Positions 1 to 64,000 of a stretch of 64,000 nt of DNA are shown here, in pieces. The translations under genes and the position numbers were made by a program. The notes under the pieces are model-generated. The model saw nothing but the letters and a program-made list of their open reading frames with translations. It was not told the DNA's origin and searched no databases. The DNA is from Clitopilus passeckerianus (Eukaryota; Basidiomycota; Agaricomycetes; Agaricales; Entolomataceae), in assembly GCA_944990035.1 (NCBI GenBank), contig CALYLX010000059.1, forward strand, positions 310,001 through 374,000, read 5' to 3'. Positions within the stretch are counted from its first letter, which is position 1, and each line of letters starts with the position of its first letter.

Positions 1-3000
1 ACAGACTTGGGGGAACGCTGATCTTAAGGTCTAACAGAGAGTGTGTGGTGACGACTGTTCTGGAAATTTTGTGGAAATTTTGGAGAAATTATTGACAATC
101 ACAGCATGTTCCGAAAATCGGGCTGAGTTTTTCCACCTGAAGACAGCCCAAAACACGGATGAAGAGGGACCCTTTGAGAGTTAGAGCTCCTAAGAACGGA
201 TCGGTTTGGGGTTACACAGCGACGATAATCCACTGGAAAACGCTGAGTACTACTGATCCTGCAGCCCTTCGGCTCGGGATTCGGAAATGATCAAGCAGCA
301 CCCACTCTCAAGCGAGTCGAGCTTGCAATACACCTCAATTCCAACGTCATCCATGTCAACACCTAATGCAATGCTCAGCCTAATATTCCGCGATTCTCTA
401 CAATGATGAGACACCATGCGTAGATTAAGAGCACCAACCTCAACAAGCGGCGGCACTTTGCTTTACCTGGCCGTACCAAGCTTCGATCCACTACTGCAAC
501 CTACTCAAGAACATTCGGATCTTGGGCATACCGACTACGTCATCCAATGCTACAGCATCTAAGAGGGCCTTTGGAAGAAGTGAACTAGTGGTCGATTTGG
601 GATTTGGGACGCTTCAGGCGTACGTACATGTCGTTCTTCTCTTTCTTCCCCATTTTCCCTTTGCATATGTCGTCCTTTACTCGCGTATTCTTACGCCTTT
701 GTTCTCTTACATCCCAATTTCTACCTTCTGACCGACGTGAACGCGACGCTGATGAGCAACTCTGTCCAGAGAATTTTGTCAACGTCAACGTGAAAACTCA
801 GCGTCACCCACAAGTTCTGCATCACCAGAAGCAGCAATTACCCCTCACTTTTGTCAAGAACGAGAAGGCTCCGCATATAATGTATCTCCCCTGCAACCGT
901 AGACGAACTCCACCCGCTATCTTGAACCTCTCAAATTGCCGGCCTCTAATTGTGTCACCTACGGGCTGTTTGGCCTTGCCTCGTCCATGAACGAGAGGAA
1001 AGGAAGGCCTGGAACCTGTCGCCGCCAGTCGTATAAGGAAAGCCATTGGGAAAACCTTCGTTCCGGTAAGCTAGCCTTCACATTTCCCTTGGCGTTCTTC
1101 TTTCTTCCCTTCTACCAGTATAAGCCTACCACTCATTTCTGCAGGTCATCGTCAAGCTCGTCCACCTACGTAATGGTCGCTACCACGCAACATCTGCAAG
1201 AAGTGCCCTTTGAATTTAGGCTCCACCCGCGAAGGCGCCGGTGGGCTCACTCCAAGTTGGAGATCCCTCACAATTGGGGCTGAAACACCGGGAAGCTGCA
1301 CAAGACGCTACCATTGCAGCTGTGCAACATCGTGCACCCTTATTACCCGACCACTCAATTCACCATATGACTACAGATGCCAGTTCCCCCACCTCTCCCC
1401 CACCTCTTTCCCCCAGCGTTTGCACCGTCTACCCCGCCGCCTCATGACAGGGGGGTGTATCATTATCATGGCCACTGGAGAAGGAGCGCACAGATAGTCA
1501 TGCTGCTTGTCATAAAGCAGAATACGATCTGACGCCATATGGCGCTCGAACATCCTCCGCCTCGCCAGTCCAGAAATGCAGAACTCAATCTAGCGGCACC
1601 TACGACGTCATCTTGGACATCTCGAAAACCTTTGTCCCCTAACAACCTCGGAAGTCTGATTCGCACCTCGGATCTCCCTTTTGTCGGTCTCCTGCCGTCT
1701 CGAAGGCGCACCATCGTCGATATGGGATGTCTCAACTCGAACCAGGATGAAGGTCGGCCCGACGACTGCCACAGGCCTATACCTCGATGTATACCTCGAT
1801 GAAGGCTCCTTGGAATTACGAGTCGCCAGATGGAGAGGCCCGCAAAACAGGTGCTGCTGAAGATCAAATTTCAGCGTGCATGTTTGGACCCACCTCAAAC
1901 CCATTCTCATCGACCTGCCGGTTTGTAGCAGCCCATTTACCATGGCAGCTGCGCCGTTGCACTCGCCTGGTCTTAAGGTTGGAAGATTTTTTCACGAAGG
2001 TCGGGCCTCGTTAAGGATTCAATCGGGTCGCCTCACCCCCTGTTCATTCCTACTGAGGCTTCGTCCAACTTTATCCTGGCCCTTATCCGCACAACTTCCG
2101 ACTGCGCCAAGCCCGAGAAGATAGGCTGCTTCTGCCGAGGAACATCTCTCTCGGAGGACAATGTCGGAGTTATGAAGGCGTTATTTGGTTGGTCGTGGTA
2201 GGAAGGAAGGCTGTTCTGGTCAATGAGAAGAGGAAGAGGATGAAAACGATGTTACTCCCGGAGGGGTTATGGAAGGATCACCATATCGTGGGTGGGCAAG
2301 AAACCGTCACCCTTCACCGTTGCGCTAGACGCAGCATATACGCTCAAACACACTCGACCCCATCACCACTCTATTTGGCGCATTTTGGGCTGGAGACCTC
2401 GTGTTGGCAGCATCTGGTTCCCGCCGGTACTTTCACCACTGGAGCGTCCAAAACGCTTCGGCCTTTAAGCAACGAGTTGGATATCTGCCAACAGCCGTTA
2501 TGGCATTTCGATTCGAGGCATTATTGCCTTCTGCCAATATCCTATCTCGTGGAGGAAATGCCACGTTGCAGCCCATGGCTCTTCTCGGCACCACGTTGTC
2601 CCACAACGCCAACTTGTGTTGAACACCGGGCGAATCTCGTACCCCCAAATTTACCCTTGCCATGGCAATGCGCACCATGCGCTGGCGGTTGTGGGCAACC
2701 GAAGGTTCGGGACATGGGATGGTCAAAATACGACGGTGTCTTGGGAGGCTACATCTGGACCTTTGAAACAAGTTTGGGCTCGCGTTATCGGCTTTTATCA
2801 TGGACATTTCGCCAATTCTTCCTACATACTTTCTCCAACTTCCATAGAATAATTTCTTTATCATTGCTACGTCTTACATACCTCCGGACATGTTTTCTCT
2901 CGATTTCTGGCCTCATCTCGTCGAACTTCAGGCTTCGGTGATGCTGACTGGCTCTTTATCTTCCGCCCTCTTGCACCCGTATACCTGCCACCCCGTTCTT

Positions 3001-3494
3001 GTTCTCGTATTCTTTCTAAACTCATCATTGCCCGTATCGATTGCATTCTTGGTTCCATCTCAGGTCTGCGTGACGGATCAAAAGAGCGCAGAGCTCAGAG
3101 TCGACTGTCCATACTCATGAAACTTTGCCTTGTTGGCATGAATAAAGTTCAGTGCGGGGTTGATGTTGGTACACGAGCTGGAATCTACTAGTAGATGAAG
3201 ATGAGGAATAGCTTACGTTTGCTCATCGGAGCCAATGAGGATGAAATGCCTACGCTTGAATTCGATCTATGTCGGTAGGAGTAGGTGTAAGGACAACTCG
3301 GAGACGCAAAAGATATACGGGAATAGTAAGGAGAAGAGAGTGTTCTTTGGAGTACGGGCGATTGAATTGGTAGGAAGTAGTACGACACGAAGCATGTGCA
3401 ATAAATCGATACTGCAGTCATACTCGGCGGTAAAAGTGTATTGTTCATACGGAAGCCTATCAAGCGGGGCACTCAAATCCAGATGACAGTTGTT
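1..3494. other. Spacer of duplication unit A (no intact gene)
   Basis: No intact gene is visible. The stretch carries decayed sequence that recurs beside the other two NLR genes: a CTCGG-rich motif near 270, intron-like pieces near 600-1150, and a block at about 2170-3480 matching about 11990-13340 and 22430-23680. Reading frames in the block (for example 2189-2941) are partly alignable between copies but change frame and contain stops, so I treat them as gene remnants. The last ~370 bp before the NLR1 stop are the best-conserved part. The original product is unknown. Confidence 0.55.
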
Positions 3495-6400
3495 TCAAGG
3501 AAGGACAATCCGCGATATATCAAGTAGAAGGACACGGCCATCCTTGCAACCGACTGCGATAGATGAGCCGGTGGGGTCTACTGAGAACTTCTTGACGTGG
3601 ATGTGGGGAGGAAACCAACAGAACGGGACCATAACAGGCTCTCCTTCTACTGGTACGTTGAGGTATACAAGGCCTGATAGGGGAGGGTTTTGTCGCCCAC
3701 CAAGTGCGATGATGCGTAAGGGATAATCAGACATGGCTGGATGGGTGAAAAGAGGGTCGGTGACATCATTGGTAGTAGGAATGGGAGGCGAGAATGTGGA
3801 GTGCGAGGCGCTTGGGAGGAATGTGAAAGATGCCATGTATTCAAAATGTTTCCCGAGAGAGATTGGGCGAATGTTGTCGATTGTCCGTAGGTAGAGGGTA
3901 GCATTATTGTTGATGACGTCACCATAGTAATTATAATCTCTTGCCATCGATGCAAATGTTGAGCCACTGGGGGAGAATGCGATGGCACCCATTTCACTAT
4001 TTGGGTTGATAGTGCTGAGATGACATCCAGACCGTCCGTCCCATACCTGGAATGTGTGATCTTCTGATGCTGATAGGAGTCTTAAGCCATCAGGAGAGAA
4101 TGCAATGGCGCGGATATCGTGTGAATGACCGTGGAGGGTTGTGATATGAGTCCCCGTCTTTCCGTCCCATAACCAGATGGTCTTATCGTCAGATCCTGAG
4201 GCGAGCTTTGAGCCATCGGGAGAGAATGCAATGGATATGATCCAATCTAAGTGACCATCAAGAGTACAAATATGGACACCTGTTTTTTCATCCCATAACC
4301 GGATAGTGTTATCATAGGATCCTGAGGCAAGCCTTGAGCCATCAGGGGAGAATGCAACGGCTGTAACCCTACTGGAATGACCGTTGAGGGTGCTAATATG
4401 GGCCCCTGTCTTTCCATCCCACAGTTGGAGGGTGCTATCTTGACCTGACACAAACCTTGAGCCGCTGGGTGAGTGCGCCATAGCTGTGACTTCACCGGAA
4501 TGGGTATGAATGGCAGAAAGTTTGGGGGTGTCTGGCTTTCCGTTCTGTAAATATATGGGATGATTCAGAGGGGAATATCTGATGCTTACAGGATCTGAAG
4601 ACAGGCCGTCATCTACAGAATGGCCTTTGAGAGAGCCCGCCTTTATGTCCCAGAGGCGGACTGTGCAATCGCCGGATGCTGAAGCAAGTCTTGATCCATC
4701 GGGGGAGAATGCGACACCTAAGAAAGAGCCGGAGTGGCCGTTGAAAGTGATGATAGGAGAGCCTGTTGTCGCATCCCACAGGCGGACTGTGCCATCTCCG
4801 GAGCCCGAGGCAAGCCTCAATCCATCGGGGGAGAACACTACAGAATACACAGCGTAGGAATGGCCTTCGAGAGAGAGTATATGAGCACCGGTTGTTGCTT
4901 CCCACAGACGGATGGTGTCATCGTCAGACGCCGATGCAAGTCTCAACCCATTGGGGGAGAATGCCACAGAGTTAATTTCATCAGAATGGCCTTCGAATGT
5001 GGTTATATGAGCATTGGTTTGTCCATCCCACAGATCAACAGTGTGATCTTTGGATGCAGATGCAAGTCTCAACCCATCAGGGGAGAATGTGACCGAGTAA
5101 ACCGAACCGGAATGGCCCTTGATAGTGATAAGATGGGCACCCGTTTCTCCATCCCATAGACAGATTGACGCGTCAATGGACCCGGATGCGAGCCTCGCAC
5201 CGTCAGGAGAGAATGCAACAGATGTGACCCAGTTAGAATGGCCTTGTAGAGCGATGAGACGGGCACCCGTTGTTACATCCCACAGACAAATTGTTCGATC
5301 GTTGGATGCAGAGGCAAGTCTTGCTCCATCGGGAGAGAACACCACGGACATGACCCAATTGGAATGGCCTTCAATAGTGGAGAGGTGAGCACCTGTATTT
5401 CCATCCCACAGGCGGATCGTCCTGTCATCGGATGCTGATGCGAGTGTTTTCCCATTGGGAGAGAAAGCAACTGCCCTGACATCATCTGAATGGCCTGTCA
5501 TGGTGACCAGTGCGGCGGGATCCCATTCACCCTCAATTCCGCTGATAACACTCAGACTTGTTGCTTCTCCATAGGTCCTATACAGCAGTGTGTTTCGAGG
5601 TATGAATGGGAGCGCTGACCAATATATATGCATTGGTGTCAAAGCCACAACCTCACCACTCTGAAGGAGGAACCGACGGGTGTCAGACACCAGTGCGTGA
5701 ACTCTGTTTCTCTCCGTCCAGCTGTGAGGGTGAGCATTCTATAATCATGCTAATTAGCAACTGGGAACACCGAAGCGCCGCCGAGATCTACTCACAATTG
5801 CATCCAGCGCCAGATCCAACATGTCGTGTGCACGCCTGATTTGGCCAAGAATGTTCATGACCTCAAGCCATGCCATAATATGAGTAAATGCCCACTCCTC
5901 AAACAAGCCCTGAAGCTCGTTGTCGAGCTCTCCGGTGGCATGAAGGTGGGAAGCCCAATGAGAAGCAGCATAGGCGAGCTCTTCTTTGAAGGACCTATCT
6001 TGCAGGCTGACAATGTCTGCCTTATCCAAGAACCATGCTTCGGGGGGAATATTCCCAATGTTGAATTTCAATTCCTCATCCATTACACGGAAGCACGCCG
6101 CTGCGAGTTGCTGATGATGCGTTCTTGTATCAATTTGGAGCTTTTGACCAGTGTTCGGCGGGATCTTGGGTAATTCTTTCATAGTGCGTTCGATACGGTT
6201 TGCATTCGTGATGAAGTCGGGGAAGGATTTATGATGTACACGGAATATCATACTTGGACCACTCGGCGCAACAAGGGAATGTAAGTGTAGGAGGCTCTCC
6301 ATGATATCGGCCGAGTCCATCCCAAGTAGCTGAGCCAATGCTTGACAAGGGAGAGGGTTCTGCAGAATGATGATTGCGCCGATGACGGTTCTATACCGAT

Positions 6401-8062
6401 CGAACCACTCGTCAATTTCCTCCAAGTCAGCGTCAGTGGGGGCCGCCTGATGAATGATCTGGATATAGAACCTATCCATGACGTCGGTACGTTTTGAGCC
6501 AGAAAAGTCGGTGGATGACACGCCATCAAGCAGGCGGGCGAGTCGCTTTTCAGGGCTAGCCGCCTTCGTGTCCAGAATGAACTTTGTCGCTGTGGATGCA
6601 ATGATGAAGAGGGTTCCACAAATGCCGCATAGCATTTTCATGTCCTTGGGGGCGGGCTGCCACGGAGGTTGGCGATGTGGGAACAACCTCTGGACCTGTT
6701 GGGCTGATAGAGAATAGCTCAGGTAAAGCTGAATGTCGGATTGCACGATTGAGTCGTCAATCTCATGCAAATGGAACAGCGCATGATTATTGTCCTGGGA
6801 TAGGACGTTTCGAATACGCCACTCAGGCCGAGTGGTGAGGAAAATCTTGATTCGAGGTAGGTGGGGAATATGGTGGGCGAGGAGGGTTAAGAGGGTTTCG
6901 GCCTCGTCTTCCTTGCATTCGTCTAAGGCGTCAATGACGATGAGGATCTGTGATCCACTCTCAGCCAGTAGATTCTGAAGAGGAGCGAGGATAAGGAGAG
7001 AAAGTTGTTGCTGAATGGTTTTCTGTGGGGCGTCGGGATTCGCTTCGAGTGCGTCGGCGATCTTTCGCGCGAATGCCTCACTGTAGCAAGCTAACTGAAA
7101 TGCGATGGTGGGGAAGAAATGCTTTGCGACCATCCTTTCTGCTTCATTGCGTGTGAAGTAGAAGCTTGCGCCCAGAATTCCAGCCACAGCAGCTCGCTCA
7201 GCGACGGTCTGCGCAATAGTCGACTTTCCGATTCCAGCGACACCGTCAAGGACAAATATTGGTGCTTGGCCCTTGTCCCCTCTAACCCACGCTTCGATGT
7301 CGTTCAATAGCTGTTGGCGAGTGTTTTCGAAGCACTTGGAACGTTGGTCGGCTTCGTACGAGTCCCATGCAGCATTCACTGGATTGAGGATGGATTTCAG
7401 CTTCTGAAGCTAACGTGGCGTCAGTGGGATTCCGTACGTATAAACTATGAGTTACTTACCCGCGTTGTTGTGTCCTTATGAACTTCCAGATTTCCAATGA
7501 CGTTGTATATATCCCTCCCAGTTATCCGGCTTTCTGAGATGGATAAAACGGCGTGTGAAGCAGCCGTGGGAGGTGGTGAGGGTTCTTGTGAGCCTGTCGA
7601 AGGGGTGTGTTCACCCGACGGCGCCAAAGAGATATGATTTCCGGACGCGATGACTTTGTTGTTGAATTGCGGTTGATCCGCCTCATTCCGAGTCCCCGCC
7701 CTATCAGAGGCCTCCTTGAATGGAGCTTCGGAGGGCCTCCCCTCACCTGAAAGTAAATCCTTGTTGGTGGGCTGCTGCAAGGGGTCCTCGATAGCTGTGG
7801 ATGGTGGTGGTGCTCGTTCCCCTGGCTTGATGGTCGTCAATGGTCTCGATTCTGCCGCGTTCAGAAGTTCGGTGATCTCTGGAGTTGAATTGCCCTTCAT
7901 GATCGACTTGATATCTGTATTTATTGGTAGGGGAGGCGGTAGGGAGCGGAGAGCCAGAGTCTGGGTTCCAGCCGACGATGTAGTTTTGATAGGTGTGGAA
8001 GAGGCAGTATCAGGGCTAGTCTCATCCTTCTTCCTCTTGAAGCGCGATAAAACCTTCCGCAT
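3495..8062 (-). CDS. NLR-like NACHT-WD40 protein, copy 1 (intact)
   Basis: Three exons: 8062-7460, 7409-5796 and 5738-3495, with introns of 50 and 57 nt (GTAAGT/TAG and GTGAGT/TAG), giving 1486 residues. Residues 1-201 are a basic start followed by a Ser/Pro/Thr-rich linker, ending in the conserved motif DIYNVIGNLEV. The NACHT domain follows, with P-loop GVAGIGKST at 257-265 and Walker B ILIVIDALDE at 356-365. A helical segment leads to eleven canonical WD40 repeats (about 820-1320, typical unit GHSxxVxxVAFSPDGxRLASxSxDxTIRLWD) in a group of seven and a group of four, then a degenerate tail ending in DGRVLLLDIS. Proteins of this type (HET-E/NWD family) are cytosolic ATP-dependent sensors linked to non-self recognition or programmed cell death in fungi. 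The effector output here is not recognisable. It is the least damaged member of the tandem cluster. Confidence 0.9.
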
Positions 8063-11000
8063 GGTCGGAATGCTGCCAAATTCTGAGAGCTCTGCACCTT
8101 CGGAGGTTGGAAAGGCGTGCCGGGGAGGAGAAACTTTGTTAAAATGCGTTGGAGGGAGGTGGTGGATGAGATAGGAGAAGAGCGCTCAATCACTGACAAT
8201 TTCCCTGATGGAAGCTGGGGACACTTGATGAAGCCTGGGATAACGGATAAAATCAGGGGAAAATGCAGTTCAATTCCATGCAAATAGTTCATATAACGGC
8301 GAGTACAGCAGGTTTCATAGTAATAAAGGCAGATTTCGTATGCACTTCATCGACAGGATGCCGAGAAAGCACTGCGTACTGAGCGAAGTACCGAGCGTTT
8401 CGAGTTGAACGGCCAAATGGTCGTAGACCTCTGAAAGTTACAAGACCAAACAACCGGAAAGAGTGTTACCGAAATGCCGACGCGCCACAAAGGCCACTGC
8501 AGGCTTTGACTTGAACGTCCATCTTCGTCTTTCCTCAGGCTCCAGACAAATCCGACACTGCAAGACTCGACCGCGCTGGGCCACGAAGTTCCCATACAAG
8601 AAGGGGAATGGATAGAATCAACTTCTTTCACCCAGCTTTTTACCGAATTCTACAAATTCTCCCGCCTGCCTCGCGTCATGTACAGGTGGCACCAAAGACA
8701 TATCGTCCTTCAGCAAACCGACCCGCAAGGGGGTGAAGCAGATGGGGCGTGGATACCACAGCCGCTGGAGGTGCGGTTGCTGACATTTTGTGGATGAATA
8801 ATATGTTCGTCAAGGTAAATATCCTCTTCTTAGCTCCCCTGCTTTTTGAGCTCCTAGAGGCTGTACGCTCCCACAGTTCTCTCTCGTGCTCCCGATGCAC
8901 CCCTTACAACCAAACAAACATCGTTGCTGAAATCTGTTTTTCCCTTCACAGGATCCCTTCGTACTGGCCCTCATGACCAAGAATGCTCGCCATTTGCCAG
9001 CAATTTACAGGCTTCATTCTGATATGTGAACTCGACATGCACTAAAGCTGCGTTTGGATTGGCCGACGCCTAACACCGGAGATTTTGCAAGACGCTTGAC
9101 TTGTAACTGGGTCCAGATTTCAAAGCTTTCCCCACCGGAAGACAAGAAAAACGGATCCCTACCCAGGTATGAGTTCCGTCGCCAGTAGGGTGGCGACTGC
9201 AGCTTCTAACGCTGGGATCGATAGAATCGACTCGGTAGGTCCAATTTCCTTCTCCCTTCATCTCATGTTCTCGACAAGATTTTTCATCTTCCGCGGGTGT
9301 CGTTGCATTTTCTCCTCTCTACTTTCCTTCCACCCGAACGAATGTCTGATCTTGTTTGTTGTTCACAGGTTTACCAAGTTCAACGACTTCTCAACGGTCT
9401 TCGCTTTGGATATAAGGGAGGCAATCACTTGTGCTCTCGGGCGCTCAAGATCCTTTTCATGTTGCAGCACGCAAACATGCGTCTACGCTGATACTCCGGA
9501 AGTCAAATTCAAGACCCTGTTGGTCGCCGGTGAAGCATTAGAATGTCGAAATGTTGTCATTTCCTCGGCGTACCCCTACCTTACCAAACCCAGCCGTCAG
9601 CTCACGACAACTACCCTCTCCACCTTTCGAGCATACCAAAGACGCTCCAACCTCGTCTTTGCTGTCCCGCGCACCCGTTGTTATTACGATACCTGGCACC
9701 AACCCCCACCCGACTCAACCATGGCCCGTTCTGCCGTCGTCCAGCAGCAGAACATTAGCCGGAGCTACAGTAGCTCAGTCAGTGTCGGTGTCAATGCCGA
9801 ACGCCTCGACGTCATCGCGTGTAGCTCCTGCGTCCTTTCAATACGAGGACGGGATTGGATGGGTACGCCTGTCATAGGGCAGTACATCAAGCTGTTGGCA
9901 CGCCTGGCTGGACGTAGCCAGCGGCAACTCCTGCAACCTCCGCGCCTTGAGAAGTGCTCTCGGTCTTCTGGTTCTTGAGGATGTTTTCCTCTGCTCAACC
10001 GCCAGCGAGTACAGCAATCCCTCCAGCGAAGACAGCCCTTTGCCCCTTCATTTTCGCCATCACATGTCAATGGCGCTGGTGCCTCGAGTCCATTCGCAGT
10101 GGCAGGCAGAACTTCACGCTCGCTAGTGCCTGCACAAGACCCTCAAGATGCGGCTCGTGGGGCTGGACTTGGGCCTGGATGTCGAGCTTGCATGAACTCG
10201 TCCGAATGTAGAGCACGCCAGTACTCCCCCCATAGTACCTTTATTTCCAATCTTGATTCTTGCTAGCTACACGTACATCACCCTTCCACCTCATTACTTT
10301 ACTTCCAGGGAATACGGATATGGTACACAGATACTCGCGCATACGCTTGTGTACTTATTGACGAGGAGTAGGAATCACCTCGAGCGCTTACCATGAAATG
10401 GACCACAGACTGTTGGATTATTGGGGGGGAATTGGCTACGGACTCAGCATCGGGTGTCGAATACTGAATCATTGTCACTTGTACTACGTATTTACTATAC
10501 GTCTTCTAGTACATAATACCCCTATGTTGCACGAATATTTTGTTGCTGCGAACCCTGGTCGAGCAAGCATGAACATCGGTCTCGCCTTTCAATTGCCTCA
10601 TCGGCTCGGGATTCGGAATTGATCAGGCAACTCGTTCTCGAGCCTGGATGCGTCCTCTCTTCTCTTCCTGCGTCAACCCTTCCAAGCTTCCACCTCGAGC
10701 TCGATTCCGGCGCTATCTATGTCGGCGCCTAATGCAATGTTTCTTCTGAGATCCTCTTCAATGGCGACACACCATGATTCAAGAGCACCAACCTCTTCCA
10801 AACGCGACAACCAGCCTATAGTAAGATTGCAACCTGGTCAAGAACTTTCGGAGCTTGAGCATGTCGACTCCAAGAAGCAATAGCTACGTCACCCAATGGT
10901 ATAGCATTGAAGAGGGCCCTCGAGAATGGCGCTTTACCTGCCCTCGTCTCCTTGAACTTATCTGCCGCTGCTCATATATCACACATTACCCTTATATCCT

Positions 11001-13346
11001 CCTTTGCGTCACCTTCCACCTTCTGACTCGCTTGAATGTAATGCTGATACCTAATTCTGTTTACAGACTATCGTCAACCTCAAACCTCGACCTTCAGCAG
11101 ACTTTGACATCGTCAGAAGTAGGAGCCTCACCGCACCATCATTAGGAACGAGAATACTTCGCATATAAGAGGCCTCTGCCTCGACCGTAACCGAAAGGAT
11201 GTACCTTTGAATGTTTCCAGGACGTTCGGAAGTCAGCACCCTCTAGCTAAAGGGATCGGACCTCTGTCACATGGACTCCTCGCCCCAACTCGGGAGCGCC
11301 TCGCGGCTGCCATAGAGAAGCTCGAGTCGTTGCAGACGCTTTTACCGACCCAGGCTACGCCACAACATCCTCCACCACCACGTCAACTTTCTCGTACCCG
11401 CCCGAAAACGCCCCCTTCCACCCCACTGAGTCCTTCCCCATTGCCATCTACAGATTCTACCCAGTACATTTCCCCCGCTGGTACCAAGCGACGCCGTTGC
11501 CTATTGATGGTGCAAGGCTGAGACGGCGGTCCTGCCTGCCAATGGACCTGAGAGGCAATCCTCCATCTCGTCAGGCCCAAAACTCCTACTTTTTTTATTC
11601 ATGAACATCACCAAGGCAAGATTTTTGCCGAGAATCAGTGGAACCTTGTCATGACCTCTCCTACCTCCACGAACGATGTGAATGGCACAAACAACTCAGC
11701 CGACTAACGAAGCACTCATAATTCTGGACCCTCCTGGTTCGTGACAGACCATTTACGACGAGGCCTGCACCGTCGTGTGCGCCTGGTCTCTCAGGCTAGA
11801 AGGCCTCTTTCCCAAAGGTCGAGCCCTCATCTGAAGGATTCAACGGTTTCGCTCACCCCCACCTCATTCCTACCGCGGCTACATTCCCGCTCTATCCTCG
11901 TCCTTATAGCCCAAACCTCCACCTGCACCGTCCCGTCAGTCCCAAGGATAGGCTTCTTTGCCCAACTCTCGACCCTGAATGAGATATCAGAGTTATGAAG
12001 GCATGGTTCGGTGGTTCACGGTACGAGAAGAGGTTGTCCTGGCCAAGGAGGAGGAAGACAATGGAAATACCGGCCTGGAAGCATCACTCTCTGGAGGATT
12101 GGAGAAATTATTATCGAATCCCCGATGGGAAAGAAACCGCCACCGAGACCGAAATTGTGCAACCATCCACCGCTATGCTAGGCGAAGCAAATACGCTCGA
12201 GCGCCACTCTGTTTGGCGCCTTTTTGGCTGGAGACTTCGTGCCAGCAGCATCCGCTCCCCGCCGATACTTCCTTTCATCCCCGTAGTATTCAAAATGTCA
12301 CGGCGTTTGAATAAACAGTCGGATATCCGCCTACGGCATCTCAACTCGAGGCGGTGGTATCGTCTATCAATATCCTGCCTCATCAAGGACCCGCTGTATC
12401 ACGACGGGTACATAGCTCTTCTCGATACCATGTCATCCCACGATGCCGACCCGTATTGGCCACTGGAAAATCTCGTACGCAAGAAATCTACCACTCGCAT
12501 GGCAATGTGTGCCATTCCCTGGCGAGCGAAGGTTCGGGAGATGGGTTGGTGAACGTACGATACCCTCTGGGAGGGCCGCGTTTGAATTCTTGAACCGAGT
12601 TTTGGACTTGCGTTATCGTCTTTTATAACAGACATTTACCTCGTACTAACATTTATCCCCTACTACCTACATACTACTTCAAACTTCCGTAGGCTAATTG
12701 TGCTGCTACGACTTACATTCGCATGGACGCGTTCTCTCTTAATTTCCCTTGTCTCTTCGAATTTGAGGCTTCGGCGATGCTATTTGGGTTCTTCACCTTC
12801 TGCAGTCTTACACCCGTATATCCACCACACGGTCTTTGTTCTCATATTCCTCCTGTACTCCTCATCGTCCGCATCATTTTCTTTCTCGGTTACATGCCAG
12901 TCCTACGTGATGGATCAGAGTCCGGTCCACGACTGTGGAGCGCATTGGTTGTCCATACTCATGAACTTGAACTTGTTGGCTTGGATAAACGTCAGTGTGA
13001 GGTCACCGGTCAATGTTGGTGCACGAGTTGGAATTTGGATGAAGATGAATAACAGCTTATGTTGCTCATGAGAGCCGATGAGGATGAACTGCCTACGCAA
13101 GAACTTGATCTACGTCGGTAGGAGTATGTGTAAGGACGATTTGGAGATACAAAAATCATGATATATACGGGAAGAATAGAAGAACCTATTCTTTGAAGTG
13201 TGCAACTTGTAGCAAAGTGGTAGGAGGCGAAGCATGTGTAATGAATACATACCGTAGTCATATTCACTCATATTCACGAGTGACAGCATAACTGTTTCGA
13301 ACACAGATATATCAAATGAGGCGTTCAAACCCGGATTACAGTTACT
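8063..13346. other. Spacer between NLR1 and NLR2 (decayed repeats)
   Basis: No intact gene is seen in these 5.3 kb. The first part (8063 to about 9980) matches the region upstream of NLR2 (about 17990-19300), including intron-like junctions such as CAAG|GTAAATA near 8815 and TTCACAG near 9368. A 269-codon frame at 9169-9978 only partly aligns with its NLR2 counterpart and runs through these intron-like sequences, so it is not called as a gene. From about 10590 the sequence resembles the start of unit A again, and 11990-13340 matches the block downstream of NLR1. The ancestral plus-strand gene or genes could not be identified. Confidence 0.5.
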
Positions 13347-16300
13347 TCAAGGGGGGGAAATACCTGATATATCAAGGAGAACGACACGGCCATCCTCACA
13401 GCCGACTGCAATTGACGAGCCAGTAGGCTCCACTGAGAGACTCGTGATGTTGAAGTGGGGAGGAAACCAGCAGAATGGAACCATAACAGGCTCGCCATCT
13501 GTCGGTACACTGAGATATACGAGGCCCAATAGGGAAGGGTTTCTTCGTTCGCCTAGGACGATAATACGCAATGGATAATCAGATGTGACTGGGTGGGTGA
13601 AAAGAGATGCAGTGGCATCATTGGTGGCAATAGTGGGCGAGGTTGTTGAGTGTTGGGTGGTCAAGAGGAAGGTGAAAGATTTGATGGATCCGAAATGTTT
13701 CCGGAGAGAGATTAGGCGAATGTTGTTGTTGATCGTCCGCAGATAGAGGGTATCATTACTGGCAATGACATCATTATAATATGCTTCCATCGATGCAAGT
13801 GTTGAGCCACCGGGGGACAATGCGATGGCGCCCATTTTACTATCTGAGTTGATAGTGCCAATATGAGACCCAGATCGTCCATCCCATACCCGGAATGTGT
13901 TGTCATCCGAGGCTGACACCAGCCTTGAGCCGTCAGGAGAGAACGCAACAGCATTAACATCGTCTGAATGGCCTCTAAGGGTTGCGATATGCACCCCCGT
14001 CTTTCCGTCCCACAACCTAATGGTCTTATCAACGGATCCTGAGGCGAACTTTGAGCCGTCGGGAGAGAATGCAATGGCCCAGACCCAATCAGAGTGGCCA
14101 ATCAGAGTGCAAATATGGTCGCCTGTCTTTGCGTCCCACAGCCGGATGGACAGATCGTCAGACCCTGAAGCAAGCCTTGATCCGTCAGGCGAGAACGCAA
14201 CGGCTCTGACCCAGTCAGAATGCCCATGGAGGGTGGTGATGTGCGCCCCTGTTGTTCCACCCCATAGGCGAAGGGTGTTGTCGTGTGATGCTGATGCAAA
14301 CTTTGATCCATCAGGTGAGTGAGCCATCGCTTCTACCGGTTTAGAATGGCTATGAATGGCATCAAGACCACTGGAAGTGGTATCTGGCTTTCCATTCTGT
14401 GAACAGGACATATGGTTTGAAGAAGCGTGTGTAACGCTTGCAGCATCTGATAGTAGCCTAGTATCCCCAGAATGGCCTTTGGGAGTGTCCGTCTTTACGG
14501 CCCAAAGGCGGATTGTGCAATCACGGGATGCTGATGCAAGTCTCCATCCATCAGAGGAGAATGAGACACCAAAGACAGAGCTGGAATGGCCATTGAAAGT
14601 GGTGATAGGAGCACCCGTTGTTGCATCCCTCAAACGCACTTTGTTATCTCCAAATCCTGAGGCAAGCCCCAGTCCGTTGGGGGAGAATACCACAGAAAAC
14701 ATGGTATTGGAATGGCAGTCAAGGGATATTATATGAGCACCCGTTGTTGCTTCCCACAGACGAATCGTGTGATCGTCAGACGCCGATGCAAGCCTCGACC
14801 CTTCGGGGGAGAATGCAACAGCCTCAACCCTATCGGAATGACCATGAAGGGTGATGAGGTGAGCACTGGTCTGTACATCCCACAGGCGTGCTGTGTGATC
14901 GTCAGATGCAGATGCAAGTCTCAAGCCATTGGGGGAGAATGTAACAGAGTTGACTGGACCGGAATGACCTTCAAGTTTAACAGCGATGAGACGGGCGCCT
15001 GTTTCTTCATCCCATAGATGGATTGACGTGTCACTGGACCCGAATGCGAGCCTCGAGCCGTCCGGAGAGAAGGCAACAGATCTAACCACGTTGGAATGGC
15101 CGTCGAGAGTGACGAGTTGGGCACCTGTTGTTACATCCCACAGTCGGATTGTGTCGTCAAGAGATGCTGACGCAAGTCTCGCACCATCGGGAGAGAACAT
15201 GACAGACATAACCGGACTGGAATGGCCTTCGAGAGTGACAAGATGAGCACCCGAATTTCCATCCCACAGGCGAATTGTGCAGTCAGCGGATGCTGACGCA
15301 AGTATTTTCCCGTTGGGAGAGAAAGCGACCGCATAGACAGAACGTGAATGGCCTGTCATTGTGACCAGTGCGGTGGGATCCCATTCCTCCTCAACCCCAC
15401 TGACAATGCTCAGACCCCGTGCTTCTCCATAGGTCCTGTACAGAAGAGTGTTTCGAGGGACGAATGGTAGCGCTGATCGATAGATGTGCATCGGCGTCAG
15501 CTTCACCACTTCACTGCTCTGCAGCAGGAATCGACGGGCATCAGATATCATTCTGCAAACTTGGTCTTGCCCTGACCAGCTTTGATTCGGCCCGTCCTGA
15601 GTTCTTCCTCATCAGCAACATATCACAGTACAAGTTATTGCTCCGCCAGACAATGTATCATACTCACAATCGCAACCAGCGCCATATCCAACATATCGTG
15701 CGCACGCTCAATTTGGTCAAGAATGCTCATCACTTCGAGCCATGCCATGATGTGGGTACATGCCCATCTCCGAATATCCTGTTGAAGCCCGTCGTCGAGA
15801 TCTCCAGCTGCTTGTGTATGTGAAGCCCAATGAAGAGCCGCGTAAGTGAGCTCCTCTCTGAAGGATTGGTATCGCAAGCCGACGATATCGTCCTTATTCA
15901 AGAACCATGATTCGGGAGAAATATCCCCGATATTGAATTTCAAGTTCTCGTCCATTACACGGAAGCACGCCGCTGCAAGTTGATGATGATGAATTGTTGT
16001 ATCAATTAAGAATTTCGGAGTCGGGTTGAAGGAGATCGTCGAGAATTTGGCCAAAGCACGTTCGATACGATCTGGATCCATTATAAAATCAGGAAATGAT
16101 TTGTGATGTATTCGATAGATTAACTTTGAGCCACTTGGGGCGACTAGAGAATGCAGATGGAGCAAGGTAGATTCAATATCGCTGACATCTATGCTCAGTA
16201 GTGTTGCTAGAGCTTGAGCTGGGAGAGGATTTTGAAGAGCAACGATTGCACCAACTATAAGTTGATACAGATTAAACCATTCCTCAGCTTCGTGTGGGAG

Positions 16301-17499
16301 ATCGGGTACCGCGGAGTATATGATTTGAATGTAAAACTTGTCCATGACGTCGGTGTATTTCGAGCCAGAGAAGTCTGTTGGAGAGACTCCATCAAGCAGG
16401 CAAGCAAGTCGTTTCCCCGGATTCTGCGCTTTTTTGTCCAGAATGAATTTGGTAGCGGTAGATGCAATTATGAAGAGTGTACCACAGACACCGCATAGCA
16501 TATTCATGTCATGACTACTGGGACACCACGGGGGACGATGATGGGGGAAAACTGTCTGGACGCGCTCGGCGGATAGGGAGAAATCGAGATATAGTCGAAT
16601 ATCAGATTTTACAATAAAATCTTCTATTTCATGCAACCGGAAAAGTTTATGGTTGCCTTCTCGAGCCAGAATATCACGGATGTGCCACTCGGGACGAGTG
16701 GTAATGAAGACTTTTAACCGGGGCATATGGGGGACGTGATGGGCGAGGAGGGTCAAGAGGGTTTCCGCTTCGTCTTCCTTGCATTCGTCTAGCGTATCGA
16801 TAACAATGAGGATGGGAGCTCCCTTCAGTGTGAGTAGATCCTTGAGAGGGGCTATTATGAGGAGCAAAAGTTGTTGGAGAATGGTTTTCTGTGCGGCGTC
16901 TGGATCGTTCTCTAATGCTTCAACAATCTTTTGAGCAAACGCTGGATGGTAACGAGCAAGCTGAAAGGCGATGGTCGCGAAGAAGTGCTTGGCGGTCGCA
17001 CGTTCTTCTTCGTTCTGCGTGAAGAAGAAACTCGCGCCTAGCACGCCAAGTCCGGAAGCTAGCTCAGCTATCGTCTGCGCAATCGTCGACTTTCCGATAC
17101 CAGCGACACCATCCAGGACAAAAATCGGTGCTTGGTTATCGCTCCCTCTAACCCACACTTTGATGTTGTTCAATAGCTGTTGGCGTGTATTTTTAAAACA
17201 CTTGGATCGTTGGTCGGCTTCGTACGAGTCCCACGCAGCATTCACTGGACTGAGGATGGTTTTGAGTTTCTGAAGCTGGGGTGACGCCGGTAAGTTACCA
17301 CACGTAAAGAACTTCAGCCACTTACTAATGTCGTTGTATCCTGGTTGACTTCCAGACTTCCGACGACATTATAGATGTTGCTATCCCTTCCCGCGCGTAT
17401 CTGATTATTCGAGATCGTTGAAATGATAGATGTGGAAGGGCCACTATTGGGGCTACCCTTATCCTTCTTCCTCTTGAGGCGGGAGAAAAGCTTAGGCAT
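13347..17499 (-). CDS. NLR-like NACHT-WD40 protein, copy 2 (short N-terminus)
   Basis: Exons 17499-17326, 17275-15668 and 15596-13347, with introns of 50 and 71 nt, give 1343 residues. The N-terminal exon codes for only 58 residues, against 201 and 206 in the other copies. It keeps the basic start (MPKLFSRLKRKKDK) and the end motif NIYNVVGSLEV but lacks the Ser/Pro/Thr linker, consistent with an internal in-frame deletion. The P-loop GVAGIGKST is at 114-122 and Walker B is ILIVIDTLDE, so the nucleotide site looks complete. Eleven canonical WD40 repeats follow, with two extra residues before the fourth (VKLEGHS), then the same degenerate tail. No frame-breaking change was found. It is predicted to be a cytosolic sensor like copy 1; differences in the WD40 array suggest different ligand specificity, which is inference. 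Confidence 0.88.
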
Positions 17500-20400
17500 G
17501 GTTTTGATGTTGCGAAGATGTGAGAGCTCTGTAACTTCGTAGGTCAGAAAGGTGTGGTGAGGAGGAGGAACGTGTATGGAGAGAAAGCACAAACAAGCGC
17601 ACAATCAGCCAAGGTGACCATCGGCAGTGGTTCCCTGATTGAGGGTCACCTGATGCCAGTAGATCTGTCCGGAGGTCTGAGCGCTTTACCGCACGTTCAG
17701 GAAATGGAAGGCGCCAATCCATTGTCTCGAAAGGGTGGATCCGGCTCGCATACCAGTCCCTCCCGGAGGATTAGCTGATATAGATGAAAGGATAGGTGAC
17801 CAGAAGAACTCACCGACTCGTGTAAGCGGTAACACTCGGCTACCAGCTGTTAGCGTTTGCAATACAAGCGGTAGAAATGACTTCGACACAGTAACACTAA
17901 ATAAGCCTGGGATACTAGTTGTGCTAATCAGGACGGACAGGTTCTTGGACAGGTTCGGAGAAAACGTAGATCATTTCAAGTTGGGAGCAGAAGCAGTTGA
18001 ATTCCGCGCAGATAGTTCATATCACAGCGACTACAGCAGATTTCACAGTAACAAAGGCAGAGTTTATATAGTACTTCACTGACAGTGACAGGATACCGAG
18101 AAACTTGAAAAGACCTCTGAAAAATACAACACCAAACAAACGGAAAGAGCTTTGCCGAAATGCCGACGCGCCAGACCATTGCAGCCATTTGACTGCGAGT
18201 CCCAGGCGAGTCCTTTCCTCAGTCTCAAGTCAACTCCAACACTTCAAGCTTCAAAGCTTCAAGGTTTGACCACACCGGGCCTGAAAGATGCCGTACAGAA
18301 AAGAGAAAGGCTACAAGCGACTGCTTTCTTTCGCTTTTTACTGAATTATACCAACTCTCGTTGAATTCTCGCGTCCATCTGGCATCATCTTCGGGTGGGC
18401 CAACGACATGTTCTTCTTCAGCAAACTAACCAGCAAAAGGGTGAATGAAATGAGGCGTGCCTATCTCAGCCGCTGGAGGTGTGGTTGCTGGAATGTTGTG
18501 GATGAAGAGGATGTTCATTGTTCATCAAGGTAAATACCTCATTCTCCTTTGCCTTCTGTTCGAGCGTTCGTGGGCCATGATTTCCTACATTTCTTTTCCT
18601 GTCATCCGCCCTGTGCACGCCCCTTAGCAAAAGGAACTCGTTGCTGACAACCGTTCCCCCCCTTTACAGGATGACTTTACTATCACAACTCAGGATCCAT
18701 GAATCCTCGCCATCTGCCAGCAACTCGCCGACTTCGATTTGATATGCAAGCTCGCCATTATACGGAGCTTCTTCCGAGTCGGCGGAAGAGTCACCTACCA
18801 ACGGAATTTCTGCATGGCGGACGAGCTGCAGCTGGCCCTCGCTTATGAAGCGCCTTCCGCCGGAAGACCAAACAACATCTCCCTGTGGAGGCGTATGTTC
18901 GGCTGTGAACAAGGTAGTGACAACTTCGAACGCTAGGACAAGTCGTTCTGATACAGGTAGGTGAACTTCCGTTGTCCCTTCACCACGTACGTCGCGCAGC
19001 ACGTCTTTGACGAGTCCTGTGGATCTCCATCAGCCACGGGCATTGCTGTCTTTTTCTGCCTCTACTTTGCTTCCGTTTGGACGAGCGTCTGATTTTCTTG
19101 TTCACAGGTTCCCCAGGTTCCTCACTTTCGACACGAAGCAGTTGGTTACCCCTGCTGCAAGCCACTCCTGCAAGATTCTCCTTACCTTGCAGCATGATCG
19201 GAATATCATCGTCGATTCGCCCGTGGGCAAGAAAACGATGCCGAGGTTCACCTCCAAATCATCGCTACTCCAAGCTTGGCATAAGAAGCTATCGCCTCAT
19301 TTACTTCGCAGCCCTTCCGCGTTCTTGGCTGGGGACTTCGCCAAGGCGGCAGACATGACGGTGACTGACCAAGATGTTGCATGCTCCCTCATCTCGACTC
19401 GAGGTGACTCTACTCTCACAACCCACTATCTTCTACTTGGCCATATCGCAGTTTGGTGCTCAATTTCGCCAACTTACTCGCCGTGCTTAGCCACCATCAT
19501 TGGTGCTCACCCCGTGATCACATGCGTCCCTTCCTTCGGCGAAGCTTCGATTACTTACTGTGAAACGGACTGTAGAAGGATATTTGAGGAGAAAGTTGGC
19601 CAAGAGCTCAGGACTGGACTTTCGATTTTGTTCCTAGTAGTGTCCGTGTTTACTGTATGTTTTGTGGTACATGAACTCCATATCATATTTTGCCGTCGTG
19701 ACCCTAGTTGGAAGGCTGTAGGCATAAAAGGCTGGGTATATATTCAACCGCCCTCGGGTCGGGATTCGGAAATGATCTAACACCTCTTTCTTCCTGCAAC
19801 TCATTCTTTCTTGCTTCTACCCCGAGCTCGACTCCATCCCAACGTCACTCAAGTCAATGTCTACTGTAATGCAATTGTTGGTGTGATAGTTGCAGCCTCG
19901 GCTCGGAATTCGAAAATGATCGAAGCTTGACGTGACCTTCTCTCTTTTCTTCCATCTCGACTCCAGTCTCGTCCATGTCAAGGCCAAAATTTGAATCTAC
20001 GATGTTTTCCAATAGAAACACGCTATGCGCACATTCAAGCCAAGTCGTACTGCCACTTTTTTGACGACACCAATCTCTTCAACCTGTTGCACACTACTGC
20101 ATCCAAACTGCATCTGCTCAATAATCTCCGGACCTTGAAATAGAGCATGTCGACCCAAGAAGTCGGGGCTACGTCATCCGGTACTACAACGTTGAGGAGG
20201 GCTCTCTAGTCTCGTGTACAGGTAAATCTCGCCTTTCTTCCCCTTCTCCTTCATTTCTTCGCCGGCCACAAAAGTTCCCCATTCCTCAGGATTTCCTCCT
20301 CTCTTGCCCAACCATTTAATATTTAACTTTTAACTGATTTGAATGTGTAGCTGACATTTGTTCTTGTCTAGAGAGTCTTGTCCACGTACGCCGTCGATAC

Positions 20401-23400
20401 CTCCAACAACGGCGCCCTGCCTTACGGAACATGGGATTTCTGCGCCTGGCTACTTGGTGTTGGGACAGCTCATGTACAGGTAAATATCTTCGTTCTTCCC
20501 CATCCTCCTTCTCCCCACTTCCCACTTCTCATCAATCATCCTCCAACCCACTTGAATGCCATGCTGATACTTTCTTCTACTCAGAGCATCACCGCCAACG
20601 CCAAGATTCGACCTTCAGCAAATCCAACGATGCCGTTCCTTGCCAGTCCAGATTAAGAATAGGAATGGGAGGAAGCCGCATATAGGATACCTCTGCCCAC
20701 TGTACACGAATTGTGCGCGCCTTCTGGTATCTGGTGCCTCTCCCAAATCGTTGGCCCTAAGGACCAAATACGCCCATTCTACCTCGCGCTATCTCGGCGA
20801 CGAGGTCATAAACGTGGATTGGACTCGTCTTTGTCGGTGCGTTGAGCAAAACGAATGTCGCAGAATAGCTGTGGTACATTACAGGTGAGTTGGCGTTCTC
20901 GTTTTTGTGCGAGCTTTCTTTCTTCCAACGAGAGCTAATGACATTTTCTCTACAGGTTCATTGTCAAGCTCGGCCACCGGGGGAATGGCTGCAGCGCAAC
21001 GTCTGCAAGCCGTACGCTCAAATGTTGCTGGGACGTTCGGAAGTCTATACCATCGACTGAAGGGATTGAAACCCTCGAACAAGGATCTGGAGCATCCCGC
21101 AGCTATCTCCGAGAAGTTCGCAACCCTTTCCTGGTCCTTCTACCCATCGCCCCCGACTGTACCTCCTCATCAGCCCCGAGCATAGGCTGCTTCGGCTAAG
21201 GGATCAGTTCTTCCGAAGGACGGTTTACGGAGTTGTGAAGGCATCGTTTGGTCGGGTCGTGATAGTAGAAGGGCTCGTTCTGGTTAATAAGAATGAGAAG
21301 GGGAAGAGGATGGAGATGAAGATGGCGACCTGGAGGTATTACTCCTGGGAGGATTCCGGAGAGGACATCGTTATCGAGTCATGGATGGACAAGGAACCGC
21401 CACACAACGTCGACATCCATTCCACTGCTGTTGCAAAGTGCAGCAAATACGCTCGTGCGCACTTGACCCCACCATCGCCACTCCATGTTCGACGTATTAT
21501 TCTTCACGGCAGACGTTGTGCTAGTAGCACCTAATCCCTATACTTTCGTCTCATCAAGGCTCAAAAGCAGCCCTTCTGCTTCTCGGTGATAGAACACGTG
21601 CTCGAGGCAGCCGTCCCTATCCCGCCAGGTCCAGAAGCACCGCCCTATTACCCTATCGTCGTCAAGAATTCAGTGGCATCCTGTCGGGACCTCGCCTAGC
21701 TCACGACCGAAATCCCTGGAGTTGTGGATTCGACTTGTTCGGGACGGATTGTTGGCGGTGGTGTCTGGATCGTCGTATTCGTGTGGTCTATCAGAGGGGA
21801 GGATGTCTTGAGGGAAGGTCGAGCCCCATTTGAAGGCTTTGGCGGTTCCACCCCTCCCCCGCTTCATTCCTACCACGATTACGTTCCAAGCCCATCCCTG
21901 TCCTTACACCACAACTTCCACCTACACCATCTCGTCAACCCTGAGGAAAGGCTGCTTCAGCCGAGGAGTATGTTCTTTTGAAGGACGATGTCCGAGCTGT
22001 GGGGGCATCTTGGAGAGGTCGTGGTAGGGGAAGAGGTGGTCAAGGGCAAGGAGAAGAGGGTGAGGTGAAGATGGCTACTTAGGAGTCCACCGATATCGTG
22101 GAAGACCGCCTCCGACATCGTGCAACATCCACCGCTGTGCTAGGCGCATCTTGTGCGCTCGAGCACACTCGACCTCACCACCACTTCATTTTCCACGCCT
22201 TCTTCGCTGCAGACGTCGTGCCGGTAGCACCTGCTCCCGACCGCTCTGGGGGATTCTTCCCAGAAGGCTGAACCACATTAAAAGGTTTCTCCGACCTCTG
22301 TTCATTCCTACCGCGACTACGTCCCGAACTCGTCCCGGCCATTGCACCCACAACCTCCGTCGGCGCCATCTCGTAAGCCCCAAGGATAGGCTGCTTCAGA
22401 GAGGGATATGTTCTTGCGAAGGATGATGCTGGAGTTGTGAAGAGATGGCTGGGTTGGACCGTGGTAGGGGAAGAGGTTGGGCTGGTCAATGAGGAGAAGG
22501 AAACGATGGAAACGACAGCTTGGGAGCATTACTCCTGGGAGGATTCTGGTGACATCGTTATCGAGTCAAGGATGGACAAGAAACCACCACCAACAGCCAC
22601 CACTGTACCAGACGCAGCACATACACTTGAACACTACTCCCCATGCGACGTCTTCCTCAACGCAGACGTCGTGCTAGTAACACTTTGCTCCCCACTGCTA
22701 CCTTCATTGCTGCAGGGGTTCAAAAAGCCACAGGCCTGGGTGTGCGAGCAACGAGTCGGATATCTGCCAACAGCCGCTCTGGCATTTCGACCTTGGCTCC
22801 GATGTCGTCTACCTACCAATATCCCGCCTCATCAAGGATCTGCTGTATCACAATCCATGGTGATTCTCCACAGCACCTCGGCTCACAACGCCGACACGTG
22901 CTGGACAGGAGGAGGACCTCGTACGCTTCGCAATTTGCTGGCGTTCGTGTTCCTGGGCATGCGAGCTTCAGGAGTACGATAGGTTCTTATTGGGCTACGT
23001 TTCTACCCGTGGAATGATTTTGGGAATTACACTTTTATCTGTTATAATGGGCATTCGCCCTTGCTAGCTATGCACTTTTTCCAACTTTCGTAGGATGACA
23101 ATCTTCGTTATTACATCTTACATTTCCCTAGACACGTCGGCTGTTTTCGCCCATGTCTCGTTGAAAAGGCTAGCCCTTCGGCTCGATGCCGTCCGGTTCC
23201 TCAATTTCTGTTGTCTTACACTACCCCTTCACTACCGTCCCGTTCTCATTCCCGTACCCGTTTTGTACTCCTTATTGTCCGAATCAATTGCTTTCTTAGT
23301 TTCATGCCAGGCCTGCATGGTGGATCAGAGTCTGGTCCGTGAAGTGTAGGGTGCATATGCGGCTACACTTGAAACTTGTTGGTGCATATGGATAAACATA

Positions 23401-23682
23401 AATCTGGGGTTGACGTTGGTGTGCGAGCTGTGTTCTAAATGAAAAATGATTTCGGGTGACGTACCTACGCGTGAACTCGATCTACGTAGATAAGGGCAAG
23501 CATGAGGACACATCGGAGACGCAAGAGATACACAGGAAGAATACGAGAAGATTGTGTTCTTCGGAGTATGTACACTTGAACCCATAGCAAAGTAATACGA
23601 GGCGAAGCATTTTAATAAATGGTAAAAGTAGTCATATTGGCAAATAGAGGAACATTGTTCGTACATGTATCAAGCGATGCAT
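17500..23682. other. Spacer between NLR2 and NLR3 (decayed repeats)
   Basis: No intact gene is visible in 6.2 kb. 17990-19300 matches the 5' flank of NLR1. A plus-strand frame at 19007-19780 (257 codons) includes a hydrophobic stretch near its end but spans intron-like sequence. From about 19755 the unit-start motif appears again. 20200-20640 contains intron-like GTAAATAT..TCAG segments shared with unit B. A sub-unit of the downstream block is repeated three times in a row here (see separate entry). 22430-23680 aligns with 2170-3480 and 11990-13340. Confidence 0.5.
21110..22650 (+). repeat. Three diverged tandem sub-repeats in spacer C
   Basis: Segments starting near 21110, 21850 and 22300 share the same order of motifs: an ATTCCTAC-type pyrimidine-rich start, an AGGCTGCTTC element, then a coding-like stretch (WGxxVVVGEE; HYSWEDSGDIVIES in the first and third). 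Units A and B carry one such segment each (about 2040-2370 and 11860-12240). The copies differ by substitutions and indels, so the array is old. What the sub-repeat encoded is unknown. Confidence 0.45.
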
Positions 23683-26600
23683 TCAGATAGGCCCGATGGG
23701 AGTTGTTTCAAGGAACTCCCCCGATATGTCTAGAATAAGGACACGGCCATCGTTGCAGCCGACCGCGATGGATGAACCCGTAACGTCTATTGAAAATGCG
23801 GTGACATCGAAGTGAGGCGGGAACCAGCAGAATGGAACCATAACAGGCTCCCCGTCTGCCGGTATATTGAGATATACGAGGCCTGATAGGGAAGGATTTT
23901 CTCGTTTGCCTAGTGCGAAGATCCGTAAAGGATATTCGGATGTGACTGAGTGGGTGAAAAGGCAGTCGGTTACATCACTGGAGGCGGTAATGGTGGGAGA
24001 GGATGTTGAGTGCTGGACGCTCGAGAGGAATGCAAAAGATCTGATGGATTGGAGATGTTTCCTGAAAGAAATAGGGCGAACGTTGTTGGTCGTCCGCAGA
24101 TACAGAGTATTGTTCGCACCCATCAAGTACTTTGACTCGATGTACGCAAATACGGAACTAGCGGGGGAGAATCTGACGGGACCCATTGACCTCTCCGAGT
24201 CAATGGTGCTGATATGAGTCCCAGAACCCCCATCCCATACCTGGAATGTACAATCACGCGATGCTGATACAAGCCTTGAACCATCGGAAGAGAACGCAAT
24301 GGCACGAATATAGCCCGAATGACCGTTGAGGGTAGTGATATGAGCCCCCGTCTTTCCGTCCCACAATCGGATGGTGTGATCATCGGATCCTGAGGCAAGA
24401 TTTGAGCCGCGGGGAGAAAATACAACAGCCATGACCCGTGCTGAGTGGCCATTCAGAGTACAAATGAAGTCACCTGTCTTTCCGTCCCACAAGCAGATGG
24501 TGCCATCTTCGGTTCCTGAGGCAAGCCTTGAGCCATCGGCGGAGAACGCAACTGTCCTGGCCGCGCTGGAATGACCTTTGAGGCAAATGATATGGGCCCC
24601 TGTCTTTCCATCCCACAGTCGGATGGTTCTGTCATGAGATGCCGATGCAACCCTTGAACTATCGGATGAATATGCCATGGCTTCGATTGGCTTAGAATGG
24701 GTGGGGGTGGTATCAAGACCGGGAAAATCTGACTTCACATCCTCGGAATGGCCTTTAAAAGTGTCCGTCTTCACGTCCCAGAGGCGGAGGGTATAGTCGC
24801 CGGATGCTGATGCAAGTCTCGAGCCATCAGGGGAGAATGCGACGGCAAGGACAGAATTAGAATGTCCATTGAAGGTAATGATAGGAACGCCGGTTGCTGC
24901 ATCCCACAAACGGACTGTGCCGTCTATGGATGCTGAGGCAAGTCTCAATCCATCGGGAGAGAATGCCACAGACCATACCTTATCAGAATGGCCTTTGAAA
25001 GTGAGTATATGAGCACCCGTTTTTCCTTCCCACAGACGGATCGTGCAATCATTGGAGGCCGATGCAAGCCTTAGCCCGTTGGGGGAAAATGCAACGGAGT
25101 TAACCTCATCAGAATGACCTTTGAGAGTGATGAAATGAGCACCGGTCCGTCCATTCCACAGGCGTACTGTGTGATCTTTAGATGCAGATGCAAGTCTCAG
25201 GCTATCGGGGGAGAATGTGACACGGAGAACTGGACCGGAATGGCCTTCCATGGTAATGAGATGGGCACCAGTTGCTCTATCCCAGAGACGGATTGTCTGG
25301 TCGTGGGATCCAGACGCAAGTCTCGAACCGTCAGGAGAGAATGTAACGGCCATGACGCCGCCGGAATGGCCTTCCAGACTAGTGAGATGGGCACCCGTTG
25401 TCGCATCCCATAGACGAATTTGGTGATCGCCAGCTGCTGACGCAACTCTCAACCCATCAGGGGAGAATGCAACGTCGTTAATGTCACTGACATGGCCTTC
25501 AAGACTGATGAGATGAGCACCCGTGCTTCCATCCCACAGACGGACTGTAGTGTCTCCAGATCCTGATGCAAGTAATTTCCCGTTGGGAGAGAAAGCAACT
25601 GCAAAGATCCAGTATGAATGGCCTGCCATGGTGACCAATGCAGTGGTATCCCATGTGCCTTCAATTCCGCTCAGAAGGCCAAGGCTTGTTGCCCCTCCGT
25701 AGGTCTCGTACAGAGGAGTGTTTCGAGGGATGAATGGTAGCGCTGATCGGTAAATATGGTTCGGCGTCAGCTTCACCACTTCACTGCTTTGCAGTAGGAA
25801 TCGACGGGCGTCAGACATCAGTCTGCGAACATGGTCTTGTCCTGACCAGCTTTGATTCTGTGCATCCTGAGTTTCTCCCCATTAGCAACAAGCCAAAGCA
25901 CAAGCCATGTTACCAGCCAAATAGCTTACTCACAATCACAATCAGAATCGTATCCAACATATCGTGCGCACGCTTGATTTGGCCAAGAATGCTCATGACC
26001 TCAAGCCATGCCATGATATGGGTACATGCTCATTTCCCAATATCCTGTTGAAGCCCGGTGTCGAGCTCCCCAGCTGCGTGAATATGTGAAGCCCAATGAG
26101 AAGCCGCATAAATGAGCTCTTCTCCGAAGGGCGGATCTCGTATGCAGGGAATGTCCGCCTTATCCAAGAACCATACTTCGGGAGAAATATTCCCAATGTT
26201 GAATTTCAAGTTCTCGTCCATTATATGAAAGCAAGCCACTGCGAGTTGGTGATGATGCTTTTTTGGATCGATCAAGAAATTAGGAGCAAGGTTTGACGCA
26301 TTGGTCGAGGTTTTGGCCAGAGCACGTTCGATGCGGCCTGCATTTGTGATGAAGTCGGGAAAGGATTTGTGATGTACACGGAATATTACATCTGGACCAC
26401 TTGGTGCAACGAGCGAATGTAGGTGAAACAGGCCCTTCGTGATGTCACTTCGGCGTAGGTTGAGTAGCTGCGCTAAAACGGCGCAAGGCAGGGGGTTCTG
26501 CAGGGCGATAATAGCACCCATAATTGTTTGGTAGCGGTCAAACCACCTATCAGCTTCATTTGCACCATCAGGAACAGCGTTGTAAATTATGCGGATGTAG

Positions 26601-28209
26601 AACGTATCCATGACGTCCGTTTGTCTGGAGCCAGAGTAATCCTCAGGGGATACGCCTTCAAGGAGGCACGAGAGGCGACCTCCTGGGTCGGCCGCTTTTG
26701 TGTCCAGGATGAATTTTGTGGCTGTCGAGGCGATGATGAACAGCTTTCCGCAGATACCGCATAACATCGACGCCTCTGAGGCACTGGGTTGCCACGGAGG
26801 TTCATCGTCCGGAAAGATATCTTGGACCCTTTCAACTGAGAGGGAGTGTTTGAGATAGAGTTCTATGTCGGCTTGTACGATCTGGTCGTCAATCTCGTGC
26901 AAGTGGAAGAGGTCATGGTTGTTGTCTTTATTCAAGATCCGTCGAAGATGCTGCTCCGGACGGGTCGTCACGAAGAGTCGGAGTCGAGGTAGTCGGGGAA
27001 TATGGTGGGCGAGGAGCGTCAAGAGGGTTTCGGCCTCGTCTTCCTTGCATTCGTCCAGCGCATCAATGACAATGAGGATCGGCGGTCCATTGTCAGCCAG
27101 TAGATCCTGAAGAGGGCTGAGAATAAGGAGGGAGAGCTGTTGTTGAATGGTTTTTTGCGGCGCTCCTGGATCGCTCTCGAGGGCTTCAGCAATCCGTCGA
27201 GCAAATGCCTCGTTGTAGCAGGCTAGCTGAAACGCGATTGTGGGGAAGAAGTGTTTTGCGATCATCCGGTCCACTTCATTGCGTGTGAAGTAGAAGCTTG
27301 CCCCAAGAATTCCGGCTTTAGCAGCTCGCTCAGCGACTGTCTGCGCAATGGTCGACTTTCCGATACCAGCGACCCCGTCAAGCACAAATATTGGTGCTTG
27401 GCCGTCGTCCCCTCTATACCATGATTCGATGTTGTCTAATAATTGTTGGCGAGTGTTTTCGAAGCACTTGGATCGTTGGTCGGCTTCGTATGAGTCCCAT
27501 GCAGCATTTACTGGATTGAGGATGGTTTTCAGTTTCTGGAGCTAATGTGAGGTCGGTAAGATGTCGTACGTGTAGAACCTGTACTACTTACCCGTGTCGT
27601 TGTGTCCTTAATGACTTCCAGACTTCCAACGACATTATAGATGTTGTTGTCCCTCACCGCACTTATATGACTGTCCGACATAGACCAAACAATTTGTGAA
27701 GCAGCCGTGGGAGGAGATATGAATTCTTGAGAGCCTATGAAAGGAATCCCTTGCCTTGATGGTCCCAAAGACGTATGGCTTCCCGGGGCGGCGGCTTCGT
27801 TATTGTTTCCCGGTAGATCGCCCTCATTTTGAGCCCTATCAGAAGCCTCAGTGAATCGATCTTCGGTGTAACTGCCCACAGTTGCTAGTGCATGGTGGTC
27901 GATGGGCTGCTGCAAGGGACCCCGGATGACGATGGTTGCCGGTACGGCCGGCTCCTCCGGTTTGGTGGTGTTCAATAGTCGAGATTCTGTCGTGTCCTGA
28001 TGTTCGATGATATCTGCGGCTGAGTCGCCTTTCATAATCGACTGGATCCTTGGATTCGTTGGTGGAAGAGGCGATATAGAGCGATGAGCCGGACTCTGTG
28101 CTCTGGTCGAGGATGGTGTAGTAGTAGTCGTGCTAGTGAAAGGTATGGAAGCGCCACTATTGGGGCTACTCTTCTCCTTCTTTTTGAAAGGAGAGAAAAG
28201 CTTGCGCAT
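23683..28209 (-). CDS. NLR-like NACHT-WD40 protein, copy 3 (in-frame TGA)
   Basis: Exons 28209-27592, 27541-25934 and 25866-23683 (introns 50 and 67 nt). Read through, they would code for 1469 residues. The 206-residue N-terminal exon resembles copy 1 and ends with NIYNVVGSLEV. The P-loop GVAGIGKST is at 262-270. A TGA at 26032-26030 (codon 710) replaces the Trp codon found in copies 1 and 2 (RRWACTHIM, EEWAFTHIM), so the frame stops after NACHT and the helical region. Downstream, splice sites and the frame with eleven canonical WD40 repeats remain open to 23683. The locus may therefore be a recent pseudogene, make a NACHT-only protein, or yield a separate WD40 protein. A sequencing error at one base would also explain it. 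Confidence 0.82.
26030..26032 (-). other. In-frame TGA splitting NACHT from WD40 in NLR3
   Basis: The minus-strand codons around this point read GAT ATT GGG AAA TGA GCA TGT, where NLR2 has GAT ATT CGG AGA TGG GCA TGT. It is the only interruption found in the three spliced exons of NLR3. The next base after TGA is G, which does not match the well-known TGA-CTA readthrough context. Confidence 0.85.
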
Positions 28210-29396
28210 GACTTGAGTGTCGTGAAGGTATGAAAGCTCTTAGCGACCCGTGGGGAGAAGGAGAAACGTGGAGGGAGACAATAGTATAGACACCCACGAA
28301 GACAATGATTTCCTGATGTCGCCCATCTGGGACATCTGGGCGCTTATTTGAGCGCTTTAAAGCTTGCCACCCACTTGAGGCATGGAGGCCTAAGGGCTAT
28401 GACTGCCGTGAGCCCAATTCCTTGACACGTTGCTGGGTTTGGCGGTTCCTCTATCGGCGTTTTCTGTGTATAAATTAGGTGATTGGGATGAAGACATGAA
28501 CGTACCAGAAGAGCTCACTAGTTCGTATTCACTATACCAGCCAGCCGCTGGTCGTTAGATTTTGCGATCAAAATGGGAGAAATAGCCTTGGAGAGTGCGA
28601 AACCAAAAAGACTGGCCAGGCCGAGCTAACGTGACAGACGAAATGGGAGAAAAAGCGGTTAAATTCTACGAAAATAGTAGCTATTACAGCCGCCAGAATC
28701 GTTTGTAGATAAGACTGTGCTCGTAGGAACTTCAATGACGACGGCGGGTAGCAGATGTAGTAGATGATGGGCAACTTGACCTTGGGGGAAGAAGGTTTGT
28801 AAGCCAAGAGCCCCCTATGCTCTAGACCTCTAAAAAGAAACACCGCCAAACAACTGAAACGAGGGAAGGGGAAATGCCAATCCATCTTCCTAACTTGTGG
28901 CACGCCCAGCTTTTGCTTTTCTGCTTTCTCTCAAACCCTCATCAACTCGGGCCGCGGAATGTCAAAGGCATTTGCGATGCTATGTAGCCAACACGCAGCT
29001 TAGAAGCCATCAGTGTCTCTTTCTAGTGTTTAGCTCAAGCTCACGTCTCACGTCTCTGAACTGGTGGCCCAATCACTCAACTTTTCCGGAAAATCGACCC
29101 GCAGGAGGTGAATAGGATGAAGCCTGCATATCGCAGTCACTGGACGACTGATTGGCGGAATGCAAGAAACCCCAGATGCTCGGAATTTCAAGGTTGCCAT
29201 TGCTTACCGGGGACCTTAAGATGTAATGGGGAGAGATGTGTTTGGGTGGGTGGATGTATATCGTACAACAATTACTTCTCGTACGTTGAGGGAGCGTGGC
29301 AGCTCCGAAAGGGCCTCACGACATAATATAATACAGAATATCATGTTGATTCCAACGAACTGACTATGTGATAAGAAATAATATACACCGATACTT
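28210..29396. other. NLR3 5' flank (no gene seen)
   Basis: The 1.2 kb to the right of NLR3 resembles the 5' flanks of NLR1 and NLR2 only in patches: near 28655-28710 and near 29090-29170 (the CCCGCAGGAGGTGAATAGGATG stretch, which matches around 8727 and 18430). No convincing reading frame is present. The right edge marks the end of the duplicated unit. Confidence 0.45.
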
Positions 29397-30485
29397 TTAC
29401 AAGCACTGAGAGTAATAGTCGTTTCCGTACTTGCAAGTACCAGAAGAGCAGCAAGTGGGTCCAGCCCAACCGATTCCACCGCACTGACCATACAAAGCAG
29501 AGCATTGCTACAGAACGCAAAAAGAAAGAGTCAATACAGGTTCCAGAGGTTGATATCATGAAGACTTACACCGGTCGGGGGAGGAGTGCTGGTTGGTGGA
29601 GTGGTGGTAGGAGGGGTCGTTGTGGGAGGAGTGGTAGTGCCGCTGCCGCCGAGGAGGGCATTGACCTTGTTCTTGACGAAAGTGAGGGCAACGGAACCGT
29701 ATTCGTTGGCGTAGCCTTGGTGAGTATTGGCGTCGTTTCCGTTGCAGCAGTAGGGATCGGCAGAGTCGCAGTAGGACTGGATGTTGCTGGCGTACGGGCA
29801 TTTGAAGCCAGCAGGGCGGGGAGCGAACTACAGGTGAATTGGTGGGTGATCAGAGGACGGTATGAGCAGCAAGGGCAATATGGTACTTACACCGGATGCT
29901 TGGCATGTTCCGACGTTGTAGGACAGGCCGGGAATGTGACGAGGGTCACCCATGAAGATGGCAGCAGCGATCTTGGCTTGGGCAGCGGTGGAGATGGGGA
30001 TAGAAGTGTCACCGAGGCCTTCGTTGGTATCACCTCCGCCACAGTAGGCGTCGTCAAAGATTTGACCACCCTGAAGAAACCGAGGATCAGCAAACAAACT
30101 CACGGACAACAAGTCGAAATATGTTATATACCTGGGAGTAACCAACCAAGACGAGGACGGTATTTGGGCATTTCTGGTTGAAAGAGTTGACCTGGCTGGC
30201 GACAGCAGCGACACCCTGAATGACGGAGTTGGCGTAGCTGACACCACCGCATGAGGATTGACCACCACAAGCAGGATAGTTAATAGCCTCAGCGGTTGAG
30301 CCCGAGTAGGCACTCGTAATGGCGTTCACGACAGCACCTGCAGTACCATACCCTGGAGAAACGGTAGTCTCACGAGCACCGAAGACATGGACTTGTGGGC
30401 AGCCGCTTTGGCGCTTCTCGATGACGCTACAAGAGACAAGAGACGCCCCGAGAAGGAGGAGAGATGCGACATGGATAGGGGCCAT
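29397..30485 (-). CDS. Secreted CE5 acetylxylan esterase/cutinase with CBM1
   Basis: Exons 30485-30132, 30070-29891, 29827-29570 and 29507-29397 (introns 61, 63 and 62 nt) code for 300 residues. A signal peptide (about 1-19) is followed by a KR at 24-25, a possible propeptide site. The CE5 alpha/beta-hydrolase fold shows the nucleophile in GYSQG (Ser117, with an intron directly after Gln118), Asp202 in DPYC and His214 in THQGY. Paired Cys residues are typical of the family. A Thr/Pro linker leads to a 36-residue CBM1 (265-300), encoded alone by the last exon. The enzyme should be secreted, bind cellulose and remove acetyl groups from xylan. The CBM1 makes acetylxylan esterase more likely than cutinase, but substrate cannot be fixed from sequence. 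The xylanase 3.4 kb away points to a shared role in wood or straw decay. Confidence 0.9.
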
Positions 30486-33400
30486 GACAAGAGCTTTGAG
30501 TTGGACTGGAGCTTGCAGTAGTTGCAGTACTGACCAACGACTTCTGTCTCCATAATTTATAGATTCTAGGGTCGCTACGTCGGCCTCCAACGTCAAACTG
30601 GATGGGTGAATTCCGGCTATGTGGTGGAAGACTTCCTTCCGCAAATGCAGCTCACGATGAATGTCTGGGTGGCACCTCGGAGTGACCTCGCATCATGGTG
30701 TGCGTATCATCGCTTGTGGTTTTGACGGACGAAAAGGACATTTTCAGTGCAGGAAGAATAGTTTTCGAAGTCAGGGGTGGCAACGGAAAAGCTTGCTAAA
30801 GGTGCCTATCAACTAACTCGTTGAGCGACGCTTTCTTTCAGTCCTGCCACTCCTTGATGTCGATCCACGCTTGGATCCAAGAGACGGTAAGCCCACAGAA
30901 GTCCTCTAGCCGGTCGGCGGTGACCATGATATGAAGACACCATCCAGGTCGATTTCCACGTGGACGAGAAAGCTCCAAAAATACGCGATTGGCTCAACCT
31001 GCTGATCGATTTCTAATTATAACTCTTGAATGGATTGGTCAACCTTGTATTTTATTTCCACGTGTACGAGGCATAATAGAATTCCAGTCAGGACCCCACC
31101 TCCGGACAAACTCACATGGTTCGGATCTACTGTATGACGTTCTCCATCAGCATATCTCGAAGCTCAATTGAATTTCAAGGGGCACAGAATAAGCACGAGA
31201 TCACATTCAAATTCCCCGAACGCGTGCGCAACTCCTTCCGCGCGGCTTGTTAGTGATGTACCAGTGGTTCGCATGTTTAGTCAAGCTGAGCAGCAAGGAA
31301 AGGACTCGGACGTTGGAAAAGTTCATCGTCTGATCTACAGTACGTCAGGAGAAAGTTTGGAGATGGGAGTCATGGGATTGGTAGAGGCCTCGATATATAT
31401 GTACATAGTTTGCAAATGTTCGGCAGTTATCCAGCAACCAAATCGTAAATATAATTTGAATAGAATTTAACCCAATGTGTACCATCCTCCGGTGAACACA
31501 TTATGAAGGGGAAATGAAGGAGGAATATGTAAGGGGTAAGAAAGGAGGTGCGAAATACATGTCATGGACATCCTTAATCACATGAAAGCGTGAGGCAGGA
31601 ACGATTACTGGTGAAGACGCAACATCTTGGTCAAGCTCCGGGACCTTTGGAATGATATTCTGCGATAACGATTTCGGTAGCCAACAAGTGTGTCAGTAGG
31701 CGGAGTCCCAAGCCGACAATGCGTGAGTTGGGTGCGCCTCGAGAGCATATACTGAGCGAGGCGCTGAAGGCTATTTGTATAGCCTTTTCCGTGCCTTTCT
31801 AGGATGATTTTAGTGCCCAACTTGACAGAAATACACCCCAATCATGTTATTCATCCTCTTCTACCACTCCGGCTAAGACCGAATCAACCACTGAAATGCA
31901 TCAAGGCCATCCTTCCAGAACACATCTTTCTCCCAATCGCAAATCACGTTGCTGAAGCTACATCAGGTGCCAGAGGTTATAGCAGTGCGCGGAGATGGTG
32001 GGTGGAGCGACCGGGATCTGGTTGGGACACGTCCCAGTAGGAATGCCGATGCATGGCATCTTCTTCGAAGTTGTAGGATGAGGCCTAATCTTCTTGAAAG
32101 GAAAGCTGCCAGCCTGGTAATAATTTGCACGATGGTGTGGTGCTGAACTCGACATGACGGACTAATGGTGAAGTTAAAATCCGATATACGATGCTGTAGG
32201 GAACATAGACATGGGCATCCTAGATGTCGTATGTGTCAATGGAAAATAGCTGTGGACCATCTGAGCTCGCCGGAATGGAGGATGGTTGTCCTGTGTGGTA
32301 GACCTGTATTCGGCCTCACGTTGCCCTGTAGTGCCAGCCTGGTGTTCAAGGATACATCCGCTGTACTAGTGCAGAAAACCGAGCGTAGCAGACGTAGAAC
32401 GAGAAAGATAGGATGGGGGAGCTGGGATCTGTATTCCAAGAAGGAGATGGTAGCCGGAGTAGGGTATGGGCGGTGCGGTGTTATCGTGCAGTGTGACCCC
32501 AAAACAGAGCTCGCAAGATGCAGGAGGAGAGCTGCGAGGTGATTAGGCCGGGAGTGAAAGTTGGACACGCCTGATGTTTCGCCTCCTTTAGCTTGATGGC
32601 GCGGACCGCTGATCATCTGCGTAGAAGCCGAAGGAATCTACTGGAGGATGCTATGGTGCGGCGGCAACGGTGAGCGAGTTTGAATATGAACCCTGCCAGG
32701 AAAAGAGCGATCAGCTTTTCATCCAGAAGTAATGATAATACGAGCAAGAGGAATCGAAGCCACTTGTAAAAAGTAACAGAAACGAGAAGAATAGCTTACC
32801 TGTAGTATGGTCAATATCTAGTGGTTAACCTTCCGTCAAGGGATCGAACGACAAGGGAGAATAGTAGGAGGGTGGAGTTCCAGCCAGCGCTTCGCTAAAA
32901 GGTTCCCCGCCGTCCGGCGGCTGTTCAGCAGAGGATGTCTGCATATGAGACAATTTGTTCGCAAGGACGTTTCAGGAACAGAAGGCTGGCCGAGGCGCCG
33001 AACTTGACCGGGGCGCGATGTTTGGGACTGATCTTTGAAAGAGCATTAGTCTCGTGTTCGAGTTGGCTGAGAGACGGGAAGTAGGCCCCAAGTGAATGAA
33101 GGGCGAGGAAAAGGCGATATATTGGAGAAATGAAGGACGGACAGAATCAAATGGGCAGAATCAAATTATTTACGTATCTCTACCTTCTGCAACGACCAGC
33201 GTACCATTGCCTCAGTTCCTCTTTGTAACTGTAGCACCATGCCTTGGTTACTCTCTATAAGGTTGTAATGCCTAAGTTGAGGCAGTTGCTAAACAGAGCG
33301 TCGGGCTGGGCCAGTATGGCCCAGGTGAAGTAGTTTACTTGGAACTTGAAGACGTCGATACTGTCGAGGCCAAGATTATGACAGTATGGTGGCCCTCCGC

Positions 33401-33907
33401 TCTATAATACGGGGAATTTGTCGTAATATGGGTGTTTGGGACAGGATTGAGGATGCTGGTGCGGTCGAGATCAACAAGAGTTGCAGCCATGGCGCGTGGG
33501 TGTGAGGTGGTCACTTCCGAATGCCGGGCCGAATGGAAGTTCAGATAAGCGCCGAACAAGCGTGCAACCCTTGGAACTTTTTCATCGCAACACAGAGAGA
33601 TATCTTCCAGTAATAAGTCTCTCATCTGTTCGACTGAAACTAGATGCTGTATATCACCAGGATAAATCGTCAAATATCCTTGTGAGATGGACACCTCGAC
33701 GTAATATGTGAGCAATGACAGGCTTCAAGCTCAACTCGAAAGCCGAAACTTAATTCTCATCAAAGCAAGGGCTCAACTATTCACCTATTGCCTCGGTTTG
33801 ATCTTATAAAATAGCATCTTTTGATTCAGAGCATTGACTACGCGACAGGTAAAAACTTGAAGAAACTCGACGGAACTCCATGCTGAGGTCCAGGGCTACA
33901 TGGCATT
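30486..33907. other. Gene-free stretch between CE5 and GH11
   Basis: Apart from the CE5 promoter, no open frame with domain-like content was found in these 3.4 kb. The longest frames (for example 32236-32616 and 33335-33715, minus) are low-complexity or lack splice partners. No transposon ends were recognised. Confidence 0.4.
30555..30561 (-). promoter_or_regulatory. TATA box of the CE5 gene
   Basis: TATAAAT on the minus strand, about 70 bp before the ATG at 30485. The spacing is normal for a strongly expressed secreted-enzyme gene in a filamentous fungus. Confidence 0.5.
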
Positions 33908-38709
<4,802 letters not shown>

Positions 38710-39272
38710 GTCCTGTTCAATCTACAGCTGTGAATTTCACAGCTCGCAGCCAGAGCTCGCTTGAGAGAAGTCGCGCGTCGCTTATCACCGGGGTTTGAAT
38801 CTCCGCAATGTGACCATACGTGACATCGTGCACCTGTCTCCCTCGCCCTGTTCAATTTACTGCTGCAGCACCTCCATTTCTTCTGTATTTCGTCGTTGAT
38901 GGACTCTCTTTTTATTTGTACTAGATATAAATATGACAATTTACTAAAACTACATGGTACACCTGCCCCAAATTCGTTGGAATCAGCCTTGCATTTTGGC
39001 CTCCTCACTGGGCTTGAAAGCCTAATGTTTTTGAAGTATTCATTGATGAGGATCTTCCTTGATATTTTAAACAACCACACTGAAGCAAGAAAGGTGCAAT
39101 AAGCTCAGTATCGGTGCAATTCTGGCCTACTGAGTGCTCGACACAACGTTGGGTCTGTCACACGTCCAAGCGGGGCCTCAAATCGGGTGATAAGCGACGC
39201 GCGACTTTTCGCAAGCTTAGCTCTGGCTGCGAGCTGTGAAATTCCGAGTCACAGCTGTAGATTGAACAGGAC
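38710..39272. mobile_element. MITE-like element with ~85-bp inverted ends, TA target site
   Basis: The left end GTCCTGTTCAATCTACAGCT is repeated as its exact reverse complement at the right end. Similarity continues inward for about 85 bp, with a 5-nt indel and a few mismatches (both arms contain GTCGCGCGTCGCTTATCACC). The element is 563 bp and flanked by TA on both sides (38708-38709 and 39273-39274), as expected for a Tc1/mariner-type target duplication. The core has no transposase; a 68-codon frame inside is probably chance. It is best read as a non-autonomous DNA transposon. Confidence 0.8.
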
Positions 39273-39719
39273 TATTGCCTCGTGCTAAGGCGGTGGCATG
39301 GGTACAGACGTCCATTGTAAAGGCCCGATGGGCGTGTGGGATCCAAATCCGGGAAGGTGGTTGGTGTAGTCGGAGACGACAACGTGCAATGTTGCCCAAA
39401 ATCTGCGTTTGCGAGCATGTAAATGTTGGGATGGCTGGGAGGTGCTGCGGATACAACGAGTGCGTAAATGCACTGGCACTGCTGCCTTCTTTAGGTAGAG
39501 GTAGCAAATTTTAGGTGGGTGGTTTTTGAGGGTGTTGCCGCATGGCGGTGGGTGATCGCTTGGTTCTTCACTTTGAGCCTAAAGTAAGGAATAGTTAGTG
39601 TCTGGTTCAGTAGGATATTGTAGCAGCGAGCAGACCATGAAAGCAGTTCAAGTGCTTCGAAAATACGCGTGTTCATGTGGATGTGCTCAGGCGGTGATCA
39701 ACCTCCGATATTCTTCTAG
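39273..39719. other. Short gene-free stretch before NACHT remnant
   Basis: No gene or repeat was recognised. It separates the MITE-like element from the point where NACHT homology begins abruptly. Confidence 0.4.
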
Positions 39720-40540
39720 GATGGTGTCGCCGGTATGGGAAAGTCAACCATCGCTCAGACCTTAGTTGAGCGAGCTGCTGTTCTCGGCCTTTTAGGGGTC
39801 AGTTCTTCGAGTTCACGAGGAATGAAGAAGAAAGGATGACAGCCAAGCACTTCTTCCCCACTGTCGTTTCTCAGCTTGCTCGCTACAGCGAATCTTTCGC
39901 TCAACAGATTGCTCAGGCACTCGAACAAGAACCGCCGGATGCTTCGCAGAAAACCATCCTTCACCGGATCTCTCTCCTTCTCGTCGATCCGCTGGGATCT
40001 CTATTACTTGATAATTCTGATCGTTATTGACGCCCTTGAGGAATGCCGGGAGGAAGAAGCCCAAACGCTCTTGCTGCTCCTCGCACAATGCATTCCACAC
40101 ATGTCCCAACTAAGGCTCTTCGTCATGCCTACCTCGAGTGGCATATTCAAGACATTCTCGACCGCGATAACAACCATAATATCTTTCTTTTACATGACAT
40201 TGACGACTTGATTGTTCAGTCAGACATCCGATATTATCTTGATTTCTCCTTGTCTGTCGAACATGTCGAGAGACTCTTCCCAGATCGGCAACCTCCGCGC
40301 CAGACGAGCAGGAAGGATATGGAGATGCTATGCGGCATTTGTGGCACACTCTTTATTATCGCCTCGACAGCCACCAAACTCATTCTTGATACGGAAGCCG
40401 TTAACCCAGAAAGGCGCCTAGCTCGTCCCCTCGATGGTGTTTCACCCGCGGACTTCTCTGGCTCAAAGTGCACTGACGTTATGGATAAATTCTACCACCA
40501 CGCTGGCCCCGATGATGATGCTGAGGAAATCGATCAATGA
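39720..40540 (+). pseudogene. Truncated NACHT (NLR) pseudogene
   Basis: Homology to the NACHT exon of the cluster starts at DGVAGMGKSTIAQTLVERAA. It continues through FTRNEEERMTAKHFFPT, LIVIDALEECREEEA, EWHIQDILDRDNNHN and LCGICGTLFIIASTATKLIL, to VMDKF and EEIDQ-stop. At least three frame changes break it (near 39800, near 40017 and near 40135), and there is a short deletion after VMDKF. Both the N-terminal exon and the WD40 part are missing. The final TGA lies where copy 1 has a Trp codon (EEIDEW). It is on the plus strand, opposite to the three NLR genes and about 11.5 kb from NLR3, so it is a separate relic rather than part of the tandem array. Confidence 0.88.
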
Positions 40541-41077
40541 GATGATCAGTGATAGAGACAAAAAAACTCAGCGAGGTGCCTGGTCGTCCGATATTTCAAC
40601 CATTACTTAGTTTTCTTATGTGTAACATTATTGTCAGAACTACAAAAGTCAAGCTTGTTTTCTGTTGATCCTGCCAGCGATGAGTCGTCAAGGTCTTTTT
40701 GGGAGAAGTCTGCATATCGTACCTCAATGTGTTCATGACAATAAGCTAGGCCCACATCTTTCCTCATCACTATTCTTTGGGTTGGAAAAGTTAGTCAGAT
40801 TTGATCCTCGTGTCTTTCCTGAATTTCGTTTAAGCTGGTCTTAATAATTCACAATTCGTCGGCGTAAAACTTGTGGACACTGGGAGACACTGGTGCCCAT
40901 TGTGACTTATACATGGCTTCCTACAATCCTACATCATACCTACAACTATACTCGCGCCACTGATCTATAGTGAGTACATGTACCCCCAGTGGGCACTTAT
41001 CTACCTTTATATAACGTCAGTAAGTTGGAAGTACAGGTTGTCACCCACGATCTCAGCAAGCCTCTTGAATGTTCTAG
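40541..41077. other. Short gene-free stretch before F-box gene
   Basis: No frame or repeat was recognised in these 537 bases. They should contain the promoter of the F-box-like gene at 41078. Confidence 0.35.
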
Positions 41078-42834
41078 ATGGAGGAAATGTGTCTACCTGA
41101 AGATATCTGGCGTAGCATCTTGAAGTTTCTGCCCACTAATGCCCTACGTGCTGATAAACTCTACATGGTCAACATACAGTTGTTCGAAATTTATCTTGAA
41201 CAAAGGTATCGAAGCGTCAGTCTCATTCGAGAATCTCCGGGGGTTACCAGGGAGTGGCTGGGACATCTCAGGTAGAAATTCATCGTGTGTCTCGTATATT
41301 TAGCTACAAGCTGATCTCTCACAGAGAAAAACACATTTTAAATCACATTAGCGAAGTTCCCATCCCAGAATTTAGCTCGAACCACCTTGAGCCCGAATTG
41401 GAACCCACGTTTCTTCCAGTATCCATGGACACGCCGAGTCCTTCCAAAGCCAAATCCTCGCTGGTCGCTATCCGAGGATGGTGCCGAAAGCTGTGGCCAT
41501 TCAACAAGGTGCTTCCATCTGCTCCTGAAGGTGGCCTCGAGACAGCGGAAGAGTTGGCGTATTCACTCTTGCAATCTCTACCCAAACTAGAGAAGCTATG
41601 TATTCTCCAGGTCGATAGTGAGCACACCATTGCAGGCTCCCTGTTCGTGAGACTTCTGGGGAATGACAAAAGGAGAGCTTCGATTCAGAGCCTCAGCATA
41701 CGTTGGATGATAGGAAAGTCCTGCTTCATGCTCCCCTCAATATTGGCTTCTGCTCCCTGTCTACTACCGCTGAAGTCTTTGAATATCGAACTTGATTGCG
41801 ACATAGAGGCGAAATATGTCAAGCAAGCGATCTCCACGATGTCATTGTTCTCCCTCTTACAACATATATCATCCGCATCAGCCAATCGACAGTCTCATCT
41901 GGAATGCCTTGCATTGACTTTCCAGAATCATGACGGTCAGGACATAATCCTTCTTGGCGAGATATTGGATTCGCTCGGAACACTTCCCAACCTTCGGGCC
42001 CTCGATCTTTTAATCAATCTCAGATCCAAGGCCGCATTGCCCTCCATTCGGAGCTTCCTTTTCGCACACTCCGGCACTCTACGGCATGTACGCTTCTCCT
42101 CACACTGGTTCTTTGTGCGACGCAGTTGGATATTCGAACGTGTCTGGTGCCTGGCAAACGGCCCATTTTGGGTCTTTGACTTCAGTAACGTACAACTCTC
42201 CAAGCATGTGGAGGACGTCACGATACTGCCAGTCCTTCGTATGTCCGAGTTTTGCCTCAGACTCAGAGGACCGTCCAGTCATCCGAATTGCTATTCAGAG
42301 GAGACCCTCGGGCCCATTAACATCTGTTTGACTGCTCTTGCGGATATCCTGGAGTATACAACATTGGGCGTGAATCCCGAAGTGGCGTTGGATCTCCCAT
42401 TCGTCATTGATCTCAGATCAGTCTCCCTAGAAGTCGAATACCTTACGGCAGACTTCTTCAAGGATTTGAGTTGTAAGCTTCCCAACCTCGAAACTTTAAA
42501 CTTGGTGTCCCGAAGAGACTTCAAGCAGGTGGAGGAACTTCGACCTTCAGAGAAATGGCTGTGCAAGAACTGGAAAACCTACCACATCAGGGGGCAACTC
42601 TTAAAAACTCTTGCTAAGAGGGCGTCCTGGCCTGGATTTGAGAACTTCGATCAGGAGCATCCAGATTCTGGGCGTTTACGGAAATGGAACTTAACGGACT
42701 TGGAAATTAGCCTGAGAGGCCCCTTCGCTCGCGACGGGTCGGGGACTCTGACATGGTCCGAACGGTTACCGCACCTATTGGAGATAGCATTAAGGAATGC
42801 GATACCTACGTTGGAGAGGGTCAACATTAGATAG
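41078..42834 (+). CDS. F-box-like/LRR-type protein (paralogue of 53-54.7 kb gene)
   Basis: Two exons, 41078-41271 and 41325-42834 (53-nt intron, CAG|GTAGAA..CACAG, split Arg codon), code for 567 residues. The N-terminus is F-box-like: LPEDIWRSILKFLP, then VNIQLFEIYLEQRYRSVSL. The rest is a leucine-rich array of irregular repeats (for example LRSVSLEVEYLTADFF, LPNLETLNLVSRRDF). Proteins of this layout usually act as substrate adaptors of SCF ubiquitin ligases through Skp1; in Agaricomycetes they form very large families with mostly unknown targets. Its C-terminal half is clearly related to the minus-strand gene at 53018 (IDLRS[VI]SL, LTAD[FL]F, SHWFF/AHWFF). The ATG lies 10 codons before the F-box core, and no in-frame upstream start was seen. 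Confidence 0.78.
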
Positions 42835-45219
42835 CTAATACTACATCAAACCTTTCGGGTGCGTAGATACAGTCTGTGCCGTTTACAAGAAAAGAATAAC
42901 TCTAGCTCCCCATTTTTCCAATGCACCGACAACACCTGCGTCCTCACAATACTTAACGATAAGTGAGGTATCCGACTCGGAGGGCCCCAACGAATGAGGT
43001 GACAACATCAATGAAAGCTATGAGTCACGGTCAAGACTGTCGTTGTCCTATATTGCTGCACGCCGATTAGACACCAGACACCGTGACCCTCATGGCCATA
43101 TCTACCTACTAAAAAGCTCGGTGACCCACACGATTCGGATCTTCACCTAAGGGAAGAACAGCGATGTACCTTCAGCTAAACATTTACGATGAAATCAATA
43201 GACTTCAGGCTGTCCCGACGTCAGGCTAGCGCAAACTTCAAGAAACATGAAACAAACATAGCTAGTGCTTTTAAATCTACAGAAGGGATTACATACAAAA
43301 TGGGCTGCTGTTTATGATGAAGAGGTGCGCAGGAAATGAAAGGAAAAAGGTGAGCTCAAATGCGATCGGAATTGGACTAAACTAACCAAAACCCAATCAC
43401 AACCCACAACCTCGAGTTCGTGGGGCTTTTAGACAATCAACACACACTTAAACATCTCGCGAAAGCTATGGATAGCGTTCTGGTGATGTAACGTAGTATA
43501 GTTCAATCAAAGCAATATATTCCAAATGATCTCGTGTGTATTACACGCAGATCTAATACAAATGAACCCAATAGGCCTCGCGCATGACGACCCTTAACCA
43601 AATAGCCGATGGAAACCGCAGTTTCCACGCCGAAAAATCATACATATGTACAACAAGAGCATAAGAAACCACTCCGGATTTCCGAACAACAGGCCGTCAA
43701 TTACTTGAGATTCTACCTACAAAACACGGGAGCTGTTTATACATAAAACTACGCGGTCTGTGCACTAATTCGAAGGTTACAGACTGGTAAGAAATATGTA
43801 AATTTAGACCAGAGAATGCAAACGCGATCAGAATGACAAGTTCACGATCTTTGAGAGTAATGTGGTTCACGCGAACATGAGGATATGAGTCGGTTTATGG
43901 TAATGATGTCCGGTCGGGTCGGTTGGGAGACGTTCGGGAACTCGGCAGAGTATCCCGAAAGCCAAAGCAACCATGCGGTTTCTCTGAAGTCTATCTCAAA
44001 TTTCAGGAGAATTTCTCGATTGAATTTTGTCGCGAAATGTTATGTTTTGCCGGTTCGGCATCGGCACTGGACTGCCGGACCAATGAGCGCTCGAGTTATC
44101 TCGCGGATCATCAGATCATCAATATCGCACTGCCACATTCTCACAGAATCCTCCAAATTCTGGTGTTCATGGGTATCATAGAATGCGTCCTCGCACAATA
44201 TTTCATAGTAGTGCCACTTATATTAGGTAGGCAAATGACATTATAAAGTTACGGGAAAATTACTTTTCGCGTGAAGATACGGCTAACCGCCGCAGCGCTG
44301 TGTCAGTGATCAAGTCAGATCAGTTGTTTCATGGACACCTATATCAACCAAATCTCTCAGGCGTTCCGTTTGTAAACTAATAAATCTCCGAGTCACTCTA
44401 AACCCGCAGAAGTGCTCCAAATGCTAGCAGCTGGATCCTCTCCGCATGGCCCAAGGCGAGGAACAGCTGGGACTATCCGAGAGATCCAACCTGTAATTTG
44501 CGGAGATTTGATGGTTATTCTGAGACCATACAATTAGGTATGCCTTTTCGAATCTATAGTAAGTACATTTCCCTCACTGGCAGCCAGATGTAGTAGCCTC
44601 CCACTTGGAAGATGACTCGGCCTGAGACGTCGACGGACTCGCATTGGCAGAGGCCGAGCACGGTTCGCGCCTAACCTTTTCGGTGGTTCGCTCAGCGACA
44701 GACGCAATGAAATTGTAGGTTCCCGAACCTTTTCACAAAGATCCTAAGGAACATGGTGATGCCTCCGCCCAACTTGCGTCCGACTTTCCCAGTATCTGAT
44801 ACCTGCGAGTCATTCAATCCCAGGGTTCCCAAGGCTACCATTACTCAGATTGCCCAGGTTTTATTACTCATCATCGTGGCTCCTTTCATATACCAATGTC
44901 GAATCCAAAAGGTAGGGGAACACGGAGAAGCCCAAACTCGAAGTCTGACTGCAGGCGTAAATGGCAGACAGAAAACCTCTCTCCTTAAAAACTCTCCGAC
45001 ATCACGGCAAGCTCCTGCGAAGAGTAGAGCTACCTGCCAACTACACGTGAATAATTATTATTGCAAAGTTCGCGTTGAAATCGAGTGAGTTGAAGAAACT
45101 GTGAATGTGAATTAAAGGCAGTTGCCGGCACCGCCACCGCTGCTCAGTGTGAACCATACAAGTGTTGGTCCTAATCATGGAATCACGTGTGAAAGCCTCC
45201 TTCATTGTCGACGTCGACG
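42835..45219. other. Gene-free stretch between F-box and peroxisomal genes
   Basis: 2.4 kb without a supportable gene. The overlapping short frames at 43885-44246 and the one at 44753-45088 have no domain signal and no convincing splice partners. Confidence 0.4.
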
Positions 45220-47670
45220 ATGTCGAGCCTCGAATATGTAGCCATTCCGGCTGGGGCGACACGTCTCCAAGGAAAGCAAGGGACGTTGCCAATCAAGCAA
45301 ATCCTAACGCCTCTCCCAAGAACCTCTGATTCACCAACCAACACAAGTGCACCCTCATCACCAACTTCAAGCACAACGTCGTTTGCAGGGAACTTGAATT
45401 CATTCACTTCGCCGACCAATGCAGCTTTTTCAATGCTCCCACAGCTGCTGTTCTCTTCTGCGATACCCAATGCCAACGCTTCTACTGAATCGCCAAGGAA
45501 GAGACGATCAAGTATGGGCTTGGACCAACGGCCTTTGCTCAGCACTCGGGATCCGCTGTCGCTGCCTATAACCTCGAATAACTTCAAGAGATTCGTGGCG
45601 AGAGCTGGTCCGCTATTTTGGCTACAGGACCGGATTGAGGAGGTCGTCACTTGGAAACATCCCAAGGGTAACAGTGTCACTGCTGCATGGCTTGCTGCGT
45701 ATGCCTTCCTATGTAAGTCTGGTTCAAACATCTCTAGCTTGTCTGACTTACACAAGTATTTTTAGGCTACTTTCCGAAGATGTTTTTCTTCATACCACAT
45801 GTAGCACTCATCGGCGTCATGCTGGCCACCTACCAGTATCCGGCTCCTTCAAGCAACGATCCTACAGCATCCACGAAATCGTCTCCTAACCCAGAAAACA
45901 CGTCTGGTGATCTCAGAAGTAACTTCGTGGACTGGCAAGCAAACCTCCAAGGAATCCAAAACCTAATGGGTGCCGTGTAAGCTGCTATATGCGCATTTCC
46001 CAAAATTTCAGCACTAATTCATTGTCCACCTCCCAGATCTGACGCATACGACCTCCTCCAACCTCACACCCAACACCTAGTCCTCTCCCCGACTCACCTT
46101 TCCCGAACCTCTTCCGCTTCTTCCGGGAACAGCTCCGCCTCCGGTGCTCCTCCGTCGTCCAAACCAATCTCTCCGTATGCCCCATACATTCTACTCACCC
46201 TCCTACTCTCATCTCCCCCGCTCCTCCTCCTGCTCTCTTCCCCCCTCTTCCCGGCCAGACTAGTGACCTTTATCGCCGGCGCACTCCCCGTTCTGGCTTT
46301 ACACCCCCAAGTTGGTCCTGTCCTCGCCCACCTGGGAGAGACGGGTCAACGCATATATGCATGCCTATCCGGACAGAGGGAAATGGTGGAAGGCGACAAG
46401 GAAGTTTTACTGCCGCTACAATTAGCTCAAGATGCGATGGGGTTGGTTCTGTTGGCGAAGCAAAGGCTCTTGGTCTATGGGAGGAAATGTAACCGTGCCT
46501 TACTTGCCTTCCGTCGCATTCTCGCCAAGTTTGGATTGGGAATTGCTTATACCTCTGTCTCCTCGTCCTTTGCCTCATCCGACATCATCTCCAGCTCTGG
46601 CGCGGATGTCCCAGAGGAAGGTGTGGCCAACATGAAACTGGCTATGCTCCCCGTCCAGTCCCTGATTGAACGTTTCGTGGATGACGATAGACTCGACGAC
46701 CGGGTCTGGAACTCCGAGATGAGAGAGGTTGAGATATGGGAGAATGAGAGGTTCGTGCCTTCGTCGGATCCACGTGGTATGTCTATTTCCCCCAAGAGTC
46801 ATATCTGCTTACTGACCCACCCATTTTGATTTCGTATAGAAGAAACACGGAAACGACGCTCAAGCTCCATCCTAAGCCCCCGACTGTCTCTATCCTACTT
46901 CCCAGACGGCGAACTCGACCCCACCAGTACGAACGAGATCCCACTGTCGGATAAATCCTCCCTTCAAGACTCAGACGACTTGGGCGAACTTGGCCCTGGG
47001 ATGTGGTCTAAAACGCATTTGAGACCGACCGAGAGGAAGGGGTGGACCAGGGGACGGGATGGGTGGGGTGGGATTCGGCCGAGGGTCAGGAGTATTGAGA
47101 AGAATGAGAAGGAAGAGAAGAAGGGGGATAAGGAGAGGAAGGGAACGGATAAGGATGATGATGAAAGTGAAGAAGGTGGTGCAGGGACGGGGTATGTCAG
47201 GTTTGTGTCGTCCTTAATTTCCCCTTGCTGGAAAGACGTGTGGCTGTCGGTGATGGCGCCTGACGGGTGCATTGCCGCCTTTCCTTGCTGCTTGATTTCG
47301 ACCAGGTTATTGAATCTAATACTGATGGGTTTCTCGTTCTTTCGCGCAGTAGCAACCTAACATTCTCCCTATCTCCTGGGTGGTCGTTTGTCCGAACGGA
47401 GGGGTGGAGGAAAGATAGGGTCGCTGAGTGGTCTGGTGAAGCCTCCTACAACGGTATTAGTGGTACGTGCCTTCCCTATTTCTCACCGATTCTTCTTGAG
47501 GCTGATCCATTTCTTTCCCACTTCCAGATACCACTGGATGGATATACACAAACGATGTATGGGGAGGTCCACCAAGGAAGTTCCCGGTCAGGGGGAGCGT
47601 TACGAGGAGGCGGCGGTGGACGAGGAGGGTGTGGTTCAATGGGGAAGGAGACGGGAATAAGTCAAAGTAG
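45220..47670 (+). CDS. Peroxisomal membrane protein, Pex24-type with dysferlin domain
   Basis: Six exons: 45220-45712, 45766-45976, 46037-46776, 46840-47200, 47350-47462 and 47528-47670, coding for 686 residues. An N-terminal Ser/Thr/Pro-rich region is followed by two hydrophobic segments (about 157-190, with FFFIPHVALIGVMLATY; about 284-325, with YILLTLLL..LVTFIAGALPVLAL). Near the C-terminus a dysferlin-type module shows GWSFVRTEGW, then WIYTNDVWGGP and WTRRVWFN. This is the layout of the yeast Pex23/Pex24 and Pex28-32 proteins, which sit in ER or peroxisome membranes and control peroxisome number, size and contact sites. The start at 45220 is the first ATG that opens the frame; an ATG at 45178 is in another frame. 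Part of the gene recurs as a decayed inverted copy at 50.6-51.3 kb. Confidence 0.82.
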
Positions 47671-48092
47671 ATTGAGGAACGTGTGTCATTCGTTTAATTT
47701 GTACCCGCTAGGACCAGTCCACCTCATGCAACCTACCTTTTTACTGAGTTGGATTTGGGATGAGGAATCAGATGACTACTCGGTTGGCAGACTTTTTCCT
47801 GGTCGATAATTGTTAACTCTACTCAGGCCGTCGCCATCCATACGTCCCTAAAACCATGCTCGGTTGCTCTCCTAGCAAAGGGCATCAGGGTTGATTATTA
47901 TGTATCATGTCAGAACCGATATTGAAAAAACTAAACTCGACAGTCGACTCGATTCCGAGTCCGCGCACGACTGCACGTATGTAGTATGTGATGGCGGTAC
48001 CATCAATCGTGGCCCTCAGATTTTTCCAAGGTTTAAGTACTCCACATATCACCATCATTGGTATATAATCGACTCGTTAATTCGAGTCATTT
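47671..48092. other. Convergent 3' intergenic region
   Basis: The 3' ends of the peroxisomal gene (plus) and the MFS gene (minus) face each other across about 420 bp. No other feature was seen. Confidence 0.4.
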
Positions 48093-50074
48093 TCATACAC
48101 GACCGGCCCTCCGTCTATCCCTCCACGCAGCCCACACACTAAGCCCCACCGCAACCAGACAAGCTATCGCGGTATAATACACCGCATCGGAATAACACCT
48201 CTTCCCCTCTAGACATTGCGCCATTGCATCACCTCCTGGACCACCAACCGCTGTGAGGAGACGTTTAGGAGTAGAGGTAGGTGTATGCGCATCCATTATT
48301 CGCCCAAATATAAAGGCGAAGACGTTGCTTGATATTATGGGCGAGAGCGCGATGTAGCCGCTGTTTTCGGAAAAGTGGGCTAAGTAAACCAGTTCTTCAT
48401 CAGCCACCGATAGTCATGAACAGAGAGAAAGAAGAACGAGAACATACCCATCCCAAACCACTCAATACACACCCCCGGGAAAACCACATACAAACTCCCA
48501 TACCCCCACCCCGAGATCGCACTCGCAACCCACATTTCCTCCACCCTCTCAATTCGTAGAAGGGTCAACTGCGCGAGGAGGGTGAGGAGTGAGATGGGGA
48601 TGAGGAGGTAGGAGGGGGGGAGGGAGAGGTGAGTTTTTAGGAGGTCGGAGATGGGGCCTTGTGAGGGGGGGGGGAAGGTTAGATGCGGTCCGGGATTGAG
48701 GGAAGGGAGAGGGAGGGGGGTATGGGCGTACCTATGAGTAACCTCCCAGAAAAACTCGCAACGCTGATCACGGACACCTGGTGTCCTTGCCATAAATCGG
48801 CTTCTCTTGGATCGTAGCCACTAGCAGATCCAGGCTCCTTCGACGAGTGCGAGTGGGCGTAAAGTGCCCTCGCCATGGATCCGACATTGTTGATGTATGT
48901 TAACCCAGAACCCGCCACTAATATCAATACGTCAGTATCCGAATGGACGTACGAATCTAGAAGGGCAAAGGAGAGAGAGGTGACTTACGAAGAGATGTGA
49001 TAGTGAAAAGGAGCCAGAAATCGAGGCTTTTGGCTAGTTGGACGCCATGGACATTAGGCTCTTCCTCCCCTTCTTGTCCATCGTTGTCGGAGGAGGAGCT
49101 GAGCAGTGGTTCCTCCTCTGCACAGACCTTTGAATCCTCTTCAGCTCCTTCGAGGCTTAGCTTCGCCCTCATCATCGTCATCTTCGTCGGTGGAGGAACA
49201 GCCCTAACGAAAAACGACGCAAACACCATAGGCACAGACGTCCCAAACGCAAGCAAAGTCAAAAACGACGACGTCCTTCCCGCAAGAAACACCCTTCCGA
49301 TGGTGGAGAATAAAAGTGCGGATAGGCCGAAGCCTGAGAGGACGATGCCGACTGTCGTTGCGCGCTACGTAGGATTTCGGTTCTCAATTAGCCCATCTTG
49401 CCCAGGTCAACCCATAAGATCGATATGAGGACATACCAATGACCCAGGAAACGACTTCGCAGTAGCGTTCACCCCCGCTACGATCCCTGCGTTTCCACCC
49501 GCTCCCGTCAGGGCTTTGCATCCCACTAGAATCATCATCGGGGCGAGAGGTATCGTAGCTTCTCTTGCTCCTGGTGGTGGGCCCAGATCGTAAATGACCT
49601 TAGTCCCATAATAGCCAAAGAACTGGAAGAAACATGCAGAGAGGAGGACGAGGCGGGGTCCGTTGGAGTCGATGATGCGGCCCCAGAGGGGGCTGCTTAG
49701 TTGGGCGCCGTCTGATTGAGCTAGTCTTAGTCGTAGTGCATTTGTAGGTATGATGATGATGGGGAGGAGGAATGATTGGGAGGACGTACAATTTCCTGCT
49801 AGCCCGATCACGTTCAAGTTGGTATGTGAGAGGCCGAGGCGGGAGCCAAGTTGGGGGGCGTAGGCTATGCTTCGGTCAGTTCCTTGTATCAATCTGATCT
49901 GGATGGTTTGGATCTACCAGAAAAACTCTAGGCCTGATATGAGTATGAAACGACGGATTGTCAGAGTTGAAGTCGACGTACATAGTTTGTGCCGGCACAA
50001 AGTGCTGCAGCGAGTGACGCGCCCAATGTTAGCATTCTAGACGCCATAGATCTGTCTGCTGGTCTCGCTGGCAT
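48093..50074 (-). CDS. MFS carrier, MCH1/nodulin-like type
   Basis: Eight exons: 50074-49982, 49927-49918, 49864-49790, 49711-49437, 49364-48989, 48917-48732, 48657-48448 and 48379-48093. The sum is 1512 nt, coding for 503 residues. The second exon is only 10 nt and restores TNYSFSAYAPQL across the first membrane helix. Typical family landmarks are GTNY, GNYGAQLSSPLWGRIID, RATTVGIVLSGFG, GSGLTYINNVG and AHFSENSGYIALSPIISSNVFAFIFGRIMDAH. A charged, Ser/Glu-rich loop lies between helices 6 and 7. The layout matches fungal major-facilitator proteins related to monocarboxylate-permease homologue MCH1, with about 12 membrane helices. Substrate is unknown, and a vacuolar or plasma-membrane location cannot be decided. 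Confidence 0.85.
49918..49927 (-). other. 10-nt microexon of MFS gene
   Basis: AGTTTTTCTG lies between a CCTAG acceptor and a GTAGAT donor. Including it joins TAT (Tyr31) to the CCTACGCC exon as TNY-SFS-AYAPQ without a frame break; skipping it breaks the frame. Both neighbouring introns are normal in size (54 and 53 nt). Confidence 0.75.
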
Positions 50075-50579
50075 GGCTATGGTAGAAGAGAAGTGCAAGA
50101 GCGAGCATGGTGGCGAATGCGCAAAGTGAAGTGGGTCCTTTGGAAGGCTAAGCCAAAAATGGATTCGGATCTCTCTTGTTGGCTCGTGTTTGTTCGGCGT
50201 CTGCTGAGCGTACTCGGAAAGCGAGTTTATTGGAGTGCACGTTCTTGAAGTTGAATGCCAGCCAAGTTCGTGTTAACATGGACTGGTTTTTCGTTCTAAC
50301 GCTCGTCCCCGCTAGCTGATATCAAACACCCGGTCCTCGAGTCTATCGTGACGTCATTCTCCTCCTTTCACCCAGGTCTACATTGACATCCGACACTCAG
50401 GCCTAAACCAAGACCCTTTGCTTTGCCTGCAGGGCTCTCTCCATCGCATCCTGAGCTCACTGTAGCAGTACCAGCACTAGCACTTCCTCTTCTATTTGCC
50501 CATCTGCTCTCCCTTCGCCCTTCCCGCTCGCCCTTTCCGATGCTCCTGACCCTTGGCCTAATCCCACTCTACCCATCCC
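50075..50579. other. 5' region of MFS gene
   Basis: About 500 bp between the MFS start codon and the decayed peroxisomal-gene copy. No separate gene is seen. Confidence 0.35.
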
Positions 50580-51270
50580 ATGCTCAGTCCACGGATTCCT
50601 CTCCGTCAACCTCAAATGGGACTTCGACCACGTCCCAAGTATCCAAGCTCTCCTGAGTCACGAAGGAGTCACGTAGGGAGGATTTGGCTGAGAGTGGGAC
50701 TTCGTAACCCCGGAAACCATTCGCCGTCAGTGGCTTGCCAGAGACGACGGGGGAAGAGAGAAGACATAGAACGAAGGCACGAACCTCTCATTCTCCCAAA
50801 TCTCAACCTGCCTCATTTCAGAGTTCCGCCCTCGATCCTCGAGTCTAACGTCATCTATGAAACCGGGAAGCAAGCCACGACCTCCGTCGCCTCTTCCCCA
50901 GCCGCGTCTGCATGCGAGTTGAGGGAGGGTATCGAGGTATATAGGGTCCTCAGTCCGAACTTCGCCAGGAAGGAGGCCGACGGAAGCAGAGTAAGGCGCG
51001 CAGATACACTAATGCCCTTTCATTCTCCAACAACGTCTTCGCAATCGCATCCCGAGCCAGCTGTGGCAACACATGCACCTTCTTTTCGCCCTCCGCTACC
51101 TCCCTCTGCGCAGATATGCATGCATGGTCATCGTCCAATCTCTCCGCAAGTGGAGTAGGGTAGGACCACTTTGGGGGTGTATAGCCAAACTGGGAGTGCG
51201 CCTGCGATGGGGGTCAATAGTCTGACTGGGAAGAATGGAAGAGAGGAGGAGTGGCGGAGTGGTAGGGGGA
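50580..51270 (-). pseudogene. Decayed inverted partial copy of the peroxisomal Pex24-type gene
   Basis: On the minus strand, translated pieces follow the order of the gene at 45220-47670. SLPFFPVRLLTPIAGALP matches SPLFPARLVTFIAGALP; ACISAQREVAEGEKKV matches ACLSGQREMVEGDKEV; RNSEMRQVEIWENERFVPS matches the equivalent stretch; and TWSKSHLRLTERNPWT matches MWSKTHLRPTERKGWT. Frames shift between the pieces and stop codons occur. The N-terminal third and the dysferlin module are absent. The fragment lies in inverted orientation on the far side of the MFS gene. Confidence 0.82.
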
Positions 51271-53017
51271 TGATCGATGATCGAGCCAAGGTGGATACCT
51301 CCGTCCCTTCCCTCCGTCCACCCCCAACTTCGTTTCTTCTGGTTCGTGTGTCTCCCATCTGTCTTCTGAGCACCCGAAAGCTTGCCGACATCGTTTCCAG
51401 GGATGTGTAGTCTGAAGTAGAGCAGGAACTCGAGACCTTCAACAGACGTTCTTCAAGCGGGTTCTACGATCCCCAGAATTCCATCATGCTGTCTCCGAAT
51501 CGACGCACGCTGGTATATCCGACCTGTATACTCGCCAGGCTTCAATGATAGGGATTCGTCTCCATACCCGAATACCCTCCTAACGTGCGCTCTGTTCGGT
51601 CGTCGACGCTGGTCCCTCAATGTCCTACGAAGTTCTTGGATATCCATGATATGATAGCTGCCTAGGTCGGTCAACTTTCTGTCCATTCCTTTCCCATGCT
51701 GATATACTGCATGTATGGATTAGAACATCGTCAAACCCGGTCTATGGCCTTGTCGCCTACCGTCACTCAGGCAAGAAGAATGCCGCCGTTATTCTTGATG
51801 GTCGAGGCATCAAACACGAGCACGAAGTTCTCCCAATTGCCGGCGACGAACAGTCAGGTCAACTTCTGGGTCGAGATTCAGCACTACGCCTCCAGCCACC
51901 CAGCTCTCCATCTTTCCCTACTCTTACTTCAGGAAGGCTCATAGGCTCGCCACTGTTATCTACAACGATCTGCCTTGTTGCCGCATTGGCAACCCCACGG
52001 TCCACTCAACTGAGTCAAGCTTTCGCTCTTGATGGGACGAATCCATCCCACCAAGCTCACTGGTTTGCGACTTAGCGATTTCTGTCTTCAACAATAGATG
52101 CCCAGCGATCCCCCATGTTCCCTGAGCTAGTGGATTGCTTACCGCTTGCTGGTGGCGATACTTGACCCTAAGTTGCCATTTTCGGCCCCTTCGATCGTCC
52201 GCGTCTACTCTCCTTATCTAGCTAACCTTGACCCCTTTTGTCTAGAAATTGCCGCAGGCACTTGCTGGAAGTTACTTGTGATTGGTATGATCATAACCAT
52301 TGATAAGGGAATTTGGGAGGGTTTTCCGTTGTGAAAGCGACGGATCGTATTCTCACGGTCGTCGAACCAATATGTTCGAAGGACACTTTCTCCCGCAGGA
52401 AATCTTGGCACCTACGTGACGTGATACAGTCATTTTATCATTCTCAATTTCGATATACAAGCTCTGTTGATCTCGTATCTAGAGAGCAGATACTTAAGCT
52501 GCGAGTTGGTATTTTTTTGTATGAAACTTCGAACCAATCGAAGTTGCCTTGCCACTATTCGACTCCCAACATCTTCATGGTTCGAAGCACCTACTATTTC
52601 AAATGGATTTCGGGTGGCTCTTATCGTTCAATGGACTTCTACATGTGTGCGTATCTTCTAGGAATTAGTGCACGTTCACAAAACATATGTCTTTTTCTCT
52701 AGTCAATAAACATTCCTGTCATGCAGCTGCCGTATATCTTCGCCTGCCAAACTTTTTTGGCGAGGCTTGCCTCCGTCACCAGCTACCCAGCCCCATACTC
52801 CACTTACTAATTTGTTTACCTCTGAGCCAACCTAATGAGGTCTTACCGCGAGCTGTTCGTTTTTTTTTTTTTGGCTCTAGCCAACCTAATGAGGTCTTAC
52901 CGCGAGCTGTTCGTTTTTTTTTTTTGGCTCTAGTCACCCTACTTTCACAGGTGGATTCAGTCCATCAAGAAGAACTGGGCTTATTCTACATACTAAAACG
53001 ATAAAAGTGGAATCTAG
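51271..53017. other. Mixed intergenic stretch with an unidentified gene remnant
   Basis: A plus-strand frame from about 51690 to 52170 reads coherently (VYGLVAYRHSGKK, NAAVILDGRGI, LPIAGDEQSGQLLGRDS) but is cut by stops near 52070 and 52165 and has no clear start or splice continuation. I do not recognise it. Further right nothing is seen except a tandem duplication at 52827-52933. Confidence 0.35.
52827..52933. repeat. Tandem duplication of a 54-bp segment ending in poly-T
   Basis: Two copies (52827-52880 and 52881-52933) start CCAACCTAATGAGGTCTTAC and end in a run of 13 or 12 T followed by GGCTCTAG. They differ only in T-run length, so the duplication is recent. Confidence 0.9.
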
Positions 53018-54738
53018 TTAAGATTTACGCTGCTTAGCTTCTTTATAGGCGTACACGACACGTGAAAGGTCTATATCCTCCTCAGACTCGACCACGCTTA
53101 CTTCAACACCTCGTATTGCGGATTCAAGAAGTCTCTTCAATAATTCTGGCACATCACTGGACCATTGCGAACCCTCGACGTGAACTGGACTCCTCTTCAG
53201 TGTGATGTTCACGTGCTCTATCTTCCACACCTCTAAAAAACGGGCATGGGGTTCCTTATGGCGTGTCCGTTTCAGCCCCTCGTACGAAAGGTGAAGGTCT
53301 TCAGGGTTGCGAAAATCTCTCGGTGAAGATAGGTTCACCACACGAATCTCTGGAAGACAGCGGCTCAATTCTCCAAAGAGGTCTGCCGTCAAGCAATTGA
53401 CATCCAATGAAATCGATCTGAGATCAATATTCAAGGGGACGACATTGGAGCCTTTACAACACCCTTCGTGATATTTTGTAATGCTTCCCAGCGTAGAAAC
53501 AAGGCCGAAGAGTTCCCTGTCAGGAGGGTAGCACTTGGTTTCATCAGGATCAGGGCTTTCTGCTTGGTTGGAAGAAACATGCACTCGGAGATGGGCCATT
53601 TTTAAAACTGGGAGCGCAATCCTGTCAACCGTCCGAATGTCGGTAAAATCCAAACGCCATCTTACAGCGGGGCCGAAGTGATCCGGCCCTGGGGAGGAGT
53701 TACGGTCGTCGGGATGGGATAGAGTGGACTGCCGATGAAAGTTTGGATAATCAACACGAGCATCTACATGGCCGGCGACGAAGAACCAATGGGCAGGTAT
53801 GCTCAGTTCCTCGAGCGTTTTACCGTTGCGTTCAATGAAGCAATCAATAGCCTCGCGGTCGCCCGGGTTGCCCTGATCTTCGGCTCTGTCGATGGTGACT
53901 AATTCAAAGCGTTGGACCTTCCCTAACGAATTCCAGTCAGGATGCATGGTGGAGACCATATCGGCAAGCATTGCATTTTGCACGTCCAGGTCCCTGAAAA
54001 CCAGACGGAATGACTCCATAGCGAATATAGACCGCTGGGGTTCAAAAAGGCTTAGGAATTTGAGTAACGAAGCCTTCGATGTTTCAACGTCAATACCATC
54101 TGTCGCCGAATCATGGTAGAGCTCAATTGTCAACTTCTTCAGTTTGAGGGGGGTTTCTGCTGTTATATCTTGGACCTTGAGATGTGACTTCCCCAGCGCC
54201 CAGCGAAGTTCCAAGCTCTGGAGAGGAACATCCAACTTTTTCTCGGCAAAAGCGGACAAGACTTTTGAAAAAACCAAGCTTGCAAAACCGCCTTCGCCAT
54301 TTAAGCTTTCGATGCGGACTGATGCGAGATTTGGTAAACCGATCGGGAATTCGCCGACCTGTGTTTCAACAGGTGCCAAAGACTGCAGCGAACGATTTGC
54401 CTTCGAGCGGACATGGGCTGACCCGTGCGTACGGAGAGCAAGATGTACAGGTTCATCCTGCTCGGCTTCGAGATCAAAGTGACGATCTGAGACGAACACT
54501 TAGCGTATGTGCTTGAATATGTGGGGTCTCCTGCGATTCTCTGGGGTCAGGAAGCATTTGGTAGATTGTGAGCAAGTGATCACTTTTGCAGCCTCGCATT
54601 GGAGGTGGTCGGAACAACTTCGACTGTTTTGTACATTAGGGCAAAGTGGCGTTTGAAGAACCGTGGATGAACACGGTGTAAGTTTTCAGCAACCCTCGGC
54701 GGGAGCAAATGTGCAAGTCTATCACTGGTGGGCGCCAT
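53018..54738 (-). CDS. F-box-like/LRR-type paralogue with apparent frameshift
   Basis: The main frame (54499-53018) codes for about 493 leucine-rich residues related along its length to the gene at 41078 (NIDLRSISLDVNCLTADLF, LSSPRDF, PAHWFF). It has no ATG at its 5' end. Upstream, from an ATG at 54738, another frame gives an F-box-like start (LAHLLPPRVAENLH, HPRFFKRHFALMYKTVEV). A 43-nt GT..AG segment could be spliced to give LQKESQETPH..HTLSVRLRSS, but this frame meets TGA at about 54485, one base out of step with FDLEAEQ. So the gene appears complete except for a single frame change near 54485. It is a young pseudogene, or a sequencing error, or an unusual splice. Confidence 0.6.
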
Positions 54739-56713
54739 CTGAGTCTGTTGAGGCCTATACGGGCGAAGCGTTGAGACAGGACAGCAGTCGAATCGACGTT
54801 ATTTATCCGTATCCCGGAACGGGTGAACGCCTACTGAGAAGACACACGACCGATCAATTGCAGGCTATGGGTCCATGAAAACGGTTGTATACAGGCGTCG
54901 TTTAAGATCCGTTTGCGAGACATTTCCCACAGAACGGGTCCCTTTTCGTGTATGTTATTTCGTGTGTCCTTTGATAATTGTTCCTTCGAGTGAACGTAAG
55001 CCCTCCATTGAAGAGTGCCTGCTGTTCGCCCACAAACTTGAATGACTAAGTGGAAGACTATTGTCAATTCTTCAAGAGTATGACCGAATGCTGTATAACC
55101 TCCACCCTACATAACATTTACAGGTGTCGATAGTCGGGAATCTAAATCACAAGAACAACATTCCTGTGTACACTGAACTGCGTGAGTTCAACACAACTTC
55201 CAGCTCCCTGTGGGTGTACTAGGCACTTGACTTCTCGTTGGACATTCGAAAGACGGACCGGTCAATGTAACGTAGTCACTTGTTTCAAACCGAGTTGGCA
55301 CGTCAGGGCCTCGGACACGAGCCTTTGCAAAGAAGAAGCATCAGTCTTCTGGTCTTCTCAGAGCTGTGGCAGCTGATGTGAGCGCCATGTTCAAGGCTTG
55401 AGGAGACCCACAGGTAGACGGGGTCACGGCTGATATTGTGTATCCGGAAGATGGTCAGGCTCAGTTTCAAATCAGATCAATTTCTAATCTGTTTTTTAAA
55501 ATTTAATTACGACTTTGAACGTCAACGGCCTCCCTTGGCGGGTCCAGAGCCTTTGAGTATCTCGCTGCTGGCTGGCCCCTCTTGCAATTTCGGATGCTAA
55601 TACCCGATTTTACGTACCCACCTGGTACCCCAACCTTGACCAGGTCATATCCTCCCCTCAATCCTTGACAGAATCTGCTCTTTCATCGCCGAGGATACCT
55701 GTTCTAGGAGGAAGACCCTCCACTGGCATGTGCCTGCCTTGGCTTCATGGGCCACAGAAGACCGTCCATGCGACAGATATGGCATTCAGTACCAAATTTA
55801 AGCCCAATGCTACAATACCTACCGGATAAGCTACGGAGACCCGCCAGCAGTTCCCAACAGGTAAACTTTCCCTTTCATCCCTTTCTATTCCTGAGTTGAC
55901 ACCAATTCAATGTGTAAGCTTTCTCCAGGACTTCCAAAGGTAAGATTGGGTCAAGCTCCCAAAGTACGCCTCACTCGTTCGGCCTTGCGGAGGAACGGGT
56001 ATAAAATGTGCCCCGTCAACCAAGGACGTTCCAGTGTACGGAAAGTTACAAAAGGCAGTGAATTCTGACGGCCGCCCATGACTACTTCCCAACATCAGAA
56101 AGGTGTTCGTTGGTTGTTCATCCGTCCCCGAAACGGCGCAAAACATGAGTGAAGGAAAGGTGACAAGGTGCCAGCGTTGAGAATATCAATGGGATGGATT
56201 GCCGTATCGGGATCTCAAATTGGGTCACCTCCAATGACTCCAAGACAAGGAAAGCACCATGATTAGGTTGGTAGCCTCCAGTTTCTCCATGTGCTAAACC
56301 CTCTATTGAGCGAAGCAGGTCAAGTGGCCTTGGGAGCCATTGCGTCCCCACTGTAAGATCAAGTTCGGTAGTGTCCCCGACGTCTCGTCGAAGTGCTTAG
56401 TTGGTCAGATAGCAGGAAAAGGGGTGTATTGACAGGGTGTATGATCGAAATACGCGATGAATACGAACGAACGAATAAACTAGCGAACGAATACTAACTA
56501 ACGAACTTTATATACGATAAGGTATGCATAACTATATTGCGGATATTTGGGTGGATCCACAGTTAATAAGACGAAACTTGTAAAAGAACGCTGTACTTGA
56601 TATAAAATGAGCGTTATGAAAAGTAATGTAAATGAATGATGAAATGAACGAAATATCCTAATCTGGCGCTTGATGTCTGATTCCGCACGCAAGTGGGCTA
56701 CCAGCCTCACACC
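54739..56713. other. Gene-poor stretch
   Basis: No intact gene is present in 2 kb. Two minus-strand frames at 56118-56351 and 55907-56146 read like one protein broken by a frame change (PLIFSTLAPCHLSFTHV, then TDEQPTNTFLMLGSS), but I cannot name it. Simple GAAC(GA)-type tetranucleotide runs occur near 56460-56510. Confidence 0.35.
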
Positions 56714-57856
56714 ACTAGGGTTGGGGAAGAAACCTCGCTGACCTTTCTTACCGGTAAGTTACCTGGGTCAGGTCCAGAGGCGAGTCAAAGCTCGAGCTCT
56801 GGAGGAGGGAACGATGATGAGGAAGAAGGTGGAGTGAGACCGTAAAGTGGTCAGAAGGGATTTTTGGTTCACACGGCCGGCGGTGAGGTTGGGCTACAAT
56901 GGGATGCATTGTGGTCTACAGTTCTCGAGACTGCAAAAGGAGACTACTGGAGCAGTCCGGGACTCCCTGGCACAGACTCAAGCTAACTACGAGAGACATT
57001 GAGTAGATACTGACTAAAGGAAAAAGAAATGTGTTTAGGGAGGCGGGTGGGAGAGAAATCTATAGACGGTCGATACCGTGAGCACGAGAAGAGAAAGTTC
57101 GAATGATGTCTACAGAAGAAGTCATGAGGACTTTTATACATGTCGAGAGGGCAAAGCAGAAGGAGGCCACCGGTGGCCTAGGAGGTCAAAGCATTGTGAA
57201 CAATGCAGGTGAGGCGCGACGAGTGGTGATCTCTGCTTTGACCTTGGGTAATCATCATTACCCAGCTCAGTTTCTTACCAGTAAGTTACCAGTTACCTAC
57301 CAACACGTGACCATATTACATAATGTCTTCCGGCTAAAATCCAAGTCAAAAATTCGCGAAAAATCTCATTGAGATGCTCGAATTGGCTTGGAACAAAAGT
57401 GATTCGATGATAGAGCAGGGATTAGTACTGCCCATATCAGTTATATCCTTTTACGACCCGTAAGAATCGAAAGGTGCTCAAGACTGTTTTCGGCGAGCTC
57501 CGGTGTGCCATCAATCAATTCCAAATGCGGCAGCACTCCGTCGATGAGATACCATGGAGATACCTATGTGAGGCTCTGCATATCTGGGACACTCGCAAGC
57601 TAAGTACTGCAGGTATAAAATTCTAAGGACTATATTCGAGCGATATATATATTTCTAACGCAAAAATGCACCAGTGTATCATCATTTCTGTGACTCTCGG
57701 ATGAAATTACAGATCAGGTGACTACATTGCAAGGTAAGTTACCTACCAAAAGTTTGGCCGACCCTCCAAGTAGGTAACTTACCAGTAACTTACCGGTTAT
57801 TTACCAGTTATTTACCGCATTCGGTAAGAAACCTAGGTTTTTTCCCCAACCCTAGT
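56714..57856. mobile_element. 1.14-kb terminal-inverted-repeat element with palindromic subterminal repeats
   Basis: The left end ACTAGGGTTGGGGAAGAAAC and the right end (reverse complement ACTAGGGTTGGGGAAAAAAC) form inverted repeats of about 22 bp, with a further TTTCTTACCG shared in both arms. Inside both ends are several copies of the palindrome GGTAAGTTACC or close variants (near 56752, 57281, 57725, 57769 and 57785-57820). Such subterminal repeats are typical binding sites for transposases. No transposase frame is present. No clear target-site duplication was found, so the superfamily is open. Confidence 0.65.
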
Positions 57857-58156
57857 CCCCACGAGTCGCGGGAACTTGAAAGTGTGACATCACTCCTCCG
57901 GCACGCGGGCCGACTCGACCTCAATATAGAACGACGCTGAACATGAGGCCCTTCAAGCCAATTGAGGGGTCTACAACGCGCTCGGTTGACATCTTGACTT
58001 GTTCCTCGACACCTTGGTGCCTACACAACTGCCCTCGAGCCTCTAGACCTGCCATTCCTATAACTCTCGCATACCAACTTACAGAACGGCCTAACACCTC
58101 GGAAGTAACGGGCTATTGTCAGCGGCCACCATCGCCGCCTGCGATCGCTTTTATCC
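57857..58156. other. Upstream region of F-box gene 3
   Basis: 300 bp between the inverted-repeat element and the start of the F-box gene. No other feature is seen. Confidence 0.3.
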
Positions 58157-59753
58157 ATGCATCGTGCCTGGCAGGTAACAGATCTTGTGCTAGAGATCCT
58201 TGATCTCGTTGAAGTCCTGTGTGGCTCCAGAAAAGACCTCCTGAGCCTTTCATTGTCAAGTAAAGCTCTGCATGACTTGGCCCTCGATCGCATCTGGTAT
58301 CACATCCCCCACCTGCGGCCCTTGGTAGACTGTCTGCCAGACGACCTCTGGTGCAAGAAAGAGCAGGTACGTAAGACTTCTCCAAATCATCAAGAACGTG
58401 TTTTAGGTGCTCAATCATTAGCTGAAGGTCCTCCTGAGAGATATCCTCCCTTCAGACTGGACCTCGCTCCAGAATTACGCCAGACGAGTTCGCAGTTTCG
58501 GAGATGAATGCCACGGAGAATATGACGTTTCTCCCAACGTCTATAGGGCATTGTATCAAGCTTCAGGGGGAAGGTACATTCTCCCAAATTTGAAGAAGCT
58601 CATCCTAGACTACGCAATGCTACCGGGAAGGATATTCTTCGCAGACATGCTCCTAGGGCCGAGCATTACAGAGTGCAGAGTCAAACTCGACTCATTCGAA
58701 ACACATAGCCCTCAGATATCTTGCATTCTCCGGCGATTTCTTTTGCTTACTAGGAGCATAACCCGTCTATCGTCGCTCGAGGAGTTGGACCTTCCTCCCA
58801 TTCACCATAAAATAGGGACAAATGACCTATCCCACGTATTTTACTTCCTTTCAGCACAGGTCTTGACCAATCTTGCTGTTGGGTCACTCTCTACAAGCGC
58901 ATTGATTCATATTTCCCGCCTTCCGAGGCTCAAATCCCTGCATATTCGCTGCCACGGAGGAATTATTGTCCCAGATTCCATCGTCGACCTCCAATCAGAC
59001 ACTTGGAGAGTTTCCAGGTCGTTCCCCTCCTTGGAGTCGATCAGGATTGACGATTGCGGCAACTTCTACGTCTGTGAGGCATTTCTCAGAACCGTATCCT
59101 CTCCGACTGTCGAATCACTCTCAATTGGCATTGTGGAAAGGCAGGAAGATACAGCGTCATGGGGAGATATCATCGAAACCCTGAGGGCCCGATGGAAAGC
59201 CACCCTACGACATTTGACCCTCTCATATACCCGGCATTCATCTTTTCTCTCCCCACAAATCCATACCCTTTCATATCACGACATCTTCGGCCTGTTACAT
59301 ATCTACGACCTCAAAACATTTGGCTACACGAGCTCACACAGTGCGAATTTCGACGACGGCATAGTCGTGGAAATGGCCCGCGCCTGGCCCCGAATAGAGC
59401 AACTGAGGCTCAAATATTGGGCAGACCTCTCTGCTTCACCAGTCTCACTACAGGCCATAGCGAATCTTCGTGATCGTTGCCTAAGGTTGAAGTACCTGGC
59501 CTGCACATTTATCGAGGATTACACTTTCAGCCAACTTGGAACCGATAGACCAAACGATGCCCTGGAAGTACTGGAGTTCTACAACTGCTCCATCTCCGAT
59601 CCCCTTCGACTTGCTACCTTCCTTAATGATAGCTTTCCAGGACTGCAGAAAATGGTTGTGTCGGGAACGAGTAGGGTTAACTTCGCTTCATTTATGGCAT
59701 GGCGCATTGTGGGGAGCATCACAGGGGTGGAATGGACTCGCCAGTACTACTAA
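58157..59753 (+). CDS. F-box domain protein
   Basis: Two exons, 58157-58366 and 58422-59753 (55-nt intron, CAG|GTACGT..CATTAG), code for 513 residues. The N-terminal F-box reads VTDLVLEILDLVE..LLSLSLSSKALHDLALDRIWYHI, directly followed by the second exon (LKVLLRDILPSDWTSLQNYARRVRSF). A nearer acceptor (TTTTAG at 58407) would give an immediate stop and was rejected. The remainder is a leucine-rich repeat region (LPNLKKLILDYAML, LEELDLPP, LPRLKSLHIRC, LRLKYLACTF). It is predicted to be an SCF ubiquitin-ligase adaptor of a kind that is abundant in Agaricomycetes, with unknown target. It is not closely similar to the other two F-box-like genes of the window. Confidence 0.85.
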
Positions 59754-59932
59754 TGTCACCTCGTAGTAAAACTTGTACATTAATCTTCCCATACGCTCAA
59801 GGACTTGCTGATGGACGTGATGCCGAATGAAATCCCTGTAGTGGAGCTCACGAACATCCGAAAGCCGATGCTGGGCGGATGCCAACAGGCAATGAAGTTT
59901 ACGTAAGGCATTCGGTCTCAACGCTGCCTACC

Positions 59933-62697
59933 ATGGCTCGCCCGTCGTATCCCAAGCCTCGATGGAGGCTTGTAGGGCAGCCTTTGCTATACACAATATC
60001 AATATTTGCCAGCTTGGCTGTATTTTTGGTATGTCCAGTCACCGCGAAGGTCGACGTTGTGGCTGATTGATTCTGAAAGTTCGGTTATGACCAAGGGTAT
60101 GTGCTTGGCCACGAAATTTCGCGATGAGCTGGCGTGAAGACAGTACAGGCGCTAATACAGGTCGACAGAGTGATGTCTGGAATAATAACTGGTCCTCATT
60201 TTATCAAGTATTTCGGTGAGCCTGGCCCGATAAAGGTCGGAACAATGGTTTCTGTCCTGGAGATAGGCGCATTTGGTACGTATATCTGTTTCGTTGCTGG
60301 TGTCGTCTTTCTGATCATTCTTCCTGGTATAGTGACGTCTGTTGCAACTGGCCGTATTGGAGACCTGATTGGAAGGAAAGGCACCCTGATCATTGGCGGG
60401 GTTGTCTTCACTGTTGGAGGTCTGGTGCAAACCTTCACGTCAGGATTTGGGACTATGGTTATTGGACGTATCATTTCCGGCTTTGGAGTTGGCCTTCTAT
60501 CGTGAGTTGCCACCTCTGGCTTATACTTGCACGCAGAAATAACCAAGTTTCACTCAGGACCATTGCGCCCATTTATCAAAGTGAAATATCACCCCCAAAC
60601 CACGTAAGCCGCGTCCCCAAGAGTACCCACCGTGTCTTGATAAACTTTGCAGCGCGGTGCCCTTGCCTGTGCTGAGTTCACGGGAAATATCTTCGGATAC
60701 GCGTTTTCGGTCGTACGTGCCTGGTTTTCATGGACGACGTCATTTGGGCTAATTATGCGCCTCTTCAGTGGACGGACTATTTCTGCTCATACATAGACTC
60801 GAACATGGCATGGCGAATTCCCCTGTTCATTCAAGCCGTGATAGGTGCAATCCTGGCTGGTGGTTCATTCTTGATGCCAGAGTCTCCTCGGTAAGTTGGT
60901 TAATGGAAAACCTGGCCAATCCTCACTAATGTTGCCACGCTTCAGATGGCTTATTGACGTGGACAAGGACGAAGAAGGCTTGCGGGTTCTTGCAGATCTG
61001 CACGGTGGCGACATCGACGACCCCGTAGCTCGACAAGAATTCCAAGAGATCAAGGATAAGGTTATCGCGGAGGTACGTCTCCCGCTGGTCTAGTCGTGCT
61101 GCTACTGACTGACATGATATTCAGCGCGAGTCTGGAGAGGCGCGGACCTACACTGCTATGTGGAGAAGGTACAAGAGGAGAGTGTTGTTGGCAATGTCCT
61201 CGCAGGCTTTTGCTCAACTTGTAAGTCTTCCATTGACGAGATAGGTTCGTCATGCTAAGTGAGCCCTACAGAATGGAATCAATGGTTCGTGATATCAGAC
61301 GTGTTCTTCCCGCGCGCGTATACTCATGGCAGATGTCCTGTAGTCATATCCTACTATGCCCGTAAGCACTCCCACCTTTGGACAGACATCTTGAGTTTTC
61401 TGACATATCTCCATAGCTCGCGTGTTCGAAGGTTACATACGCCTCTGCTCTGGCTCATGACCTGTATTAACGACATTTTGACAGCTGCTGGTTGGGTTGG
61501 AAGGCAAGCTATTCTAATGACTGGCATCAACGCCATAATCTACCTTCTGAGCACGCTGCCTCCGTGAGTTCATCGCCTTGATCCTGATTGCGGGGGCTAA
61601 CTTTGTTTTAGGTGGTATTTGGTCGATCGTTGGGGTCGACGACCTATACTTCTTTCCGGCGCTGCCGTGGTATGTGCAATCGCTGGTGGTGAGGTGCGAC
61701 TTGCTGATTTGCTACTTTTCCAGATGACATTGGCGCTGTCGGCAACTGGGTTTTGGCTCTACCTCGATGTGCCTTGGACACCTAATGCCGTCGTGGTAGC
61801 AGTCGTCATATACAATGCTGCCTTCGGTTATAGGTATGCCTTCCATCATCATCATCATTTTGCAGATGTTGATATAGTAAACAGCTGGGGTCCTATTCCG
61901 TGGCTTTACCCCCCAGAAGTCCGTCCATCCATTGCCTGACCTTCCAACTTGCTGAGCAAGATTTTACAGATCATGCCTCTTACCGTCAGAGCCAAAGGTG
62001 TCTCACTGTCTACGTGCACAAACTGGGCATTCAATTACCTGATTGGAGCTGGCACTCCGTGGCTACAAGATGTAATACATTGGCGCCTGTATTTTATGCA
62101 TGCATTCTTCTGTGTGTGTAGTTTTATACTTGGTTCGTACTGCTATTTTCCCACCATTACAGGGCACTTATTGCTGTCTCTCTAGTATATTTCCGTGAGT
62201 GTCCACGAGTGTTTATTGCCTCGTGGTATTCAGAATGTAATCCCCACTACAGTATACCCCGAAACAAAAGGTGTTCCATTGGAAGAAATGGATGCTGTCT
62301 TTGGCGAAGGTGCGCCTACTCTAAACCGCATATTACCGGTATTGACTACCCCTTATATCCAGAACCAACGAAACCTACCTTCAAAAACCCAGACACCGCG
62401 GAACGTGACACCTTCCTTGGACCCACAACTTCTCCAATCGCGTCATATCCACCGCCAGCGAAGTCAGCTCGACCAACATCAGCAAGAGGCGGATGGCTTG
62501 GCCAATTATTTACGCCAAAGTCAGCTTCTTACCAACGAATGCGTGACGAAGAGGCGGAGGAACTGGCGCCACTGCATTCGTCCAGGGATATTGCAGACCA
62601 GATAGACGAGGATGGGGATGCGAGATATGACCGCGAGGAACGTGGCGTTCATAGTAGACGATCCTGGGAGGGAAGGAGAAGCCAGGACTCCACATGA
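59933..62697 (+). CDS. MFS sugar transporter (hexose-transporter type), 19 exons
   Basis: Exons: 59933-60028, 60080-60096, 60169-60501, 60558-60603, 60653-60712, 60769-60890, 60946-61072, 61125-61220, 61272-61284, 61344-61361, 61417-61431, 61485-61563, 61612-61669, 61724-61833, 61885-61918, 61970-62132, 62186-62194, 62253-62309 and 62363-62697. The sum is 1788 nt, coding for 595 residues. Family signatures are in order: FGYDQG (33-38), GRIGDLIGRKG, PESPR (221-225), NGINVISYYA (300 on), VDRWGRRP (345 on), GYSWGPIPWLYPPE and YPETKG (467-472). Twelve membrane helices and a 110-residue acidic C-terminal tail are expected. It should import a sugar by proton symport at the plasma membrane; the exact sugar is unknown. 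Five exons are 9-18 nt long. Donors GTTCGT and GTCCGT are less common but keep the frame. Confidence 0.88.
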
Positions 62698-63453
62698 CGC
62701 ATAGAGCTTGTAAGGTTCACAAAAACCATGGGTTGATACTAAATACTAATATTCCGCGCAGAGCCACCTATCATACCCTGCTTTGCTGTTATATTACAAG
62801 TGCTTTCTGCCTATTCTATGGACTATTTATTTCAATTCTCGGCAGAAGCTCCTGCAGATTAATCCCCGGTTTGGTAAACAACTAGGTCATTGACCGCATC
62901 ACGACGCCCTTATCTCTTTGGCGAAGGTTCCAGGATGGATCTCAAGCGCTGTCATCAGTTGCCAGATACGGCTTGATCATTACGTTTCCATTGCTGCTCA
63001 CAATGCGAACCACTCCGAAGCCAGAATTGGGACATGCGTCCTAATGAGAGCGATGGCCTGTGGCAAGACGTTCAGGATTAGAACTAGCATGGCTGAGGGA
63101 GCTCTCCAGAAAATATCTCGGTCATGGGGTCATGGGTCGTCGGTTTATGGCTGCCCTTATCCGAGTCGAGCTATTCAACTAATTTCCTTGAAAGATTGGC
63201 TTCCTCTGAGATGAGATGACCTCGCCATACAGCAAAATTCATCGTGTCTAACAAGAATACGCTCTGAGTTGCTTCCTCGACGCACAGCTCCACAGTTCTC
63301 GAACGCTCGAGGTCTAAGCTCTACAAGTCCTCACAGGTAAAGAAGAAGGCTTGCACCTTGGGAAGCCGTAACCTTGTGATAGGGAGTAGTTCATGCCCGA
63401 GGGCTTATCGATATATCGTCTTCTCAAGAGCTCTCTGTGAGCAGTTCGAAATC
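62698..63453. other. Intergenic region before repeat-peptide gene
   Basis: About 750 bp with no supportable gene. It contains the 3' region of the sugar transporter and, at its right end, the promoter of the repeat-protein gene. Confidence 0.35.
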
Positions 63454-63460
63454 TATAAAA
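63454..63460 (+). promoter_or_regulatory. TATA box of the repeat-peptide gene
   Basis: TATAAAA, 78 bp before the ATG at 63538. An ATG at 63468 opens an 18-codon frame ending before 63538, but it lies only 8 bp after the TATA box and is probably upstream of the transcription start. Confidence 0.5.
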
Positions 63461-63537
63461 TGCCACCATGCTGAAGACATTCGACATCAAGCCACCCTTG
63501 GTACTCCCTCTCCAGCCTCCTTAGACCTTTCGAAGCC

Positions 63538-64000
63538 ATGAAGCTCTCCGTCGTCCTGTTGGCTACTTTGACTGCCTACATCGCTCAAGCTGCGCCTTCG
63601 CCTGGAAAGGCTCAGGTATGTCGCATCAAACAGCAGAATATGGTGCACCACTGACAATTTTACCAGGTCAGCCCTGTTGGTACGACCGCCGCCAACGTAG
63701 GTTCCTACGTCTCTGGAGAGAAGAAACGCGAGGAGAATGCCGAGGATATCTTCTTCTACAACTGGGGTAAACAAGTGAACAAGCAGGCACCGGAGGAACA
63801 CGCCGAAGATATATTCTTCTACGATTGGGGCGAGCAAGTAGGGAAGCGGGCACCAAAGGAGCATGCCGAGGACATTTTCTTCTACAACTGGGGCGAGCAG
63901 GTCGGGAAGCGCGCTCCTGAAGAACACTCTGAAGATATCTTCTTCTATAATTGGGGCGAGGAGGCCGCCGCTGAGAAGCGTGCTCCAGCAGAACACGCCG
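63538..64000 (+). CDS. Secreted Kex2-processed repeat protein, peptide precursor (partial)
   Basis: Exon 1 is 63538-63615, then a 51-nt intron (GTATGT..CCAG), and exon 2 from 63667 runs off the window; 137 residues are visible. A signal peptide (MKLSVVLLATLTAYIAQA) and a short spacer are followed by KKR (45-47). Then come four complete repeats of 19-23 residues built on EDIFFYNWG (once FFYDWG), separated by basic sites: KQ at 65-66, then KR at 86-87, 107-108 and 130-131. A fifth repeat begins at the edge. After each KR comes Ala-Pro, as if for dipeptide trimming. This is the layout of fungal Kex2-processed repeat proteins, which include the precursors of ustiloxin-type cyclic RiPPs and Ustilago Rep1. 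Core Tyr, Trp and Phe residues would suit cross-linking, but no tailoring enzyme is visible in the window. A signalling or surface role is also possible. Confidence 0.85.
63730..64000 (+). repeat. In-gene 63-bp tandem repeat coding for peptide cores
   Basis: Units: 63730-63786 (57 bp), 63787-63849 (63), 63850-63912 (63), 63913-63981 (69), then a partial unit. The protein core EDIFFYNWG is almost invariant while third codon positions vary (for example GATATCTTCTTC, GATATATTCTTC, GACATTTTCTTC), indicating selection on the peptide rather than very recent DNA duplication. Confidence 0.9.

Follow-up and report, generated by a model that had tools for sequence, protein, structure and literature searches.

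A putative secreted multi-copy peptide precursor in Clitopilus passeckerianus, with a constrained aromatic core and UstYa genes beside two of its paralogues

A repeat-precursor gene lies at the right edge of the window, the whole 64,000-nucleotide stretch analysed here (C59:310001-374000). From its anatomy, it very probably encodes a secreted multi-copy precursor, of the KEX2-processed repeat protein (KEP) kind, that yields short peptides. The repeated aromatic core of these predicted peptides is far more constrained than the residues around it, and two paralogues elsewhere in the genome, one of them with the same core, have UstYa genes as close neighbours. On these grounds our best reading, put forward tentatively and at slightly less than an even chance, is a secreted multi-copy precursor whose peptides are possibly cross-linked in trans by the UstYa proteins encoded beside its paralogue.

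The gene model begins with an ATG at 63538 and joins a signal-like exon to a repeat exon across an intron of 51 bases. It carries five units of the EHAEDIFFYNWGEQVG type, four of which have their cores complete within the window. The stop codon falls 50 bases beyond the window, giving 513 bp from ATG to stop and 153 residues; in the translation, read by eye, the N-terminal MKLSVVLLATLTAYIAQA is followed by AP, and the precursor ends in ...APAEHAEDIFFYNWGEQVERSN before the stop. The features are as follows:

63538..63591, plus strand: signal-like segment MKLSVVLLATLTAYIAQA, typical in look, read by eye from the translation
63538..63615, plus strand: exon 1 of the splice model; the C139 allele has the same GTATGT..CAG intron
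63616..63666, plus strand: intron GTATGT..CAG of 51 bases in the splice model; the repeats stay open under other splice choices too
63667..64000, and 50 bases beyond the window, plus strand: exon 2 of the splice model, with the repeat units
63724..63729, plus strand: KR (of KKR) ahead of unit 1, where the C139 allele reads KIR; from sequence
63742..63768, plus strand: unit 1 core EDIFFYNWG; from sequence
63781..63786, plus strand: KQ (reading NKQ) between units 1 and 2, where a dibasic site is lacking; from sequence
63805..63831, plus strand: unit 2 core EDIFFYDWG; from sequence
63844..63849, plus strand: KR at the unit 2-3 boundary; from sequence
63868..63894, plus strand: unit 3 core EDIFFYNWG; from sequence
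63907..63912, plus strand: KR at the unit 3-4 boundary; from sequence
63931..63957, plus strand: unit 4 core EDIFFYNWG; from sequence
63976..63981, plus strand: KR between units 4 and 5, with the unit 5 core starting at base 64000; from sequence

Tandem Repeats Finder recovered the array twice, at 63739-63960 (period 63, score 241) and at 63731-63960 (period 126, score 313), and a Pfam search of the precursor gave three matches, every one under the cut-off. The sequence-only reading had proposed a secreted Kex2-type precursor, with a signal peptide followed by near-identical repeats separated by KR, each restarting with Ala-Pro. The signal-like exon, the five units and the KR boundaries bear out the general design of such a putative precursor. 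In its particulars, KR is present at three of the four unit boundaries and replaced by NKQ between units 1 and 2, and Ala-Pro opens units 2-5 only, unit 1 beginning with EEN. Because their boundary reads NKQ, units 1 and 2 would remain joined.

From this layout we infer a course of processing. The signal peptide would direct the precursor into the secretory pathway, where a Kex2 protease would cut after KR, a Kex1-type carboxypeptidase would trim the KR off, and a Ste13-type dipeptidyl peptidase might remove Ala-Pro. The released products would be peptides of about 17-22 residues around the core EDIFFYNWG, together with one joined two-unit form (units 1-2). Side chains of the aromatic core may be cross-linked in trans, before or during cutting, by UstYa-family oxidases encoded on the paralogue's contig. 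Candidates for the proteases, by domain only, are two P_proprotein (Kex2-like) matches, both on C125, and 11 DPPIV_N (Ste13-like) matches on C115, C114 and C8. The computed linear mass of APKEHAEDIFFYNWGEQVG is 2236.0225 Da, or 2067.9326 Da without Ala-Pro, and each cross-link would lower it by 2.0157 Da.

Elsewhere in the window, 126-base tandem repeats occupy three stretches (4156-5160, 13999-15354, 24317-25571 and 26033-27541). An ORF beside the last of them matches NACHT (46.7 bits) and NPHP3_N (90 bits), and by eye the region looks like a cluster of NACHT-WD40-type genes. A 54-base tandem repeat of 2.3 copies, with 94% matches, lies at 52820-52941. Just right of the precursor, at 374.3-376.1 kb of C59, is a gene for an AMP-binding enzyme (AMP-binding 44.5 bits, AMP-binding_C 25.7 bits).

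The genome, assembled into 160 contigs that total 64.8 Mb and with an ITS region that looks agaric-like, in keeping with a basidiomycete host, holds close relatives of the gene. Besides the window gene, a DNA search returned its copy on C139, at 92% identity, and another pair, hereafter locus 2, on C142 and on C93, the latter in two rows of the result. C59 and C139 are colinear, at 89-94% across the blocks compared, as are C93 and C142 (about 86-92%), and from this colinearity each pair is read as two haplotypes. The protein search returned 11 matches: the four close genes, the C93 gene in one additional row, and six weaker matches on C82, C83, C142 and C93, those on the last two contigs only at E 0.006-0.007. 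Read on the reverse strand, the weaker matches look like more precursors of the signal-plus-repeat design, and their cores include DIVFTYWG, DIVFSGW and DATFLYHWG. The models of all nine precursors place an intron between the signal exon and the repeats, the exact splice sites being unique only for the window gene and its allele on C139. On C83 the allele of the gene with the DIVFTYWG-type core (about 268 kb), open on C82, is broken by stops within its repeats and was left out of the nine for that reason.

Among the four close precursors (two paralogues in two haplotypes), 19 of 21 units could be counted. The core gave a pN of 0.034 and a pS of 0.836, the flanks a pN of 0.183 and a pS of 0.856; since pS is near saturation, only the ratio of core to flank should be leaned on. 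The counting pattern demanded EDIFFY and so lowered the core figure, the two missed units reading ADIFFYSWG. With pN/pS at about 0.04 in the core and 0.21 in the flanks, core residues hold while codons drift. The 19 units contain 14 distinct core DNA sequences encoding 5 core peptides, which differ at only two positions: one is N, D, S or Q, and at the other R replaces W in one unit. That so many DNA versions encode near-identical peptides appears to be more than chance would give.

Outside this genome, relatives were reached only by a family profile. A single-sequence protein search yielded 402 candidates, none at E <= 1. A profile of seven genome sequences retrieved one protein, from Biscogniauxia mediterranea (Ascomycota, Xylariales; E 3.8e-4), with DIFFYNW and DAVFVNW units and KR. 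Once this protein was included, a second profile added seven more, five of them named (Xylariaceae sp., Hypoxylon rubiginosum, Eutypa lata, Daldinia decipiens and Biscogniauxia marginata); in both profile searches scoring was limited to the 8000 candidates with the most shared words, and lineage was looked up for B. mediterranea and E. lata. Six of the eight proteins (P0001-P0006) have two cores each, one of the D[VI]FFYxW and one of the D[AIL]VFVxW form, with KR after both; P0007 retains the first core with the second changed, and P0008 stops before the second. Cores were scored against eight distinct heptamers from five typed precursors, one of which (C142d), with another spacing, contributed none. 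The best core score was reached by none of 20000 shuffles per protein for P0001-P0006, by 1 for P0007 and by 14 for P0008, which measures strength and is not an unbiased chance, because the proteins had been chosen by similarity. The core type D-x-[FV]-F-x-x-W is thus common to the genome precursors and the Xylariales two-unit precursors, probably through common descent and not convergence. A wider proposal, that D-x-[FV]-F-x-x-W precursors form a Dikarya-wide, UstYa-cross-linked family whose scattered genes share one enzyme set in trans, seems to us rather unlikely.

The conservation of cleavage sites bears on whether the protein is cut at all. According to the sequence-only reading, homologues that keep the repeats and lack KR would count against processing. 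This is seen in part: over the nine precursors the dibasic site is present at 26 of 32 unit boundaries and absent at six (the window gene and the C139 allele read NKQ there, while in one C82 and one C83 precursor every other boundary reads THAK or AHAK), and every precursor keeps at least one such site between units. A repeat protein that stays uncut or is cut in part, acting in the wall or at the surface, for whose function the repeats would count and not the dibasic sites, would fit the retention of cores at the six boundaries that lost the site, and the Ustilago KEP Rep1 gives fibril-forming peptides (PMC9769878). We regard it as improbable: most boundaries keep the site, the Xylariales proteins P0001-P0006 have KR after both cores, and UstYa genes adjoin two of the paralogues.

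Turning to the cross-linked reading, at least 68 fragments matching PF11807 (UstYa/DUF3328, the family of the dikaritin cyclisation enzyme) were found in the genome and sorted into 51 gene-like groups, a grouping in which large introns may split genes; 16 UstYa-like genes have been reported from Pleurotus (PMC8893723). UstYa/DUF3328 proteins had been named beforehand as neighbours to look for beside the window gene. The PF11807 profile and tblastn found none there within about 107 kb in either haplotype, the nearest lying 131446 bp away on C59 and 107125 bp away on C139; the link held only at the level of the genome, through paralogues on other contigs. In tblastn searches with UstYa pieces, the best match to the window, to C59 373-403 kb and to C139 247-287 kb was no better than E 2.0, and none was listed for loci L023-L028. 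PF11807 gave no match on C82 or C83, and UstYa genes are absent nearby at three of the five paralogous loci.

At locus 2, whose precursor has the same core as the window gene, two UstYa genes lie within about 3 kb in both haplotypes, the gap to the nearest being 744-940 bp. On C93 both stand upstream of the precursor, the nearer one divergent, with a third about 11 kb downstream; the order on C142 is the same, and a partial UstYa match immediately follows the precursor. The double HXXHC motif of UstYa proteins (PMC12048977) is readable in all three UstYa genes of this area on C93 and in two of three on C142, where the third reads HQLHG. UstYa 2 scores 50.9 bits against a cut-off of 25, and the first-exon piece of UstYa 1, taken alone, stays below it at 18.6 bits. 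The second UstYa-linked paralogue, a more distant one near 94 kb, has a UstYa gene at 1907 bp (C142) or 1676 bp (C93). Positions that lie as near to UstYa as these two paralogues make up less than 0.4% of the genome, a closeness partly explained by the clustering of UstYa genes on C93 and C142: in a same-contig control, 373 (C142) and 1349 (C93) of 20000 random positions were equally near for locus 2, and 629 (C142) and 1855 (C93) for the 94-kb gene. Tyrosinases, also among the neighbours named beforehand, failed to appear, PF00264 having no match on the window-gene contigs (C59, C139) or on those of the UstYa-linked paralogues (C93, C142).

Several further observations concern these neighbourhoods. 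A UbiA-type prenyltransferase match (74.9 bits) lies at 183.8-184.9 kb of C93, 7-8 kb right of the locus-2 precursor, and Pfam left five of ten neighbouring ORF pieces without a family. The only further KEP from a de novo scan of the examined loci, with a different core (AEADTFLQRGIYWPTKR), is on the minus strand of C26 at about 338.6-338.9 kb with a UstYa gene about 0.8 kb off, a closeness that is no independent test because the locus was picked for its UstYa. Five UstYa groups each occur at C66:1228-1234 kb, C67:370-376 kb and C69:10-16 kb, and a KEP scan of about 1.5 kb on each side of the matches found none.

Modification by UstYa appears somewhat favoured for the locus-2 peptide and, for the window gene's own peptide, a possibility just short of even. 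The nearest competitor, which we consider nearly as likely as cross-linking, is a KEP peptide secreted in linear form: Kex2 and Kex1 would cut it and Ala-Pro might be trimmed off, but no cross-link would be made, the paralogue's UstYa enzymes serving another substrate. The missing UstYa neighbours of the window gene and of three of the five paralogous loci suit a linear peptide, as do the detections made so far in C. cinerea, L. edodes and Pleurotus, where KEP peptides were linear or minimally modified (PMC9769878). A DUF3328 gene was reported near only 103 of 1680 Basidiomycota KEPs, with the suggestion that cyclisation may hardly occur in Basidiomycota or that the enzyme differs (PMC7329392). 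Against it stand the same-core paralogue with its two UstYa genes in both haplotypes, the further paralogue with one within 2 kb, and an aromatic core far more constrained than its flanks, although a receptor ligand would show the same. An alpha-type mating pheromone would share the KR and Ala-Pro of alpha-factor precursors, and basidiomycete KEPs built in this way have been labelled putative pheromones (PMC6339444); we give it very little weight, as basidiomycete mating pheromones are described as prenylated and a-type (PMC9769878) and almost every KEP with a pheromone annotation has no DUF3328 gene nearby (PMC7329392). A genome search for STE2 (PF02116) gave no match and, run without a positive control, shows little.

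With a sister gene beside enzymes of the cross-linking type, the gene is a good lead towards a peptide natural product that would be new but belong to a known general class. UstYa-neighboured KEPs are uncommon in Basidiomycota on the figures of PMC7329392. As a precursor lacking UstYa neighbours shares its core with a UstYa-linked one, judging by neighbourhood alone may give too low a count of modified peptides. Xylariales, with cores of the same type, offer ascomycete genes in which the chemistry could be tested too.

Compared with described systems, the window gene resembles KEPs (PMC6339444, PMC7329392, PMC9769878) in its signal-like segment, near-identical units, dibasic boundaries and STE13-type Ala-Pro after KR in units 2-5. 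It differs in that one of its four boundaries lacks a dibasic site and in its core: EDIFFYNWG does not occur in the covered portions of the text of these papers, nor in those of PMC12048977 and PMC8893723. The core had been thought to match no published one, and this agrees with a string search of the literature, outside which figures and supplements fell: FFYNWG-type strings led to no paper, and the matches listed for shorter core strings were all, judged by title, on unrelated subjects. A survey table may therefore already list this core. With dikaritins (ustiloxin, phomopsin, asperipin-2a) the gene shares the precursor layout and, at two paralogues, UstYa neighbours; ED precedes the aromatic core here as in the EDYXI of ustiloxin and phomopsin repeats (PMC6339444). 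In contrast to dikaritins, the window gene has no adjoining UstYa gene and the relevant contigs have no match to tyrosinase, an enzyme of the ustiloxin and phomopsin clusters; on the neighbour criterion it is not classed as a dikaritin. We propose it as a new KEP member with dikaritin-like neighbours at two paralogues, and dikaritin-type chemistry of its own would be a hypothesis. The Xylariales proteins P0001-P0006, hypothetical proteins in the database, resemble it in their cores, their KR sites and a signal-like segment ending in AAP (TAP in one), but have two units only, a length of 82-118 aa, and Val-Pro ahead of the first core.
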